A DNA stretch of 64,000 nt from Candidatus Tectimicrobiota bacterium. GTDB taxonomy: Bacteria; JACPUC01. Below the pieces are notes generated by a model. That model did no database searches. It was not told where the DNA came from and saw only the letters and a program-made list of their open reading frames with translations. The position numbers and the translations under genes are program-made. How positions within the stretch are numbered: position 1 is the first letter of the stretch; every line of letters starts with the position of its first letter. Where the stretch lies: contig JACPUC010000001.1 of NCBI GenBank assembly GCA_016192455.1, forward strand, positions 186,001 to 250,000, read 5' to 3'. Shown here in pieces: positions 1 to 64,000 of this stretch.

Positions 1-76
1 GGAAATAGGGTGGTATTTCACAATTTAGATCGCCTACATTTGCGAGGGAACCGTGTCCCCTCGCGCACCCCACATA

Positions 77-99
77 CGCGAGCTGCTGCGCAGCTCGCG
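77..99. other. Perfect 10-bp hairpin upstream of the thioesterase gene
   Basis: CGCGAGCTGC and GCAGCTCGCG form a perfect inverted repeat around a 3-nt loop. No T-run follows on the plus strand, so it is not a classical intrinsic terminator for plus-strand transcripts. It may belong to the end of a gene that lies outside the window, or act as an RNA-stabilising hairpin. Positions 1-161 otherwise show no convincing gene. Confidence 0.4.
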
Positions 100-161
100 G
101 GGATTGGGGGCGTGGGGGAGCAAGGGTCCACAAGAACTTCTTCCCGGGGGAGCGGTGTTCC

Positions 162-653
162 GTGCCGTGCTTCGAGATCAGGAAGGACCATCGCGTGGAG
201 TTCTGGGAGACCGACGCCGCCGGGGTCGTCTACTTCGCCAATTTTCATCGCCTGATGGACACGGCGATGATGGAGTTCTTCGCCTCGCTGCCGGTCTCCC
301 TCCCCCTCAGGGAGTACTGGGGCGGTCTTGGCTCGCAAGGGTACGACTGGGTGGTCATCGACAACGGCTGCCGCTTCCTGGGCAATTGCGGCTTCGGCGA
401 CACGCTGCGGATGCACCTCTGGGTGACGAAGAGGACGCAGCGCACCCTCCACTTCGCCTGCGCCTTCCGCAAGAACGACCGCCCCGAGGAGATCGCGCGA
501 GGCTACCTGGTTGCCTGCTCGACGCAGCGCCGCGATGGAGCGACGCGGGCCGTGCCGCCCCTGCCGGAGGTGGCGGCGCAGATCGGCGTGGCGCCCTGGG
601 AGGTGGGACAGGCTTCCAGCCTGTCGAGAGGCAGAACCACGGATGAACGCTGA
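162..653 (+). CDS. Hotdog-fold acyl-CoA thioesterase (4HBT family)
   Basis: This 163-residue protein begins with the 4-hydroxybenzoyl-CoA thioesterase signature: a strand ending in W-E-T-D, then A-G-V-V-Y-F-A-N-F around residues 14-28, where the Asp is the usual catalytic residue. The family hydrolyses aryl- or acyl-CoA thioesters in the cytoplasm. The GTG start at 162 is preceded by GGGGGAG about 9 nt upstream. The body of a single-hotdog enzyme is about 140 residues and fits well. The last 15 or so residues (from G-Q-A-S-S-L-S) are encoded by a palindromic intergenic repeat and are probably not ancestral. The extradiol dioxygenase downstream suggests an aromatic-catabolism context, but the genes are 320 nt apart and cotranscription is not shown. 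The substrate cannot be told from sequence. Confidence 0.82.
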   Translation: MPCFEIRKDHRVEFWETDAAGVVYFANFHRLMDTAMMEFFASLPVSLPLREYWGGLGSQGYDWVVIDNGCRFLGNCGFGDTLRMHLWVTKRTQRTLHFACAFRKNDRPEEIARGYLVACSTQRRDGATRAVPPLPEVAAQIGVAPWEVGQASSLSRGRTTDER

Positions 654-804
654 TGTTCCTGTGAAACCGCCTGTCTGCGTGCGACGCACAGGCAGGTGTC
701 CATCAGCGGTTCACGCTTCCTCCGCGCCCTCTGCGTCTCTGCGGTGCAATCCATTTGACCGCCGAAGCGCAGAGGACGCAAAGTAGACAGGCTTCCAGCC
801 TGTC
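607..804. repeat. Palindromic intergenic repeat cluster (two copies of GACAGGCTtccAGCCTGTC)
   Basis: The 19-nt palindrome GACAGGCT-TCC-AGCCTGTC occurs at 607-625 and again at 786-804. Between them lie another imperfect palindrome (about 670-698, CTGCGT/ACGCA core) and the motif CTCTGCGTCTCTGCGG (about 730-745), with a partial inverted counterpart GCGCAGAGG near 767-775. The first copy runs into the 3' end of the thioesterase gene and supplies its stop region. The arrangement is typical of REP-like dispersed repeats. The stretch from 654 to 973 holds no gene that I can support apart from these repeats. Confidence 0.65.
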
Positions 805-973
805 GAAACCTTGGGAGCGCGACCGGCAACCGCGACGTGCCGCGGCCGACCGCGCTCCTGGAATGCGTAGCCCGCCGCGTGCTGCGGGACTCGACGTTCG
901 TGACACGACACGGAGGCCGCCCTCGCGCGCGGCAGCATGACCCGCGCACAGGTTGCCATCAGGAGCTAAGGCC

Positions 974-1792
974 ATGGGAGACATCATCGCTGGGTTTTGC
1001 GCCACCCACACGCCGCGGATCGCCGACGAAGCCAATGCGCCGGAGTTCACGCGCGAGCTGATCGCGGGCATGCACGAGCTGGGGGACCTCGTCGATACGC
1101 TGCGCCCCGATGCCATCGTCATGATCTCCACCCACTGGTTCACCACGTTCGTGCACTACGTCGCCTGCCACCCGCGGCACAAGGGCTACGTCACCGCCCT
1201 CGAGTGCCCGGACATGATCAACAGCCTCCCCTACGATTTCCCCGGCGACCCCGAACTGGGACGTCTGATGGTGAAGAAGGGGGACGAGCGGGGCGTACCG
1301 GTCTTCGTGGCGGATCAACCGAACTTCGTCTTCGACTACGGCTCGGTGGTGCCGGTGCGCTACCTGACGCCGCGCAACGACGTGCCGTTCGTCATCGTCT
1401 CATTGACCGCCGTCTGCCCGCTGGAGGAGTACTACACTTGGGGCGAAGCGGTCGCCGCGGCCATCCGCGAGCTGCGGCGGCGCGTTCTCGTGGTGACCAG
1501 CGGCAGCTTCTCCCACACCCTGGTGCGCGGCCCGGAGCGCTGGCCTCTCGAGGAACACCAGAAGCTCGACCGCGAGCTGGTGGGCCTCCTCTGCGAGGGA
1601 CGCCTCGACGAGGCGCGCGCCATGCTCCCCTGGTTTGTCGAGACCACCAGGGCCGAGGGCTGGGGCAAACATATCGCCTTCCTCCTCAGCCTCCTCGGCG
1701 CCAGCGGCCACGCCCTCAAGGGCAAACTCCACGCCTACGGCCCCTCCTCCGGCAGCGGCAACCCCGTGGTCTCCTTGCTGCCGGTGGGGTGA
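974..1792 (+). CDS. LigB-type class III extradiol ring-cleavage dioxygenase
   Basis: The 272-residue product matches the LigB/DODA family, non-haem Fe(II) enzymes that open catecholic rings. Visible family features are an N-terminal C-A-T-H-T-P-R with the first metal-ligand His, I-S-T-H-W-F near residue 50 with the second His, and G-S-F-S-H-T near residue 171 with a further conserved His. Length is normal for a single-subunit LigB protein. ATG 974 is preferred because AGGAG lies 8 nt upstream; a TTG at 953 would extend the frame by seven residues. It could act on protocatechuate-like, homoprotocatechuate-like or DOPA-like substrates, and no sequence feature decides which. No other ring-cleavage pathway genes are adjacent. 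Confidence 0.85.
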   Translation: MGDIIAGFCATHTPRIADEANAPEFTRELIAGMHELGDLVDTLRPDAIVMISTHWFTTFVHYVACHPRHKGYVTALECPDMINSLPYDFPGDPELGRLMVKKGDERGVPVFVADQPNFVFDYGSVVPVRYLTPRNDVPFVIVSLTAVCPLEEYYTWGEAVAAAIRELRRRVLVVTSGSFSHTLVRGPERWPLEEHQKLDRELVGLLCEGRLDEARAMLPWFVETTRAEGWGKHIAFLLSLLGASGHALKGKLHAYGPSSGSGNPVVSLLPVG

Positions 1793-2025
1793 GGTTCCAG
1801 GACCAAGCGGGAAAGATGCCGAAGGGCGAGAGCAGCCTGCTCCCGCCCTTCGACGTGCCGCTGCATGCCGGCTTGAATCATGACTAAGAGGTCGTTCGAT
1901 GCGGGCGAGCCTCGCCCCCTCGCCGGTCTGCCGCCAGGCAGGCGCAGCCATTCCGCGCAAGCCGCGGCGCGACGAATCCGGCGTGCTCCACGCCGTGACC
2001 GGCTGGCCGGTTTGGCAGCCGGCGC

Positions 2026-3321
2026 CTACCTGCGCAGCAGCGGGTCGGAGCGGTCATGGCACTTCAGGCAGGCCTTGGTGTTGCGTTTTCGGATGCTCGA
2101 ACCGTCGAATCCACGCGGATGCGGCCGGATGTTCACGGTGGACGTGCTGTGGCACTGCAAGCAGTCGTCTTCGCGGTGACAAGCGGCGCAGGCCTGGATG
2201 TTCTTGCGAGCATAGTTGCGATGATGTTCGGCGGTGACGAAACCAAAGGTAACCCAGTCAGGTGGATGGAAGAGTCTTGTCAGCGGGAAGGTGTCGAGCG
2301 TGACCCGATGCTGCTCATGGCATGAACGGCAGAAGGATTCCAGGCGGTGGCAGCTTGAGCAGTTGAAGCGGTTGGTAAACGCGGTTTTTGGATGGGTGGC
2401 GATCCAGTCATTGGGGTGAATCTTGGCCGGTTTTTCGCCTCCCCCCCGCGCCGTGTAGCCTGCTTGGTGACACTTCGAGCACCAATCTTCGAGATGGCAG
2501 TTGCGGCAGAGGGCGCGATCCGCCTCAGCCTGGGGCCGGTGGTTCTTCACCCAGTTCTCATCGTGGAAGAACGTTCGACGCGGTCCGGGCTTCAAGACAC
2601 CAGTGGGGAACCGCAGGCGCAGCAGCCCATTTGCCTCGGTCAAGTGGCAGGTGGCGCAGGCCGCCGGCGGCCGCAGCCCGTTGATCGTCGTCGTGCCGTT
2701 GTGGCACTGCAGACAGACCTCCATGCGCGGCAGGTTGTCTCGCGTCGCAAGCTGAACCTTCTTGAAGTCGCCATGGCACTGCTGGCAAAGAATGCCGTTA
2801 TCGAGGTGCTTCTTGTGGGGGAAGTTGAGATTCGGCGGCGGCAGGAGCATGCGCTCTGGAGGAGCGTCCTTGAAGTTCACCGAGACGGTAGCTTTACCGG
2901 AGGTTGGATGACAGGTGGTGCAGGTGGCCGGTGGAAAGCGAGTCGCGGCATCAGGGGCAAATATCTTATGACACATGGCGCAACGGATATCATGCTTGGC
3001 GGCATCGCCTTTCAGCCGGGGGAGGTTATCGTCGCTGGCGTTCGTGCTGGTGCGCACCTGGTCGTGGCAGTAGGCGCAGGCCATCCCTTTCAAGTGCTTG
3101 TCATAAAAAAAACGCAGGGGAATGCGCTGCTGCGGAAAGATCACCTGAGACGGCGCAAGCTCGCCGGCGGAAAAGGGAACAGGATTTTCCGTGTGCGGGG
3201 CCGCAGCGTTTTCCGCGGCAGGAACACCGCGGACCGCAGCGACGAGGACGAGGCCCACGAGTACGAAACCCGCCAGCCGAACATAGACGCGGGAGCCAGC
3301 AAAACCGCCTGGGAAGCGCAC
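2026..3321 (-). CDS. Secreted 13-haem c-type cytochrome
   Basis: This 431-residue protein carries an N-terminal hydrophobic export segment (about residues 16-35) followed by thirteen CXXCH haem c attachment motifs (C-A-Y-C-H, C-A-M-C-H, C-T-T-C-H, C-Q-Q-C-H, C-L-Q-C-H, C-A-T-C-H, C-R-N-C-H, C-S-K-C-H, C-S-S-C-H, C-R-S-C-H, C-A-A-C-H, C-L-Q-C-H, C-L-K-C-H). Extra His residues such as those in F-P-H-K-K-H could be distal ligands. One haem per about 33 residues is the density of multihaem electron conduits. The GTG start lies 9 nt after the stop of the beta-barrel gene, with GAGG about 8 nt before it, so the two are probably translationally linked. I infer a periplasmic or outer-membrane-embedded electron wire working with that barrel. 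The partner oxidant or reductant is unknown. Confidence 0.9.
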   Translation of the reverse strand: MRFPGGFAGSRVYVRLAGFVLVGLVLVAAVRGVPAAENAAAPHTENPVPFSAGELAPSQVIFPQQRIPLRFFYDKHLKGMACAYCHDQVRTSTNASDDNLPRLKGDAAKHDIRCAMCHKIFAPDAATRFPPATCTTCHPTSGKATVSVNFKDAPPERMLLPPPNLNFPHKKHLDNGILCQQCHGDFKKVQLATRDNLPRMEVCLQCHNGTTTINGLRPPAACATCHLTEANGLLRLRFPTGVLKPGPRRTFFHDENWVKNHRPQAEADRALCRNCHLEDWCSKCHQAGYTARGGGEKPAKIHPNDWIATHPKTAFTNRFNCSSCHRLESFCRSCHEQHRVTLDTFPLTRLFHPPDWVTFGFVTAEHHRNYARKNIQACAACHREDDCLQCHSTSTVNIRPHPRGFDGSSIRKRNTKACLKCHDRSDPLLRR

Positions 3322-3330
3322 GGCATCACC

Positions 3331-4710
3331 TCAAAGCTTGCCGCTGAAGTAAATGGTCAGCTCCGCCAGGAAGCGGAACTCGTTTCTGGAGAAATCGTTG
3401 ATTAGGTTCTCCACTTCAGCTCGAACTTCAATCTTGCGATCGTGGAGATACGAAAGGCCGAACCGTCCGCCGAAACTCGTATCTTCGTTGAAATCCTGGG
3501 TGATCTGCTTGTAGCGCACGACGTTCACGCCGGTTCTGAGGAGTAAGCGCTGCCGCAAGAACGCCTTGTTCACCCCAAGATCCACGCCGTGCTGAACGCC
3601 GCCGAACCCATCCCGGTACGTCAAGCTGAAGGTTAGGAGATCAAGTTGATAGGGCGACGGCGCGCCAAGGTTGGCGACCTCGATGCCGGTGCTGAGCGTA
3701 TCATTATCATCCTCTTTCTCCAGGGTGCGCTCGAAAAATTGCCGCTCTACCTGAAAGAAAGTGGAGAGGGTGGGACGAAAACGGTACGTCAATCGCCCGC
3801 GCAACGCATCGTAAGGGTTGACGTTGAAGACGTTAAAGATCGAATCGAGATCGAATTCGGGCTCGAAGCGCTGGTACTCGAGGCGGACATCGGCTGCCGG
3901 AGTGAGGCGCAGGAGAACACCGCCGAGCGCTTCGCTCATCTGCTCGAGCGGAATGTTGTAGCTCGTGTTGGCGTAGGTGTGCACCCAGGAGATCAGCTCG
4001 TGACTGAAATCGAAGCCGATCCTCTCCTGGCTCAGGTCGCTCTCGCGTTCCTGCCGGTCATAGCCGAGGGCGAGGAACGTCCCCGCCCGAGGCCTCCAGG
4101 AGACCCGCCAGCCGGCCGCCAGATCGCCGCTACGGCTCTTGCTCTCCCGCGGCGGCACGGGAAGCCCCAGGTATCCTTCGACGTTGAACGGACCGAGGCC
4201 GGCATAGGCAAGCTTTGCGGCGTCGGCACGGACAAAATCGAGCCCATGCGTGATCAGTTGCCTGCCAAGGTTCAGCGACAAACCGCGCTGCGGGTCTCCG
4301 GCATCGACGTAGGCATAGAGCACCCTGTCCGAGTCGAAGTCGCTGGAGAGGTCGTCGACGTGGCGCAGGCTGGCGAAGAAGCTGAGGTTTCGATCGCCGA
4401 TTTTGTAGAGATTGAGGTCAAAGAAGTGCGTCAACGGCTCGAACTCGACCCGCCGGCCGTCGCTGGCGGGGAATTGGCTTTTGCGGAAGAGCATGGAGTA
4501 GCGGCCGCTCAGCAGGGTGGCCCCGGCGCTGGCGTGCCAGATCAGGTGCGCCATCAGAAGGATGGGCAACCCCTTCCCTATGCGACCGAGGCGGAACGTC
4601 TTCAGGGTTCGAAACTCCGTCGGCATCCCTCGGTAAATCGGGAATATCGGGACAGGTTTCCAAGAGATGCGGACGGGGAGGGCGTGACGCCAGGGAAGCG
4701 TCTGAGTCAT
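3331..4710 (-). CDS. Outer-membrane beta-barrel protein paired with the multihaem cytochrome
   Basis: The 459-residue product has an N-terminal export segment (hydrophobic run after R-I-G-K-G, about residues 45-63 of the longest frame). Alternating amphipathic strands follow, rich in Tyr, Phe, Arg and Asp. The protein ends in a strand with aromatic residues (T-I-Y-F-S-G-K-L), as expected for a barrel. No enzyme motif is visible. Position between a three-haem cytochrome gene (42 nt upstream) and a 13-haem cytochrome gene (9 nt downstream) suggests the porin sheath of a porin-cytochrome conduit. The start is uncertain: ATG 4710 gives a long leader, while ATG 4626 gives a more normal signal peptide but lacks a well-spaced ribosome-binding site. 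A general porin is the alternative reading. Confidence 0.72.
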   Translation of the reverse strand: MTQTLPWRHALPVRISWKPVPIFPIYRGMPTEFRTLKTFRLGRIGKGLPILLMAHLIWHASAGATLLSGRYSMLFRKSQFPASDGRRVEFEPLTHFFDLNLYKIGDRNLSFFASLRHVDDLSSDFDSDRVLYAYVDAGDPQRGLSLNLGRQLITHGLDFVRADAAKLAYAGLGPFNVEGYLGLPVPPRESKSRSGDLAAGWRVSWRPRAGTFLALGYDRQERESDLSQERIGFDFSHELISWVHTYANTSYNIPLEQMSEALGGVLLRLTPAADVRLEYQRFEPEFDLDSIFNVFNVNPYDALRGRLTYRFRPTLSTFFQVERQFFERTLEKEDDNDTLSTGIEVANLGAPSPYQLDLLTFSLTYRDGFGGVQHGVDLGVNKAFLRQRLLLRTGVNVVRYKQITQDFNEDTSFGGRFGLSYLHDRKIEVRAEVENLINDFSRNEFRFLAELTIYFSGKL

Positions 4711-4752
4711 GTCCGGCGGTTGAGCCGAGCGACTCCCCTCTGCGCCTGCTCT

Positions 4753-5814
4753 CTATCTCAACGTTCTCAGGTATTCGGCCACCGCCTCCGCCTCATCCGG
4801 GGTGAAGCGGAAGTTCGGCATGCGCCCGCCGGTGCCCAGGTTGTAAGCCTCGCGACGAATCTCCCGACTCTCGGTGAGGAACTCGATCAGCCATGTCACC
4901 TGCGCCTTGCGGCCCTGCTGGGCGAGGGAGGGAGCGATCTCGCGCCGCGGCGGCAGTCCCGGAATGTCGCCGTGGCAGCCGACGCAGTTGAACTGGGCCA
5001 TCAACTGCCGCCCCATCTCCGGCGTCACGTCGGGATTCTGCCGCACAGCCCGCTGATATTCCGCCGGCAGCGGGTCACTACTTTGGGTGACCAGGAAATC
5101 CCGCAGCGCGATCATCTGACGAGCCTCATCCCCGCCGAGGATGTCCTCAGGCCCGGAACTCTCGTCGTCAAAGAAATTCGGCATCTTCACACCAGGCTGG
5201 AAGCTCTGCGGATCTTGCAGCCAGCGGATAATCCAGTCGGGGTTGAGCCGTTGGGGGACCAGCGACAGGTCGGGGGCTCGTTCGTCAGGCTTGACCGAGC
5301 GCGATTCTTTCCCGCGCAGGTGGCAGGTAAGGCAATCGAGGTATTCCGGCGTCATGAGCTTCTTGGCGGCGTCGGTCAATTCCGGCTCGCTGCGCCCGGC
5401 AAACCTGAACTTAGCGGGGAGCGGTTCGTCGTGGCGCTTGCGCTGCGTTTCCAGGAACTTGGTGATGGCCAGCGCCTCCCGGTCACCGAGGCGGAAGGTC
5501 GGCATGCGCATGCGCAGCCACGGGCGGATGCTGCGCGGCTGCTTGAGGAAGTCGAATAACCACTCCGGGCGAACCCGTTCCCCTTCGAAATCGAGCGGCG
5601 GCGCGCCGGGTTGCGGCGTTTGATCTTCTATCTGGTGGCACGCCGCGCAGTTGAGGTCGGTGACGAGCTCGCGTCCCCTGGCGGCGAGGGGGGAGAGGTT
5701 GCGCTGCGCGGCCCAGGCGCGGGAAAGGGCGTGGTGCAGCCAAGCTCCCGGCTCGACGTTCCAGAGCAGCAGGAAAAGGAGCAGCACGCTGCAACGTCTG
5801 AAGAGGCGGCGCAT
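4753..5814 (-). CDS. Exported three-domain (three-haem) cytochrome c
   Basis: The 353-residue protein starts with M-R-R-L-F-R-R and a long hydrophobic leader. It contains three class-I-like cytochrome domains with haem motifs C-A-A-C-H, C-L-T-C-H and C-V-G-C-H. Each is followed by a plausible Met distal ligand in R-M-P-T-F, K-M-P-N-F and R-M-P-N-F. The last domain ends with the usual amphipathic C-terminal helix. ATG 5814 is chosen because GGGAG lies about 8 nt upstream and because the signal peptide then begins correctly; the frame is open further upstream but overlaps the preceding gene. It probably passes electrons in the periplasm to or from the barrel/13-haem conduit encoded just downstream. 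Confidence 0.86.
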   Translation of the reverse strand: MRRLFRRCSVLLLFLLLWNVEPGAWLHHALSRAWAAQRNLSPLAARGRELVTDLNCAACHQIEDQTPQPGAPPLDFEGERVRPEWLFDFLKQPRSIRPWLRMRMPTFRLGDREALAITKFLETQRKRHDEPLPAKFRFAGRSEPELTDAAKKLMTPEYLDCLTCHLRGKESRSVKPDERAPDLSLVPQRLNPDWIIRWLQDPQSFQPGVKMPNFFDDESSGPEDILGGDEARQMIALRDFLVTQSSDPLPAEYQRAVRQNPDVTPEMGRQLMAQFNCVGCHGDIPGLPPRREIAPSLAQQGRKAQVTWLIEFLTESREIRREAYNLGTGGRMPNFRFTPDEAEAVAEYLRTLR

Positions 5815-5963
5815 ACTCGACTCCCACGTGCAAAAGCCCTCGCCTTCAGAGCCGGAACACCTGAGCGCGATGATTTCGCCTGCCAGGCGCCGCGGCAGAG
5901 CAGCGCGCTCTCGCCACGCCTGGGCGCGGCGAGGGGCCATGGACGCGACGCGTCGGGGCGGCT

Positions 5964-6482
5964 TCAACGCGGCGGCGCCGTTGGTCCACCGCCCGCCGGC
6001 GCCTCCGTGAGCTCGATGTGCACGGTCACATCATCCGAAAGCGCCAGGCGTCGCGGCGCGCTTGGCGCAAACTTCTCCTTCTCCACGCGCAGCCAGAAGC
6101 GGTCGCCCCAGTTCTTGCTCGTATAGGTGAGCGGCGTGCGGCCGTTGCCGATCGTCAGGGGAACGAAGGTCGTGCCGTCCTGCGACCAGAAAATCCGCCC
6201 GTCCGACGGCGCGCTGGTCACCGTGAGGGTTCGTGCACGCTGCGTCGCCGCCTCGCGGGCCTGCCGCAGCACCGTCTCGGGCAACTGCCCGAGGTAGATG
6301 CGCCCGCAGGCCGGCAACCACAGCGTGGAGAGAGAGAAGAGGAGGATGAGGAGCACCGGCGACCGCCCGCGTCCGCGTCGTCCGGGATTCACGGGACGCG
6401 AGGGCGCCGAGCAAGCAGGCTCCACCAACTCAGCGGGTGTTCGCGACGGCATCCCACGCTGGGCTGATACCCTCTGATTCAT
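5964..6482 (-). CDS. Small lipoprotein of unknown function in the cytochrome cluster
   Basis: The product is about 172 residues. After an unusually long basic N-terminus comes a hydrophobic stretch ending in the lipobox L-P-A-C, so it should be a lipidated envelope protein. The mature part contains one beta-rich segment (T-V-T-S-A-P-S-D-G-R-I-F-W-S and the following strands), reminiscent of PEGA-like surface modules, but I do not recognise a family. ATG 6482, ATG 6452 and an upstream start at 6494 are all possible, and none has a strong ribosome-binding site. It lies upstream of the three-haem cytochrome gene on the same strand and may be an accessory anchor for the electron-transfer complex. 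Confidence 0.6.
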   Translation of the reverse strand: MNQRVSAQRGMPSRTPAELVEPACSAPSRPVNPGRRGRGRSPVLLILLFSLSTLWLPACGRIYLGQLPETVLRQAREAATQRARTLTVTSAPSDGRIFWSQDGTTFVPLTIGNGRTPLTYTSKNWGDRFWLRVEKEKFAPSAPRRLALSDDVTVHIELTEAPAGGGPTAPPR

Positions 6483-6657
6483 CTCAATCTGCACGGTTGC
6501 CCACCATCGCTATCTTCGTCGCGGAGCGAGAATCCGCGGCACAACCAGGGATGACTCTGGCCTGGCGAACGCGACCCGAACCCTGGGAGGCCGCCCCGCC
6601 GACATCCGGTGGGAGAAGTGAGCGTTCCCGCCGGCTGCCGGTCGTGGGTGTGGTTGG

Positions 6658-8727
6658 TTAATTGTTCGGCGCGCCGGCCGCCACCCAGGCGGTGATGGTG
6701 GCGATCGCCTCGTCGGACAGCGGCGTCCTGCCGAGGGGCATCCGCTCCCCAACGGCGGCAATGCCGCGGATTTTCTGCACCAGGTAGCTGTTATCGGGGT
6801 CGCCGGGTTGGATGCGGTTCAGCGTGTTGACCTCGACGCTCCGCATGCCGACGATGTTGCTGAACGCGTTCCCCTGCGACAGGTTCTGGTTGAGCATGGC
6901 GCGCGGCCCGGAATGGCACCCGGCAAGGGCGCAGTTCGCCGTGAAGATGGGTTGCACGTTGGCGCTGAAACTGACGGTTGGCTGGGGAGGCGGTGCCTCT
7001 TCAACAGGGCCCGCATCCGGCGTGGGTTCCACCACTGGAGTTGGTTCAGCAATCGGCTCCGTGTCGGAGACGCCAGGGATGTTTGGGAAGGCCTTGAGGT
7101 AGAAGGTATGTGACCAGAGCATTTCGTTGGAGAGATGCATGGCCCCGGCACTATCAAAGTAGGTGTTGGTAACCATCCACGTCTTGGTTACGGGGTTGAT
7201 CGTAATCTCGGTAGCGAAGACTGGCGCCACGCCATTCTTTCCACCTGCCATTGGCGGGAGTGGAAGGGTGGGATACCGGTGGTCGATGTCGCGCAGCCGC
7301 TCGAATGCACCAATGCTTGAAGACGGTGGAGCCGAGCGTTTCAATCCACTCTGATTCACGGCGCTCTCAAAGAAGTTCAACCAGAGCGCCTTCACGGTTG
7401 TCTGGTTGACCGCATCGCCGCCTATTTGATTTAACGCGTTCAAAGCGCCGAGGATCGCGGCGATATCATCGACATGGTAGACGTGTTGACTTGTGAAGTA
7501 TCCGTGCGTCCAATCGTACTCAGCCACCAAGGCGTTGAAGACTTCGGCCGCGGCGGTCAGGAAGCGTGGCGCCCCGCTCGTGCGCGCCGCTTCGATGAGG
7601 CCCCGCACCGCATAGGCTTTCGAGCGCACCGTCGGTTTCTCGGCGGCGATGAGGGCATCTCCGAATGCCGCAATCTTGGCGAGAGCCGCGGCGCGGTTGG
7701 CGTCGTTGGTCGTATAGGCGGCGTACCACGCCAGGCCGGTGGCGGCGACCGCCTGTTCGATCACCGTGCTGGGCGGCTCGCCCGCGGCGATCTCCGCAAA
7801 CAGCGAGTCGGCGGCGCTGCCGAACATGGCGCCCATCTGAGCATCCCGGTAACGGTTCGTGTCGCTGCCATCGAGGGCGTCCCGGCTCTTCACGTCGGCG
7901 AGGTCACTCAACGCCTGCAGCATGACGTAGGTGCCGATCTTGCTGCTGACGAACGGCGTGGCGTCTGCCGCACCGGTCCGCCAGTTCATCCACTCCATGG
8001 CTTGCATGGCGGCCTCCATGGCGAGGACCATGCCGATGAAGCGCTGCTGGGCGCCGAAGGTGGCCGTGGGCGCGCCGAAATGCGGCTCGAAATGGAAGAG
8101 CCGAGCCCATTCGATCTCTTTGATCATGGTGTAGGCTTGCGCTTCGACGGTCACCGTCGTATCAAACGAGCTGGCATCCCAGCGGAAATTGCTGAAATCA
8201 CCCGAGTTGCCGTTATTCTCGTTCACCCAGACGGGATTGCCTGATTTGTAGACTGCTCGAAGCAGGGCCGGGTTTGTCGGGGGCATGGCCGCGTCGCCAT
8301 CGTTGGGATCGGGATCGAACATTGGAATCGCGGCCATCACCTGAGCCATATCCGGCGCAAAGGTTACGCCGAGGCCCGAGGTCATCACCAGTTCGCCCAA
8401 GTTGTACCGCGAGTACCAATACCCTTCATTCACCAGCGCGCGCTCGTCGAACTCCGGATTGTGGCCGGCAAGGAGCGACTCCTGCCTGCCGAAGCTCCCG
8501 TTGAACCTCCAAGATAAGCTCGCTTCGTCCCACTCGAACTCGGCCCAGAAACGATCATTGGGCGTTGCGTTGAGTCCGAGATTATAGATGCGGATAGTTT
8601 GGTCGGCGACACCCGTGGTCCGCACAAAGGCGTCGCTGAAATTCACCAAGCCCTGCGCCCTTGCATCAAGGCTCAGCACCAGAACAACGAGAACGGAGCA
8701 CGACAGGGTAAGCAAGTAGCGTCTCAT
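6658..8727 (-). CDS. Large secreted protein with C-terminal cytochrome c domain using a CX4CH motif
   Basis: The 689-residue protein has a clean signal peptide (M-R-R-Y-L-L then a hydrophobic core to A-R-A-Q). A long Trp/Tyr/Ala-rich, mostly helical region of no recognised family occupies residues 25 to about 555. A Pro/Glu-rich linker follows at about 560-590, and then a cytochrome-like domain. There the haem-attachment motif reads C-A-L-A-G-C-H, with four residues between the cysteines instead of two. A Met ligand candidate lies in E-R-M-P-L-G, close to the C-terminus. Such CX4CH domains are known in some secreted cytochromes of deltaproteobacteria and relatives. GAAAGGG about 8 nt before ATG 8727 supports the start. 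The fusion suggests that the large domain, perhaps an oxidoreductase or polymer-binding module, exchanges electrons through the C-terminal haem. Confidence 0.78.
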   Translation of the reverse strand: MRRYLLTLSCSVLVVLVLSLDARAQGLVNFSDAFVRTTGVADQTIRIYNLGLNATPNDRFWAEFEWDEASLSWRFNGSFGRQESLLAGHNPEFDERALVNEGYWYSRYNLGELVMTSGLGVTFAPDMAQVMAAIPMFDPDPNDGDAAMPPTNPALLRAVYKSGNPVWVNENNGNSGDFSNFRWDASSFDTTVTVEAQAYTMIKEIEWARLFHFEPHFGAPTATFGAQQRFIGMVLAMEAAMQAMEWMNWRTGAADATPFVSSKIGTYVMLQALSDLADVKSRDALDGSDTNRYRDAQMGAMFGSAADSLFAEIAAGEPPSTVIEQAVAATGLAWYAAYTTNDANRAAALAKIAAFGDALIAAEKPTVRSKAYAVRGLIEAARTSGAPRFLTAAAEVFNALVAEYDWTHGYFTSQHVYHVDDIAAILGALNALNQIGGDAVNQTTVKALWLNFFESAVNQSGLKRSAPPSSSIGAFERLRDIDHRYPTLPLPPMAGGKNGVAPVFATEITINPVTKTWMVTNTYFDSAGAMHLSNEMLWSHTFYLKAFPNIPGVSDTEPIAEPTPVVEPTPDAGPVEEAPPPQPTVSFSANVQPIFTANCALAGCHSGPRAMLNQNLSQGNAFSNIVGMRSVEVNTLNRIQPGDPDNSYLVQKIRGIAAVGERMPLGRTPLSDEAIATITAWVAAGAPNN

Positions 8728-9217
8728 TGGTACACCCTTTCACGCTGTCCCCCCCCAATGAATCACTGAGTTCCAGGTCAGGTGTTGAAGCCGCACACCT
8801 CCCAAGTAACGAAAACGAAAATGAGGTTGACCATATTCCACGAAAGGAAAAAATTTAAGAAAAAATCTAAAATTTGATTTGTATCAAGGAATGTTTTCAT
8901 TGCGGTCGGAATCACCAAGAAACTCACCATCCGAGCGTGAATGAGTGTGTGGTCGTTACGCCTCACAGCGGTTGCTTTCATGCAAGGTTCCACTATGTAC
9001 TGTCCAAATTAGACAGGCTGGATTTATCATGTTCGGGGAGCGGCTTTTGGCGCCGCGAAGCGTGCATCCAGCCAGGCTTCCATCCCTGCCGCCGCGGGGA
9101 GCGGTGCACGGGTGCGCGACGCTCAGCTTCACATGACTCCTCCGCGACGGGTGCGCGGCGTCCGCCTCTTCGGGGCCTGGCCAGCGGAGCGCTCCGTCTC
9201 CGCTGCTGAAGCGTGTT
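8728..9217. other. Intergenic region with AT-rich patch
   Basis: No gene is supported here. Positions about 8800-8895 are strikingly AT-rich against the GC-rich background and lie upstream of the minus-strand gene that starts at 8727. They probably hold its promoter, although I cannot pick out a confident -35/-10 pair. The rest looks like unconstrained spacer after the cupredoxin gene. Confidence 0.4.
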
Positions 9218-9253
9218 GGCGCCGCCGTCGACGCTCGGGTCGACGGCGGCGCC
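9218..9253 (-). terminator. 14-bp perfect hairpin just after the cupredoxin gene
   Basis: GGCGCCGCCGTCGA and TCGACGGCGGCGCC pair perfectly around an 8-nt loop. The hairpin starts 11 nt beyond the stop codon of the minus-strand cupredoxin gene. There is no T-run, so it is either a U-poor terminator or a 3'-end stabiliser. Confidence 0.5.
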
Positions 9254-9264
9254 CCCAGGGTGGA

Positions 9265-10356
9265 CTACTGCACCGTCACGGAACCCACCATGCCGCCCGC
9301 GGCATGTCCAGGAACGGTGCAGAGCGAAGGGTAGATGCCGCTTTTGGTCGGCACGACGAACAGCTCCGTGCTTCCGCCCACCAGGAGTTCAATGGCATTG
9401 AAGTACGGCGCCTTGATCTCCGCGTGAGAGTCCTCCGCCTTGCGCAGGACGAGGGTGCGGTAGAAATCAGTGGTCGTGAAGTAATGCTTCGAGCCGTTGC
9501 CGGCAGGGTTCTGAATTTTCACCACGTAGGCGTGATCCTTCGCCAGGGGGACGCTGGACGGACTAAAGGAAAAGTCGCCTGCCTCGGGACCTTCGACCAA
9601 CGTCACCTCGACGGTCTCGCGGCTGCTCCAGACCTCGTGCGAGCCCGAGGTTCGCGGATCAATGTCCAGAGGCCGGGACCACTCCGAGGCCACCTGCAGG
9701 TCAATGGGATTCTGGGGCTCGCCGACCACGGTGATGGTTCCCGTCATGCCCAGCTCGGCATGGCCTGGGATGGTGCAGAGAAAGCCGTACTCGCCCGGCA
9801 CCATCGGCACGAAGAAGAGCTCGAGCTGACGGTCGGTTCCAGTCTTCAGCTCAAACGCTTTGAAGTACGGCGCCTTGTACTCTGCATCGCCGGTTTGCGC
9901 CTTGCGTGTGGCAATGCTCTTGTAAAACTCGGCCGCCGTGAGGTAGTGCTTGCTGGCATTGCCGTTGGCATTCTTGATGCGCAGAATGTAAGGGCGGCCG
10001 GCGGTGAAGGTGAGGTGGTTCGGCTCGAACACGAACTGCGTGCTGCTCAGCTCCTTCATCTCGACGGTGACGGTTTCCACCGCGCTCCAGTTGGCGGAGC
10101 TCACCACGTCGCTGCTTGATTCCACCCTGCCGACGCCGGCGGTGCCGAGCTCGAACTTCATCGTCACGGGGTTCCACACCATGTGCGCCCAAAACTCGCC
10201 GTCCACGCCTTCGACCGTGATGCCGCTCAGCACCACCCCCGTCTTGCCGCTGGTGGCTGAGGAGGTATTCGACAGGTCAATCGGCACCTCGGCATGAGCT
10301 ACGTGGACTGACACCAGCAACAACGCCGCTACCATTACGACTGTGCATGTTTTCAT
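9265..10356 (-). CDS. Exported protein with two tandem cupredoxin domains
   Basis: The 363-residue product has a signal peptide (M-K-T-C-T-V-V, hydrophobic core, A-H-A) and two homologous plastocyanin-like domains of about 160 residues each. Both keep a type-1 copper set: an upstream His in S-K-H-Y, then C-T-x-P-G-H and a terminal G-M. In the first domain this is F-L-C-T-I-P-G-H-A-E-L-G-M; in the second it is S-L-C-T-V-P-G-H-A-A-G-G-M. Two blue-copper centres are therefore expected. ATG 10356 is chosen because of the signal peptide and GGAAGGAAA upstream. It probably carries electrons in the periplasm. Proximity to the multihaem cytochrome block suggests a shared respiratory role, but it is a separate transcription unit. 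Confidence 0.83.
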   Translation of the reverse strand: MKTCTVVMVAALLLVSVHVAHAEVPIDLSNTSSATSGKTGVVLSGITVEGVDGEFWAHMVWNPVTMKFELGTAGVGRVESSSDVVSSANWSAVETVTVEMKELSSTQFVFEPNHLTFTAGRPYILRIKNANGNASKHYLTAAEFYKSIATRKAQTGDAEYKAPYFKAFELKTGTDRQLELFFVPMVPGEYGFLCTIPGHAELGMTGTITVVGEPQNPIDLQVASEWSRPLDIDPRTSGSHEVWSSRETVEVTLVEGPEAGDFSFSPSSVPLAKDHAYVVKIQNPAGNGSKHYFTTTDFYRTLVLRKAEDSHAEIKAPYFNAIELLVGGSTELFVVPTKSGIYPSLCTVPGHAAGGMVGSVTVQ

Positions 10357-10560
10357 CGCCGGTTTCCTTCCGTTGCCTGGGTCTTGGCTCTGTTCCCCCC
10401 CGTCCACCATGTCCTCCCCCCATGGGGAGCCTGGAAGCTGGTCTGCCTGGCCCGAACGCCGCCCCGACGCGGGTCGCCGACCCATGCCGCCGGCTTCCAG
10501 GGCCGCTCGGAGCTTCGGCTTCCCCCCCTTGTCCCCCCTGGTCAGCACAGGGAGCGGCGC

Positions 10561-10615
10561 AAAAAAAAGGCGTAACCCGCGTGCGAAGACACCTTCGCAC
10601 CTCCAGGGTTACGCC
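10561..10615 (-). terminator. Intrinsic terminator of the sigma/anti-sigma operon
   Basis: On the minus strand a two-part stem (outer GGCGTAACCC/GGGTTACGCC, inner GTGCGAAG/CTTCGCAC, loop about 4 nt) is followed directly by eight T residues (A8 at 10561-10568 on the plus strand). It lies 50 nt past the stop of the 121-residue gene that ends at 10668. The remaining spacer between 10357 and 10560 shows no gene and should contain the cupredoxin promoter. Confidence 0.85.
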
Positions 10616-10667
10616 TACACTCAAGCAGCCCGGAGCTGCCGCGTCAGACGTTCCGGCCGCGCCGCTC

Positions 10668-11033
10668 TTAACTTGTACGACTCTTCTGCAGAGCTCCCGT
10701 CAGCTCCTTCCGCAAGGTTTCAAGCTGTTTGGACTTGAAGGCTTTTCTGGTTTCCTCCAGCACCTCAATGGCATGCTCGATCACATGCTCGAGCAAGCGG
10801 CGGCGACCGCAGCTCACCAAGGGGCAATAACTGCTCACCCCTTCTGGGCGCTTGGTCTGCTCCAGCAAGACAGTGTTGAGAATCTGCCGCTGGTGCTCCA
10901 CCCGGGTGATGATCTGCTCGGCAACCTGGTTCACGTAGCCCAGCAAATCACGGTCGAGAGATCGAGGAGATGCCGCCGGCGCCGCCACCGCCTCGGCCCC
11001 GCTGTCGCGGCGTGCTGACAAAGCGTCTCTCAT
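10668..11033 (-). CDS. Hypothetical protein, third gene of the ECF sigma operon
   Basis: A 121-residue, helix-rich soluble protein without a signal peptide. The N-terminal 25 residues look disordered. Residues 27-60 and 80-115 look like long amphipathic helices rich in Glu, Lys, Arg and Leu, which could form a coiled coil. Two Cys residues occur close together (S-Y-C-P-L-V-S-C). I do not recognise a family. GGAAGG lies 7 nt upstream of ATG 11033. The gene follows the anti-sigma gene by 35 nt and is closed by a strong terminator, so it is probably the last cistron of the sigma/anti-sigma operon. Confidence 0.65.
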   Translation of the reverse strand: MRDALSARRDSGAEAVAAPAASPRSLDRDLLGYVNQVAEQIITRVEHQRQILNTVLLEQTKRPEGVSSYCPLVSCGRRRLLEHVIEHAIEVLEETRKAFKSKQLETLRKELTGALQKSRTS

Positions 11034-11068
11034 GACAAAACCTTCCGGGCAACACCTTGCGGCCCGTC

Positions 11069-11896
11069 CTAAGGCTTCAAGCCTCGCTGGGTGGTCGCGC
11101 CGGGCTCAGTCAGCGCTACGCAAAGCTCCGCATAGCGCAGGAGCTCCTCTTCCGTCTGATTGGAGATGAGCACGTGAACCTTCCCCGCCGCCGTCCAGGC
11201 AGCGACGTGATGGTCCTGGTAAGGGCCATGACGAATCGTCAGCGAATCAACCTCGTGGCGGCGAGGTAAGTCTAGGACCATGTTCGAATCCCGAAACGCC
11301 AGATACCCCAGTCGATCGTCTCCCTCGTGGTACTCCACGAGCGCGGCGACCCGCCCGTCCAGGTTCACCACGGAAGCCCCGTCCAGGATGTAACCAGCCA
11401 GCGATGCCCGCGGCACCACCACCGAGAAACCGAGGCGTTCGTTCAACCATTCATCCACCTTCCAGAAGTCGCCCGAGCGGAAACCAAGCTCATGGCGCTG
11501 GGTGGCATGGCTTTCCTGCAGCTCAAGCAGCCGCGGCAGCAGCGCCGAGAGCATGGACCCCGCCGGCAGCCGATCGAGGCGCCAGACGCCAACCCCAAGC
11601 ACCGCCAGCACCGCCAGCACCGCCGCCACCGCCAGCGGCGCTACAACCTGCCAATGCAGGGTCCAGCGGCTGGCGAGTTTGTGCAGCTCCAGCCCGATCC
11701 GTTGATTCAGCTCCGCGGGAGCCTGGTGCTTCGTCTCCATGGTGCGCAGCGTCGCCCGCACCTGACTGAAGAACTCGAAGCGCTTGCCGCAGGTAAGGCA
11801 TTCCTCGAGGTGGCTGTGAATATCCGCATTCGTCTTGGCGTCCAGTTCACCGTCGAGGAACACATAGAGGTAGCGATTTAGGTCATGGCACTGCAC
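11069..11896 (-). CDS. Membrane-bound zinc-finger anti-sigma factor
   Basis: The 275-residue product begins with a zinc-binding anti-sigma motif: Cys3/His4, then H29-x3-C33-x2-C36 (D-I-H-S-H-L-E-E-C-L-T-C). One transmembrane helix at about 84-105 (V-V-A-P-L-A-V...) follows, then an extracytoplasmic C-terminal domain of about 165 residues that would be the sensor. The GTG start is 1 nt after the stop codon of the sigma gene, with GAGG about 9 nt upstream, so translation is coupled. It should hold the cognate ECF sigma factor inactive at the membrane until an envelope signal arrives. The signal is unknown; the neighbouring cytochrome and copper-protein genes hint at envelope redox state, which is only inference. 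Confidence 0.84.
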   Translation of the reverse strand: MQCHDLNRYLYVFLDGELDAKTNADIHSHLEECLTCGKRFEFFSQVRATLRTMETKHQAPAELNQRIGLELHKLASRWTLHWQVVAPLAVAAVLAVLAVLGVGVWRLDRLPAGSMLSALLPRLLELQESHATQRHELGFRSGDFWKVDEWLNERLGFSVVVPRASLAGYILDGASVVNLDGRVAALVEYHEGDDRLGYLAFRDSNMVLDLPRRHEVDSLTIRHGPYQDHHVAAWTAAGKVHVLISNQTEEELLRYAELCVALTEPGATTQRGLKP

Positions 11897-11897
11897 T

Positions 11898-12464
11898 CTA
11901 GGACCCCTCGGCCTGCCGTAACTTCGACAGATGCCGCTCCAAATCGCACCGAGCTCGAGAGAGCCTGGACATTACAGTTCCGATAGGGACATCAATGATG
12001 CCGGCGATCTCGCGGTACGTAAACCCTTCCACATCCGCAAGAATGATGATGAGGCGATGCTCGGCCGATAAGCGCGACAGCGCCTCCTCAAGGCACTGCC
12101 AGGTAAAGCGGAGGTCGACAACCTTTTCCGGATCTTGACTGGAACAGGAGCTGAACAGCGCCGCGACCTCTTGACCCCATCGTTCCTCATCCCACGCAAA
12201 CGGGTCAACGGGGATCTCCTTCTCCTTCTCCCTGATCAGGTTCTTCCACGTATTGAAGAGAATGGAGAACAGCCAGGAGCGTCCCTGCTCGGCCCGGTTG
12301 AGTTGTTTGAAATTCTGATACGCCTTGCAAAACGTCTCCTGCACGAGATCATCAGCGTCCGCAGGTTCCTGCACCAAGCGCAGCGCCGCGAAATGGACGG
12401 CATCGAGATGGGGAAGGATCACCCGCTCGAACTCTCGACGATGATCCTTGCGGCGAAATAGCAT
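11898..12464 (-). CDS. ECF-family RNA polymerase sigma factor
   Basis: The product is 188 residues from ATG 12464. Region 2 contains D-A-D-D-L-V-Q-E-T-F and region 4 contains a helix-turn-helix ending in T-V-M-S-R-L-S-R-A-R, the hallmark of sigma-70 ECF factors. ATG 12464 has GGGGAAG just upstream. A GTG at 12503 would add 13 residues but has no ribosome-binding site and would overlap a possible ECF promoter. The sigma gene is directly coupled to its anti-sigma gene. Regulon members cannot be assigned from this window. Confidence 0.88.
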   Translation of the reverse strand: MLFRRKDHRREFERVILPHLDAVHFAALRLVQEPADADDLVQETFCKAYQNFKQLNRAEQGRSWLFSILFNTWKNLIREKEKEIPVDPFAWDEERWGQEVAALFSSCSSQDPEKVVDLRFTWQCLEEALSRLSAEHRLIIILADVEGFTYREIAGIIDVPIGTVMSRLSRARCDLERHLSKLRQAEGS

Positions 12465-12473
12465 CGGCTTCCC

Positions 12474-12520
12474 CGAACTTGGCCTCTTCACCAACGTAGA
12501 CACCGGGAAGCATTGTTTTA
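12474..12520 (-). promoter_or_regulatory. Possible ECF-type autoregulated promoter
   Basis: On the minus strand GGAAT is followed after about 17-18 nt by GTCTA, the general layout of ECF promoters (GGAA at -35, GTC at -10). It sits just upstream of ATG 12464, giving a leader of about 20-25 nt. A single match of this kind can arise by chance. Confidence 0.22.
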
Positions 12521-12617
12521 TTCCACGCAGGTCTCCCAGGCCTAAAGACAGCTATCTCCGGCATCAACCAGGCGCGCCGATGCCGCGATCCGCTCCTCTC
12601 CACCTGTGCCAACGTTG

Positions 12618-15600
12618 TCATCGCCGGCGCGGCCGCCGCAGGCTCGTCCGCAGATCAAGGAAGAGCGCGAAGAGCACCGGCACCAGCACCAGGGTGAGGA
12701 GGGTGGAGACGGTGAGGCCGCCCACCACCGCCGCCCCCAGGCCGCTGTAGAGCTCGGCGCCGGCCGAGCTGGCCGACTCGGGGAGGAGCCCGAGCGCGCC
12801 CACCACCGGCTCGATGTGGAGTGCCCCGGCGAGACGCTGCATGGCCAGGCCGAACTCATTGCCGGCGGCCAGCGGCAGCATGCCGAGGACGCTGGTGATC
12901 GTGGTCATGAAGATCGGCCGGATGCGCGAGCGCGTGCCCTCGATGAGCGCCTCGTACGGCTCCATCCCCTCGTTGCGCATGAAGTTGAGGGTCTGGTGCA
13001 CGAGCAGGATCGCGGTGTTGACGACGATGCCGCTGAGCAGGATGAACCCCAGGCGGGTGATCATCGTGTACTCGGAGTGGGTGAGGCGCACCGCCAGGAT
13101 GGCGCCGCTGGCGGCCAATGGCACCGTGATGATGATGATGAGCGGGTAAAGGAAGGACTCGAACAGCGACGCCATGAGCAGGAAGATGATGAGCACCGCG
13201 AAGACCAGCGACCAGCTCACCTCGCGGATCGCCACCTGCAGCTTGTCGGCGCTGCCCGCCAGGGTGAACGAGTACCCCTGGGGGAGGGTGCGGCGCAGCG
13301 GCTCGAGGACCTCGTTCGTCACCGCCTCGATCACCTGCCCGAGGGGCGCGTTCTCGGCCACGTTCACCGTGAGCCTCACGGCGCGGTCAAGCTCGATGTG
13401 ATCGATCTTCGTGGGGCCGGTGGTCTTCTCGAGCTGCGCGATGCTGGAGAGCTTCACCTGCATGCCGTTGGGCGTGTAAACGATGAGGTCGGAGAGCGCG
13501 GCGGTATCGTGGTAAACGCCGCGAGTGCCCTTGACGCGCACATCGATCTTATCGCCCCCTTCGCGGTACTCGGTGGCGACCCGGCCGGCCACGAGCGTCT
13601 CGACGACGTCCGCCACCTCGCGCACGGAAAGGCCGAGATCGGCGGCGCGCTCACGGTCAACCTTCACCTGCACCTCTGGGTTGCCGGTCTCGTAACTCGT
13701 GCGCACGAAGGTGACGCCCTCAACCCCCTGCCCACTCGCAGGCGGTGAGGCGAAAGCTCCGCCGTCCCCGCCGGGCGGGCCGGGCCGTACCTCCCGCCGG
13801 CCATCCCTCGCCCTGCCGGCCTGGCCATCCCCGTCACCCGCGGCCGGGCGCGCCGCCGGCACGGCCCGACCGGCGACCGTCTCGGGACGAGGCGTGATCT
13901 CCGGCTCCGCTGCCGGCGCTTCAACGGGCGGCGCTCCGCTGAGCGGGCCGCGCGGCGGCATGATCCGGTTCTTGATGCGTTCGGAGATGTCGGCGACAAC
14001 GTCGAGGTCCTTGCCGCGCACCTCGATATCGAAACTCTTGCCGAAATCCCGGCTGAAGATGTTGCTCTGCAAGGCGAGAGCGAACTCAAACCCGGGAACG
14101 CCGGCGGTGAGACCCTGAACCTTCGCGACCAACTGCTTGAGCTGCGGCTCGTACTCTCGCTTCGCGCTGATGCCGATGCCTTTGAAGCGCTCCCCGGCCA
14201 CCGCGAAGAGGTACTTCACCTCCGGCAGGCCCAGCAGCCGATCCTGGACGCGATCCGTCAGCTCCTCCAGCTTGTCCAGGTTCGTGCCGGGGAAGGGTTT
14301 CAGCACCACGAAGATGAAGTTGCGGTTGCCGCCGGGGAGATACTCCGACTTCGGCAACACCTGGATGCTGGCCACGAATCCCATGGTCACCAGGAGCAGC
14401 AGGGCAACTTTTTGCAGGGTGGCCGCGAGGGTTGTCCGGTAGGCTAGCGGGGTTGCCTGACGCCCGGGGAGGCCGCCGGTCGCATCGTGGACGCCGAAGT
14501 CCGCGGCGGTCAACGTCGAAGTTCCCTCACCAGGCGCCGGGGCGGTAGGGCCCCTCCGGCGCAGTGCCCGCGGCAGCCCCGCGCGGGCCGCCGCCAGCAG
14601 CCCGGCGGCGAGGGTGGGGGCGATGAAGAGGAGCCAGGCCTGTGCCGTCGGCCAGGGCGAAGGGGCCGGCGACGAGGGCCGGTGGCCAGGGGGTCCGAAG
14701 CCGGAAGCGGGCTGCGGCGCGGCGAGCGGCTCCCAGAAAAATCGCCAGCCATCCGCCGCGGGCTGCACCATCAACGGCAGGAGAAGGACGATGAGCAGCG
14801 CCGCCAGCAGCAGCACGCCGATCAACGGGTGGGGGGCTGTCGGCGCCTCGCTCTCGTCGCGGCTCGCGGCCGCCACGGGGCTCGCTCCGGCCGGCGCGTC
14901 GAAGAGCTCCGCCGCTCCTTCCGACGGCGCGGCGGGCGGGCTCGACGCAGCCCGCGCACCGCCTTGCGAGGGGGTTGGAGCGCCCCGATTGTGGGCCAGG
15001 CGCAGGACGGTGTCGAGCAGGAGGTAGCTCAAGGGAGCGAGGGCAAGCCACTCATAGAGTCCCAGTCCCCGGCTGACGAGGCTGCTCAACAGCCCCCCGG
15101 CGGCGAGAGACGCCGCGGCAAGCGCCAGCAGCCGGCGCGTCTCGTCGCGCTCCAGCTCAACCGGCCGCGTCAGCCAGCGGACCGACTCCACGATCAGCCA
15201 GAAGACCCAGCGGCTCAGCCACCCCAGGAGCGCCAGGTCGACCAGGAAGCGCGTCCCAGCGAAGCGCTTTGGGCTCCGCCCTGAACCGCCTGCCGGTCTG
15301 CCTCCCAGACGGCGCCCGAATCGATTCCACCATGATGCTCCCGGCTCCGTCGCCTCGCCGGCGCTCGCGGCGCCCTCCCTTGCCGCGGGAGGGACGTTCA
15401 GCTTCGAGGCGCTGATGCGCAGGAAGCGGGCGCAGAGCATCGGGATGACGGTGATGGAGACGAGGAGCGATAGCCCCACTGCGGCGCTGATCGCCAGCGC
15501 CAGGTCCTGGAAGAGCTGCCCCACCTCCTCCTCGACGAAGAGGATGGGCAGGAAGACCGCCAGCGTCGTCAGGGTCGAGGCCAGCACGGCGCCCCAGACC

Positions 15601-16886
15601 TCGCTGGTGCCGTCATAAGCGGCGGCCATCCGGTTTTTGCCCATCTGCAGGTGGCGGTAGATGTTCTCCAGCACCACGATGGCGTTATCCACCACCATGC
15701 CGACGGCAAAGGCCAGCCCCGCCAGGGAGATGATGTTGAGGGTCCGTCGGAAGGCGAGGACCACGATGAAGGTGCCGATGAGGGAGATCGGGATGGAGAA
15801 GCCGATGATGAGCGTGCTGCTCAGGCTGTGCAGAAAGAAGAGCAGCACGAAGACCGCCAGGAAGGCGCCGAATCGCAGGTTCTGGGTGACGAGGGCGATG
15901 GCGTCGCGGATGTACTCGGTCTCGTCGTAGACCGGCTGCAACTGCATGCCGCGCGGCTCGAGGTGCTGATTCAACTCGGCGACGGCGCGGCGCACGCCCT
16001 CGATGACGGTCAGGGTGTTCGTTCCCGTCTTCTTGATGACGCCGAAGCCGACGGTGGGCACGCCGTGCTCCTTGATGACGGCGTCGCGCTCCTCGAAGCT
16101 GTCGATCACCTCCGCCACGTCCTTCACGTAGACCGGGACGCCGCCATTCTTGGCGATGATGACGTTCTCGATCTCCTTCACGGCGCTGAACTGCCCCACG
16201 GTGCGCACCGCCCAGCGGCGCTTCCCCTCGTCGACGTGGCCGCCGCGCACGTTGCGGTTCTCATTGCTGAGGGCGTCGCGCACCTGGGCGATGCTGAGGC
16301 CGCGCGCGTTCAGGGCGCGATGGTCGAGGATGACGTGGATCTCGCGCTCCTGGCCGCCGAACTGCCGCAGATCGCCGACGCCGGCGACCCGCTTCAGGCG
16401 CGGCGCAATGAGGTCGTCGGCGTACTTGCGCATGGTGTTGACCGGCAGGTTGCCCTTGATCAGCATCCACATGATCGGCTGCGCTTCATCGCTCGAGATG
16501 GCGGAGATGATCGGCTCGTCGGCATCCTCCGGCAGGTCTTCCACCAGGTTGAGCTTCTTCAGGATGTCGATGCTGGCGAGGTCCTTGTTCACCCCCCAGT
16601 CGAACTCCAGGGTGATCGACGAGCGCCCCTCCTGCGAGGTGGAGGTGATCTTCTTGACGTTCTCCACCGAGTTGAGCTTCTCCTCGATGCGGTCCGTCAC
16701 CTGCTGCTCGACCTCCTGCGGCGCGGCGCCGCGGAAGGTCGTGTTGACGGTGATCTCCGGCTGGTCGATGGTGGGCTTGAGCTGCACGGGAACGCGGTAC
16801 AGCGCCAGCACGCCGAAGAGCGCCAGGAGGAAGACCGCCGAGATAACGGAGACGGGGCGCGTGGTGGCGGTGTGGATGAGCTTCAT
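12618..16886 (-). CDS. RND-family efflux permease, unusually long (about 1,422 residues)
   Basis: The N-terminus (T-T-R-P-V-S, TM1, then V-P-V-Q-L-K-P-T-I-D-Q-P) and TM4 region (G-M-V-V-D-N-A-I-V-V-L-E-N-I) identify an HAE1/CzcA-like proton-driven inner-membrane pump. The acidic TM4 residue D404 (counting from an upstream TTG) is present. Typical homologues have about 1,030-1,070 residues. Here about 325 extra residues lie between TM6 and TM7 (roughly 495-820), containing about five hydrophobic segments separated by Pro/Ala/Gly-rich linkers. A further low-complexity insert of about 75 residues lies in the second porter domain (981-1058), and about 30 more precede TM12 (1355-1385). The reading frame is intact throughout. 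The adaptor gene lies upstream on the same strand; no outer-membrane factor gene is nearby. Start is ATG 16886 or TTG 16898, neither with a clear ribosome-binding site. Confidence 0.87.
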   Translation of the reverse strand: MKLIHTATTRPVSVISAVFLLALFGVLALYRVPVQLKPTIDQPEITVNTTFRGAAPQEVEQQVTDRIEEKLNSVENVKKITSTSQEGRSSITLEFDWGVNKDLASIDILKKLNLVEDLPEDADEPIISAISSDEAQPIMWMLIKGNLPVNTMRKYADDLIAPRLKRVAGVGDLRQFGGQEREIHVILDHRALNARGLSIAQVRDALSNENRNVRGGHVDEGKRRWAVRTVGQFSAVKEIENVIIAKNGGVPVYVKDVAEVIDSFEERDAVIKEHGVPTVGFGVIKKTGTNTLTVIEGVRRAVAELNQHLEPRGMQLQPVYDETEYIRDAIALVTQNLRFGAFLAVFVLLFFLHSLSSTLIIGFSIPISLIGTFIVVLAFRRTLNIISLAGLAFAVGMVVDNAIVVLENIYRHLQMGKNRMAAAYDGTSEVWGAVLASTLTTLAVFLPILFVEEEVGQLFQDLALAISAAVGLSLLVSITVIPMLCARFLRISASKLNVPPAAREGAASAGEATEPGASWWNRFGRRLGGRPAGGSGRSPKRFAGTRFLVDLALLGWLSRWVFWLIVESVRWLTRPVELERDETRRLLALAAASLAAGGLLSSLVSRGLGLYEWLALAPLSYLLLDTVLRLAHNRGAPTPSQGGARAASSPPAAPSEGAAELFDAPAGASPVAAASRDESEAPTAPHPLIGVLLLAALLIVLLLPLMVQPAADGWRFFWEPLAAPQPASGFGPPGHRPSSPAPSPWPTAQAWLLFIAPTLAAGLLAAARAGLPRALRRRGPTAPAPGEGTSTLTAADFGVHDATGGLPGRQATPLAYRTTLAATLQKVALLLLVTMGFVASIQVLPKSEYLPGGNRNFIFVVLKPFPGTNLDKLEELTDRVQDRLLGLPEVKYLFAVAGERFKGIGISAKREYEPQLKQLVAKVQGLTAGVPGFEFALALQSNIFSRDFGKSFDIEVRGKDLDVVADISERIKNRIMPPRGPLSGAPPVEAPAAEPEITPRPETVAGRAVPAARPAAGDGDGQAGRARDGRREVRPGPPGGDGGAFASPPASGQGVEGVTFVRTSYETGNPEVQVKVDRERAADLGLSVREVADVVETLVAGRVATEYREGGDKIDVRVKGTRGVYHDTAALSDLIVYTPNGMQVKLSSIAQLEKTTGPTKIDHIELDRAVRLTVNVAENAPLGQVIEAVTNEVLEPLRRTLPQGYSFTLAGSADKLQVAIREVSWSLVFAVLIIFLLMASLFESFLYPLIIIITVPLAASGAILAVRLTHSEYTMITRLGFILLSGIVVNTAILLVHQTLNFMRNEGMEPYEALIEGTRSRIRPIFMTTITSVLGMLPLAAGNEFGLAMQRLAGALHIEPVVGALGLLPESASSAGAELYSGLGAAVVGGLTVSTLLTLVLVPVLFALFLDLRTSLRRPRRR

Positions 16887-17105
16887 GGGACGGTACAAGC
16901 AAGGGGGGCCGGGATGGTCGGGGTTGACGCGGCCGCGGGCCGGCCCGACGCCAGGCCCGGCGGACCGTCGCGCACCGCCGCCGCGAACATCTCTCCCCTG
17001 GAGCTGCGCGCGGCATGAGCGGCACGGGGGGTGGTCAGAGGTCGAGGGGAGGCGAGGCCGGCGGCGAGGGACCGCGGCGCCTGCACCGCGCTCGCCGCGG
17101 GGCCC

Positions 17106-18443
17106 TCACTCCTTCAGGATGCGCACGGGCGAGCCGGAGCGCAACGACTCGTTGCCGAGCACCACCACCTGCTGGCCGGGCGCCACCTCGCCATCCACGG
17201 CCACGTACTCCCCTTTCGCCACCCCGGTGGTGACGCGCACCGCCCGCACCGTCTTGGGCTTGGCGTTGCCGCCGTCTCCCAGCACGACAAAGACGGTCGG
17301 ACCATCGCGATCGACGATGGCATCCTTCGGCACCAAGGTGACCAGGCGTTCGTCGAGGACGAGCTGCAGACGAACGAACATGCCGCCCATCAACTCAATG
17401 CGGGGGTTCTCGATGGCGATCTTCACGGGGAAGGCCCGCGTCGAGACGTTGGCCCGGGGCGCGATGTGCTCGACCGTGCCACGGAAGAGTTTCCGCGGCA
17501 AGGCGTCGGCGCGAACCTCGGCCGCCAGGCCTTTCCTCACCATGCCGATGTGCTTCTCACTGATTTCCGTCAGCGCATAGACCGTGTCGAGCTTCAGGAG
17601 GTCCACCACCTTGCCGCCAGGCAGGATATGCTCCCCGACCTCGACGTGCTTGGCGGCGATGAGGCCGTCGAACGGGGCCTTCACGGAGAACTTGCGCACC
17701 TCGTCAAGGAGACGTTCCACGTTCGCCTGCCTGGCGGCCGCCTCCGCCTCGGCCGCGAGGATGTCCTCCTCGCGGCTTCCCGCCTCGGCTTCGGCGAGCT
17801 CCGCGACGGCGCGCTGCAGGTCGGCGTCGGCCGCCTCGTAGGTGAGGCGCGCCTCCTGCACATCATTCAGAGAGATGACGTTCTGTTGACGCAGCATTTC
17901 GGCGCGCTCGAGCTTCTGTTGCAAGCGGCGCGCATTCGCCCGCCGGCTCTCGACCGTGGCTCGCCGCTGAGCGATCTCCTCCGGCCGCAGGCCGCGCTTC
18001 AGCTTGGCGAGGTTCGCCTGCGCCTTGCGCAGCTCGGCCCTGGCGGCGCGCACCTCGATCTCCTTGGTCGTGCCGTCGATCTGACAGATCACCTGGCCCG
18101 CCTTCAGGCGATCGCCGATTTCCACCTTGCAGGTGCGCACCTGCCCTTCAACCTCGGAGCTGATCGTGCTGGAGAGCTCCGGAACGATCGTGCCGACGCT
18201 GCCGATCGTGCTGCGCACCCTGTCGCTGCGCACCGCGGCGACCTCCACCTGCATGGGACCGAACCCCTGCCCCCAGGCCGCGGCTGACCAGTCCGCCGCG
18301 GACACGCCCCCCAGCAGTAGGAGCGCCAGCGCGCCGCCTCGCCAGCGCCGGCTCCGACTTGGCGACACGTCGAACTTCCTCGCGCGCCTTTCCCTCGGCG
18401 CTTCGCTCAGCCGCGGTAGGGGTGCGCCGATCGCCTGCGTCAC
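17106..18443 (-). CDS. RND efflux periplasmic adaptor (membrane fusion protein, HlyD-like)
   Basis: This 445-residue protein has an N-terminal hydrophobic anchor (about 37-58). The split lipoyl half-motifs follow (V-E-G-Q-V-R-T-C-K-V-E-I-G-D-R-L-K-A-G-Q and later F-S-V-K-A-P-F-D-G-L-I-A-A-K), separated by an Ala/Glu/Arg-rich coiled-coil hairpin at about 130-240. Beta-barrel and membrane-proximal domains complete the fold. Such proteins bridge the inner-membrane pump to an outer-membrane channel. The gene is 219 nt upstream of the permease gene on the same strand, consistent with one operon. The GTG start at 18443 is the longest reading, and the true start may lie further in. The transported compound is unknown. 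Confidence 0.86.
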   Translation of the reverse strand: MTQAIGAPLPRLSEAPRERRARKFDVSPSRSRRWRGGALALLLLGGVSAADWSAAAWGQGFGPMQVEVAAVRSDRVRSTIGSVGTIVPELSSTISSEVEGQVRTCKVEIGDRLKAGQVICQIDGTTKEIEVRAARAELRKAQANLAKLKRGLRPEEIAQRRATVESRRANARRLQQKLERAEMLRQQNVISLNDVQEARLTYEAADADLQRAVAELAEAEAGSREEDILAAEAEAAARQANVERLLDEVRKFSVKAPFDGLIAAKHVEVGEHILPGGKVVDLLKLDTVYALTEISEKHIGMVRKGLAAEVRADALPRKLFRGTVEHIAPRANVSTRAFPVKIAIENPRIELMGGMFVRLQLVLDERLVTLVPKDAIVDRDGPTVFVVLGDGGNAKPKTVRAVRVTTGVAKGEYVAVDGEVAPGQQVVVLGNESLRSGSPVRILKE

Positions 18444-18709
18444 GCGCGCGAACCTCCCTGCTCGTGTCGGGCGCCGGCGCCGCCCCGCCGCCTTTGCGCC
18501 GCCGCATCCCTCCTGCTACCATGGAGCAGTGTAGCACGTGCGGCAGCGGAGCGTCGAACCGCGGTCGCGGGCGGCCGCCGCACCCGTGCGGGGCGCCGCG
18601 CTCACGTGCCCTGGGGGGCCGCAGGGGTATCGACGTCAGCCGCCCTGCCACCACGGCAGCGCCCGCCGTGAGGAACCCCGCCGCCGTCCCCCACGGAGGC
18701 GACCCTGCC

Positions 18710-20317
18710 ATGCAGCCCTACCCCCAGCGCCCTTCCCTGACCTATCCGGAAATCCCTGTCTCCGCCACCCTCGAGCAGACCGCGGCGAAGCTGCCGGAGA
18801 AGATTGCCGTGGTCGACGGCGAGCGCACGGCGACGTACGGCGAGCTCCGCGCCCAGGCCTGGCGCTGCGCCGCGGCCATGCAGCGCTTGGGGGTGCGCCG
18901 CGGGGATCGCGTCGGGCTGCTGTTGCCGAACAGTCTCGAGTTCATCATCGCCTACTACGGCGCCCTGCGCGCCGGCGCCGTCGTCTCCACCCTGAACCCC
19001 ATGCTCACGGCGCGGGAGCTGGAGTACCAGCTCAACGATGCCGCCTGCGCCGCGCTCATTGCGCACGAGTCGCTCATGCCGAGGGTGCGCGAGGCGGGCG
19101 GGCGCCTCGGCACGCTCCGCCGGCGCATCGTGGTGGGGGAGGAGCACCAGGAGGATGAGTTCCTGTTGCACGACCTCCTGGACGACGCCAGCGGCGCGCA
19201 GCCGGCGCCCCTTGCCCTCGAGGTGCGCCGCGAGCTGGCGGTGCTGCCCTACTCGAGCGGCACCACCGGATTCCCCAAGGGGGTGATGCTGAGCCACTTC
19301 AACCTCGTGGCTAATATGCATCAGTTCGCGCACGCCTGCGAGATACGCGAAAGCGACGTCTTCCTGACGCACCTGCCGCTGTACCACATCTACGGCATGA
19401 ACCTGCTCCTGGGGAGCGCGGTGCTGGTGGGGGCGCGGCAGGTGCTGATGCGCCACTTCACGCCGGAAGCGTGCGCGAGCCTCATTGCCCAGCACCGCTG
19501 CACGCTCCTCTTCACGGTGCCGCCGGTGATCCTCCTGCTCAGCCAGCTTCCCGAGCTGGAGCGCCACGACCTCTCCTCCCTGCGCTACGTCTTCTGCGGC
19601 GCCGCGCCGCTGCCCGTGGAGGTGGCCCAGACCTTCAGCCGGCGCACCGGCCTCCTCCTCAGCGAGGGCTACGGCATGACCGAGACCTCGCCGATGCTCA
19701 TCGCCAACCCGCTGGGGCGCGTCAAGCTCGGCTCCATCGGCACGCTCGTGAGCGACACCGAGCACCGCATCGTGGACGCCGCGCACGGCGAGCGCGAGCT
19801 AGGGGATGACGAGGCGGGCGAGCTCCTGGTGCGGGGTCCCCAGGTGATGCTGGGCTACTGGCGCAACCGGCAGGCGACGGCCGCCTGCCTGCGCCATGGT
19901 TGGTTGGCCACCGGCGACCCGGTGCGGCGCGACGCCGAGGGCTACTTCTCCGCCGTGGAACGCAAGAAGGAGATGATCAAGTACAAGGGCTACCAGGTGG
20001 CGCCGGCGGAGCTTGAGGCGGCGCTCCTCGAGCACCCCGAGGTGCTCGATTGCGCCGTGGTGCGGCTGCCGGACGCCGAGGCGGGCGAGGTGCCGAAGGC
20101 CTTCGTGGTGCGGCGGCCCGGCAGCGCCCTCGACGCCGCCACGCTCATGGGCTTCGTCGCCGCGCGGGTTGCCGCCTACAAGCGGGTGCGCGCGGTGGAG
20201 TTCATCGACGCCATCCCCAAGAGCCCCTCCGGGAAAATCCTGCGCCGCCTGCTCGAGAAGCAGGGCCAGCCGGCCCCAACCTCGCCGCCGCGGGGAGACG
20301 AAACCTCCCTCGCATGA
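18710..20317 (+). CDS. AMP-forming acyl-CoA ligase (long-chain fatty acid/aryl-CoA synthetase family)
   Basis: The 535-residue product contains the adenylation-family core motifs: [11 protein letters not shown] (phosphate loop, about residue 183), Y-G-M-T-E-T-S-P (about 322), T-G-D-P-V-R-R-D (about 402), [13 protein letters not shown] (hinge region), and the catalytic Lys near the C-terminus in S-P-S-G-K-I-L-R-R. The enzyme should activate a carboxylic acid to acyl-AMP and transfer it to CoA. GGAGGC lies 9 nt before ATG 18710; the same frame is open upstream, but without a start signal. It is divergent from the RND genes and followed by a nuoB gene with its own promoter. Substrate could be a fatty acid, 4-coumarate-like acid or cyclohexane-carboxylate. 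Confidence 0.87.
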
Positions 20318-20372
20318 CGCTGTTTCACCGACCCCTCCTCAGCCGCGCGCAGCGGCGGCGGCCGGGGCGCAA

Positions 20373-20401
20373 TTGACGCCGCCGTGCCCGCTTTCTATAC
20401 T
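20373..20401 (+). promoter_or_regulatory. Sigma-70-like promoter for nuoB
   Basis: TTGACG at 20373-20378 and TATACT at 20396-20401 are separated by exactly 17 nt, a 5/6 plus 5/6 match to the housekeeping consensus. Transcription would begin near 20408 and give a leader of about 110 nt before ATG 20520. Confidence 0.6.
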
Positions 20402-20519
20402 TGGGATGACGAGCGCGGCCGCGCGGACGAGAAGCGGATGCCCAGCTTGGCGACGTAGGGTGGGGAGCGGCTTGCGCCTGCCGCGGCTCAACTTCGCAGG
20501 AAGGAGAGAGGAGCCTCTC

Positions 20520-21065
20520 ATGGGATACCTCGAGGCACAATATAAAGAGGAACCCTTCTTCACCACGACCATTGACAAGGTGGTGAACTGGGCGCGGTCA
20601 TCGTCGCTCTGGCCGATGACGTTCGGCATCTCGTGCTGCGCCATTGAGATGATGGCCACCGGCGCCTCGCGCTTCGACCTGGACCGGCTGGGGGTGATCT
20701 TCCGGGCGACGCCGCGCCAGTCCGACCTGATGATCGTGGCCGGCACCGTGACGTACAAGATGGCGCCGGTGGTGCGCAAGGTGTACGACCAGATGCCCGA
20801 GCCCCGCTGGGTGATTGCCATGGGGGGATGCACGGTGTCCGGCGGACCGTTCCCGACCTACAGCGTGCTGCAGGGGATCGACTACGTGGTGCCGGTGGAT
20901 GTGCACGTGCCGGGGTGCGCGCCGCGGCCCGAGGCGCTCCTCTACGGCATCCTCATGCTGCAGAAGAAAATCCAGGAGAGCCGCCCCGGCATCCTGGAGA
21001 TGATCCGGGGCAGCCTGCAGCGCTACAAGGAGAGCAAGCTCCTGCGCCCGCTCGCCAAGGCGTGA
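20520..21065 (+). CDS. nuoB: NADH-quinone oxidoreductase subunit B (solitary)
   Basis: The 181-residue product has all four cysteines that bind the terminal 4Fe-4S cluster N2: C39-C40 in G-I-S-C-C-A-I-E, C104 in M-G-G-C-T-V-S-G-G and C133 in V-P-G-C-A-P-R-P-E. The flanking sequence is that of complex I rather than of a hydrogenase small subunit. Length matches the family. A purine-rich AAGGAGAGAGGAG precedes the ATG. In most genomes nuoB sits in a nuoA-N operon; here no other nuo gene is within view, and the neighbours are an acyl-CoA ligase and TRAP genes. It may supply B subunit to a complex encoded elsewhere, or be an additional paralogue. Confidence 0.93.
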
Positions 21066-21371
21066 GCATGGCGCATCTCCCCGCTTTCCGCCCCCCCTGA
21101 TGATCCCAGGTGTGCGCGAGGAGTGGGGTATTCACCTCGTAGCCCGCGGCCCCAGGCGCCAGTGGCGAGCCTCATGCGCGGCGCTGGCGCGGCCGTTGTC
21201 CCACCTCGCCGGCGACGCCCCCTTCCCCCCAGCAAGGCGACGCAGCCCTCCTGCCGCAAGCTCGCGGCTTTCGCCAGGAACCTTCCCGGCGAAAGGCGCC
21301 CTGCCGCGGCGAAGCCGTGACCCCTCCCGCCGCCGCCATCTCCAGCGGCCAAACTGAACTGGGTATGCTGG
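21066..21371. other. Gene-free spacer between nuoB and the TRAP cluster
   Basis: No coding region is supported. The stretch is GC-rich, with several imperfect inverted repeats around 21255-21310 that may end the nuoB transcript. No T-run was seen. Confidence 0.35.
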
Positions 21372-21400
21372 TTGACGCAGCGTAGGACATCCTGTAAGCT
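21372..21400 (+). promoter_or_regulatory. Sigma-70-like promoter of the dctP cluster
   Basis: TTGACG (21372-21377) and TAAGCT (21395-21400) are separated by 17 nt, 90 nt upstream of the first dctP start. The -35 box is strong and the -10 box moderate (4/6). Confidence 0.45.
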
Positions 21401-21489
21401 GACTCCCATGCGGGTGCACATCTCGCCGTTCTCCTACCTCCTGATCGTCCGAGGACCAGTGCGCCCGGTCGATCCGAAGGAGAAGACGC

Positions 21490-22521
21490 ATGCAGACGCT
21501 TAGTCGTGGAACGATAGCTGCCCTGCTTAGCCTCGCCCTCGCTTTTCTTCTCTTTCCCGCTGCCGTCTTCAGCGCCGAGTTCACGATGAAGTGCGGCACG
21601 CCTGGCGCGGCGACCGATCCTCTCACGAAGCAAGTGGAGTGGGGCCTGAAGGAGATCGAGAAGCGCTCGAATGGCCGCATTACGGGTCGCGTCTTTCCGG
21701 CCTCGCAGCTTGGCGGCAACATTCAGATGATCGAGCAGTTGCAGCTCGGCACGCTGGAGTGCACGAACGGCGCGGTGGCTTTCCTGAGCGGCGCCTACCC
21801 GCCGGTGACCATCTTCGACCTCCCCTTCGTCTTCCCCGATGACCCCGAGGTCATGCGCAAGGTCCTGAAGGAGGGCAAGAGCGCGCGCTGGCTGCTCGAT
21901 GACATGCAGCGGGTGGGCCTGAAGGGCTTGGCCTTCCATACCAGCGGGTACAAGCAGTTCACCACCAACAAGCCGGTGCGCAAGCTGGAGGACATGCGAG
22001 GCATCAAGTTCCGCTCCATGACCTCGCCCATCCTGCTCGAGCAGTTCAAGTCGCTGGGCGCCAACGCCGTGCCGGTCGCCTTCGCGGAGACCTACAGCGC
22101 CTTGCAGACCGGCGTCGCCGAGGGCCAGGAGAACCCCTACTGGGCCACCCATAAGATGAAGTTCTTCGAGGTCCAGAAGTACCTGATTCAGACCAACCAC
22201 GGGGTCATCATCTCGCACGTCCTGGCCAGCAAGAAGTGGTGGGATCGCCTCCCCGCCGACCTGGGGAAGATCGTGCGCGAGGTCTTCGTCGACGCCGAGG
22301 AGGTTTTCTGGAACGAGAGCATGAAAGCCGACGAGGAGGCGATCCAGGTCATGAAGAAGGCGGGGCTGCAGTTCATCAAGCTTGCTCCCGAGGAGCGGGC
22401 GCGCTTCCGCAAGGCCACCGAGGGGGTGAAGAATGTCTACATCAACCGTATCGAGAAGGGCAAGATGCTGCTTGACATGCTGGAAGCCGACATCGCCTCG
22501 TTCGCAAAGCAGGGGAAATAG
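21490..22521 (+). CDS. dctP: TRAP transporter solute-binding protein DctP, copy 1
   Basis: The 343-residue protein has an N-terminal signal sequence (hydrophobic to about residue 28). The DctP fold follows: T-M-K-C-G-T-P near the start of the mature protein, I-K-F-R-S-M around 170-175 with the conserved Arg that binds the substrate carboxylate, and Q-E-N-P-Y-W near 215. AAGGAGA precedes the ATG. It captures an organic acid in the periplasm and delivers it to the DctQM membrane pair encoded downstream. It is the first of three consecutive paralogues of similar length and high identity. At the DNA level its 5' third is almost identical to copy 2, while its middle resembles copy 3. Ligand unknown. 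Confidence 0.9.
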   Translation: MQTLSRGTIAALLSLALAFLLFPAAVFSAEFTMKCGTPGAATDPLTKQVEWGLKEIEKRSNGRITGRVFPASQLGGNIQMIEQLQLGTLECTNGAVAFLSGAYPPVTIFDLPFVFPDDPEVMRKVLKEGKSARWLLDDMQRVGLKGLAFHTSGYKQFTTNKPVRKLEDMRGIKFRSMTSPILLEQFKSLGANAVPVAFAETYSALQTGVAEGQENPYWATHKMKFFEVQKYLIQTNHGVIISHVLASKKWWDRLPADLGKIVREVFVDAEEVFWNESMKADEEAIQVMKKAGLQFIKLAPEERARFRKATEGVKNVYINRIEKGKMLLDMLEADIASFAKQGK

Positions 22522-22536
22522 TAGCAACGGCGGAGC

Positions 22537-22554
22537 GCCTGTCTGCCGACAGGC
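22537..22554. other. Intercistronic hairpin between dctP copies 1 and 2
   Basis: GCCTGTC-TGCC-GACAGGC is a perfect 7-bp stem with a 4-nt loop, beginning 15 nt after the stop of dctP copy 1. It resembles the palindromes at 607-804 in core sequence (CCTGTC/GACAGG). It may stabilise the upstream message or be a dispersed repeat. Confidence 0.45.
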
Positions 22555-22611
22555 AGGCCTGAGGAGGCGCTGTCGCTAGCGGCGGCAACCTCGCGCAAAA
22601 GGAACCTGGCC

Positions 22612-23634
22612 ATGTGGAGAATGCTCTGGAAGAGTGCGCTCGTGCTGGCGAGCGTCAGCATCCTCGTGGGAGCTGGTCCCGCTGCCGTCTTCAGCGCCGA
22701 GTTCACGATGAAGTGCGGCACGCCTGGCGCGGCGACCGATCCTCTCACGAAGCAAGTGGAGTGGGGCCTGAAGGAGATCGAAAAGCGCTCGACTGGCCGC
22801 ATTACGGGCAAGGTCTTTCCGGCCTCGCAGCTTGGCGGCAACATTCAGATGATCGAGCAGTTGCAGCTTGGCACGCTGGAGTGCACGAACGGCGCGGTGG
22901 CTTTCCTGAGCGGCGCCTACCCGCCGGTGACCATCTTCGACCTCCCCTTCGTCTTTCCCGAGAACCCCGAGGTCACCCGCAAGGTTGTGAAGGAAGGCAA
23001 GACCGCGCAGTGGCTTCTCGATGACATGGGTCGGGTTGGGCTCCAGGGCCTGGCCTTCCACGCCTCGAGCTACAAGCAGTTCACCACCAACAAGCCGGTG
23101 CGCAAGCTCGATGACATGTCGGGCATCAAGTTCCGCACCATGGCCTCGCCCATCCTCCTCGAGCAGTTCAAGTCGCTGGGCGCCAACGCCGTGCCGATCG
23201 CCTTCGCGGAGACCTACAGCGCCCTGCAAACCGGCGTCGCCGAGGGGCAGGAGAACCCCTACTGGGCCACCCATAAGATGAAGTTCTTCGAGGTCCAGAA
23301 GTACCTCATCGAGAGCAACCATGGGGTCACTGTCACGCACGTCCTGGCCAGCAAGAAGTGGTGGGATCGCCTGCCGGCCGACCTGCGCAAGATCGTGCGT
23401 GAGGTCTTCCGCGAGGCAGAGGAGGTCTACTGGCAAGAAAACCAGAAAGCCGACGAGGAAGCGATCAAGATCATGAAGGCAGCGGGGCTGCAGTTCATCA
23501 AGCTTGCTCCCGAGGAGCGGCTGCGCTTCCGCAAGGCAACGGAGAAGGTGAAGAACGTCTACATCAACCGCATCGAGAAGGGCAAGATGCTGGTTGATAT
23601 GCTGGAAGCCGACATCGCCGCGTTCTCCAAGTAA
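22612..23634 (+). CDS. dctP: TRAP transporter solute-binding protein DctP, copy 2
   Basis: The 340-residue product starts with M-W-R-M-L-W-K and a signal peptide ending near F-S-A. The mature domain keeps the DctP hallmarks: G-G-N-I-Q-M-I-E-Q-L, I-K-F-R-T-M with the carboxylate-binding Arg, and G-Q-E-N-P-Y-W. AAGGAA lies upstream of the ATG. Differences from copy 1 cluster at residues about 125-150 and 240-290, around the ligand cleft and the outer helices, so specificity may differ. It forms one array with copies 1 and 3 at short spacing. Confidence 0.9.
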   Translation: MWRMLWKSALVLASVSILVGAGPAAVFSAEFTMKCGTPGAATDPLTKQVEWGLKEIEKRSTGRITGKVFPASQLGGNIQMIEQLQLGTLECTNGAVAFLSGAYPPVTIFDLPFVFPENPEVTRKVVKEGKTAQWLLDDMGRVGLQGLAFHASSYKQFTTNKPVRKLDDMSGIKFRTMASPILLEQFKSLGANAVPIAFAETYSALQTGVAEGQENPYWATHKMKFFEVQKYLIESNHGVTVTHVLASKKWWDRLPADLRKIVREVFREAEEVYWQENQKADEEAIKIMKAAGLQFIKLAPEERLRFRKATEKVKNVYINRIEKGKMLVDMLEADIAAFSK

Positions 23635-23715
23635 GGGAGTGAGCAGCAACGGACCGGCGCCCGAGACGGCGCGATCAGTCTAGGCAGCACTCTGGTGCAG
23701 GGAAGGAGACCGTGT

Positions 23716-24741
23716 ATGTGGAGAATCCTGTGGAAAATTGCGCTCGTTCTCGTCAGTCTGAGCCTCCTCGTTGGATTCGGTCCGGCGGCCAGCTACGGCG
23801 CCGAGTTCACGATGAAGTGCGGCACGCCGGGGGCGGCGGACGATGCCACCAGCACCCAGGCGGCATGGTCGATGAAAGAGATCGAAAAGCGCACCAACGG
23901 CCGCGTCACCGGCAAGCTCTTCCCGGCCTCGCAGCTTGGCCCCAACATCCAGATGATCGAGCAGTTGCAGCTCGGCACCCTGGAATGCACGTCCGGCGCG
24001 GTGGCCTTCCTGAGCGGCGCTTACCCGCCGGTGACCATCTTCGACCTCCCCTTCGTCTTCCCCGATAACCCCGAGGTCATGCGCAAGGTCCTGAAGGAGG
24101 GCAAGAGCGCGCGTTGGCTGCTCGATGACATGCAGCGGATGGGCCTGAAGGGCCTGGCCTTCCATACCACCGGCTACAAGCAGTTCACCACCAACAAGCC
24201 GGTGCGCAAGCTCGAGGAGATGGCGGGCATCAAGTTCCGCACCATGGCCTCGCCCATCCTGCTCGAGCAGTTCAAGTCGCTGGGCTCCAACGCCGTGCCG
24301 ATCGCCTTCGCGGAGACCTACAGCGCCCTGCAGACCGGTGTCGCCGAGGGCCAGGAGAACCCCTACTGGGCCATCCATAAGATGAAGTTCTTCGAGGTCC
24401 AGAAGTACCTCATCGAGAGCGACCATGGGGTGATCGTCATCTATGACCTGGTGAGCAAGAAGTGGTGGGACCGCCTCCCCGCCGATCTGCAGAAGATCAT
24501 TCAGGAGGTGTTCATCGAGGCGGAGAAGGTCACCTGGGCTGAGAGCAAGAAGACCGACGAGGAAGCGATCCAGATTATGAAGAAGGCGGGGCTGCAGTTC
24601 ATCAAGATTTCCCCGGAGGAGCGGGCGCGCTTCCGCAAGGCCACCGCGGGGGTGAAGAACGTCTACGTCAACCGCATCGAGAAGGGCAAGATGCTGGTCG
24701 ACCTGCTCGAGGCGGATATTGCGAAGTTCTCCAAGATGTAG
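23716..24741 (+). CDS. dctP: TRAP transporter solute-binding protein DctP, copy 3
   Basis: A 341-residue protein with a leader almost the same as copy 2 (M-W-R-I-L-W-K). It is the most divergent of the three near the mature N-terminus (A-A-D-D-A-T-S-T-Q replaces A-T-D-P-L-T-K-Q), yet shares a long nearly identical block with copy 1 in the middle. The carboxylate-binding Arg is kept in I-K-F-R-T-M. GGAAGGAG is 6 nt before ATG 23716; the frame can be extended to 23695 without a better start signal. Two strong hairpins follow the gene, so receptor message may be made in excess of the membrane-component message. Confidence 0.9.
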   Translation: MWRILWKIALVLVSLSLLVGFGPAASYGAEFTMKCGTPGAADDATSTQAAWSMKEIEKRTNGRVTGKLFPASQLGPNIQMIEQLQLGTLECTSGAVAFLSGAYPPVTIFDLPFVFPDNPEVMRKVLKEGKSARWLLDDMQRMGLKGLAFHTTGYKQFTTNKPVRKLEEMAGIKFRTMASPILLEQFKSLGSNAVPIAFAETYSALQTGVAEGQENPYWAIHKMKFFEVQKYLIESDHGVIVIYDLVSKKWWDRLPADLQKIIQEVFIEAEKVTWAESKKTDEEAIQIMKKAGLQFIKISPEERARFRKATAGVKNVYVNRIEKGKMLVDLLEADIAKFSKM

Positions 24742-24792
24742 GTGGGGTGCGCGCCGCCGTTGTAAAAGCTGACGTGTCAGTGCTGTGGCGGC

Positions 24793-24816
24793 GGAGAACC
24801 TGGCGGCCAGGTCTCC
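24793..24816 (+). other. Hairpin after dctP copy 3
   Basis: GGAG-(A)-ACCTGG, loop CGG, CCAGGT-CTCC forms a 10-bp stem with one bulged A, 52 nt after the stop codon. It is the first of two consecutive hairpins. Confidence 0.5.
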
Positions 24817-24842
24817 ACCGCAAGGTGTCGGGGCCGAGGGAC

Positions 24843-24880
24843 AACGGGGCTTCGCAGCGCGTTTTCCGCGAAGCCCCGTT
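24843..24880 (+). terminator. 13-bp perfect hairpin separating dctP genes from dctQM
   Basis: AACGGGGCTTCGC pairs with GCGAAGCCCCGTT around a 12-nt loop containing TTTT. Only two T residues follow the stem. It could act as a partial terminator or as a 3' stabiliser that raises binding-protein expression above that of the membrane subunits. Confidence 0.55.
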
Positions 24881-25275
24881 CAGCGTGAGCGCCGGCGTGA
24901 GGGAGGGGATGTCAAGCTTCGCGCGACGGCTTGCGCGCCGCCGACCTAGGATGCTCGCTGGGCGCCGGCTGCCAACGGTCCCCACGATTCAGGGTTCCGG
25001 GGGCGGGGGCTGGATGCGCGCAGCAGGTGACGGCAGGTCTTCGCCTTTTTGAGATCGTCCAGAGAGAGCCTCGAGGGGCTGTACGTCCTGGAGTACGCTC
25101 GGCGAGGGGACGCAGCGTCAGCCCCTGCCAGCCGCGGGCTTTCTCCACTCTCACCTCGAAACGTGGAATGCCTTCAAGCCGCGGCCAGGAAGCTCGGCCG
25201 GCAGGAGCCCCGCGGCATGCTCGCATTCTGCACAGCGTGTTCCCCACTGGCTTTGTAGGGAGCCTGGTAAGCGCG

Positions 25276-25779
25276 ATGCTCCAGAAACTTGATCGGTTCC
25301 TCAGCCGTCTTGAACGGGTCGTCATCGGCACCGCCCTCCTCCTCATGACGGCCATCACCTTCGTCAACACGATGCTGCGCTATGTGTTTGGCGTCACCTT
25401 CCACTGGGCGGAGGATACCTCCGTCTTCCTGATGATCTGCATGACGTTCTTTGCCGGAGCCTATGGCACGCGCCTGAACAGCCACATCACCATGAACGCG
25501 CTCTACGACACCGTCCCTCGCCGGGTGAGAAAGGTCCTCTACGCCGGCGGCCTCTTCATCTGCGGGCTCGCCTCGATCTTCCTCGTGCTCATGAGCTGGC
25601 AGGTCACCCGGACGATCTATGAGATGAAGGGAGAGATCGCCGCGATAGGCATTCCCGCCTACTGGCCCTACCTGGTCTCGTCCGTCGGCATCCTCTTCAT
25701 GAGCATCCATTTCATTCAGCTCGTGGCGCGCTTCCTGCGTACCGGCAACATCGACGACACCCTCGAAAACAGGGAGTAA
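25276..25779 (+). CDS. dctQ: TRAP transporter small membrane subunit DctQ
   Basis: The 167-residue product has four predicted transmembrane helices (about 15-37, 50-70, 90-112 and 130-150) and the family pattern of a Trp-Ala-Glu-Asp segment (F-H-W-A-E-D) after TM1. DctQ pairs with DctM in the inner membrane. The start is placed at ATG 25276 because the DctQ fold begins there (M-L-Q-K-L-D-R). The frame stays open upstream, and the nearest GGGAG is 13-14 nt away, so a GTG about 14 codons upstream is possible. Its stop codon lies 6 nt before dctM copy 1, implying coupling. Confidence 0.87.
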   Translation: MLQKLDRFLSRLERVVIGTALLLMTAITFVNTMLRYVFGVTFHWAEDTSVFLMICMTFFAGAYGTRLNSHITMNALYDTVPRRVRKVLYAGGLFICGLASIFLVLMSWQVTRTIYEMKGEIAAIGIPAYWPYLVSSVGILFMSIHFIQLVARFLRTGNIDDTLENRE

Positions 25780-25785
25780 TCCGCC

Positions 25786-27072
25786 GTGGTGCTCCTCTTG
25801 GCGATCCTCGCGGCGGCGCTGCTCGTGATCGGCGTCCCCTTCTTCGTCAGCCTGATGCTCCCGGTCGCCGCGGCGCTCTCCGTTTACCTGCCGCATGTCG
25901 GCACGAACATCGTGTTCCACAAGATGTTCGGCGGCCTCACGACCTTCGCGCTGCTGGCGATTCCCTTCTTCATTTTCACCGCGGATATCATCGTGCGCGG
26001 CACCATGGCGCGCCGCCTGGTGGAGTTCGTGCTCTGTCTCGTCGGCCACCTGCCGGGAGGCCTGGCGATGACCACCATCGTGAGCTGCACCTTCTTCGGC
26101 GCCGTCTCCGGCTCGACGCAGGCCACCGTGGCGGCGATCGGCGGCATCATGTATCCGGCCATGCTCCAGGCGGGATACCGGAGGCCGTTTGTCCTCGGCC
26201 TCATCGTCAACTCCAGCGATATCGCCCTGCTCATCCCGCCGAGCATCGCCATGATCATCTTTGGCGTGGTCACGAATACCTCCGTCGGCACGCTCTTCAT
26301 TGCCGGCATCGGCCCGGGCATCACGCTGGCGCTGGCGTTCATGGTGTATGCCTACTTCCGCGCTAGGAAGTACAACATTCCCACCCGCCCGCGCGCCACG
26401 CTGCCGCAGCTTCGCCATGCGTTTCTCGAAACGCTGTGGGGGCTTGGCATCCCCCTCATCATCATCGGCGGCATTTACGGGGGCGTGTTCACCCCCACCG
26501 AAGCCGCCGGCGTGTCAGCGGTCTACGCCATCTTCGTGGAGGTCGTCATCTACCGCAGCCTGAGCATCGGCGACGTGTACGGCGTGGCGGTGAAGACCGC
26601 CACGGTCACCGGCGTGATCTTCCTCGTGGTGGCGGCGGCCTCGGCGTTGACCTGGCTCCTCATTGTCTCAGGCGTGCCCCAGGCCCTCACCGAAGCCGTC
26701 GTCACCTATGTGCCGTCGCCGATCCTTTTCTTGATGATGATGAATCTCGTCCTCTTCATTGCCTGCATGCTCATCGACCCGATCTCGGTCATCCTCATCT
26801 TCATGCCGATCTTCTTCCCGGCGGCGGAGAAGATGGGCATTCACCCCATCCATCTCGGCATCCTGGTGGTGACGAACATCGCCATCGGCAGCGCCACGCC
26901 CCCCTTCGGCGTGGACCTCTTCACCGCCAGCTCTATCTTTAAGGTGCGCTTTTCCGAGATTGTCCCCGGCGCCGTGCCCTTCGTCGGCGTCGCCGTCATC
27001 GTCCTGATCATCATCACCTACGTGCCGGATATCGCCCTCTTCCTACCGAGGACCCTATTCGGTGTCAGGTGA
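25786..27072 (+). CDS. dctM: TRAP transporter large permease DctM, copy 1
   Basis: The 428-residue protein is a typical DctM with about twelve transmembrane helices. Conserved segments include G-A-V-S-G-S-T-Q-A-T-V-A-A-I-G near residue 105, I-P-P-S-I-A-M-I near 150, and G-V-F-T-P-T-E-A-A-G near 235. GTG 25786 is used, with GGGAG in the dctQ stop region about 10 nt upstream. It performs sodium-coupled transport of the ligand delivered by the binding protein. Sequence is about 90% identical to copy 2 by eye. Confidence 0.92.
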   Translation: MVLLLAILAAALLVIGVPFFVSLMLPVAAALSVYLPHVGTNIVFHKMFGGLTTFALLAIPFFIFTADIIVRGTMARRLVEFVLCLVGHLPGGLAMTTIVSCTFFGAVSGSTQATVAAIGGIMYPAMLQAGYRRPFVLGLIVNSSDIALLIPPSIAMIIFGVVTNTSVGTLFIAGIGPGITLALAFMVYAYFRARKYNIPTRPRATLPQLRHAFLETLWGLGIPLIIIGGIYGGVFTPTEAAGVSAVYAIFVEVVIYRSLSIGDVYGVAVKTATVTGVIFLVVAAASALTWLLIVSGVPQALTEAVVTYVPSPILFLMMMNLVLFIACMLIDPISVILIFMPIFFPAAEKMGIHPIHLGILVVTNIAIGSATPPFGVDLFTASSIFKVRFSEIVPGAVPFVGVAVIVLIIITYVPDIALFLPRTLFGVR

Positions 27073-27213
27073 CCGCAGCGCCTGCACACCGGCCCCCCCG
27101 CCCCAGCGGCAGGCCGAGGGGCCGTTCCGTGCGCGGGCGCCATGCATGCTCCGCCCCCTCTGCGGTTGGAGGCGAAAAGACCCGTTTGCCCAATCTCGGC
27201 CCTTGCTCCATGA

Positions 27214-27300
27214 ATAGCCCTTTCCTTTAGCTCCGTTCCGTTCCTCGAGGGCTCCTTTCGCACCAGAAACGTTCCCAACCCCAGAATAGAGAGGGAGTAA
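27214..27300 (+). pseudogene. Probable 3' remnant of a second dctQ
   Basis: The short frame from after TGA 27211-27213 to TAA 27298-27300 ends in R-T-R-N-V-P-N-P-R-I-E-R-E-stop. The intact dctQ ends in R-T-G-N-I-D-D-T-L-E-N-R-E-stop: five of 13 residues identical plus one Ile/Val pair. The final AGGGAGTAA and the following TCCGCCGTGGTGCT are identical at DNA level to the dctQ-dctM junction at 25771-25793. This fits duplication of a dctQ-dctM pair followed by loss of the second dctQ. The evidence is short, and convergence of the preserved ribosome-binding region alone cannot be fully excluded. Confidence 0.4.
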
Positions 27301-27306
27301 TCCGCC

Positions 27307-28593
27307 GTGGTGCTTCTCTTGGCGATCCTTGCGGCGGCGCTGCTGGTGATCGGCGTCCCCTTCTTCGTCAGCCTGATGCTCCCGGTCGCCGTGGCGCTCT
27401 CCGTCTACCTGCCGCATATCCCCACGAACATTGTGTTCCACAAGATGTTCGGCGGCCTGACGCCATTTGCCCTGCTGGCGGTTCCGTTCTTCATCTTCGC
27501 GGCGGATATCATCGTGCGCGGCACGATGGCGCGCCGCCTGGTGGATTTCGTGCTCTGTCTCGTCGGCCACCTGCCGGGGGGCTTGGCGATGACCACCATC
27601 GTGAGCTGCACCTTCTTCGGCGCCGTCTCCGGATCGACGCAGGCCACCGTGGCGGCGATCGGCGGCATCATGTATCCGGCCATGCTCCAGGCGGGATACC
27701 GGAAATCGTTCGTCCTCGGCCTCATGGTCGACGCCAGCGACATCGCCCTGCTCATCCCGCCCAGCATCTCGATGATCATCTTCGGCGTGGTTACGAATAC
27801 CTCCGTCGGCGCCCTCTTCATCGCCGGCATCGGCCCGGGCATCACGCTGGCGCTGGCGTTCATGGTGTATGCCTTCTTCGACTCCAGGAAGTACAAGATT
27901 CCCACCCGCCCGCGCGCCACCTTGGCGCAGCTTCTCCATGCGTTTCTCGAAACGCTCTGGGGGCTTGGCATCCCCCTCATCATCATCGGCGGCATTTACG
28001 GGGGCGTGTTCACCCCCACGGAAGCCGCCGGCGTGTCAGCGGTCTACGCCATCTTCGTGGAGGTCGTCATCTACCGCAGCCTCACCCTGAGGGACGTTTA
28101 CAACGTGGCGGTGAAGACCGCCACGGTCACCGGCGTGATCTTCCTCGTCGTGGCATCGGCCTCGGCGGTAGCCTGGCTCCTCATTGTCTCCGGCGTCCCG
28201 CAGGCCATCACCGCAGCCGTTGTCACCCACGTGCCGTCACCTCTCCTCTTCCTGATGCTGATGAATTTCATTCTCTTCATCGCCTGCATGCTCATCGACC
28301 CGATCTCGGTCATCCTCATCTTCATGCCGATCTTCGCCCCAGCGGCCGAGCAGATGGGCATTCACCCCGTCCATCTCGGCATCCTCGTGGTGACGAACAT
28401 CGCCATCGGTTCCGCCACGCCCCCCTTCGGCGTGGACCTCTTCACCGCGGTCTCCATCTTCAAGGTGCGCTTCTCCGAGGTTGCCCGCGGCGCCCTGCCC
28501 TTCGTCGGCGTCGCCGTCATCGTCCTGATCATCATCACCTATGTGCCGGACATCGCCCTCTTCCTTCCCCGGCTCCTGATGGGCATCAAGTGA
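27307..28593 (+). CDS. dctM: TRAP transporter large permease DctM, copy 2
   Basis: This 428-residue DctM has the same length as copy 1 and the same conserved segments (G-A-V-S-G-S-T-Q-A-T, G-V-F-T-P-T-E-A-A-G). Changes are mostly conservative, for example L-I-V-N-S-S-D to L-M-V-D-A-S-D near residue 140. The start and ribosome-binding region duplicate those of copy 1. It has no intact dctQ of its own in the window and would have to share DctQ with copy 1, or be inactive. Three binding proteins with two permeases suggest mixing of receptor and permease subunits. Confidence 0.92.
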   Translation: MVLLLAILAAALLVIGVPFFVSLMLPVAVALSVYLPHIPTNIVFHKMFGGLTPFALLAVPFFIFAADIIVRGTMARRLVDFVLCLVGHLPGGLAMTTIVSCTFFGAVSGSTQATVAAIGGIMYPAMLQAGYRKSFVLGLMVDASDIALLIPPSISMIIFGVVTNTSVGALFIAGIGPGITLALAFMVYAFFDSRKYKIPTRPRATLAQLLHAFLETLWGLGIPLIIIGGIYGGVFTPTEAAGVSAVYAIFVEVVIYRSLTLRDVYNVAVKTATVTGVIFLVVASASAVAWLLIVSGVPQAITAAVVTHVPSPLLFLMLMNFILFIACMLIDPISVILIFMPIFAPAAEQMGIHPVHLGILVVTNIAIGSATPPFGVDLFTAVSIFKVRFSEVARGALPFVGVAVIVLIIITYVPDIALFLPRLLMGIK

Positions 28594-29059
28594 GGGGCCC
28601 CCAGCCGCGCGCGGCGCCTCGGGGTGTCTCTCCTCTCTTCGTTCCATCCTTCGGTTGACGGGAGGGCAGCGGCATGTCGGCGCCAGGACCGTGCCTCCTC
28701 GCCTGTCCACGGAGTTGGCGCGCGCGGCACGGAGCCAGGGCCGCCCCGGTCGCGCCAGCGCTCCATGTTCGCCGCGCGCAGGAGTGGCCGGCGGCGGTGA
28801 TCCGCCCACCAGGCGGGCGAGCCGCGCGCGTGGCTTCACGTTCAACAGGGAATGAAGGTGTGGCCGGGTAGGTAAACGAAAAGCAACGACATGCCGGGAG
28901 CCACGACCGCCTGGAGGGGGATGCGCGCGCCAGGATCGCGCTTGCTGCGCAGCACCAACTCTCTCAGCTCCCGGCAGGGTGCAGAGCCAAAGTGACGCGC
29001 GCTCTCCGCCGTGGCGGATCGCGGCAGGCTCACGCCAGGCGGTCCGTCACGCCGCCCCC
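28594..29059. other. Convergent intergenic region
   Basis: No firm gene. A minus-strand frame at 28842-29033 (listed separately) is the only candidate. No convincing terminator with a T-run was seen for either flanking gene. Confidence 0.35.
28842..29033 (-). CDS. Doubtful 63-residue open frame or gene fragment
   Basis: The frame begins with GTG without a ribosome-binding site and ends F-V-Y-L-P-G-H-T-F-I-P-C. Third codon positions in its second half are mostly G or C, as in real genes here. It may be the tail of a degraded gene or chance. I recognise no family. Confidence 0.2.
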   Translation of the reverse strand: MSLPRSATAESARHFGSAPCRELRELVLRSKRDPGARIPLQAVVAPGMSLLFVYLPGHTFIPC

Positions 29060-29803
29060 CTAGTCATTCACCCACACCCGCTCCTCGATGATCCGCCACT
29101 CTCCGCACGGCGCCGGCGCCTGTTGATTCGTGAAAACCGTCACGGTCCCGTCCGAGTACAGCACCCGCTGGTCGGACTGGTAGCATGGACCTGGCAGTTC
29201 CACGAACACGCGCCGCGCGCGCAGCTCCCAATGGCCCCAGAGAGGACGTGGGTCATAAGGCGGGTCGTAGTACGAGTACCACGGCGTGTAACGGGGATAC
29301 ACGACAAGGGGGAAGCCGAGGGAGAGCCCGAAGTGGTACCTGCTCCCATAGTGCCGTCCGGCAAAGAAGGGCCCCCCATGACCGTAGGAGGACGCGTAGC
29401 CTGCGAAGCCCCCCCGCCAGGCGACGGGTTCCAACCTTGCGCGAGGAAAGACTCCGAAGCCGTCACGCCCGGCGCCTCCCCTAGCCCAAAGCTCCGCCCC
29501 CGCGGGCAGGTGCCGAGCCTTCGTAGCCCGGGTCAGGTCCGTCGCCTCCCCCTGCCGGCGGTCTATCACTCTGCCGGCGGGGACCCCCTTCGGCGGCATG
29601 AAGCGGGAAGTTCTCGCCTCTTCCCTCCGCATCCCCGCCAGCCGCGCCGCCGCGCCGTGAACTCCCCTGGCGCCGGAGTTTTGGGCTTCGGCCTTCCACT
29701 GACGCGCGGCTGGGGATTGAGCCGCCGCCAGGCGGGGCGCACCCGGCAGAAGGAGCGCCACGGCGCCCAAGCTCACAAGGGCGAGCATTCCTTTTCGTGC
29801 CAT
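29060..29803 (-). CDS. Secreted protein of unknown function, Tyr/Pro/Gly-rich
   Basis: The 247-residue protein has a clear signal peptide (M-A-R-K-G, hydrophobic core, A-A-A-Q-S). A basic, low-complexity Ala/Arg stretch follows to about residue 110. Then comes an aromatic segment (about 150-190) with repeated Tyr-Gly, Tyr-Pro and Pro-Pro pairs, such as Y-P-R-Y-T-P-W-Y-S-Y-Y-D-P-P-Y-D-P-R-P. The C-terminal 50 residues contain two Cys that could form a disulfide. ATG 29803 has GGAGGG about 10 nt upstream. It resembles small outer-membrane or surface proteins of unknown role. No neighbour gives a function. Confidence 0.65.
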   Translation of the reverse strand: MARKGMLALVSLGAVALLLPGAPRLAAAQSPAARQWKAEAQNSGARGVHGAAARLAGMRREEARTSRFMPPKGVPAGRVIDRRQGEATDLTRATKARHLPAGAELWARGGAGRDGFGVFPRARLEPVAWRGGFAGYASSYGHGGPFFAGRHYGSRYHFGLSLGFPLVVYPRYTPWYSYYDPPYDPRPLWGHWELRARRVFVELPGPCYQSDQRVLYSDGTVTVFTNQQAPAPCGEWRIIEERVWVND

Positions 29804-30278
29804 CGCGTCGTTCCCTCCGAGGAATATGACGGTCCCACGCACCCCACTGCTCGTCACAGCTAGTTTGACAAGGGCGAGGCAGAGAGTGTTGCAGGAATTC
29901 ACGACTTTTCCGGGGTTACAAGGGGTGGGGAGGGAATGCAGGGGCAGGTTCCAGCGATGATCCCCCGCCGGCTCCGGCATGGCTGATCTCCAGAGAGTTC
30001 GCCGGCGGCGGACGGGGCGTGGCGAGATGCGCTCGGGGGGGACGTCCTGCTCCTTGTTGGAGGCGGGCGGCGAAGTCCGGCGGCGCCTTCCCGCCGGGTG
30101 CGGGCGCCCTTCCCCATGCCGCGGCGCGCCGCGGCGTCAGCGCTTCCTGCAGGCCGGAGGGAGGTGCAATCGCCATGCACTTCGACTATCCTCAGTCTGC
30201 CGCCCCCCAGCATCACAGGGAAGCGTGAACATGTGACTTTGCGGGCCGGATCATCCGCCGCATTGGGAAGGAGGAGGA
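29804..30278. other. Divergent intergenic region
   Basis: This 475-nt spacer separates the minus-strand secreted-protein gene from the plus-strand binding-protein gene and must hold both promoters. A TTGACA at 29875-29880 (plus) lacks a matching -10 box. No gene or strong hairpin is supported. Confidence 0.35.
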
Positions 30279-31274
30279 ATGATGATGCACGCGCGTATTC
30301 TGGCGAGAGCGATTGCGGTGAGCCTTGCCCTCGGGCTCCTCATCGCGGCGACCCCCATGGCAGGCGCGAAGACCACGCTGAAAGCCCTCTATTTCTTGGG
30401 CAAGCCCCAGGACATGGCGGTCTGGGCGATCAAGAAGGGGATTGTGAAGTCCGACGCCGTCGAGGTGGAGTTCAAGACCGGCGACATCTCGGCCCTCATC
30501 CAGGCGCTGGGCGCGCGGACCTATGACGTCATCGAGACCTCCGCCCTCGCCGTGCCCCGCGCCAACCTGCGCGGCCTGCCGCTGCGCGTCCTTGCGAGTG
30601 GCGGCCGCGTGGCAGGTGGGCAAGTGGTCCTCGTCAAGAAGGACTCGCCCTTGAAAACCGCCGCGGACCTGAAGGGCAAGAGCCTCGCCATCAGCTCGCT
30701 CGGCTCGACCTCCGTGGCGTTGATGCGGCTGGCGCTGTGGAAGAAGTACGGCCTCAATATCGCCGAGCAGGGCGGGGATATCGTCTGGAAGGAGATCCCT
30801 CTGCCGACCATCCCCACCGCAGTCCAGCGCGGTCAACTTGATGCCGGCTACACCCTTCAGGACGCCTCCGCGAAGAGCCTCGAGTCCGGCGAGTTCAGGG
30901 TGCTCATGGATGCAAGTGTGGACTATGAGTCGACGTTCAAGGCCCAGTACCTGCCGTCGGTGTGGGTGACCTACGAGACCACGATCAAAGAGAAAACGGC
31001 GGCCATGAAAGAGTTCCAGCGCATGTTCTACGAGTCGGTGAAGTACGGTCGCGAGCACCTCGACGAGATGACGGCCGACATCGCCAAGAAGGAGAATATC
31101 AGCCAGAAGCTGCTGAAGACCCTGGCGGCGTGGAACGTGCTGAGCGGCAAGCTGACGCCGGAAGAGATCGCCGCCTACGAGACCTTCTTCCGCATCTCGA
31201 AGGAAGCCGGCATGCTGCCGGAGTACCCGCCCATCAACAGCATGATGTGGCTTGGCTACTGGGAGAAGAAGTAA
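30279..31274 (+). CDS. ABC-transporter-type substrate-binding protein (NMT1/SsuA-like)
   Basis: The 331-residue product has a signal peptide (to about A-M-A-G-A) and a two-lobed binding-protein fold of the nitrate/sulfonate/taurine/riboflavin-precursor group. Features include M-A-V-W-A-I-K-K-G near residue 45, D-V-I-E-T near 85, and the lobe-closing segment A-A-D-L-K-G-K-S-L-A-I-S-S-L-G-S near 130-145. Three consecutive ATG codons open the frame after AAGGAGGAGG; the second or third is better spaced than the first. No permease or ATPase gene lies within view, so it is an orphan receptor. The dioxygenase and hyuA genes downstream suggest that it may bind a nitrogen-containing aromatic or cyclic compound, which is only inference. 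Confidence 0.8.
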   Translation: MMMHARILARAIAVSLALGLLIAATPMAGAKTTLKALYFLGKPQDMAVWAIKKGIVKSDAVEVEFKTGDISALIQALGARTYDVIETSALAVPRANLRGLPLRVLASGGRVAGGQVVLVKKDSPLKTAADLKGKSLAISSLGSTSVALMRLALWKKYGLNIAEQGGDIVWKEIPLPTIPTAVQRGQLDAGYTLQDASAKSLESGEFRVLMDASVDYESTFKAQYLPSVWVTYETTIKEKTAAMKEFQRMFYESVKYGREHLDEMTADIAKKENISQKLLKTLAAWNVLSGKLTPEEIAAYETFFRISKEAGMLPEYPPINSMMWLGYWEKK

Positions 31275-31502
31275 GGGTCGGACGGCCGCCGCGCCGGCGC
31301 CTCCTCGCGGTTCAGGCGCGGCGGCATCCCCTCCGACGCGCCTCGCTGTCGGGGCGCTGGCGAGACACCGCATCAGCGGCAGGGCGCGTGCCGGCGGTCG
31401 CAAGCCGGCCGACGGTGCGCAGCCGGGGCCGGGGATCGGTGCTTGCCCAGCCGCGACCCACTCCGTGGCCCGGCTGCCTCCCTGCTTATAGCTGGAGATT
31501 CC

Positions 31503-32036
31503 ATGGCCATCCTGCCGCCGTTGAACTTTCAGCGCTGGATCGACGAGCACCGCCACCTCTTGAAGCCGCCGGTTGCAAGCTGCGACGTCTATGCGCCCGG
31601 CGACTTCTTCGTCCTCGTCATCGGCGGCCCGAATCGGCGCAACGACTTCCACGTCGGGCCGGGCGAGGAGCTCTACTACCAGGTCGAGGGGGAGGCGGAT
31701 ATCCTCTACCTCGATGCCGAGGGGCGGCGCCAGGTGGCCCATCTTGGGCCGGGGGACATGTGGCTGCTGCCGGCCTGGGTGCCGCACCGTCCCCAGCGCA
31801 AGCCCAACTCCGTCGGCCTTGTCGTCGAGCGCAAACGCCGCGCCGACGAGCTGGACCGCTTTGCCTGGCACTGCGAGCGCTGCGGTCTCCTCCTCCATGA
31901 AGTGAAGCTGCACCTGGCGGAGATGGAAAACCTGATGAAGCCGATGATGGAGTCGTTCTACGCCAACGAAGAGCTGCGCACCTGCAAGCGCTGCGGCGCC
32001 GTCCTGCCGGAGCCGAAGCCGTATGGCGTGCCGTAG
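31503..32036 (+). CDS. nbaC: 3-Hydroxyanthranilate 3,4-dioxygenase
   Basis: The 177-residue cupin-fold enzyme keeps the Fe(II) ligands H50, E56 and H95 (N-D-F-H-V-G-P-G-E-E and V-P-H-R). It also has the C-terminal rubredoxin-like four-Cys iron site of the bacterial form (C124-x2-C127 and C161-x2-C164). It opens the ring of 3-hydroxyanthranilate to 2-amino-3-carboxymuconate semialdehyde in tryptophan/kynurenine or 2-nitrobenzoate degradation. ATG 31503 follows GGAG by about 7 nt. Other kynurenine-pathway genes are not in the window; the next genes are hydantoinase/oxoprolinase subunits. It might instead serve a related aminophenol-type substrate. Confidence 0.88.
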   Translation: MAILPPLNFQRWIDEHRHLLKPPVASCDVYAPGDFFVLVIGGPNRRNDFHVGPGEELYYQVEGEADILYLDAEGRRQVAHLGPGDMWLLPAWVPHRPQRKPNSVGLVVERKRRADELDRFAWHCERCGLLLHEVKLHLAEMENLMKPMMESFYANEELRTCKRCGAVLPEPKPYGVP

Positions 32037-32095
32037 CGTGGCTCACCTGGCAGGGCCTGTGGATGAGCCGCCGGCAATGCGTGGAAAGAGGCGTG

Positions 32096-34174
32096 ATGAA
32101 GTTTCGCCTTGGCATAGATGTCGGGGGGACGTTTACCGACTTCGTGCTCATGGATGGTGAGGGAGCGCTCTGGCCCTTCAAGGTGCCGACGACGCCGGCG
32201 GACCCCTCCCAGGGGCTCCTCGAGGGGCTGCGCGCCATCGCGGCGGCGCGGCGGGTTGAGCTGCGCGACTTCCTGCGCGCGGTCGAGGTGATCGTCCACG
32301 GCACCACGGTGACGACCAACGCCCTGCTCACCGGCCAGGGGGCCAGGACCGGCCTGCTCACCACGAAGAACTTCCGCGATGCCCTGGAGATGCGGCGCGG
32401 CATCCGCGAGGAGCGTTATAACAACCGCTACCGTCCGCCCGACCCCCTGGTGCCGCGCGACCTGCGGCTGCCCGTCGAGGAGCGCCTCGACCACACCGGC
32501 GCGGCGCTCACGGCGTTGCGCGACGACGACGTGCGCGCCGCCTGCGCCGCCTTCCGGGACGAAGGGGTGCGGGCGGTGGCCGTCTGCTTCCTGCACGCCT
32601 ACGCCAACGGCGCGCATGAGCAACGCGCCGCGGAGCTCGTCCGCGAGCACCTCCCCGACGCCTACGTCACGGTCTCCTCCGAGCTGCTGCCGCAGCCGCG
32701 CTTCTACGACCGCATCAGCACCACCGTCGTCAACAGCTACGTCGGGCCGGTATTGCGGCGCTACCTGCGCAGCCTGACCGCCAGCCTCGCCGACGCCGGC
32801 TTCACGGGCCACCTCCTCGTCATGGCCTCGAACGGCGGCGTCCTGACGCCCGAGGTGGCGCAGCGCATGGCCGCCACCTCGCTCCTCTCCGGCCCCGCCG
32901 CCGGTCCGCTTGCTGGAGCGCGCTTCGCCGCCCATCACCAGCACGCGGACTGCATCACCGTGGACATGGGGGGCACAAGTTTCGACGCGGCCCTGGTGAA
33001 GGACGGGGCCCCCTTGACGGTGCGCGACGCCCGCCTGAACCGCCACCTCGTCGCCCTGCCGATGCTCGGCATCCACACCATCGGCGCGGGCGGCGGCAGC
33101 ATCGGCTGGATCGACGCGGGCGGCTTCCTGCGCATGGGACCGCAGAGCGCCGGGGCCGATCCGGGGCCGGCCTGCTACGGCCGCGGCGGCGACCTGCCCA
33201 CCGACACCGACGCCTGCCTGGTCCTCGGCTACCTCAACCCGGACTACTTCCTCGGCGGCGAGCTGCGCCTCGATGTCGAGGCGGCGCGCCGGGCCATCCG
33301 GCGCCGCATCGCCGAGCCGCTGGGCCTCGGCGTCGAAGCGGCGGCGGCGGGGATGTTCCGCATCATCTGCGTCAACATGGCGGCCGGCATCCGCGAGGTG
33401 ACGGTCGAGCGCGGCCTGGACCCGCGCGATTTCCCCCTCGTCGTCGCCGGCGGCGCGGGGCCGGTACACGCCGCCGCCATCGCCCGCGAGCTGGACATCC
33501 CGCGCCTCATCGTGCCGAAGGAGTCCTCCCTCTTCTGCGCCTACGGCATGCTCCTCTCCGACTTCAAGCACGACTTCGTCAACGCCGCTTACGGACGCCT
33601 CGCGGAGCTGGCGCCAACGGTCTTCCCGCGGGTGTTCCGCGACCTTGAGGAGCGGGGCGCGCGGCTGCTGGTGCAGGAGGGCATCGCCGCCGAAGCGGTG
33701 GAGCTTCGCCACGCCATTGACCTGCGCTACGAAGGCCAGATCGACGAGGTGGAGGTGCAGATTACGCGCCGCGAGGTGGAGACCGCCGACGTCACCTCCA
33801 TCACGCGGAAATTCCATGAGCGGCACGATCAGCTCTACGGCTACGCCCTCGAGGGGGAGACCGTCTGGATGCTCAATGCGCGGCTCACCTGCATCGGCCA
33901 CACCAGCAAGCCGCCGCAGAAGCCAGCCGAGCCGTCCGGCGAGCCGATCGAGGCGCTGCGCAAGGGCTGGCGGCGCGTCGCCCTGCCCGGCGACGGCGAG
34001 TTCCGCAAGGTGCCGGTGTACGACGGCGACCGCATGGGCGCCGGTCACAGCCTGCGGGGGCCGGCCCTCGTCGAGCAGGTGACCACCACCTTGCTCCTCC
34101 CCCCCGGCTTCAACCTGCACTGCGACCCCTACGGCAGCTACGTGCTGACGGCGGCGCGGGAGGGGTCACCGTAA
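32096..34174 (+). CDS. hyuA: Hydantoinase/oxoprolinase subunit A
   Basis: The 692-residue product begins with the ATP-binding G-I-D-V-G-G-T-F-T-D-F signature. It also has H-G-T-T-V-T-T-N-A-L-L (about 75), D-M-G-G-T-S-F-D (about 290) and G-A-G-G-G-S-I (about 330), all hallmarks of the HyuA/5-oxoprolinase/acetone-carboxylase alpha family. ATG 32096 has GGAAAGAGG upstream. The subunit works with HyuB in ATP-dependent opening of cyclic amides such as N-methylhydantoin or 5-oxoproline. Its natural partner hyuB begins only at 35914, because a 1.7-kb AT-rich cassette separates the two. The stop codon overlaps an ATG (TAATG), as if it had once been coupled to a following gene. Confidence 0.92.
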   Translation: MKFRLGIDVGGTFTDFVLMDGEGALWPFKVPTTPADPSQGLLEGLRAIAAARRVELRDFLRAVEVIVHGTTVTTNALLTGQGARTGLLTTKNFRDALEMRRGIREERYNNRYRPPDPLVPRDLRLPVEERLDHTGAALTALRDDDVRAACAAFRDEGVRAVAVCFLHAYANGAHEQRAAELVREHLPDAYVTVSSELLPQPRFYDRISTTVVNSYVGPVLRRYLRSLTASLADAGFTGHLLVMASNGGVLTPEVAQRMAATSLLSGPAAGPLAGARFAAHHQHADCITVDMGGTSFDAALVKDGAPLTVRDARLNRHLVALPMLGIHTIGAGGGSIGWIDAGGFLRMGPQSAGADPGPACYGRGGDLPTDTDACLVLGYLNPDYFLGGELRLDVEAARRAIRRRIAEPLGLGVEAAAAGMFRIICVNMAAGIREVTVERGLDPRDFPLVVAGGAGPVHAAAIARELDIPRLIVPKESSLFCAYGMLLSDFKHDFVNAAYGRLAELAPTVFPRVFRDLEERGARLLVQEGIAAEAVELRHAIDLRYEGQIDEVEVQITRREVETADVTSITRKFHERHDQLYGYALEGETVWMLNARLTCIGHTSKPPQKPAEPSGEPIEALRKGWRRVALPGDGEFRKVPVYDGDRMGAGHSLRGPALVEQVTTTLLLPPGFNLHCDPYGSYVLTAAREGSP

Positions 34175-34201
34175 TGAATTATCACCATGACAGTCTGCGT
34201 T

Positions 34202-34210
34202 TGCTATACT
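34202..34210 (+). promoter_or_regulatory. Extended -10 promoter of the cassette
   Basis: TG-C-TATACT (TG at 34202-34203, hexamer at 34205-34210) is an extended -10 element 77 nt before the first cassette gene. No good -35 box is seen, which extended -10 promoters tolerate. The leader contains the 8-bp palindrome GAACGTTC near 34250, a possible small operator core. Confidence 0.45.
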
Positions 34211-34286
34211 CAACTTGAAGCATCTTCCTGCATAGAGGGTCTGCCGAGAACGTTCGGTTGAGCGCCGTAGAGGGGGCGAACATCTC

Positions 34287-35027
34287 ATGGGACGTAAATA
34301 CAAGAATCCTCCGCTTCTTGAAGTTGTCTGTGAATTTCGCTTCGATCCAAATTCACCTTGGGATCTTGCTATTCCTGGTCTCATTTATGAAAAGCTACGC
34401 AACACCTTCCCCAAGAGAAGGCAGACTAAGTTATATGAAGGTGCTGTCTCCGCAGGACCCGAAGGTGTGCAACAGCAGATTAAGGAGAAAGAAGGCCTAC
34501 GATTTTTGCGAGAAGATGGGGCAGCGTTTCTTCAGTTGAGCCCCCATCTCCTGGAAGTTCATCATCTAAAACCCTATCCCACCTGGGAAGGCTTTCTACC
34601 TCTGATTGATAAGTCTATAAGAGTTTACATCGATATTGCTAGTCCTTCGAGGCTACAACGAATTGGATTGCGCTATATTAACCGGATTGATCTTCACGGA
34701 GTTGAGGTGAAATTGGAAGATAACTTTAATCTCTATCCATTCGTTGGTTCCCAGCTAGGGAATTTCGGTCACTTCTTTCTTGGACTCAAGATTCCCTTTG
34801 AACGTGGAAGAGATCTTCTTCAAATTCAGATGGCCATGTTGATGCCAGACAAGCCTGACGTCATCCCGATTCTGCTCGACCTGGATTATTTTCTCGCGCA
34901 ACCTGGCCAATTGAAGCTGGGGGATCAAATTGCTTGGCTAAATCAAGCGCATGAACAGATTGAACTTAAATTTGAAGGCTGTTTGAAGGACAGCCTGCGA
35001 GAACAGTTCGAGGAGGTAAAGAGTTAA
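34287..35027 (+). CDS. TIGR04255-like protein, first gene of the inserted cassette
   Basis: The 246-residue protein opens with K-N-P-P-L-L-E-V-V-C-E-F-R-F, the conserved N-terminus of the sporadically distributed TIGR04255 family. It continues with the family pattern of a strand ending in R-I-G-L-R-Y-I-N-R-I at about 127-136. There is no signal peptide or membrane helix. The biochemical role of the family is not established to my knowledge. It overlaps the next gene by one base (TAATG), implying translational coupling, and AGGAGG precedes that junction. AT-rich codons and patchy family distribution both suggest horizontal transfer. A defence, toxin-antitoxin or regulatory role is possible because of the HEPN-like partner. 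Confidence 0.72.
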   Translation: MGRKYKNPPLLEVVCEFRFDPNSPWDLAIPGLIYEKLRNTFPKRRQTKLYEGAVSAGPEGVQQQIKEKEGLRFLREDGAAFLQLSPHLLEVHHLKPYPTWEGFLPLIDKSIRVYIDIASPSRLQRIGLRYINRIDLHGVEVKLEDNFNLYPFVGSQLGNFGHFFLGLKIPFERGRDLLQIQMAMLMPDKPDVIPILLDLDYFLAQPGQLKLGDQIAWLNQAHEQIELKFEGCLKDSLREQFEEVKS

Positions 35028-35503
35028 TGGGCCTACTTGTTCCTGACCCAGCGATGACGGAAGAGGGGTTTTCATTCTCTCCACCGTCAGCCGCGAATTG
35101 GATCGACGAAACACGCTCTGTACAGGCCTCCACTTCCGAATCGCTCCAGCTCCCTAAAGACCCTTGGAGCGAGTCGGTTTGGATTAACTTGCTCAGATCG
35201 TTCTATCAGTTCAGTAATACCACTGACGTCATAACTTTCTTGATAGTGAATCCCTTTCTGATTGGGCTCCTACTTGATGCTACAGAACAAATTAGGGAAT
35301 GCGTCGGTCAGAATGTCGAGCTTGTGCTTAGGTTTGTTTCTGAACCAGAAGAAGATGATTCTGAGGAGCTTTTTGTGTTCATTATGACGGGACTTCCCGT
35401 AGAAGAAGCCCTGAAGCGTTTGAATGTTCTCCATGAGAAATGGTGGCTTGAAGCTTCCTCTCGTGGTCGTTGCTTACTAAACATCGGCTTGGGGTGGACA
35501 TAA
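35027..35503 (+). CDS. Conserved protein of unknown function, second gene of the cassette
   Basis: The 158-residue acidic protein has a disordered Ser/Pro-rich N-terminus (1-50) and a folded C-terminal part. The latter contains F-V-S-E-P-E-E-D-D-S-E-E-L-F-V-F-I and V-E-E-A-L-K-R-L, then E-K-W-W-L-E-A-S. The strand-then-helix pattern ending in W-W-L-E-A resembles small proteins that often precede HEPN-like genes, but I cannot name a family. It starts at ATG 35027 inside the stop region of the upstream gene, with AGGAGG 10 nt before. The stop is 2 nt before the HEPN-like gene. It might be an antitoxin-like partner; this is inference from position only. Confidence 0.68.
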   Translation: MGLLVPDPAMTEEGFSFSPPSAANWIDETRSVQASTSESLQLPKDPWSESVWINLLRSFYQFSNTTDVITFLIVNPFLIGLLLDATEQIRECVGQNVELVLRFVSEPEEDDSEELFVFIMTGLPVEEALKRLNVLHEKWWLEASSRGRCLLNIGLGWT

Positions 35504-35505
35504 GT

Positions 35506-35865
35506 ATGTTCGACTGGGGTAGCTATCTCATATTCGCCAAGGAGCTCGTGGAACGCCGCGATGAAGCCGCACAGCGATCCGCCGCCAGTCGAGCGTACTA
35601 TGCCGCCTTTTGTAAGGCGCGAAATCGCCTCCGACAAAAGGGAGTTATACATAAAGAAGACAGAATTGGTCATACGAGGCTCTGGAGGATCTACAGGGCG
35701 GATCCGGAATTCGCCACTCGTCGTATTGGGTTAAATGGTGATCATATGCATGAAATAAGAAAAGAGGTTGATTATGAAGACACAGTTGTCGACTTACCTT
35801 ATAAGGTTAAGCTAGAAATCCAGATGGCAGAGGAATTACTTGAACAGTTGCTTTCGCTTCCTTGA
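35506..35865 (+). CDS. HEPN-like domain protein, third gene of the cassette
   Basis: The 119-residue all-helical protein contains A-A-S-R-A-Y-Y-A-A-F at residues 27-35, the typical second helix of HEPN-domain proteins, and I-R-K-E-V-D-Y-E-D near 84-92 in the place of the usual L-R-N-x-A-D-Y. An R-x6-H pair (R73 to H80) is present, but it lies before the canonical position, so RNase activity is uncertain. HEPN proteins are commonly toxins paired with antitoxins or nucleotidyltransferases, or RNA-cleaving effectors. ATG 35506 is 2 nt after the preceding stop, so all three genes form one coupled operon. No nucleotidyltransferase is encoded here. Confidence 0.7.
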   Translation: MFDWGSYLIFAKELVERRDEAAQRSAASRAYYAAFCKARNRLRQKGVIHKEDRIGHTRLWRIYRADPEFATRRIGLNGDHMHEIRKEVDYEDTVVDLPYKVKLEIQMAEELLEQLLSLP

Positions 35866-35913
35866 AAGATAAAGGGCGGAAAAAGGTTATCAACTAGCCG
35901 AAGAAAGTCTGCA

Positions 35914-37680
35914 ATGGAAATAGCCCCAGCCTGTCAAGAAACCCAGTCCAACCCCATCGACCCCATCCTCCTGCCGGTGCTGCAGCGGCGGCTGCGTCTG
36001 ATCTGCGAGGAGATGGGCTACAGCCTGCTGCGCACCTGCCGCTCGCCGATCCTCAACCAGGCGCGCGACTTCGTCACCGGGCTGTTCGATCACCGCGGCC
36101 GCATGCTCGAGCAGTGCGACTACATCCCCGTGTTGGCCTTCGCCCTGCAACCGGTCTGCGCCCACCTTGTGGACTACTTCGGCGACGACCTCCACGAGGG
36201 GGACGTGATCATCCACAACGATGTCTATACGGGCGGCAACCAGATGGCCGACGTGGCCATCTTCAAGCCGATCTTCGTCGATGGCGAGCAGGTCGCCTGG
36301 GCCGCCTGCAAGGGGCACCAGGCGGACATCGGCGGGGCCCTGGCGGGGAGCTACAACCCGCAGGCGCGCGAGGTCTGGCAGGAGGCGCTGCGCATCCCGC
36401 CGGTGAAGCTCTACGACGCCGGGCGCCTGCGGCGCGACGTCTGGGACCTCATCTTCGCCAACATCCGCTTCGAGATCGTGCAGCACGACATCACGGCGGC
36501 CATCGGCGGCTGCACGGTGGGCGAGCGTGAGGTGATCAAGCTGGTGCGGCGCTACGGCCTCGCTGCCTTCCGCGCCCACGCCGAGGAGCTCTTCGCCTGG
36601 ACCGAGCGCATGATGCGCGCCGAGATCGGGCGCATCCCCGACGGCTCCTACATCGGCGAGAGCTTCATGAACGATGACGGCGTCACCGAGGGCTCCCGCT
36701 ACCGCATCGTCGTCACCGTCACCGTGCGGGGCGAGGAGATCACCTTCGACTACACCGGCACGGACGCGCAGGCGCCGGCCTTCACGAACTGCTCTTACGG
36801 CTCGGCGGCGGCGGCCACGCTGCTCACCTTCCTCATGCACGTCAACCCCGACCTGCCGCGCAACGCCGGCATGCTGCGCCCCATCCGCATCTCCATCCCG
36901 GAAGGCACCTTCCTCAACGCCCGCTATCCCGCCGCCACGACCTTCGGCAACCAGATCGCCGATCCGCACTCGGAGGCGATCTTACGGGCCCTGGCGCAGG
37001 CCATCCCGGAGCGCGTCACGGCGGCCTGGAACCGCCTGCTGGCGCCGCGCCTCACCGGCCGCGACCCGCGCACCGGCAAGGTCTACCACGACGTCCTCTT
37101 CCTGGCCCTGAAGGGCGGCTCCGGCGCCACCCACGGGGTGGACGGCTATGACCACATCGGCACCATCGGCTGCGCCGGCGGCATCCTGGCGCAGGACTAC
37201 GAGATGCTCGAATTGCAGGACCCCCTCTTCCTCCTCAAGCATGAGTACCTGCCCGACTCGGCCGGCGCCGGCGAGTGGCGCGGCGGCCTGGGGGTGGAGA
37301 CCGTGGTGCGGCTGGAGGGCGACGAGACGACGATCGTCGTCCATGGCGACGGCATGCGCGAGGGAGCCTTCGGGCTGTTCGGCGGCACGGCGGGCGCGCC
37401 CAACAAGTTGGAGGTGACGAGCCCCGACGGCGGCACGCGGCGGCCGCGCTGCAAGGACCTCCTCGAGCGCCTGCCGCGCGGCACCATTCTGCACCAGCGG
37501 CAAGGAGGCGGGGGCGGCTACGGCGACCCGCGCCGCCGGCCGGCGGAGCTGGTCCTCCAAGAGGCGCGCAACGGCGTCATCTCCGTGCGGCAGGCCCGCG
37601 AGCAGTACGGCGTGGTCATCGACCCCGCAAGCTGGAGCGTCGATGTCCAGGCGACCGCAGCCCTGCGCGGCGCCGGCTGA
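35914..37680 (+). CDS. hyuB: Hydantoinase/oxoprolinase subunit B
   Basis: The 588-residue protein matches HyuB: I-D-P-I-L-L-P-V-L-Q-R-R-L near the start, G-D-V-I-I-H-N-D-V-Y-T-G-G near residue 100 and G-H-Q-A-D-I-G-G near 135, the region with the likely metal-binding residues, and a Gly-rich C-terminus (G-G-G-G-G-Y-G-D-P). It is the catalytic partner of HyuA. ATG 35914 lacks a good ribosome-binding site, and the first 14 or so residues (M-E-I-A-P-A-C-Q-E-T-Q) precede the region usually conserved. Both fit displacement of the original start by the cassette upstream. The frame is otherwise complete. Confidence 0.9.
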   Translation: MEIAPACQETQSNPIDPILLPVLQRRLRLICEEMGYSLLRTCRSPILNQARDFVTGLFDHRGRMLEQCDYIPVLAFALQPVCAHLVDYFGDDLHEGDVIIHNDVYTGGNQMADVAIFKPIFVDGEQVAWAACKGHQADIGGALAGSYNPQAREVWQEALRIPPVKLYDAGRLRRDVWDLIFANIRFEIVQHDITAAIGGCTVGEREVIKLVRRYGLAAFRAHAEELFAWTERMMRAEIGRIPDGSYIGESFMNDDGVTEGSRYRIVVTVTVRGEEITFDYTGTDAQAPAFTNCSYGSAAAATLLTFLMHVNPDLPRNAGMLRPIRISIPEGTFLNARYPAATTFGNQIADPHSEAILRALAQAIPERVTAAWNRLLAPRLTGRDPRTGKVYHDVLFLALKGGSGATHGVDGYDHIGTIGCAGGILAQDYEMLELQDPLFLLKHEYLPDSAGAGEWRGGLGVETVVRLEGDETTIVVHGDGMREGAFGLFGGTAGAPNKLEVTSPDGGTRRPRCKDLLERLPRGTILHQRQGGGGGYGDPRRRPAELVLQEARNGVISVRQAREQYGVVIDPASWSVDVQATAALRGAG

Positions 37681-37808
37681 GGAGTGGACCGCGCACCGGC
37701 GCACGTGGCAAGCCCATGGCCGTGGGTTGCCGCGTCGCGCAGGAAACATCCGGTTGTGCAGAGAGGGCAGGCCTCGCGCCTAGCCCGAAACGATAGATAG
37801 GAGCGCAG

Positions 37809-40800
37809 ATGGGCCTCTACGTTGGCATCGATACCGGCGGCACGTTCACCGATTTCGTGGTGCTGGACGAGTCCGGCGCCGGGCAGGTGTTCAAGATTCA
37901 CAGCATCCCCGACAACCCCGCCCAGGCGGTGCTCGAGGGGCTGCGCCAGTTGGCCGTGCGGCGCGGCGCGACGCCGCGGGACTTCCTGGCCGCCGTTCAC
38001 CACCTCTTCCTCAGCACCACCATCAGCACCAACGCCGTCATCACCGGCGGCGGCGCGCGGGTGGGGCTGCTGACCACGAAGGGGTTCCGCGACCTCCTGG
38101 AGATGCGCCGCGGCTCGCGCGACAGCCTCTACGACAACAAGACGCCGCCGCCCCCGCCGCTGGTCCCCCGTTGCCTGCGCCTGCCGGTGGAGGAGCGCAT
38201 GGCAGACGACGGCAGCGTCGTCCTGCCCTTGCAACGTGAGGACGTGGCGCAGGCGGTGGCGACCCTCCAGCACGAAGCCGTGGAGGCCGTCGCCGTCGCC
38301 TACTTGCACTCCTACTGCAACCCGGCCCACGAGCGCGAAACCCTCACCCTCCTCGCCGAGCTCTGGCCCGAGGTGTTCGTTACGGCGTCGAGCGAGGTGG
38401 CGCCGGCCATCGGCATCTACGAGCGCACCTCGACGACGGTGCTGAACGCCTACTGCGGGCCGCTCGTCAAGGCGTTCCTCGCCGGCCTCGAGCTGACGCT
38501 GCGGGAGAACGGCTTCCAGGGACAGGCCTTCATCATGCAGTCGAACGGCGGCATGATCTCACCCACCCAGGCGGCCGCGTTCCCCGTGCGCACCGTCCTC
38601 TCCGGCCCTGCCGCGGGCGCCATGGCCGGCTGCGCCTGGTCGGCCAGGTTGGGGATGCGCAACTGCATCACCCTCGACATGGGGGGTACGAGCACGGACG
38701 TCTGCCTCATCGAGGAGGGCGATCCCCTGGTGACGACCGAGGCGGCGATCGGGCCGGGGCGCTACCGGTCGATTTTGCCGAGCCTCGATATCAAGACCAT
38801 CGGCGCCGGCGGCGGCAGCATCGCCTGGCTGGACGGCGGCAAGCTGCTGCATGTGGGGCCGCAGAGCGCCGGCGCCGTGCCGGGTCCCGTCTGCTACGGT
38901 CTGGGAGGCAGCCAGCCGACGGTGACCGACGCCAACCTCGTCCTCGGCTTCCTCAGCCCGGAGCACTTCTTCGGCGGCTCCCTGCGCCTTGATCGGCAGG
39001 CGGCGCGGCGGGCCATCGAGGAACAGATCGCGGCGCCCCTCGGCCTGGACGTGGAGACGGCGGCCTTCGGCATCACCACCCTGGCGAACACGAACATGGC
39101 CACGGCGGTCCGCGAGGTGTCGCTGGATCGCGGCTACGACCCGCGCGACTTCGCCCTCATCGTGGGCGGCGGCGCGGGGCCGCTGCACGCCTGCGCGGTG
39201 GCGAGCGAGATCGGCATCGAGACGGTGATCGTGCCGCGCGACGCCTCCGCCTTCAGCGCCCACGGCCTGCTGGCCACCGACCTGCGACACGACTTCGTGG
39301 CCACCTTCACGGGGCTGCTGGAACCGGCCAACGCCGCACCCCTCGCAGCGCTCTTCCGCGACCTCGAGCAGCGGGCGCGCACCGAGCTGCTGCGCGAGGG
39401 GGTGCCCGAGAGCGCGCTGCGCTTCACCCCCTTCCTCGACCTGCGCTACAAAGGGCAGTACCACGAAATCTGCATCCCCCTCGCGGCGGCGGACGTGGGC
39501 GCGGGGGACTTCGCCGGCACCCGAGCCACCTTCCATGCCCGCCACGACCAGCTTTACGGCTACGCCGTGAAGGAGGACCCGATCGAGGTGGTGAACCTGC
39601 GGCTTGCCGCGGTGGGCAAGCTCTCGCAGCCGGCCTGGCGCGACGAGCCGCGCCAGGGCGCCTCGGCCGAGGCGCGCCCCGGTCGCGGCGCCCGCGTCTA
39701 CCTCGGCGCCCAGGCGGGGTTCCGCACCGTCCCGGCGTACGAGGGCGAGGCGCTTGCCGCCGGCTTCAGCACGGCGGGACCGGCGTTGATCTACCACCCG
39801 TACACGACCATCCTCGTGCCCCCTGCCTTCACGGTGACCCTGGAGCCGCACGGCAACTACCGGCTGACGCGCCGGCAGGGCGCGGCGGAGCCGTCGCGCG
39901 CTCGCCAGGCTACGCGACAGACCACCGCGGCGGCCGCGGCGGCGGGCATCGACCCGATCCTCACGTCGGTCATCGGCAAGAACCTGGAGAGCATCGCCCA
40001 CGAGATGGGCATCGCCATGACGCGCACCACCAGCTCGCCCTTCTTCCAGGTGAAGGACATGTGCACCGCCATCCTCGACGAGCGCGGCCGCATCCTCTGC
40101 CAGAAGGAGTACCTCCCCCTCATGGCCTACACCTTCCCGACGATGCTCGAGGCGCTCCTGGAGTTCTTCGGGGAGGAGGTGGGGCCGGGCGACGTCTTCA
40201 TCACCAACGATGTCTTTTACGGCGGCAACCAGCTCCAGGATTTGGCTTTCTTCAAGCCCGTCTTCCTGGAAGGGGAGTTGCTCTTCTGGACGGCCACGAA
40301 GGGGCACCAGGTTGACTTGGGCGGGCCGATCCTCGGCGGCTACAATCCGCGGGCGCGCGAGGTCTGGCAGGAGACCCTGCGCATTCCGCCGCTGAAGGTC
40401 TACGAGCGCGGCGTGCTGCGCCGGGACGTGTGGAACTTCCTGATGGAGAACACCCGCCTGCCGCGCTTGGTGGGGCGCGATTTTCAGGCCATGATCGGCG
40501 GTTGCATCGTGGGGGAGCGGCGCCTCCACGTCCTGCTCGAGCGCTACGGCAAGGCCCGCCTGCGGGCCCACGTCGAAGCGCTCCTCGACTCCTCGGAGAC
40601 GATGACACGGGCCGCGATCGAGCGCCTGGCGGACGGCGTCTACCGCGCCGACGCCTCGACGCAGGACGACGGCCAGGACAAGGAGGCGGTCTACACCGCG
40701 CGCCTAGCGGCAATGGTCGACGGCAGCTCGATCACCTTCGACTTCAGCGGCAGCGACCCGCAGGCCCCCGGCTGGATCAACGGCGTCTATGCCACCTCCC

Positions 40801-41669
40801 TGTCGGCCACGGTCTCGACCTTCTTCATGTGCGTCGATCCGCTTATCCCGCGCAACGAGGGTTCCCTGCGGCCGGTGCGGGTGCGCGTCCCCGAGGGGAG
40901 CTTCCTGAACGCCCGCTACCCCGCCGCCACGGTGCGGGGGAACTTCACCTGCAACGACGTCATCGGCGACTGTGTCATGAAAGCACTGGCGCAGATGATG
41001 CCGGAGCGCGTCACCGCCTGCTGGGCGAGGTCGCTCACCTGCTCGATCGGCGGCCTGAACCCGCGCTCGCGGGAGACCTACTACGACGTCATGTTCATGT
41101 CCTACTGCGGCGGCGGCGGGGCCACGGAGGGCGCCGACGGCTGGAGCTACATCGGCATGCTCACCCTCGGCGGCGGTTTGACGGTGCAGGACCTCGAAAT
41201 CCATGAGCGCAGCCGGCCGCACGTCTTCCACGAGCTCGAGTACTGGCCCGACTCCGGCGGCGCCGGCTGCTGGCGCGGCGGGCTCGGGGCCCGCAGCCGC
41301 TTCACGGTGTCGGCGCCCAACCCCGAGATCATCATGCGCGGCGATACGGTGAACCAGTCCGACGGCCTGTTTGGGGGGCATGCCGGCAAGGCAGGGGAGT
41401 GCCGCATGGGGGATGCGTCGGGGGAGCTGGTCGCGGTGCCGGTGAACGAGCGGTACAACCCCAAGAGCGGCGTGCAGATCGAGTTTCGGTCTCCCGGCGG
41501 CGGCGGCTTCGGCGAGCCGCTGCGGCGCGATGCCGCCCTGGTTGCCGAGGACGTGCGCCACGGCTACGTCAGCCGGAGGGCGGCATTGGAGCTCTATGGC
41601 GTCGAGCTTCACACCGACGGCGGGCTGGATGTTGAAGCCACCGAACGCCGCCGCCAGGCAAGGAGATGA
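37809..41669 (+). CDS. Fused HyuA-HyuB hydantoinase/5-oxoprolinase
   Basis: The 1,286-residue protein joins a full HyuA domain (residues 1 to about 690, with G-I-D-T-G-G-T-F-T-D-F, D-M-G-G-T-S-T-D and G-A-G-G-G-S-I) to a full HyuB domain (about 712-1286, with I-T-N-D-V-F-Y-G-G and G-H-Q-V-D-L-G-G). An Ala/Arg/Thr linker of about 20 residues connects them. Eukaryotic and some bacterial 5-oxoprolinases have this architecture. AGGAGCG precedes ATG 37809. It lies 128 nt after hyuB and is probably cotranscribed. Its substrate may be 5-oxoproline, N-methylhydantoin or another cyclic amide. Both catalytic halves look intact. Confidence 0.9.
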   Translation: MGLYVGIDTGGTFTDFVVLDESGAGQVFKIHSIPDNPAQAVLEGLRQLAVRRGATPRDFLAAVHHLFLSTTISTNAVITGGGARVGLLTTKGFRDLLEMRRGSRDSLYDNKTPPPPPLVPRCLRLPVEERMADDGSVVLPLQREDVAQAVATLQHEAVEAVAVAYLHSYCNPAHERETLTLLAELWPEVFVTASSEVAPAIGIYERTSTTVLNAYCGPLVKAFLAGLELTLRENGFQGQAFIMQSNGGMISPTQAAAFPVRTVLSGPAAGAMAGCAWSARLGMRNCITLDMGGTSTDVCLIEEGDPLVTTEAAIGPGRYRSILPSLDIKTIGAGGGSIAWLDGGKLLHVGPQSAGAVPGPVCYGLGGSQPTVTDANLVLGFLSPEHFFGGSLRLDRQAARRAIEEQIAAPLGLDVETAAFGITTLANTNMATAVREVSLDRGYDPRDFALIVGGGAGPLHACAVASEIGIETVIVPRDASAFSAHGLLATDLRHDFVATFTGLLEPANAAPLAALFRDLEQRARTELLREGVPESALRFTPFLDLRYKGQYHEICIPLAAADVGAGDFAGTRATFHARHDQLYGYAVKEDPIEVVNLRLAAVGKLSQPAWRDEPRQGASAEARPGRGARVYLGAQAGFRTVPAYEGEALAAGFSTAGPALIYHPYTTILVPPAFTVTLEPHGNYRLTRRQGAAEPSRARQATRQTTAAAAAAGIDPILTSVIGKNLESIAHEMGIAMTRTTSSPFFQVKDMCTAILDERGRILCQKEYLPLMAYTFPTMLEALLEFFGEEVGPGDVFITNDVFYGGNQLQDLAFFKPVFLEGELLFWTATKGHQVDLGGPILGGYNPRAREVWQETLRIPPLKVYERGVLRRDVWNFLMENTRLPRLVGRDFQAMIGGCIVGERRLHVLLERYGKARLRAHVEALLDSSETMTRAAIERLADGVYRADASTQDDGQDKEAVYTARLAAMVDGSSITFDFSGSDPQAPGWINGVYATSLSATVSTFFMCVDPLIPRNEGSLRPVRVRVPEGSFLNARYPAATVRGNFTCNDVIGDCVMKALAQMMPERVTACWARSLTCSIGGLNPRSRETYYDVMFMSYCGGGGATEGADGWSYIGMLTLGGGLTVQDLEIHERSRPHVFHELEYWPDSGGAGCWRGGLGARSRFTVSAPNPEIIMRGDTVNQSDGLFGGHAGKAGECRMGDASGELVAVPVNERYNPKSGVQIEFRSPGGGGFGEPLRRDAALVAEDVRHGYVSRRAALELYGVELHTDGGLDVEATERRRQARR

Positions 41670-41965
41670 GGTCTCCCGCGCCCGCCGCGGCATCAAGAGC
41701 GGCACGGGGCGGCGCGAGGCGCCAGCCAGTATTGCGAGAGCACGGCCGAGCCTGGTATCATACGGGCCACCTCGCCGGAGCCGTCCGGCATGAGGGGGCG
41801 TTCCGCGCCGGAAGGAGAATCCTCGACCTTTCGCCAACGTTCATGGACCCCACTCTTTTCCCTACGCGCGGGGCAGGCTCGCCTCGGCATCACCTTCCGA
41901 GTAGGCAAAGCACCGATCTCGGCGATCCGGCACCGCGCCTGCACGCCGGCGCCCGCGGCGCCCGG

Positions 41966-44278
41966 ATGTCGCGCGCGCCCGTCCTGGCCATCCTGTGCCT
42001 GAGTCTCCTCCTGCTGCTGCCGAGCGCGCGGCTCGCCGCTTTGCCGCCGTTCCTCGCGCAAGCCCTCGATGGGCTGGCCTCTCCGCAGGAGGGCGCGGCG
42101 GAGGACCCTCGCATCCGCGAGGAGTTCCTGGCCCTTGCCCAGGGCATCCCGTGGGGACGCGACAGCGCGGTCGAGGGGAAGCTGCGCGACTTCCGTCGGC
42201 GCCTGCGCGGCACCATCTGGGAGCACCGCGCCGCCTATCTCCTCGGACGCATCGCCTTCCAGCAGGAGCGTTTCCCGGAGAGCATCGCCTACTTCGCCCG
42301 CGTCGCCCGCCAGTCGACGCTGCTCACCGACTACGCGGAATACACTATCGCCCGCGCCTTCGCGCGGCAGGGCCTCTTCGAGCCGGCGATCCGCCACCTC
42401 CTCGGGCTGCGCCGGCGCTTCCCCGATTCCCGCCTGCAGGCGCGGGTGCTCTTCAGCCTCGGCGAGGCCTTTGCCGCCGCCGGCGCCCGGGACCGCAGCG
42501 TGGCCGCCTTCGAGCAGGTGAGCCGCGAATTCCCCGCGAGCGACCAGACGCCGCTTGCCCTGCAGCGCCTTGCCGCCATCTACCTCGAACGCGGCGCGAC
42601 GCGCCGTGGGGCCCAGCGCCTGCTGCGGCTCTACCTCGAGTTCCCGCTGCACGGCGGGGATGAGAGCGCGCTCGAGCGCCTGCGGGAGCTCGACGCGGGG
42701 CTTGGCGAGAAGCTCCTTCCCCTGCCGCTGAGCGCTTTGCTCCAGCGCGTCGAGCGCCTTGAGGGCAAGGATGCCTGGCCGGCGGCCGCCGCGGCCTGGC
42801 GGGCGATCCTGGCCCGCGCGGAGGAAGAGGCGCTGCGGGCCCGCGCCTCGTACCGCTCCGCGGTGGCCGCCAAGAACAGCGGCCAGACGCGTCCGGCGCA
42901 GGAGGCGCTCGAAGGCTTCCTGGAACGCTGGCCGCGGCATCCCCAGGCTCCGGAAGCCACCTACCTCCTGGCCCAGCTCCTCTGGAGGCGTCCCACGCGC
43001 CAGCAGGCCCACCAGCTCTTCCGGCGCCTGGAGCGGCAGTACCCCACCGACCCCTGGGCAGCCCGCGCGCTCTTCGCGCTTGGCCAGATGGCGGAGTCGG
43101 GGCGTCAACCGCGCGCGGCGATCGTCGCCTACCAGGAGATCCTCGATCGCTTCCCTCGCGGCCCGGACCGCGACCGCGCCGCCTGGCGCATCGGCTGGCT
43201 CCACTATCGCGACGGCCGCGTGCAGGAGGCCGCCAGGGTTCTCGCCAAGCAGATGGCGGAGGGAGGGACCAGCCAGTGGGATGCGGCCGCCGCCTACTGG
43301 CTGGGACGGACCTACGAGCGCCTGGGCCGACGCGGCGAGGCGGTGGCGGCGTATCGCCAGCTTCTCGAGCGGCAGCCCCTCTCTTACTATGCGCGGACCG
43401 CCACCTTGCGGCTGAGCTCGCCGCAGCTCCGCGGCGCGGCGCCGCAGGCCGTCCTCAACCATGCGGCCGACAGCGAGGTCCTCGCCCCGCGGCAGTTCCT
43501 CTCCGAGACGCCGTTCCAGGAGTCGAGCCTGGCCTTCACCAACCTGCCGACCCCCGACACGCTGCGGCGCTCGATCCGCCTGGCCCGGGAGCTGGCGCTC
43601 CTGCAGCTCCCCTTCGACGCGCGCGCCGAGGTGGACCACCTCGCCACGATGCTCGGCGCCGATCCCGCGCAGCGCTTCCTCCTTGGGCTCCTGCTCTACG
43701 AGGCCGGGGCGACGCTCGAGGCGTTCGGGGTCTACGCCTCGGTGCGCGAGCGCCTCGGCGAACCCGCCCGTCGCGCCCTGCCGCGGGAGTTTTGGGAGGC
43801 CTACTTCCCCGCCACCTACCGCGCCGAAGCGGCACAGGCGGGAGGGCCGTGGAACCTCGACGATCTCCTGCTGCTGAGCCTCATCCGGCAGGAGAGCGCC
43901 TTCGATGCCCAGGCGCGCTCGCAGGCCGGCGCCATCGGCCTCATGCAGCTCCTGCCGAGCACGGGGCGGACGCTGCAGCCGCGCCGCGAGGGGCCGCTGG
44001 CGGCGGACGACCTCTACGATCCGGCGCTGAACATCCGCCTGGGGACGGAGTACCTCGGCCGCCTGCTGCGGCAGTTCGGGAACCGTCTGCCCCTGGCGCT
44101 GGCGGCCTACAACGCCGGTCCGCGCACCGTGCAGCGCTGGCTCGCCGAGCTTGGCGCGCTGCCGATGGAAGAGTTCATCGAGAGCATCCCGTACCGCGAG
44201 ACGCAAACCTACGTGAAACAGGTCTTGCGCAACTACTCTATCTATCAACGTCTCTATGGCCGGGGTGCGCCATCGTGA
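41966..44278 (+). CDS. slt: Soluble lytic murein transglycosylase (Slt70-like)
   Basis: The product is about 770 residues from ATG 41966: a signal peptide (M-S-R-A-P-V-L-A-I-L then a Leu run), a long series of TPR-like helical repeats (about 60-560), and a C-terminal GH23 lysozyme-like domain. The catalytic Glu is in I-R-Q-E-S-A-F-D (about residue 641), followed by G-A-I-G-L-M-Q-L-L-P-S-T and A-A-Y-N-A-G-P. It cleaves peptidoglycan glycan strands in the periplasm, releasing anhydromuropeptides. The frame is open to 41666, but only 41966 gives a signal peptide. Its stop overlaps a GTG of the next frame (GTGA), suggesting coupling to the deacylase. Confidence 0.88.
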   Translation: MSRAPVLAILCLSLLLLLPSARLAALPPFLAQALDGLASPQEGAAEDPRIREEFLALAQGIPWGRDSAVEGKLRDFRRRLRGTIWEHRAAYLLGRIAFQQERFPESIAYFARVARQSTLLTDYAEYTIARAFARQGLFEPAIRHLLGLRRRFPDSRLQARVLFSLGEAFAAAGARDRSVAAFEQVSREFPASDQTPLALQRLAAIYLERGATRRGAQRLLRLYLEFPLHGGDESALERLRELDAGLGEKLLPLPLSALLQRVERLEGKDAWPAAAAAWRAILARAEEEALRARASYRSAVAAKNSGQTRPAQEALEGFLERWPRHPQAPEATYLLAQLLWRRPTRQQAHQLFRRLERQYPTDPWAARALFALGQMAESGRQPRAAIVAYQEILDRFPRGPDRDRAAWRIGWLHYRDGRVQEAARVLAKQMAEGGTSQWDAAAAYWLGRTYERLGRRGEAVAAYRQLLERQPLSYYARTATLRLSSPQLRGAAPQAVLNHAADSEVLAPRQFLSETPFQESSLAFTNLPTPDTLRRSIRLARELALLQLPFDARAEVDHLATMLGADPAQRFLLGLLLYEAGATLEAFGVYASVRERLGEPARRALPREFWEAYFPATYRAEAAQAGGPWNLDDLLLLSLIRQESAFDAQARSQAGAIGLMQLLPSTGRTLQPRREGPLAADDLYDPALNIRLGTEYLGRLLRQFGNRLPLALAAYNAGPRTVQRWLAELGALPMEEFIESIPYRETQTYVKQVLRNYSIYQRLYGRGAPS

Positions 44279-44295
44279 CGCAGGAGACGCGCGGC

Positions 44296-45912
44296 ATGAC
44301 GGACGCGGCGGAGTGCCTCATCCACGGCGCGCTGCTCATCGATGGGAGCGGCGCCGAGCCCCGGCGCGGCGATCTGGCCGTGCGCGGCGATCGCATCATG
44401 GCGCTTGGCAACCTCGACGGCATCGCGGCGGCCCGGCACATCGACGCCGAGGGGCTCTGCCTGGCGCCGGGATTCATCGACATCCATTCGCACTCCGACT
44501 ACTACTTGGTGATCAACCCCGACGCCTCGAGCAAGCTGCTCCAGGGGGTGACGACGGAGGTGGGGGGCAACTGCGGCTACGCCGCGGCGCCGGTGTGGGG
44601 CGCGGCGCGCGACGAGCGGCGCGACCTCTACCGCGAGCAGTTCGGCATTGATGCGGCGTGGGACGACCTGGCGAGCTACGGGCGCCACCTCGAGCGCCTC
44701 GGCATCGCCCTCAACTACGCGCCCCTCATCGGGCACAATACCATCCGCGCCTCGGCGATGGGGATGGATGACCGCTCGCCCAGCGCGGCGGAGATGGCGT
44801 CGATGCGGCACGCCGTCGCCCGCGCCATGGAGTGCGGCGCCTTTGGCCTGTCCACCGGCTTCGTCTACGCGCCGGCCTGCTTTGCGTCGGCGGAGGAGTT
44901 CATCGACCTGGCCAGGATCGTCCGCTCCCACGGCGGCATCATCACCAGCCACATCCGCAGCGAAGGGGACGGCCTCATCGAGGCGATCGAGGAGATTCTC
45001 CACATTGCTCGGGCTGCCGCGGCGCCGGTGCAGATTTCGCACCTGAAGACCTTCGGCGCCGCCAACTGGGGGAAGCTCGACGCGGTCTTCGCGCGCCTCG
45101 AGGCGGCGCAGGCCGAGGGGATCGAGGTGCACTGCGACCGCTACCCCTACCTCGCCGCCAACACTGGGCTGAGCGCGGTGCTGCCCCGCTGGGCGCTCGC
45201 CGGCGGCGTGGACGAGCAGGTGCGCCGCTGCTCGCAGGAGGAGCCCCGGCAGGCCCTGAAGGAGGCCGTCCAGGCGGAGCACCCCGACGCCGCGTACTGG
45301 GAGAAAGTGGTCATCTCGGAGGTGACGCAGGAGCGCAACCGCGAGCTGGAGGGGCTGAGCATCACGGCCTGCGCCGAGCGGCGCGGCCGCGGCCCGATCG
45401 ACCTCGTGCTCGACCTCCTTGCCGACGAGCGGATGAATGTGGCGATCCTCCTCTTCACGATGAACGAGGCGAACCTGCGGCGCATTCTGCGGAAGCCGTA
45501 CGTCATGATCGGTTCCGACGCCGGCTGCCGCTCGCACGTCGGGCCGCTGGCGCGCGGCAAGCCGCACCCGCGAGGCTTCGGCACCTTTGCCCGCGTCCTT
45601 GGACAGCTCTGCCGCGATGAAGGGCTCTTCGAGCTGGCCACCGGCGTCTTCAAGATGACCGGCGCCCCGGCGCGCAAGCTTGGGTTGCGGCGGCGCGGCC
45701 TTCTGCGCCAGGGGTTCTCTGCCGACCTCGTGCTGTTCGACCCCGCCACCATCGCCGACGAGGCGACGTACGAGGAGCCCCTGCGCTACCCGCGCGGCAT
45801 TCAGGCGGTCTTCGTGAATGGAACCCTGAGTGTCTGGGAGGGACACCACCTCGGCAGCCGTGCCGGGCGGTTCTTACGGAAGGACGGAGAATGCGGCCCC
45901 GCATTGGGTTAA
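44296..45912 (+). CDS. N-acyl-D-amino-acid deacylase / D-aminoacylase (amidohydrolase superfamily)
   Basis: The 538-residue enzyme has the amidohydrolase metal motif G-F-I-D-I-H-S-H-S-D (about residue 58-67), G-G-N-C-G-Y near 93-98 with the Cys ligand of D-aminoacylases, I-T-S-H-I-R-S-E-G near 216, H-L-K and H-C-D-R-Y-P-Y motifs in the barrel, and a late S-D-A-G near 410. It should release D-amino acids from N-acyl or peptide-like derivatives using zinc. AGGAGA lies 8 nt before ATG 44296; an overlapping GTG at 44275 would add seven residues. Position after a lytic transglycosylase suggests work on cell-wall-derived D-amino-acid compounds. Confidence 0.88.
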   Translation: MTDAAECLIHGALLIDGSGAEPRRGDLAVRGDRIMALGNLDGIAAARHIDAEGLCLAPGFIDIHSHSDYYLVINPDASSKLLQGVTTEVGGNCGYAAAPVWGAARDERRDLYREQFGIDAAWDDLASYGRHLERLGIALNYAPLIGHNTIRASAMGMDDRSPSAAEMASMRHAVARAMECGAFGLSTGFVYAPACFASAEEFIDLARIVRSHGGIITSHIRSEGDGLIEAIEEILHIARAAAAPVQISHLKTFGAANWGKLDAVFARLEAAQAEGIEVHCDRYPYLAANTGLSAVLPRWALAGGVDEQVRRCSQEEPRQALKEAVQAEHPDAAYWEKVVISEVTQERNRELEGLSITACAERRGRGPIDLVLDLLADERMNVAILLFTMNEANLRRILRKPYVMIGSDAGCRSHVGPLARGKPHPRGFGTFARVLGQLCRDEGLFELATGVFKMTGAPARKLGLRRRGLLRQGFSADLVLFDPATIADEATYEEPLRYPRGIQAVFVNGTLSVWEGHHLGSRAGRFLRKDGECGPALG

Positions 45913-46640
45913 CGAGCGACTACGACCTTTTCTGGTACAAGACGCCCGACCCGGGCGAACAGCCCCGGCACTATCTGAAGGAAGCGTACAGCCACGCCAT
46001 CGAGGCGGCCGGCGGCGCGCCCTGGATCATCCCCGCCACGCTCGCCCCCGAGCTGGCGGCAGGGTACGTGGCGCAGCTCGATGGCCTCGTCCTCACCGGG
46101 TCCGGCTCGGACATCGAGCCCGAGCGGTACGGCGAAGAGCCCCTGCCGCAGTTCGGCTACTTCATCCCCAGCAAGGCGGAGTTCGAGGTTGCCCTCATCG
46201 CGGCGGCGCTCGAGCGCGATCTCCCTCTCCTCGGCATCTGCGGTGGGCTGCAGGTCCTCAACGTGGCCGGCGGCGGTTCCCTCTACCAGGACATCGGCGC
46301 GCAGCTCCCGGGAGCCCTCAAGCACCGGCAGGAGACCCCCTCGCGGTACTCATCGCATCGCGTCAAGGTGGAGCCAGGCACGCGTCTCGCCAAGATCGTC
46401 GGCGCCGATCGGTTGCGGGTCAATAGTACGCACCACCAGGCGGCGAAGGAGGTGGCCGACGGATTCATAGTGTGCGCCCGGGCCGATGACGGGGTGATCG
46501 AGGCAATCGAGCACGCCGAGCGCCCCTTCGTCCTGGCCGTGCAATGGCATCCGGAGATCCTTGCCGTCCACCATGATCCTTACGCGCAGAAGCTCTTCGC
46601 CGCCTTCGTGAGCGCCGCGCAAAGCAGCGCGCAGAGCTGA
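45891..46640 (+). CDS. Gamma-glutamyl-gamma-aminobutyrate hydrolase-like class I amidotransferase (peptidase C26)
   Basis: The 249-residue protein has the nucleophile Cys in L-G-I-C-G-G-L-Q (C117), and the His/Glu pair in Q-W-H-P-E near residue 222, a complete class I glutamine-amidotransferase triad. The family (PuuD and relatives) hydrolyses gamma-glutamyl bonds. The gene overlaps the end of the deacylase gene by 22 nt, so the two are translationally coupled. Together with the transglycosylase they may dismantle gamma-linked D-Glu peptides of peptidoglycan. A polyamine-degradation role (gamma-glutamyl-GABA) is the alternative. Confidence 0.86.
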   Translation: MRPRIGLTSDYDLFWYKTPDPGEQPRHYLKEAYSHAIEAAGGAPWIIPATLAPELAAGYVAQLDGLVLTGSGSDIEPERYGEEPLPQFGYFIPSKAEFEVALIAAALERDLPLLGICGGLQVLNVAGGGSLYQDIGAQLPGALKHRQETPSRYSSHRVKVEPGTRLAKIVGADRLRVNSTHHQAAKEVADGFIVCARADDGVIEAIEHAERPFVLAVQWHPEILAVHHDPYAQKLFAAFVSAAQSSAQS

Positions 46641-46661
46641 TCACCGGGCTGCCGGCGGGGC

Positions 46662-47528
46662 TCACGCCGCCGCGCCGCTGGCTTTCTCCCCCGGCTCCTC
46701 CGGCCAGTCGCCGCGAAACACCTCCACCGCCGGCCCGGTCATGGTGAGCGTGTCATCCTCGTCCCAGGCGAGGCGCAGATCACCCCCCAGCAGCTTCACG
46801 GTGATGCGGCGCTCGGTGCGGCCCGTCAAGGCCGACGCGACGCACACCGCTGTGGCGCCCGTACCACAGGCCAGGGTCTCGCCGCTGCCGCGCTCCCAGG
46901 TGCGTTGACGGACCGTGCGGCGATCGAGCACCTGGACGAACTCGACGTTGATCCGCTCCGGGAAGGCGGGGTGGTGCTCGATCCGTGGTCCGACCTGCGC
47001 CACCGGGAAGGTCGCGGTGTCGTCCACGAAGACGACGCAGTGCGGGTTGCCGACGGAGACGCAGGTGACGTGCATCTCCTGGCCGTTCATCGGCAGCGGA
47101 TAGTCCACGATGCGTTCCCCTGAAAGCCGCACCGGGATTCGCGCCGGCTCCAGGATCGGCCGTCCCATGCCGACGCTCACCGCGCGCGTCAGCCCAGCCG
47201 ACACCTCCAGGCGCAGCTCCTTGATGCCGGCGCCGGTCTCCAGGCGCAGGCGCTCGCCGGCGTGGTAGCCCTCATCGTGCAGGTACTTGGCGACGCAGCG
47301 GACGCCGTTGCCGCAGAGCTGGGCCTCGCTGCCGTCGGCGTTGAACATGCGCATGCGGAAATCAGCCTGGCTCGAGGGCAGGATGAGGATGAGGCCGTCG
47401 CCGCCGACGCCGAAGTGGCGATCGCTGATGCGCCGGGCCAGCCCGGGGGGGTCCTTGGGGATGGGCTGCGTCAGGCAGTCGAGGTAGATGTAGTCGTTGC
47501 CGATGCCGTGCATCTTGATGAAGCGCAT
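46662..47528 (-). CDS. dapF: Diaminopimelate epimerase
   Basis: The 288-residue enzyme shows the two catalytic cysteines in Q-L-C-G-N-G-V-R-C (C72) and L-A-C-G-T-G-A-T-A (C221), and the N-terminal K-M-H-G-I-G-N-D-Y. It converts LL- to meso-diaminopimelate for lysine and peptidoglycan synthesis. ATG 47528 has AAGGAG with normal spacing. Upstream codons of the open frame lack support. It converges on the C26 peptidase gene with only 21 nt between stops, so it is a separate transcript. Confidence 0.95.
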   Translation of the reverse strand: MRFIKMHGIGNDYIYLDCLTQPIPKDPPGLARRISDRHFGVGGDGLILILPSSQADFRMRMFNADGSEAQLCGNGVRCVAKYLHDEGYHAGERLRLETGAGIKELRLEVSAGLTRAVSVGMGRPILEPARIPVRLSGERIVDYPLPMNGQEMHVTCVSVGNPHCVVFVDDTATFPVAQVGPRIEHHPAFPERINVEFVQVLDRRTVRQRTWERGSGETLACGTGATAVCVASALTGRTERRITVKLLGGDLRLAWDEDDTLTMTGPAVEVFRGDWPEEPGEKASGAAA

Positions 47529-47673
47529 ACCTGGCTCCTTGCGGCAAGCGTCGCAGGGTCTCGCCGAGGGGATGTAGCACGGCGGACTGGGAAAGGCAAT
47601 GCGGCGCGAAGCTTGGTGGGGTGGAAGGGGCGAAGATGCGGCGGCGGGGAGCGAAAAGTCGCAGCGAAAAGCG

Positions 47674-47701
47674 CAGCCCCTCAACCTGGGTCGAGGGGCT
47701 G
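47674..47701 (-). terminator. Probable terminator of the trypsin-like lipoprotein gene
   Basis: CAGCCCCTC and GAGGGGCTG form a 9-bp stem with a short internal ACC/GGT pairing. On the minus strand CGCTTTT follows, 125 nt after the protease stop. It may also insulate dapF. Confidence 0.5.
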
Positions 47702-47825
47702 TGGTTGTCCCACCATCCTGGTTGCCGGTCTTGCGGCGGGGAGGCGGGGCGCCTCCCCGTGCCCGGCGTCAGCTCTCATCACCTCGGCGACTCTGCGGCT
47801 GGCGGCGCGGGCGTCGGTGATCCGC

Positions 47826-48707
47826 TTACAGATCCTGCGCCAGCCGCAGCCTGCCTATGGGGTGCCGGAGGTCCACCTGCGCGGCGAGCCGGTTCACGAA
47901 GGTATTGATGCGGATGACCCAACCCATGCGCTGGGAGGCCACAAAGGTACCCTGCGAGAGGCCCACCAGCTCGTAGACACCGTCACGAATCCCGAGCACC
48001 GGCGCGCCGCTGTCCCCCGGGTTCAAGCCGTTCGAGACCATGAAGGCATTCGCCGTCACCACATCGGCAGCGGAGACGATCTCCGGCACTTTCAGGGAGC
48101 TCACGATGCCTTCGCGCACGTTGATGCCGACATTCAACGGGTTGCCGACCAGGTAGACGTAGTTGCCGACCCGCAGATCATCACTGTTGCCGATCGGGTA
48201 CGGGAACGTCCTCAAGCGCAAGGAGGCCGGCGCCGCGAAGAGCGCGATATCCTCCCGCTCGTCAGCGTAAAGCCGCTGCAGGAGGTACTCCTTCCCCTCG
48301 TAGATCACGTATGTCTGTTCGCTCAGCTTCTCAGCGGGGATGACCACCGTGCCGAACGGGGTGCGAATCGAGATCGCCGCCTGCGACACGACGTGCTCCA
48401 CGGTCAACAGGTATCCCCCAGCCAGGGAGATGGCGACGCCGTACTGCGTGCTCGTCTCCAGCTCGCCCTCGGCGATACGGAAGGTGGACACCGTCTTCAG
48501 GCTATAGACCGACGCCGCCACGTCTTCCAGCCGCATGGCCGCCGGATCGACGAGGAAGGAGTTATGATCGTACTCTCCGTCCCGCAAGGTCTCGCGCAGA
48601 AGGACGAGCTGCTCCGCCTTCGAGCGCAGCGCCGCCTGCTGCGTCGCCATGCATCCGGACAGCACCAGGGCCAGGACAAGACTGAACACCACGGCCCAAC
48701 GTTTCAT
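47826..48707 (-). CDS. Trypsin-like serine protease lipoprotein (S1/HtrA-type protease domain)
   Basis: The 293-residue product starts with a lipoprotein signal (M-K-R-W..., lipobox L-S-G-C). It has a chymotrypsin-fold protease triad: His in L-T-V-E-H-V-V (about 104), Asp in E-R-E-D-I-A-L-F (about 155) and Ser in N-P-G-D-S-G-A-P-V (about 238). There is no PDZ domain. It should be anchored in the envelope and act as a quality-control or processing protease. The start is supported by the signal sequence. A promoter candidate lies about 95-120 nt upstream. Confidence 0.85.
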   Translation of the reverse strand: MKRWAVVFSLVLALVLSGCMATQQAALRSKAEQLVLLRETLRDGEYDHNSFLVDPAAMRLEDVAASVYSLKTVSTFRIAEGELETSTQYGVAISLAGGYLLTVEHVVSQAAISIRTPFGTVVIPAEKLSEQTYVIYEGKEYLLQRLYADEREDIALFAAPASLRLRTFPYPIGNSDDLRVGNYVYLVGNPLNVGINVREGIVSSLKVPEIVSAADVVTANAFMVSNGLNPGDSGAPVLGIRDGVYELVGLSQGTFVASQRMGWVIRINTFVNRLAAQVDLRHPIGRLRLAQDL

Positions 48708-48799
48708 GTTCTCACCGCCTTCCTAACCAGGATCATCCGCTGGAACAGCAAAGCTCGTGCCAGAGTCAAGGGATGAACCTAATCTTTCTCTCCTACTTT

Positions 48800-48829
48800 A
48801 TAATATTGGTTCCTGGCAAAATATTTCAA
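48800..48829 (-). promoter_or_regulatory. Promoter candidate for the lipoprotein protease gene
   Basis: On the minus strand TTGAAA (48824-48829) and TATTAT (48800-48805) are 18 nt apart, 5/6 and 5/6 matches to the sigma-70 consensus. Confidence 0.5.
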
Positions 48830-48889
48830 TAAAGCTTCAGAAATTTTCATATTCACCTTAATTTTCGTAGGACAATCACAAAATCTCTC

Positions 48890-48918
48890 TTGATTTCTTC
48901 AGAACCTCCTATGATAAT
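48890..48918 (+). promoter_or_regulatory. Promoter candidate for the Lrp/AsnC gene
   Basis: TTGATT (48890-48895) and GATAAT (48913-48918) are 17 nt apart. Transcription would start near 48925, leaving a leader of about 205 nt. Confidence 0.5.
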
Positions 48919-49130
48919 AGACGGCCAAAAAGGGAGTATATTGAGAAGAGGGGGGAAAATTTGTCTCGCTCGCGGAAGGATGTCCCCAGCGGGGCGCGGC
49001 AGCCGCCTTCGTGGGGGAGCAACGCAGGGCTGGCAAGGCGCGGCGTTCCGGAAGGGGGAGGAGACTCCCGCCCGGGGTTTCTGGAAGCCGCTGTCGGCGC
49101 GCGGCTACCTGCGAAGGGAGGGAAGCTTCC

Positions 49131-49715
49131 ATGGACGCCATCGACAAGAAGATCCTCGCGCTGCTTCAGAACGACGGCAAACGCACCCATGTCGAGATCG
49201 CGCGCTCGGTGAATCTCTCGCCGCCCTCCGTGCTGGAGCGCATCAGGAAGCTCTTGAGCACCGGCATCATCCGCCGTTTCACCGTTCTCCTCGATCCCAA
49301 GAAGGTCGGCAATGCGCTGACCGCCTTCGTGCATGTGCGGATCACCGATCCGCGCTGCGATGAGCAGTTCGTCCAGTGCATCCTGGCGCAGGAGGAGGTG
49401 CTGGAGTGCCACCGGGTCACCGGGGACTACTCCTACCTGCTGAAGGTGAAGACCGGCTCGACGGAGGACCTCAACAGCCTCATCGCGCACTGCATCCGCA
49501 GCATCGAGGGGGTGACGAGCACCTCCATCAACGTGGTTCTGGAGAGTGCCAAGGAAGAGCCCGGCATCAGCCTGAAGTACTGCCACCTCGATCCCTCGAG
49601 CGGGCGCAACGCGAACCCTCGCGCCACCAGGAAGACGGAGCGGGCGGAAAACCCCAAGCGCGCCGCGGGACGCGCGCAGGAGAGGCCAGCGGCGGGAGGC
49701 GCCGAAAGGTCATGA
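49131..49715 (+). CDS. Lrp/AsnC-family transcriptional regulator
   Basis: The 194-residue protein begins M-D-A-I-D-K-K-I-L-A-L-L-Q-N-D-G, the standard Lrp winged-helix start. A helix-turn-helix (V-N-L-S-P-P-S-V-L-E-R-I-R-K-L) and an RAM ligand-binding domain to about residue 150 follow. A basic, disordered tail of about 40 residues (Arg/Lys/Ala-rich) is unusual for the family and could add nonspecific DNA contacts. AAGGGAGGG precedes the ATG. Such proteins sense amino acids. The target may include neighbouring amino-acid genes, but no operator was recognised. Confidence 0.9.
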   Translation: MDAIDKKILALLQNDGKRTHVEIARSVNLSPPSVLERIRKLLSTGIIRRFTVLLDPKKVGNALTAFVHVRITDPRCDEQFVQCILAQEEVLECHRVTGDYSYLLKVKTGSTEDLNSLIAHCIRSIEGVTSTSINVVLESAKEEPGISLKYCHLDPSSGRNANPRATRKTERAENPKRAAGRAQERPAAGGAERS

Positions 49716-49935
49716 AGCGCCGCCCAATCGGGCGCGCCCTGTCGGCGTCCAGACTGACGTACCAAGTCGTGGGGATGCTCGGTCCCGCCGTCTCATCGCA
49801 GGCTGAGGAGGGAGCACGCGGGGAGGGAGTGGGGGTGGTTTCAGTCGCGGGATGCTGGGGGAGAGGGTCGTCGAGCGGGCGCTCGCCTGCCCGGCGCACA
49901 CACGACGTCTTGGGTGTGACTTGGGAGATGCCGCC

Positions 49936-50856
49936 TTACTCCTCCTCGAAGAGGGCGGCGAGGAATTCTTCGGCCACGAACGGCTGCAGGTCGCGCAGAC
50001 CCTCGCCGACGCCGACAAACCGAACCGGCAACCTCAGCCGTTCGATGATATTGACGATCACCCCTCCTTTCGCCGTGCCATCGAGCTTTGTGAGGGCCAA
50101 CCCGGTGACGCCGAGCTCACGGCTGAACTGCTCGGCCTGCTGCACCGCGTTCTGACCGTTCGTTGCATCGAGGACCAGGAGCACCTCGTGCGGCGCCCTC
50201 TCCATCTGCTTCCGCAGGACACGCTTGTTCTTCTTCAGCTCTTCCATGAGGTTGACGCGCGTGTGCAGGCGCCCCGCCGTATCGGCGATGAGGAGATCGA
50301 CGCCGCGGGCCCGCGCCGCCTGCAGCGCATCGAAGAGGACGGCCGAGGAGTCGGCGCCAGCCTGGTGTTTCACCAAGTCCACCTGCGCCCGCGTCCCCCA
50401 CACCTCGAGCTGCTCGATCGCCGCCGCCCGGAACGTATCGCCGGCGGCCAGGAGCACCTTCTTCCCCTCGCCCCGATAGTGCGCCGCCAGCTTGGCGATC
50501 GTGGTGGTCTTGCCGACGCCGTTGACGCCGATGACCATGATGACGAACGGGCGCTCGCGGTCCACCTCGAGCGGCGCCTCGCCGGCCCGCAGAATTTCCC
50601 CGATCATCTCGCGCATGGCCGCAGTGAGGCGCGCGGCATCGAAGCGCTCGCCGCCCTCGGTGCGACGCCGCAGACCGTCGATCAGGCGCGTCACGGTGTG
50701 CACCCCGAGGTCCGCCGCGATAAGCAGCTCCTCGAGCTCCTCGAGGCTCGCCGCGTCAATGACCCCCCCGCGGCTGAGCACGTGGCGCATCCGTCCTAAC
50801 AGGCTGGCCCGCGTCTTCCCTAGGCCCTCCTTCAGTTTTGCGAAGAAGCCGGTCAT
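49936..50856 (-). CDS. ftsY: Signal recognition particle receptor FtsY
   Basis: The product is 306 residues from ATG 50856: an N domain (helical, residues 1-90) followed by the SRP GTPase G domain with G-V-N-G-V-G-K-T-T-T (P-loop), D-T-F-R-A-A-A-I-E-Q-L, D-T-A-G-R-L and T-K-L-D-G-T-A-K-G-G. It has no acidic membrane-targeting A domain, as in many bacteria. FtsY docks ribosome-SRP complexes at the inner membrane. It lies 43 nt downstream of smc on the same strand and ends the operon. The upstream open frame overlaps smc and is not needed. Confidence 0.95.
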   Translation of the reverse strand: MTGFFAKLKEGLGKTRASLLGRMRHVLSRGGVIDAASLEELEELLIAADLGVHTVTRLIDGLRRRTEGGERFDAARLTAAMREMIGEILRAGEAPLEVDRERPFVIMVIGVNGVGKTTTIAKLAAHYRGEGKKVLLAAGDTFRAAAIEQLEVWGTRAQVDLVKHQAGADSSAVLFDALQAARARGVDLLIADTAGRLHTRVNLMEELKKNKRVLRKQMERAPHEVLLVLDATNGQNAVQQAEQFSRELGVTGLALTKLDGTAKGGVIVNIIERLRLPVRFVGVGEGLRDLQPFVAEEFLAALFEEE

Positions 50857-50899
50857 CGCTGCCGCGTCACTCCGTCGTCGCCCGCCGCCCCCGCCGACC

Positions 50900-53800
50900 T
50901 CAGGCCGCCGCGCCCGCCGTTTCTTCGCGGACAAAGCTCACCGACACCACCTTGGAAACCCCCTGCTCCTCCATGGTCACGCCGTAGAGCGCGTCGGCGT
51001 AGCTCATCGTGCGGCGGTTATGGGTGACGATGAGGAACTGCGTCTGCTCGGTGAGCTCCGCGAGGAGGTCAAGGAAGCGCGTGACGTTCGATTCGTCGAG
51101 CGGCGCGTCCACCTCGTCCATGATGCAGAACGGCGCCGGTCGCACCAGGAACACCGCCAGGAGCAGAGCGATGGCGGCCATCGCCTTCTCGCCCGCGGAG
51201 AGCAGGCTGATGTTTTGCAGGCGTTTGCCCGCCGGCTGCGCCATAATCTCCAGGCCGGTCTCCCAGATGTCCTCGAGGTTGGTGAGCTGCAGATCAGACT
51301 CGCCGCCGTTCGAGAGCTTGGCGTAGACGCCGCGGAACTGCGCGCGCACTTGCTCGAAGGCCGCCAGGAAGCGCTCCCGCGTGCTTTGGGTGATCTTGCG
51401 CAGGGCGCGGTGGAGGGCCTGCACCGATTTCTCCAGGTCGTTGTGCTGCGCCTGCAGGAAGGTGTAGCGCGCCTCCAGCTCTTCGAACTCCTGGAGCGCC
51501 GCCAGGTTCACCTCCCCCATTGCCTGGAGGGCGTCGCGCAGCTCCGGCAACCGCGCCGTGGCGCCGGCCAGTTCCTCCTGGCCGAGCCTCGCCTCCGCCA
51601 GCGCCTCCTCGATGCCGCGGCGGTACTCATCGAGGCAGCGCTGCGCCCTGTGCTGCGCTTGCGCGCCCAGCTCCGAGCGGCGCACCGCGTGGCCGCTCGC
51701 CTCCTCGCGCGCCGCGTCGAGGTCGGCCTGGGCGCCGCGGCGTTCGCGCTCGTGCTGCTCGAGCGCGGCGCGCTTCATGGCAAGGTCGTCGTCCCGCGCC
51801 GTCACCTGGGCGCGCCGCGTCGCCGCCTCCGCCAGGTGCTCGTGCAGCGCCAGGGTCGCCTCCTCGAGGTGGTGCGCGTGGCTGGCAAGGCGCGCCTCGG
51901 CGTCGCGGAGCTGCTGCTGCTGAGCCGCCGCCTGCTCCTGAACGTAGGCGAGCCGATCGCGTCGCCGCGTCCACTCGAGTTCGAGGCTGCTGAGCGCCGC
52001 CCGCCGTTCCGCCACCGAGGTCTGCGCGGCGTGCGCCGCGGCGGCATGGGCCTCGAGTTGGGCGTCGAGGTCGCGGAGCCGCGCCTCCCCGCCGGCGATG
52101 TCGGCCTGCCGGTCGCGATGCCGCGCCGCCGCCGCCGCGAGCTCCTCATCCAGCGCCTGGAGCTGCTGATCGAGGGTGGAACGCTCCTCGCCTGCTTGCC
52201 GCGCCTCGAAGGCCACCACCGCCAGGTGCTCCTCGTCCCGCTTCACCTCGGCTTCGAGGCGCTCGAGGTCGCGCTGGCGGCCGCCGATCTCCTCCTCGAG
52301 ACGGCGCAGCGCCGCCTCCATCTCCTGGGTCTGCGCCTGGGTTGCCTGGCGCTCAGCCTCGGCGGCCTGGAGCTGCTCCTCCAGGGTCCGCAGCCGCCCG
52401 TCCTCGGCGGCAATGCTCCGGCGCAGTTCCTGGAGCTGCCGCCGGCGCGCCAGGATGCCGGCGCTCTCCGAGCCGCTGCGCCCGCCGCTGACGATGCCGT
52501 TGGCATGGACGATCTCGGCGTCGCGGGTCACATACGTCACGCCGCGCCCATTCAAGGGCCCCTGCGACCGCCAGAAGCGCAGCCCGCTCTCCAGGTCCTC
52601 GACGATCATCACGTGACCGAGGAGGAAGCGCACCAGGGGCCGCACCTCGTCGCTGCAGCGCACGAACGAGAGCGCCGGCCCCACGCAGCCGTCGCGCGCC
52701 AGGGGATGACCATTCGGCGCCGCCAGCGGTTCCCGCAGCAGCTCCTTGGGGATGAAGGCGCTGCGACCGGCGGCCTGCTCCTTCAGGTAGGCGATGGCCC
52801 GCACCGCCGCCGCGGTGTCCTCGGCGAGGATGGTTTGCAGGTGTTCTCCCAGCACCGCCTCGACGGCGCGCTCGAACTCCACCGGCACCTCGAGGAAGTC
52901 CGCCACCACGCCGAGGAGACCCTCCAGCCGCTGCGCCTCGCCCGACGCCGCGCCGTCGCCGGATTGGCCGGCTTCCCCGCCGCCGTTGCCTGCTGAGGCG
53001 CCGCCGCGGGCGGGCGTTGCCGCCGAGCCGTTCGAGGAGGTCCCCAAAAGGGCCTGGACGCCGGCATTGTAGTCCTGGCGGCTGGCGAAGAGGTCTTCCA
53101 GGGTGGCGCGCTGCGCGCGGGCTTCGAGGAGCATGGCGGTGAGGCGCTGGCGCCGCCCTCGCAGAGCGTCAAGGCGAGCGTCGCACTCGGCCAGGCGCGC
53201 CGCGGCCTCCTGCCGGCGGCGGTGCTGCTCGGTCTGTTGCTCCCGCAGCGCGGCGGCCTGGCTTCTCTGCTGGTCCAGCGCGAGCGCCAGCGACGCCAGG
53301 CGCGCCGCGGCGGCGTCCTGCTCCCGCGTCAGCTTCTCGCCGCGCCGCAGGAGGAGGGTGCGTTGCGTCTCCAGGGCGGTGCGCTGGTTGCGCAGCTCGG
53401 CGATCTCCCCAAGGAGCCGCAGAAGGTGGCGCTGGCACTCCTCCAGGTGCTGGCTGGCGGCGCGGCGTTGGTCGCTGAGGTGGCGGGACGCCGCCTGCTG
53501 CTCCCGCAGCCGCTCGTCGCTCTCTTCGAGGGCGGCCCGTGCCGCCGCAACTCCTGCCTGCCGCCGACGCACCTCGGCCTCCAGCTCGGCCGCCTCATCA
53601 CCCAGCCGCGCGCTGTCGGCGCGCAGCCCATCGGCGCGGCTGCGCTCCTCGGCGAGCTGCTCCTGCAAGGTGCTCCGCTGGTGCTCGCAGGTGTCGGCGG
53701 CGCGCTCCACGCGGGCGAGGTGCTCACGCTGCTCCCTGAGCTGATGCTCCAGCTCATCCGCCGTTTGCCGCAGTTCCTCGGCGCGCCGCTCTCCCTCGGC

Positions 53801-54601
53801 CAGGCGTCTTGCCAGGTGCGCCTCGCGCCCCTTGCTGTCGTAGTAAGCGCGCTCCACCGCCCGCAGCTCGTCGCGCAGGCGGTCGTACTCTTGCGCCAGC
53901 ACCCCAAGATCGAGCCGCCGCAGCTCCTCCTGCAGGTGACGGTAGCGCTCCGCCTTCTTCGCCTGGCGGTTCAGGGAGTTGCGCTGCCGACGCACCTCCT
54001 CGAGGATGTCGAGGACGCGCAGCAGGTTGGCTTCGGTCGCTTCCAGCTTGCGCAGCGCTATGGTCTTGCGGTGTTTGAACTTGGCGATGCCGGCGACTTC
54101 TTCGAGCAGGAAGCGCCGATCCAGCGGCTTGGCGTTGATGATCGCGTCAATGTGCCCCTGCTCCATGAGCGACAGCATCTGCGGCGTCACCGCATGGCCC
54201 GCCAGGAGATCGACGATGTCCTTCAGGCGGCAGGTGATGTTGTTGAGGAGGTACTCGCTCTCGCCGGAGCGGAAGAGCCGCCGTGTGACGCGAAGTTCGC
54301 TCAACTCACGGAAACCGGGGAGGCCGGTGAAGCGACCCTCCTCGTTGTTGATCACCAGGGTCACCTCGGAGCGCCCAAGTGGCTTGCGCACCTCCGCCCC
54401 GCTGAAGATGACATCCTCCATTCTTTGGCCGCGCAGGCTCTTGGCGCTCTGCTCCCCAAGCACCCAGCGGATGGCATCGGCAACGTTGCTCTTGCCGCAG
54501 CCGTTCGGACCGACAATGCACGTAATGCCGCCATTGAACAGCAACGCGGTCTTCTCGGCGAAAGACTTGAAGCCGTTGAGTTCTAGGCTTTTCAGGAACA
54601 C
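50900..54601 (-). CDS. smc: Chromosome segregation ATPase SMC
   Basis: The 1,233-residue protein has an N-terminal Walker A (G-P-N-G-C-G-K-S-N, about 32-40) and long coiled coils. The hinge domain at about 530-700 is interrupted by a Gly/Ala/Ser-rich linker (S-S-N-G-S-A-A-T-P). The C-terminal signature L-L-S-A-G-E-K-A-M is at about 1133 and Walker B C-I-M-D-E-V-D at about 1158-1164. It is a slightly long but complete bacterial SMC that organises the chromosome with ScpAB. Gene order rnc-smc-ftsY is typical. Confidence 0.96.
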   Translation of the reverse strand: MFLKSLELNGFKSFAEKTALLFNGGITCIVGPNGCGKSNVADAIRWVLGEQSAKSLRGQRMEDVIFSGAEVRKPLGRSEVTLVINNEEGRFTGLPGFRELSELRVTRRLFRSGESEYLLNNITCRLKDIVDLLAGHAVTPQMLSLMEQGHIDAIINAKPLDRRFLLEEVAGIAKFKHRKTIALRKLEATEANLLRVLDILEEVRRQRNSLNRQAKKAERYRHLQEELRRLDLGVLAQEYDRLRDELRAVERAYYDSKGREAHLARRLAEGERRAEELRQTADELEHQLREQREHLARVERAADTCEHQRSTLQEQLAEERSRADGLRADSARLGDEAAELEAEVRRRQAGVAAARAALEESDERLREQQAASRHLSDQRRAASQHLEECQRHLLRLLGEIAELRNQRTALETQRTLLLRRGEKLTREQDAAAARLASLALALDQQRSQAAALREQQTEQHRRRQEAAARLAECDARLDALRGRRQRLTAMLLEARAQRATLEDLFASRQDYNAGVQALLGTSSNGSAATPARGGASAGNGGGEAGQSGDGAASGEAQRLEGLLGVVADFLEVPVEFERAVEAVLGEHLQTILAEDTAAAVRAIAYLKEQAAGRSAFIPKELLREPLAAPNGHPLARDGCVGPALSFVRCSDEVRPLVRFLLGHVMIVEDLESGLRFWRSQGPLNGRGVTYVTRDAEIVHANGIVSGGRSGSESAGILARRRQLQELRRSIAAEDGRLRTLEEQLQAAEAERQATQAQTQEMEAALRRLEEEIGGRQRDLERLEAEVKRDEEHLAVVAFEARQAGEERSTLDQQLQALDEELAAAAARHRDRQADIAGGEARLRDLDAQLEAHAAAAHAAQTSVAERRAALSSLELEWTRRRDRLAYVQEQAAAQQQQLRDAEARLASHAHHLEEATLALHEHLAEAATRRAQVTARDDDLAMKRAALEQHERERRGAQADLDAAREEASGHAVRRSELGAQAQHRAQRCLDEYRRGIEEALAEARLGQEELAGATARLPELRDALQAMGEVNLAALQEFEELEARYTFLQAQHNDLEKSVQALHRALRKITQSTRERFLAAFEQVRAQFRGVYAKLSNGGESDLQLTNLEDIWETGLEIMAQPAGKRLQNISLLSAGEKAMAAIALLLAVFLVRPAPFCIMDEVDAPLDESNVTRFLDLLAELTEQTQFLIVTHNRRTMSYADALYGVTMEEQGVSKVVSVSFVREETAGAAA

Positions 54602-54931
54602 GCTAGCCTCCGCCGTCAGGACGTGCGGAAGGGGTGGGCCTCAGCCGGCGCCGCTGCTTCGACATTCATCCCGGGCGCCGGAGAGGCGCGCTACGGCTCC
54701 GTTCTCGTGGCGCACACTGGACGCCTCCGCAGAGCGGGGATTGCCGGCCCGGCACCGCCGGCTTGTCGGCGCGGCTCTCCAGAAGAAATCTCCAGCAGCC
54801 TCGACGCCCGCGAAACTCTCCACAGCCAGGGCCAAGGTACGCTCCCCGGGGATGGTCAAGGACCTCCTCAATCTTCTTCCTTACCACATTTCGTGGTGAG
54901 AGGGAAGAGGAATACAACATCTAGGGGGCCC
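54602..54931. other. Spacer between rnc and smc with two palindromes
   Basis: Next to the rnc stop is AGGGG-G-CCCCT (54923-54933). Near 54873-54913 a hairpin with inner ACCAC/GTGGT and outer TCTTCC/GGAAGA stems can form. These may attenuate read-through into smc. No gene is supported in these 330 nt. Confidence 0.4.
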
Positions 54932-55762
54932 CTATGGTGATGCGTCATCTGCCAGAATCCCCAGGTTGTGCAGGGCCCCCAGGGCGGCGGCCTGCTCGGC
55001 CCCTTTTCGAGAGGTGCCGCGACCGCTGCCACGGCAGGTCTCTCCCAGCCGCACGGCGACCTCGAACTGCTTCGCATGGTCGGGCCCGCTGACCGTCAGG
55101 ATGGTGTAGACCGGAGTGTCACCGTAGCGCTGCTGACAGTACTCCTGCAGTCGGCTCTTGTAGTCGACGGGAAGACCGCGTTGCAGCACCTCCCCGAAGC
55201 TCCGCTCCAGCCAGCCGAGGGCGACGCGGCGCGTGGTCGCCAAGCCGGCATCGAGGTAGATCGCCGCGATGAGCGCCTCAACGGCATTTGCCAGTAGGGA
55301 AACCTTGCGTCGCCCGCCGCTGCGCTCCTCTCCTCGCCCGACCCGCAGGTAGGCGCCGATTTTCAACATGCGGGCCAGGCGCACGAGGCTGTCGCGCCCC
55401 ACGCAGGCCGAGCGGAAGCGTGTGAGCTGGCCCTCGTCGTAGTGCGGGAAGCGCTGCACCGCGTAGTCGCTGACGAGGAGCTCGAGGACTGCGTCGCCGA
55501 GGAACTCGAGGACCTCATTGCTCGCCACGGCCAAGAAGCCGGTGCCCTGGCCGGTTGCCGACTCCGGGAGGGCGGCTGGCGACCCCCCCGTCTCCGGCGC
55601 GCTGGCGGCTTCCCCGGGCCGGTCCGCCGCCGGGGCGGCAAGAGCAGTCTGCTCGTGGGCATACGAGGCGTGGGTGAGCGCCTGTTCGAGGAGCGCCTGG
55701 TTCTGGAACCTGTAACCAAGCTCCGCCTCGAGCGCCTGCAGATCAGTGTCGGGTGCCAGCAT
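54932..55762 (-). CDS. rnc: Ribonuclease III with an insertion in its catalytic domain
   Basis: The product is 276 residues from ATG 55762. The RNase III signature N-E-V-L-E-F-L-G-D-A-V-L is at 82-93 and a C-terminal double-stranded-RNA-binding domain at about 205-272. Between H-A-S-Y-A-H-E (31-37) and the signature lie about 44 Ala/Pro/Gly-rich residues where most homologues have fewer than ten. At the position of E. coli D114 there is Asn (L-L-A-N-A-V-E, N159), while the key Glu (E162) is retained. I recall Asn here in some other bacteria, so loss of activity is not implied. It processes rRNA and other duplex RNAs. It lies downstream of fabF in the operon. Confidence 0.93.
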   Translation of the reverse strand: MLAPDTDLQALEAELGYRFQNQALLEQALTHASYAHEQTALAAPAADRPGEAASAPETGGSPAALPESATGQGTGFLAVASNEVLEFLGDAVLELLVSDYAVQRFPHYDEGQLTRFRSACVGRDSLVRLARMLKIGAYLRVGRGEERSGGRRKVSLLANAVEALIAAIYLDAGLATTRRVALGWLERSFGEVLQRGLPVDYKSRLQEYCQQRYGDTPVYTILTVSGPDHAKQFEVAVRLGETCRGSGRGTSRKGAEQAAALGALHNLGILADDASP

Positions 55763-55861
55763 GGGCGGACCCCTCTGCACGCGGCCGGTGGCCTGCGTCT
55801 CGCCGGCGGGGCGCAAGAAGAACCCTCCCCGCACGTCGGCGCCGGCCCGGCCCAGCGGCCC

Positions 55862-57127
55862 TCATCGCGCCGTCCTCTCCACACGCCGGAAGAGCAGGCT
55901 GCCGTTGGTGCCGCCGAAGCCGTAGGAATTGGTCAGGGCGGTCTCGAAACGCGCCGCGCGGGCTTCGTTCGGCACATAGTCGAGATCGCAGTCGGGGTCG
56001 GGCTCCTCGTAGTTGATCGTCGGCGGCAGCACTTGGTGGCGCAGGCTGAGGACGGTGATCACCGCCTCCACCGCCCCCGCCGCGCCCAGGGAGTGCCCCA
56101 ACATCGACTTGTTCGCCGTCACCGTCAGGGAGGCGGCATGGGGGCCGAACACCTGCTTCAGGGCGAGGGTCTCGTTGCGGTCGTTGTAAGGTGTGGAGGT
56201 GCCATGGGCGTTGATGTGGGAGACCGCCGAGGGCTCGAGGCCGGCATCGGCCAGGGCGAGCTGCATGGCGGCGGCGGGACCGGCGGCCTCGGGGTCGGGC
56301 TGGGTCAGGTGATAAGCGTCGGCGCTGGCGCCATAGCCGAGAAGCTCGGCATACATGGGGGCGCCCCGCCGCCGGGCATGCTCGAGCTCCTCGAGAATGA
56401 GCACTCCTGATCCCTCCGCCATGACAAACCCGTCGCGCTTGCGGTCGAAGGGACGGCTGGCCCCCTGCGGGTTGTCGTTGCGCTGCGAGAGCGCCCGCAA
56501 GGCGCAGAAGCCGGCGATGCATACCGGGGTCAACGGCGCTTCGCTGCCACCGGCGACCATCGCCTCCGCGCGGCCGCTGCGCAGGTGCAGGAGCGCCTCG
56601 CCGATGGCGTGGGTCCCCGAGGTGCAGGCCGTGGAGTGATTGAGGTTGACGCCGCGGATGCCATGACGGATGGCGATGTGGCCGGCGGCCATGTTCCCCA
56701 GCAGCATGGGAATGAAATAGGGGGAGACCTTCTTGTAGCCGCCGGCGTGGAAGCGTTCGTAGGCCGTTTCGATGGCCTGCACGCCGCCGAACGCCGTGCC
56801 GATGCAAACGCCGACGCGCAGGGCGTTCGCCGCTGAGATGCTCAGGCGGGCGTCCTGCAGCGCTTCATCGGCGGCGGCGACGGCGAGCTGGATGAAGCGG
56901 TCGGTGTGCCGCGCCTCCTTGGCGTCGAGCACGCGGAGCGGGTCGAAGTCGTGCGCCTCGCCCGCCATCTGACTCGGCAGGGCGGACGGATCGAAGCGCG
57001 TCAGGCGCGTGATGCCGGGTTTGCCGGCGAGGAGGTTTTGCCAGGTCGTCGGCACATCAGTCCCCAGCGGCGTGACGAGGCCAAGTCCCGTGACGACCAC
57101 CCGGCGCTGAGCAGGCGATGTCGGCAT
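55862..57127 (-). CDS. fabF: Beta-ketoacyl-ACP synthase II
   Basis: The 421-residue condensing enzyme has the nucleophile C168 in H-S-T-A-C-T-S-G-T-H, and the catalytic His pair in N-A-H-G-T-S-T (about 309) and K-S-M-L-G-H (about 345). It extends acyl-ACP with malonyl-ACP in fatty-acid synthesis. T-S-G-T-H replaces the more usual A-T-G-T-H next to the Cys, a minor change. It lies downstream of acpP as in most bacteria, but the 452-nt gap is unusually long. Confidence 0.96.
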   Translation of the reverse strand: MPTSPAQRRVVVTGLGLVTPLGTDVPTTWQNLLAGKPGITRLTRFDPSALPSQMAGEAHDFDPLRVLDAKEARHTDRFIQLAVAAADEALQDARLSISAANALRVGVCIGTAFGGVQAIETAYERFHAGGYKKVSPYFIPMLLGNMAAGHIAIRHGIRGVNLNHSTACTSGTHAIGEALLHLRSGRAEAMVAGGSEAPLTPVCIAGFCALRALSQRNDNPQGASRPFDRKRDGFVMAEGSGVLILEELEHARRRGAPMYAELLGYGASADAYHLTQPDPEAAGPAAAMQLALADAGLEPSAVSHINAHGTSTPYNDRNETLALKQVFGPHAASLTVTANKSMLGHSLGAAGAVEAVITVLSLRHQVLPPTINYEEPDPDCDLDYVPNEARAARFETALTNSYGFGGTNGSLLFRRVERTAR

Positions 57128-57579
57128 CTCTCTACTTTCGGGTCCACGCGAAGGACCCAGGATGTGTCAAGGGAGCAGGCAGCATCGACAGGGCGGGATG
57201 AGCGGGCGGCGTGCGCGTGGGAGGAAGGGGGAGAGAGGAGCGGCGGCCCGGCGCCTGCGCGCGAGATCCCCCTCCCCTTCCCGGGTCGCGGCTCATCAGC
57301 CGGGGTGAGTCGGGAACTCGCCGGGCCGGGGTAAACGGCCGGGGGCAGCCCGGCTCGAAGAGCTTGAACCCTTGGGAACCGCGGGCCGCGCCCGCCGCCC
57401 AGGGAGCCGCCGACCGAGCAGCCCTGCCGCGACAACCTGAAGGGTTTGCGGCAAGCCCGCCGCGCCGCCGCTGAAGGGACGACAGGGCAACGCCACGGCA
57501 TCCCTCGCCCTGGAGGGCCGCGAGCTCCTGCACCAGTCCTCCACCGGGCGACTCCCAGCGTCTCGAAGGAGGCCGCGCC
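57128..57579. other. Unusually long spacer between acpP and fabF
   Basis: These 452 nt hold no supported gene. A TTGACA on the minus strand near 57164-57169 lacks a -10 partner. Several GC-rich inverted segments occur, without T-runs. Confidence 0.35.
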
Positions 57580-57822
57580 TCAGGATGCCACATGCTCCTC
57601 GATGTACTTGATGGCGTCGCGCACGTTGAGGATTTTCTCCGCATCGTCATCGGCAATCTCGATATCGAACTCCTCCTCGAAGGCCATGACCAACTCCACG
57701 GTGTCCAGGGAGTCAGCGCCGAGATCCTCCACGAATGATGCCTCGGGCTTGACCTCCGCCGCGTCAACGCCGAGCTGCTCGACAATGATCTTCCTCACCC
57801 GCTCTTCGACGCTGGAACTCAT
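57580..57822 (-). CDS. acpP: Acyl carrier protein
   Basis: The 80-residue acidic protein has the phosphopantetheine attachment Ser in [10 protein letters not shown] and the standard four-helix ACP layout, ending [13 protein letters not shown] is well placed before ATG 57822. It carries growing acyl chains for the Fab enzymes encoded around it. Confidence 0.97.
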
Positions 57823-57996
57823 TCTCGAACCTCCAGGAACACAGAACTCGATGCCGCGATTGCCCCGCCTGCCGTTGCCACCTCGTCCGCCGCCGCAAAC
57901 CACATGCCTGGCCGCCGGCGCGCAGCCGCTTGCGCGCCCGCCAGGGAGAACGTCTCCCGCCTCGGCGATGCCCGCCTGTTCCCCGCGCGGCGGGAA

Positions 57997-58740
57997 TCAG
58001 GGCATGAGCATGCCGCCATTCACGTGCAGAACCTGCCCTGTAATATACCGAGCCGCCTCGGAGATCAAGAACTTCACGCAGGCCGCGACATCCGCGGGTT
58101 CGCCGAGGCAGCCAAGGGGGATGCGGGCCAGCAGGGCCTCCCGCGTCGCCGCGTCGAGGTTCGCCGTCATGTCGGTCTGAATGTACCCCGGCGCCACGGC
58201 GTTCACCCGGATGTTGCGCGGCGCCAACTCCAGGGCGGCGGCCTTGGTGAGGCCGATGATCCCGGCCTTGGCGGCGACGTAGTTCGCCTGCCCGGGATTG
58301 CCGCTGACGCCGACCACCGAGGTGAGGTTGACGATGCAGCCGCCGCGCTGCTTCATCATCTGCCGGGTGACGGCCCGGATGCCGTTGAAGGCGCCCGTGA
58401 GGTTCACCTCGAGGATGCGCTGCCACTGCTCGGGCCGCATGCGGGCAATGAGGCTATCCTGCGTCGCCCCGGCGTTGTTGACGAGGATATCGAGCCGTCC
58501 GTACGCATCGATGATCTGGTTGACCGCGGCCTGCACCGCGACGGCATCGGCCACGTCGCAAGGGAGGGCCAGAACCTCGACGCCGGCGGCGCGCAGGGCG
58601 GCGCAGGTCTGCTCGAGGCGCGGCGCCTCGCGGGCCACGGCGCCGATGGCGCGCACCTCCCCCGCCAGGGCCTCGGCGATGGCGCGGCCGATGCCTCGGC
58701 TGGCGCCGGTGATGAAGGCCACCCGCTCTGCTCCCGCCAT
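57997..58740 (-). CDS. fabG: 3-Oxoacyl-ACP reductase
   Basis: The 247-residue short-chain dehydrogenase has T-G-A-S-R-G-I-G (nucleotide binding, 11-18), N-N-A-G-A near 89, and a catalytic Ser (N-L-T-S-V) with Y-V-A-A-K near 151-155. It ends in the typical G-G-M-L-M-P. It reduces 3-ketoacyl-ACP with NADPH. It lies between fabD and acpP in the operon. Confidence 0.96.
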   Translation of the reverse strand: MAGAERVAFITGASRGIGRAIAEALAGEVRAIGAVAREAPRLEQTCAALRAAGVEVLALPCDVADAVAVQAAVNQIIDAYGRLDILVNNAGATQDSLIARMRPEQWQRILEVNLTGAFNGIRAVTRQMMKQRGGCIVNLTSVVGVSGNPGQANYVAAKAGIIGLTKAAALELAPRNIRVNAVAPGYIQTDMTANLDAATREALLARIPLGCLGEPADVAACVKFLISEAARYITGQVLHVNGGMLMP

Positions 58741-58819
58741 GCCTGCTCCCCATCGAGGGATCGCCCGGCCGCCGCGGCGCGGGGCGGCAAGGTTCCGGCG
58801 CGCTCCCCGCCGTCGCGCC

Positions 58820-59761
58820 TCAACCTTGCAGCGCCGCCAGGGCGCGCTCCAGGCCCTCGGGGTCGCCCGCCGCCTGGCAGCGCAGCGCGCGATCGAGGCG
58901 GCGCGCGAGCTGCGTCAGCACGCTGCCGGGTCCCAGCTCCAGGAACGCCTTCACGCCGTCCGCCAGGATGCGGCGCAGCGAGGCGTCCCAGCGCACCGCG
59001 GCGCACACCTGCTCCTTCAGCGCCTGGCGCACCTCCGCGGCGGCGGTGAGGGGACGGCCCGAGACGTTCACGACCACCGGCCAGCTTGGGTCGCGGAACT
59101 CCACGGCATCGAGTTCCGGGACCAAGCGTTCCATGGCGGGACGCATCAGGCTGCAGTGGAAGGGAGCGCTGACAGGCAGCATGACGACGCGCTTCGCTCC
59201 CCATTCCTTGGCCAGCGCCGCCGCCGCCTCGACGGCGGCCGTGGCGCCGGCAAGCACCACCTGCTCGCGGCTGTTGTAGTTCGCCGTCTCCACGACGCCG
59301 TGCCGCGCCGCCGTGTCGCGGCACACTTGCTCGACGCGCTCCGGGTCGAGGCCGAGCACCGCGGCCATGGCCCCCTCGCCCTCCGGCACCGCCTCCTGCA
59401 TGAACCGCCCCCGCAGGTGGACGAGGCGCACCGCGTCGGCGAAGTCGAGGGCTCCGGCGGTCACCAAGGCCGAGTACTCGCCCAGGCTGTGGCCGGCGGC
59501 CACGGCCACGTTGAGGCCGCGCGGCGCGGCCAGGCGGTACATCGCCACGCTGTGGGTGAGGATGGCCGGCTGCGTGACGGCGGTGCGCCGCAGCTCCTCC
59601 TCGGGACCATCGAAGCAGAGGCGCATGAGGTCGAAGCCGAGGACCTCCGAGGCGGTCTCGAAGGCGGCGCGAGCCGCGGGCACGCGCTCGCAGAGCGCCT
59701 TCCCCATTCCAACCGCTTGGGAGCCCTGGCCTGGAAAAAGGAGCGCGAGAGGAGGCGGCAT
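58820..59761 (-). CDS. fabD: Malonyl-CoA:ACP transacylase
   Basis: The product is 313 residues from ATG 59761: F-P-G-Q-G-S-Q at the N-terminus, the nucleophile in G-H-S-L-G-E-Y (about 89-95), and the catalytic His in S-A-P-F-H-C (about 200). It loads malonyl groups onto ACP. The start is set by the F-P-G-Q-G-S-Q-like N-terminus; the ribosome-binding site is weak. Confidence 0.96.
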   Translation of the reverse strand: MPPPLALLFPGQGSQAVGMGKALCERVPAARAAFETASEVLGFDLMRLCFDGPEEELRRTAVTQPAILTHSVAMYRLAAPRGLNVAVAAGHSLGEYSALVTAGALDFADAVRLVHLRGRFMQEAVPEGEGAMAAVLGLDPERVEQVCRDTAARHGVVETANYNSREQVVLAGATAAVEAAAALAKEWGAKRVVMLPVSAPFHCSLMRPAMERLVPELDAVEFRDPSWPVVVNVSGRPLTAAAEVRQALKEQVCAAVRWDASLRRILADGVKAFLELGPGSVLTQLARRLDRALRCQAAGDPEGLERALAALQG

Positions 59762-59916
59762 GGATGATCCGTCGTTGCAGCGTTCAGGCGGCCTGGCCTG
59801 GGGCGCCAGCCGGCACGCGCGCCTTCCCCGCCGGGCGGACGGAGGTGCGGGCCGCTTGCATCCCACGTTGGCGCGGTGGATGACGAGGCGTTCGCAGGTG
59901 GTGGAAGGGCGGCGGC

Positions 59917-60918
59917 CTACCAGCGGACGAGCGAGGCGCCCCAGGCCAGGCCGCCGCCGAACGCCGACAGCATGAGGAGGTCCCCCGGCGCCACCTGGCC
60001 GGTCCGCACCACCTCGTCGAGGGTAATGGGCACGGTTGCCGACGAGATGTTCCCGTACTTGTGGATGGTCAGGTAGACCTTGCTCATCTGCAGCTTCATG
60101 CGCTTCGCCACCGCCTCAATCATGCGGAGATTCGCCTGGTGTGGGATGTGCCAGCGCAGGTCGGCCACCGACAGCCCGGTGGCCTCGAGGGTCTCCAGGC
60201 AGGCAGTGCTCCAGGTGCGCACGGCGATCTTGAACGAGTCCGGCCCCTCCATGCGCAGGGTGTGGAGGTCGGCCGAGACGCTCTCGTGCGAGATGGGCGT
60301 GGTGCGCGAGCCGCCGCCCGGAAGCTGCAGTTTCTCGCCGTGGGTGCCGTCGGTGTAGATGTTCGTGGCCAGGATGCCGTGCTTCAGCGGGCTGCCGTCC
60401 TCCTCGCCGTCGGCCGTCAGGATCACCGCCCCCGCGCCATCCCCCCACAGGATGCAGCTCTCGCGGTCGCTCCAGTTCACCGTGCGGGTCATCACCTCGC
60501 TGGCAACAAAGAGGATGGTGCGGGCGCTGCCGGTCTTGATGAACTGTTCGCAGACCGAGAGGCCGAAGATGAAGCCGGCGCAGGCGGCGTTCACATCGAA
60601 GGCCACGCCGTGGGTCATGCCGAGCTTCGACTGCAGCCAGCAAGCGGCCGAGGGGCAGTAGGTGTCGGGCGTGATGGTGGCGACGACGATCATATCGAGG
60701 TCGTTGACCGCGCGGCCGGCCATCGCCAGGGCAGCCCGCGCCGCGTCCAGGGCCAAGTCCGAGGTGGCCTGGTCCTTCGCCGCGCGCCGGCGCTCCACGA
60801 CGCCGGTGCGGCTGCGGATCCACTCATCGCTCGTGTCGACGAGGCGCTCGAGGTCAGCGTTGGTGATGACCTCCTGCGGCACGTACGACCCTGTTCCCAC
60901 GATGCGGACACGTTGCAT
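59917..60918 (-). CDS. fabH: Beta-ketoacyl-ACP synthase III
   Basis: The product is 333 residues from ATG 60918 (AGGAAG just upstream; an in-frame start at 60942 would add eight residues). The triad is present: Cys in N-A-A-C-A-G-F (about 112), His in I-P-H-Q-A-N (about 250) and Asn in K-Y-G-N-I-S-S-A-T (about 282). It starts fatty-acid chains from acyl-CoA and malonyl-ACP. The usual upstream neighbour plsX is absent. Confidence 0.96.
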   Translation of the reverse strand: MQRVRIVGTGSYVPQEVITNADLERLVDTSDEWIRSRTGVVERRRAAKDQATSDLALDAARAALAMAGRAVNDLDMIVVATITPDTYCPSAACWLQSKLGMTHGVAFDVNAACAGFIFGLSVCEQFIKTGSARTILFVASEVMTRTVNWSDRESCILWGDGAGAVILTADGEEDGSPLKHGILATNIYTDGTHGEKLQLPGGGSRTTPISHESVSADLHTLRMEGPDSFKIAVRTWSTACLETLEATGLSVADLRWHIPHQANLRMIEAVAKRMKLQMSKVYLTIHKYGNISSATVPITLDEVVRTGQVAPGDLLMLSAFGGGLAWGASLVRW

Positions 60919-61150
60919 CCACTGCTTCCTCTTCGCTGCCACCCAGGCTGACGCCGGGCGTCAGCGTCCAGCCGAGAAGGGGGCTGGCCTCCCGCCGGCG
61001 CCCGCTCCAGGTCTCCGCGTCTGAAGCGCGAGTCCGAGGCGCCTGGATAGCTTGCCGCCAGACTGCCGGAGCCCTGCCGTCAACCTGCCCAGAAGCTGCC
61101 GGAGGGCTGCCGAAACGCCGTCCGGGGAGCGCCGGCGCTGAACCGCCGCC

Positions 61151-61333
61151 TCAGGCCTCCGCAACGTCGATGATCTTGCGACCCTTGTAGAAGCCGCAGT
61201 GGGGGCAGACGCGGTGAGGCGCCTTGTGCTCGCGACACTCGGGGCAGACCGACATGGCCGGAACCTCCAGCTTCCAATGGGTGCGCCGCTTGTCGCGCCG
61301 CGCCTTCGATGTCCGTCGCTTTGGAACAGGCAT
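61151..61333 (-). CDS. rpmF: Ribosomal protein bL32
   Basis: The 60-residue basic protein begins [10 protein letters not shown] and holds a zinc ribbon (C-P-E-C and C-P-H-C). It is complete. It follows yceD, the standard bacterial pair. The 232 nt to fabH contain short repeats of CTGCCGGAG and no plsX. Confidence 0.96.
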
Positions 61334-61352
61334 ACCTCATCACCTATCAGGA

Positions 61353-61374
61353 TTGACACACCGCGTGTCGTCAA
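61353..61374. promoter_or_regulatory. Inverted repeat in the rpmF leader
   Basis: TTGAC-ACAC-CGC-GTGT-C-GTCAA is an inverted repeat with one extra base. It lies 20-40 nt before the rpmF start on the minus strand. It could be an L32-type autoregulatory hairpin or a weak promoter (TTGACG with a poor -10). Confidence 0.35.
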
Positions 61375-61575
61375 TGTTGTGACCCCGCGTCTTCTACGGG
61401 AGAGCCTCGGGGTCCATGCAGTCGCCGCGCTCAACACCGGAAAGGGAACGACGTTGCCCCGGAGGGCGCGGGAATCCGGGACTCACCGGGGCCGCCAAGC
61501 CTGCTCCGCGCCGCCGCACCCCCACGCCACGCTTCAGGCTCGGCGCGGCCGCATCGCCCCACGGCGGTGGCACCC

Positions 61576-62103
61576 CTACGTGCGGGTGCGCAGCTTCACC
61601 TGTTGGAGGATCGCCAGGCGGGGGTCAACCTGCTGCTCGACGCAGGAGCAGCGCTGCGTATTCAGGTTTACACCGCAGTGCGGACAGAGTCCCGCACAGT
61701 CCTCCCTGCAGAGTGGTTTCATGGGGAGCTCAAGCGAGAGGTGGTCGCGCACCAGCAGGCGCAGGTCGATCTCGTCATGCGCATAGGTACGGGTGTCGAG
61801 TTCGGCCGGCTCAAGCTCGAGGGCCTCTTCCACGACCTGCCGCGACCTGGGCCGGTAGTCAGCGAAGACGGTGGTCGTCACCGCGAACGTAAAGGGCTCG
61901 AGACACCGGCTGCACGTAAGGCGGAACGCCGACTGGAGGCCACCGCGAACAATAACCTCCCGGCCGCTCTTCCAGACGTGGCAGTCGAACCTCACCGGCT
62001 CCACGAGCTGAAAATCTTCGCCGCTGAGCTGGAAGTAGTTGGGGCGGTCCTCAAGCTGGAACTCAGAGTTTCCCTCCGGCAACTTCGGGACGTTGAGGAG
62101 CAT
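61576..62103 (-). CDS. yceD: DUF177/YceD family protein
   Basis: The product is 175 residues from ATG 62103. The family pattern is visible: F-R-L-T-C-S-R-C-L-E-P-F near residue 60-71, then a late pair of Cys clusters (L-C-R-E-D-C-A-G-L-C-P-H-C-G) typical of the YceD/DUF177 C-terminus. The role is in 23S rRNA accumulation/ribosome biogenesis in plants and bacteria. It is the first gene of the operon and is preceded by a near-consensus promoter. Confidence 0.88.
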   Translation of the reverse strand: MLLNVPKLPEGNSEFQLEDRPNYFQLSGEDFQLVEPVRFDCHVWKSGREVIVRGGLQSAFRLTCSRCLEPFTFAVTTTVFADYRPRSRQVVEEALELEPAELDTRTYAHDEIDLRLLVRDHLSLELPMKPLCREDCAGLCPHCGVNLNTQRCSCVEQQVDPRLAILQQVKLRTRT

Positions 62104-62287
62104 ACGCCGGAACCTTCGTCGTTCCCAAGCCCAATGGGAGTGCCGGTGATATGACCTCGGCGAAGGAAGGAAGCGGCAAACTCCTGGTACATCACCTCCA
62201 TCCCCGCGCAGCCAACCCACCGGCCTGGCACACGCACGGCGCCGCATCTGCGATCGATGGTCATTCCCCTCACGTCAAACAGGTCGC

Positions 62288-62316
62288 AGTATAGGGGCGG
62301 TGTTCCGTGCTGTCAA
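62288..62316 (-). promoter_or_regulatory. Near-consensus sigma-70 promoter of the yceD-rpmF-fab operon
   Basis: On the minus strand TTGACA (62311-62316) is followed after 17 nt by TATACT (62288-62293): a perfect -35 and a 5/6 -10. Transcription would start near 62281, giving a leader of about 178 nt before yceD. Confidence 0.75.
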
Positions 62317-62348
62317 GCAGGGCCGCGATTGCCGCGGCTTGACAGCAC
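62307..62348. promoter_or_regulatory. 12-bp inverted repeat embracing both divergent -35 boxes
   Basis: GTGCTGTCAAGC (62307-62318) and GCTTGACAGCAC (62337-62348) are perfect inverted repeats 18 nt apart. Each contains the -35 hexamer of one of the two divergent promoters. It may be an operator for a dimeric regulator, or simply two similar promoters in opposite orientation. Confidence 0.6.
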
Positions 62349-62367
62349 CCGGCTCGCCGCATAGGAT
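62339..62367 (+). promoter_or_regulatory. Sigma-70 promoter of the hydrolase gene
   Basis: TTGACA (62339-62344) and TAGGAT (62362-62367) are 17 nt apart: a perfect -35 and a 4/6 -10. Transcription would start near 62374. Confidence 0.65.
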
Positions 62368-62462
62368 GCGCGCCACAGCAGGACGGTTCGCCGCATCCCA
62401 CCGCGCCCGGGGTTTTGTGACCGTCAGCGCCGCGAGCCGTGCCCTCGCTGCGGGAGAGCGCC

Positions 62463-63098
62463 GTGCCACGCGCCCGTGAGCTTCGCTTGCAGGGCCCCGA
62501 CTGCGAGCTCCTCCTCACTGAGTACGAGGCGGAGCCGCCGGACGGAGAGGGGAGCAGCGGCGTCCTCCTCTGCCCGCCGCATCCGGCCTTCGGGGGGACG
62601 CGCGACGATGTGCGCCTGCGGGCGACGGCGGGTCGGCTCAGGGGCGTCGGCATCACGGCCTGGTGCCTCGACTACAGCGGCTACCACCGGGGCACCCGCG
62701 AGGTGGCGGAGGTCGTCAGCGCGCTCGAGCAGCTCGCTCCCCGCGTCCGGCGGCTCGGCCTGATGGGCTACTCGTATGGCGCCGTGGTGGCCTCGCTGGC
62801 CGCCTGTCGGACGTCGGCGCCACTCGCGGCCCTGGCGCTTCTCGCCCCGCCGCTCGCCGTCGATACTATGGTGACGGATAGTTCAGCACCCTGCCCGAAG
62901 CTCTTCATCTGCGGCCTCGATGATACCATCGCCCCCGCCGAGGCGGTGCGGCAACTCTTCGCCAAGGCGGAGGGCGACAAAGAGTGCCGCTCCTTCGCGG
63001 ACGGCCATTTCTTTGAGATCACCGCCGCGGAGGTCGCCCAGGCCATCGCCTCCTTCTTCGTTCGCTACACGCAGCCGCGGCGGGGCACGGGCGCGTAA
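62463..63098 (+). CDS. Alpha/beta hydrolase (dienelactone-hydrolase/Tex30-like)
   Basis: The 211-residue protein has a nucleophile elbow G-Y-S-Y-G (about 100-104), an H-P-A-F-G-G-T motif near 39 typical of the short alpha/beta hydrolases acting without a lid, Asp in G-L-D-D-T-I-A-P and His in D-G-H-F-F-E near 182. GTG 62463 has GGGAGAG upstream; a GTG at 62439 would add eight residues. The substrate is unknown. It shares a promoter region with the fab operon but faces the other way. Confidence 0.8.
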   Translation: MPRARELRLQGPDCELLLTEYEAEPPDGEGSSGVLLCPPHPAFGGTRDDVRLRATAGRLRGVGITAWCLDYSGYHRGTREVAEVVSALEQLAPRVRRLGLMGYSYGAVVASLAACRTSAPLAALALLAPPLAVDTMVTDSSAPCPKLFICGLDDTIAPAEAVRQLFAKAEGDKECRSFADGHFFEITAAEVAQAIASFFVRYTQPRRGTGA

Positions 63099-63196
63099 GC
63101 CTGCCGCTGCGGCGGTCCGGCGGGGCGTGGGGGTGCAGGCTGCGCGGCGACGTTCCTAGGCGCCCCATCGGCAACTCACCTGCACAGGAGGAAGGG

Positions 63197-64000
63197 ATGG
63201 AGGCCGCAGCCGTAGGCATTGCAGCGATCGGCGTAGGGTACTGGTCCAACGTCCTGGCGGGGGCCCTCGTGAAGAGCCCGAAGCTGGCCCTGCGCACCTG
63301 CTTCACGCGCGACGCCGCCAAGCGCCAGAGCTTTGCCGAGAAGTTCTCCTGCGACCAGGAAGAGAGCTACGCCGCGGTGCTGGGGCGCCGGGATGTCGAG
63401 GCGGTGCTCCTCACCACCCCTGATGACACCCACGCCGACCTCGCCATCGAAGCGGCCGGGGCCGGCAAGCACGTCATCGTGGAGAAGCCGATGGCTCATA
63501 CCCTGGCGTCGGGCCGGGCGATGGTGGAGGCCTGCGCCCGGGCGCGCGTGACCCTGGCGGTGGCGCACGGCCATCGCCACTCGCAGGCGATGCGCCGCCT
63601 GAAGCAGATGCTCGAGTCGGGCGAGCTCGGCACGCCGGTCACCGCCATCGCCAAGTTCACGGCCCCCGGCGGCCAGGACCTGACGCCGCGGCGCTGGCGC
63701 TACTACCGCGCCGCCTGCCCGGCCGGCCCCCTGCAGCCGCTCGGCGTGCACCTCGTCGATAACTTGAACTTCCTCTTCGGCGTCCCCCAGCGCGTCATGG
63801 CGGCCTTCGGCAAGCCTGTCGGCCGAGCCGAGATCGATGACGTCGCGCACGTGACCATCATCTACCCCGGCAACGTCGTCGCCACGCTGGTCAACTCCTT
63901 CATCAGCCCGCGCACCTACGGGCTGCACGTCTACGGCACCAAGGCGAACGCCCTCTTCACCTGCGAGACCATCCTCGAGAACTTCGACGAGACGACCCGC
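63197..64000 (+). CDS. Gfo/Idh/MocA-family oxidoreductase, truncated by the window edge
   Basis: 268 codons are present and no stop is reached. The N-terminus has a Rossmann fold (I-A-A-I-G-V-G-Y-W-S-N), then V-L-L-T-T-P-D-D-T-H, K-H-V-I-V-E-K-P-M with the catalytic Lys, and G-V-H-L-V-D-N near 188 with the usual His. It is an NAD(P)-dependent dehydrogenase of a sugar or related hydroxyl compound. AGGAGGAAGGG precedes ATG 63197. The rest lies outside the window. Confidence 0.88.
   Translation, partial: MEAAAVGIAAIGVGYWSNVLAGALVKSPKLALRTCFTRDAAKRQSFAEKFSCDQEESYAAVLGRRDVEAVLLTTPDDTHADLAIEAAGAGKHVIVEKPMAHTLASGRAMVEACARARVTLAVAHGHRHSQAMRRLKQMLESGELGTPVTAIAKFTAPGGQDLTPRRWRYYRAACPAGPLQPLGVHLVDNLNFLFGVPQRVMAAFGKPVGRAEIDDVAHVTIIYPGNVVATLVNSFISPRTYGLHVYGTKANALFTCETILENFDETTR

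Follow-up and report, generated by a model that had tools for sequence, protein, structure and literature searches.

A three-gene TIGR04255–HEPN cassette between hydantoinase genes belongs to a recurrent module that may be toxin-antitoxin-like

The window analysed here, a stretch of 64,000 nucleotides from a Candidatus Tectimicrobiota bacterium, carries three coupled, AT-rich genes between hyuA (stop at 34174) and hyuB. These genes, called A, B and C below, form a real module that recurs in the same order in other genomes. The reading that we favour, with modest confidence, is that the cassette (34175–35913) is a horizontally acquired, tripartite toxin-antitoxin-like system, in which C would be a toxin acting as an RNase, B would inhibit it, and A would be a third component acting via a tail on B. 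The features of the locus are:

32063–34174, + strand: hyuA-like host gene (N-methylhydantoinase A) upstream of the insertion; an ORF that aligns with hyuA regions of this genome's paralogs, start codon uncertain
34175–34286, + strand: AT-rich leader of the cassette, containing the extended −10-like sequence TGCTATACT at 34202–34210 (candidate promoter)
34287–35027, + strand: gene A, TIGR04255 family protein of 246 aa (NCBIfam, 143 bits), predicted two-repeat beta-saddle in a TBP/guanidino-kinase-like arrangement (AlphaFold2 pLDDT 90; Foldseek and VIA)
35027–35503, + strand: gene B, putative antitoxin or adaptor of 158 aa, a new family (42-member alignment; C is the next gene in 42 of 47 B loci; 43 aligned members without a Pfam family)
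35027–35164, + strand: N-terminal extension of B (ca. 46 aa), predicted to be disordered (pLDDT ca. 50–65), proposed docking tail for A; present in 57 of 57 B with A
35506–35865, + strand: gene C, putative RNase toxin of 119 aa, HEPN-T (AF0298-like); profile matches to 9xbd, 36ht (retron-Kva2 HEPN) and 2hsb; PF05168
35596–35601, + strand: Y31-Y32 of C, aligned with Y41-Y42 of retron-Kva2 HEPN (PMC13405049); Y31 in 40 of 40 sequences, Y32 in 38 of 40
35671–35673, + strand: H56 of C, putative catalytic histidine, aligned with H64 of retron-Kva2 HEPN; in 40 of 40
35758–35775, + strand: R85xxxD89Y90 of C, putative catalytic arginine, with a DY motif, instead of RX4-6H; R85 in 39 of 40, D89 in 38, Y90 in 39
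35914–37680 (ATG at 35914), + strand: hyuB-like host gene downstream of the insertion; an ORF; 24 matches to HyuB in the genome

The sequence-only reading had placed three coupled, AT-rich genes exactly between hyuA and hyuB, and the ORF positions, junctions and composition agree with it. A and B overlap by one nucleotide (TAATG), and B and C are separated by 2 nt. The GC content of the cassette is 0.464, compared to 0.674 in the flanks and the rest of the window, and GC3 is 0.43–0.49 in its genes, compared to 0.93–0.94 in hyuA and hyuB. Among 1.6-kb stretches of the window the cassette is the richest in AT, and no other equals it. The interruption was judged against the HyuB paralogs of the same genome – 15 others were read, and in 12 of these hyuA is 33–331 nt upstream of HyuB, compared to 1.74 kb here. 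Given this spacing and the contrast in GC and GC3, insertion into a hydantoinase operon is the simplest account of the cassette. No transposase ORF was seen between hyuA and hyuB, as the first reading had it; no target-site duplication was found in 33.9–36.2 kb, no terminator at the locus, and no Rfam match in 33–37 kb. The cassette had also been credited with its own extended −10 promoter. The −10-like sequence is present but is not among the calls of the promoter scan, so the promoter stays a candidate. The host genome has a large number of HyuB matches (ca. 24). Within the window, a second hydantoinase (37809–41669) has hyuA and hyuB fused as one ORF of 1286 aa, and an ORF at 31443–32036 is similar, in a by-eye reading only, to 3-hydroxyanthranilate 3,4-dioxygenase.

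A search of 84,980 species genomes with a four-sequence alignment of A (A4) yielded 56 related loci. With a copy on a Thermus brockianus plasmid added, and with five loci at contig ends and a fragment of 26 aa left out, the total is 51. B and then C are immediately downstream of A in 41 of these 51 loci (including L039, whose contig ends soon after B) – a proportion that describes the A subfamily of the window rather than all of TIGR04255, because A4 was built from A proteins with B–C neighbours. The A-B-C loci span Chloroflexi, Acidobacteria, Planctomycetes, Nitrospirae, Thermotogae, WOR-3, methanogens (archaea) and others, and their genes are closely spaced (mostly −35 to +20 nt). The module that had been suspected from the window alone was found again, outside hydantoinase operons, and it is relatively AT-rich elsewhere too: in 35 of 39 loci its GC content is below that of the host (Wilcoxon p = 1e-9). 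Pairwise distances among the A-B-C loci are correlated between A and C (Mantel r 0.74), B and C (0.69) and A and B (0.60, the lowest), a covariation that reflects shared ancestry in part. Occurrence is sporadic, in ca. 2–6% of genomes in the samples, and mostly as one copy per genome. Among viral contigs, 22 pattern matches to A were obtained and none was confirmed; B and C of the window had no match in plasmids, and a relative of C in phages was marginal only (E = 9e-3, a Methanobacteriales virus).

Individual copies have a variety of contexts and states. The T. brockianus plasmid pTB1 (L011, 4120–8258) has A-B-C between an annotated CopG/VapC pair and cas6, and its C gene (6303–6695) is missing from the plasmid's gene table. 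A decayed copy in L010 (1489–2004) has an internal deletion that fuses the start of A to the end of B, with C lost; L092 is also decayed, and L024, from Chloroflexus islandicus, has a stop within A. A Calditrichaeota contig (L018, 6001–9190) has a second B–C pair ca. 1.7 kb downstream of the first, with space for a second A between them, likely a tandem duplication.

The tightest pair in the module, and its obligate-looking core, is B–C. A profile of B was run on 400 genomes from the phylum of an Anaerolineae genome, 292 from that of a cyanobacterium, and 297 from that of an Acidobacteriota genome. C is directly downstream in 42 of the 47 new B loci, while A is upstream in only 12; the five loci without C include one at a contig end (L081) and one whose B has a stop (L109). 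That B, the middle protein, partners the HEPN protein, as proposed earlier, has strong support, since C directly follows B with or without A. Sampling of 121 genomes around C gave six matches to C of at least 79 bits, all in genomes with a B–C pair, and the weaker HEPNs (ca. 50 bits or less) were a separate group.

B is a new family of HEPN partner. The protein in the window has no match in Pfam, NCBIfam or PADLOC, none of the 43 aligned members has a Pfam family, and no recognisable antitoxin domain was found. Its AlphaFold2 model has a confident C-terminal alpha/beta domain (residues 47–158), with the first 46 residues disordered. Fold comparison gave no significant match, and weak OsmC/KH-like matches were dropped. 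The length of the N-terminal extension is associated with A: all 57 B proteins with A have at least 20 residues ahead of the core (range 27–106), while 14 of 35 without A fall below 20 (Fisher 2e-7). These lengths depend on the choice of start codon, and the longest ORF was used for A-less loci, so this choice biases against the difference seen; double sampling of a few loci left the result unchanged. Some A-less B proteins keep an extension, and several of these have another gene upstream. Cyanobacterial B–C pairs (L108, L111, L112, L114 and L123) have a different conserved gene of 228–236 aa instead of A, and other long-tailed, A-less B proteins are preceded by genes of 127 aa (L096) and 208 aa (L098). 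B–C is exchangeable as to its first gene.

The only match of C from the window taken alone is a weak one to PADLOC HEPN_IX (E = 0.0026), and PF05168 is not matched. The family as a whole bears out the earlier call of a HEPN-like third gene: 30 of 43 members match PF05168 (best 3.7e-8), and the profile of C matches solved HEPN chains – 9xbd (3e-9), retron-Kva2 HEPN 36ht (3e-5) and AF0298 2hsb (0.0027). The RX4-6H geometry expected by the sequence-only reading did not hold up; the canonical motif is absent from the C family, in which an alternative H...RxxxDY site is found, with R85xxxD89Y90 in place of the motif. The residues conserved among 40 sequences are R29-x-Y31-Y32, H56 and R85xxxD89Y90, and C of the window retains all of those at the site (SRxYY...H56...R85xxxDY). 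AF0298-like HEPN-T proteins have D in place of the motif H and a second conserved H upstream (PMC3710099; PDB 2hsb). The C family has the same D and, upstream of its R...D motif, an invariant H56; it differs as a subgroup tied to B. C reads, by its conserved residues, as a HEPN protein of AF0298 type and a putative RNase.

The HEPN protein of retron-Kva2 is of the same subtype. It degrades tRNA, and the substitutions Y40-42A, H64A and R122A each abolish its defence against T5 (PMC13405049). H56 of C aligns with H64, and YY with Y41-Y42. R122 is beyond the aligned region, so R85 is inferred to be its equivalent from the order of the residues. This type IX retron and the cassette share a YY/H/R composite site, the lack of R-phi-X3-H and, by analogy, a short HEPN held by partner proteins, as proposed for C. 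They differ in that the cassette showed neither a reverse transcriptase nor a winged-helix protein, and no retron RNA. With only three genes between hyuA and hyuB and no Rfam match around them, membership in the retrons was rejected, and A and B did not match any retron protein in a search of PDB sequences. The cassette is also similar to type VII HEPN-MNT systems, in which a HEPN gene is beside a small presumed inhibitor, but C is without the canonical RX4-6H; membership was rejected because B and its 43-member alignment have no nucleotidyltransferase match.

The identification of the first gene as TIGR04255 was confirmed at 143.4 bits (cut-off 30), with residues 4–242 aligned over the whole profile (1–252 of 252). 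The AlphaFold2 model of A is a two-repeat beta-saddle with helices. Foldseek ranked TBP first (prob 1.00, TM ca. 0.3) and VIA-align ranked guanidino kinases at the top (Z up to 8.2). The likeness to TBP, guanidino kinases and AdoMetDC may be only a common arrangement and gives no function. SecB did not appear among the fold matches listed, which speaks neither for nor against a likeness. An unnamed viral protein, A0A515MGR4, also matches the fold of A (E = 6e-7, TM 0.45–0.53). A search of PDB sequences with the A profile up to E 10 gave a single designed protein and no SecB. As this protein, 9hnh, is a designed solenoid, the match was taken as chance and rejected. TIGR04255 is named in none of the papers searched, a set with few subscription papers or preprints, and the family has had no assigned function.

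TIGR04255 heads other compact cassettes as well, as seen in one phylum, sampled with 297 genomes, and in the 10 loci of the A4 search that remain. HEPN, PIN and MazF toxins are well known, and the latter two recur here: the third gene encodes a PIN protein in L209 and L059 (PF01850) and a PemK/MazF-like protein in L206 (PF02452, E = 2e-13), all above cut-off. In L215 it is a DUF7689 gene (PF24738). L217, L219 and L229 are HicB/HicA-like by eye only, with no family match, and L211–L213, L223 and L224 have an unnamed 'WDGYGA' set, also seen by eye. Homologues of the middle protein of one A-PIN cassette were not found in plasmids. Because its cassettes end in HEPN, PIN, PemK/MazF-like, DUF7689 and unnamed genes, TIGR04255 is exchangeable as to effector. 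That A is an exchangeable part, heading cassettes with other toxins too, was missed by the first reading. The association of TIGR04255 with toxins, the A-B-C module, and B as a family all appear to be undescribed within the literature searched, which covered few subscription papers or preprints.

Among the closest known likenesses is that to toxin-antitoxin-chaperone (TAC) systems. In these, the antitoxin owes its dependence on a SecB-like chaperone to a ChAD extension, which chaperone-independent antitoxins lack (PMC5105189), and in CmdTAC of E. coli a phage capsid protein captures the chaperone (PMC11618068). Like HigBA1-SecB(TA) of M. tuberculosis and CmdTAC (PMC5105189, PMC11618068), the cassette has three genes. 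Its third component is found with several unrelated families (HEPN, PIN and MazF-like for TIGR04255; HigA, MqsA and HicB antitoxin types for TAC), and a disordered extension on the presumed antitoxin is often missing where the third component is absent. This extension is tied to the third component in all 57 B with A, and lacking in 14 of 35 A-less B. Unlike TAC, the third component is TIGR04255, not SecB-like by sequence, and is encoded by the first gene of the cassette; the extension is N-terminal in B, rather than C-terminal; and the putative toxin is a HEPN RNase. Because of the non-SecB sequence of A and the N-terminal position of the extension, the cassette was not filed as TAC, though it is TAC-like in its proposed logic.

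If the cassette is a tripartite toxin-antitoxin-like system, C would be a HEPN ribonuclease of AF0298/retron-IX type, with a composite site of H56, R85 and YY at a homodimer interface. It would cleave cellular RNA, probably tRNA, causing growth arrest. The conserved C-terminal domain of B would keep C inactive, and A would bind the disordered N-terminal tail of B, making the stability or activity of B dependent on A. The trigger would come when A is lost or is captured, for instance by a phage product, and this would free C. A role in phage defence is plausible for the cassette.

C aligns with a retron type IX effector, and its PADLOC match is to HEPN_IX. This suits a dedicated anti-phage complex, with no toxin-antitoxin pair, in which A would do the sensing directly, B would serve as an adaptor, and C would be an RNase effector without activity before assembly or triggering. 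A and the alternative upstream proteins in cyanobacteria resemble exchangeable first components of such a complex, and the T. brockianus copy is near cas6 and a VapC locus. However, many B–C pairs are alone, without A or another obvious sensor, and a PADLOC scan (PADLOC-DB of 2023) of 84 neighbours of B–C loci found no clear excess over 84 control genes, with type I/IIG restriction-modification genes slightly commoner. This explanation is unlikely, though it deserves some weight. A non-toxic RNA-processing or regulatory operon, spread horizontally, with C serving host physiology as a specific RNase or an RNA-binding protein, would fit the lack of the canonical RX4-6H motif and the usual single copy per genome. 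Sporadic occurrence, AT-rich composition and the decayed copies (L010, L024 and L092) suit toxin systems better, as do the TIGR04255 cassettes ending in PIN and MazF-like toxins, and such an operon is improbable. Odd composition, and nothing further, favours the notion that A, B and C are unrelated AT-rich passengers adjacent by chance; it is refuted by their recurrence, with order and coupling repeated in dozens of unrelated genomes and with correlated divergence, and can be dismissed.

The tripartite toxin-antitoxin-like reading can be widened from the cassette to the whole of TIGR04255. The presence of this family at the head of cassettes that end in toxins suggests a testable role for it, as a shared third component of toxin modules, and a specific prediction is that B depends on A via its N-terminal tail. 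Tentatively, and at a confidence just short of even, TIGR04255 could be a promiscuous, non-SecB control subunit that makes two-gene toxin-antitoxin pairs – HEPN, PIN, PemK/MazF-like and several uncharacterised – tripartite by docking on an extension of the antitoxin. The TAC principle would then have evolved a second time, independently, and B would be a new family of HEPN antitoxin.

Some of the cassettes headed by TIGR04255 end in proteins of other kinds. In L004, L006, L009, L054, L204, L216, L220 and L225, TIGR04255 and a small gene are followed by an unnamed 'TQSCDL...YREHLSQAFARFFMRVGLP' protein, or a remote version of it, with no match in Pfam; these are another undescribed type of cassette. 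The 'SCDL' protein of L004, L006, L054 and L220 was recognised by eye only. In L200, L205, L207, L208 and L215, the genes after TIGR04255 encode a HEAT-like protein and then a DUF7689 protein in which C and H residues are conserved (by eye apart from the DUF7689 match), and this last protein is possibly a papain-like effector.
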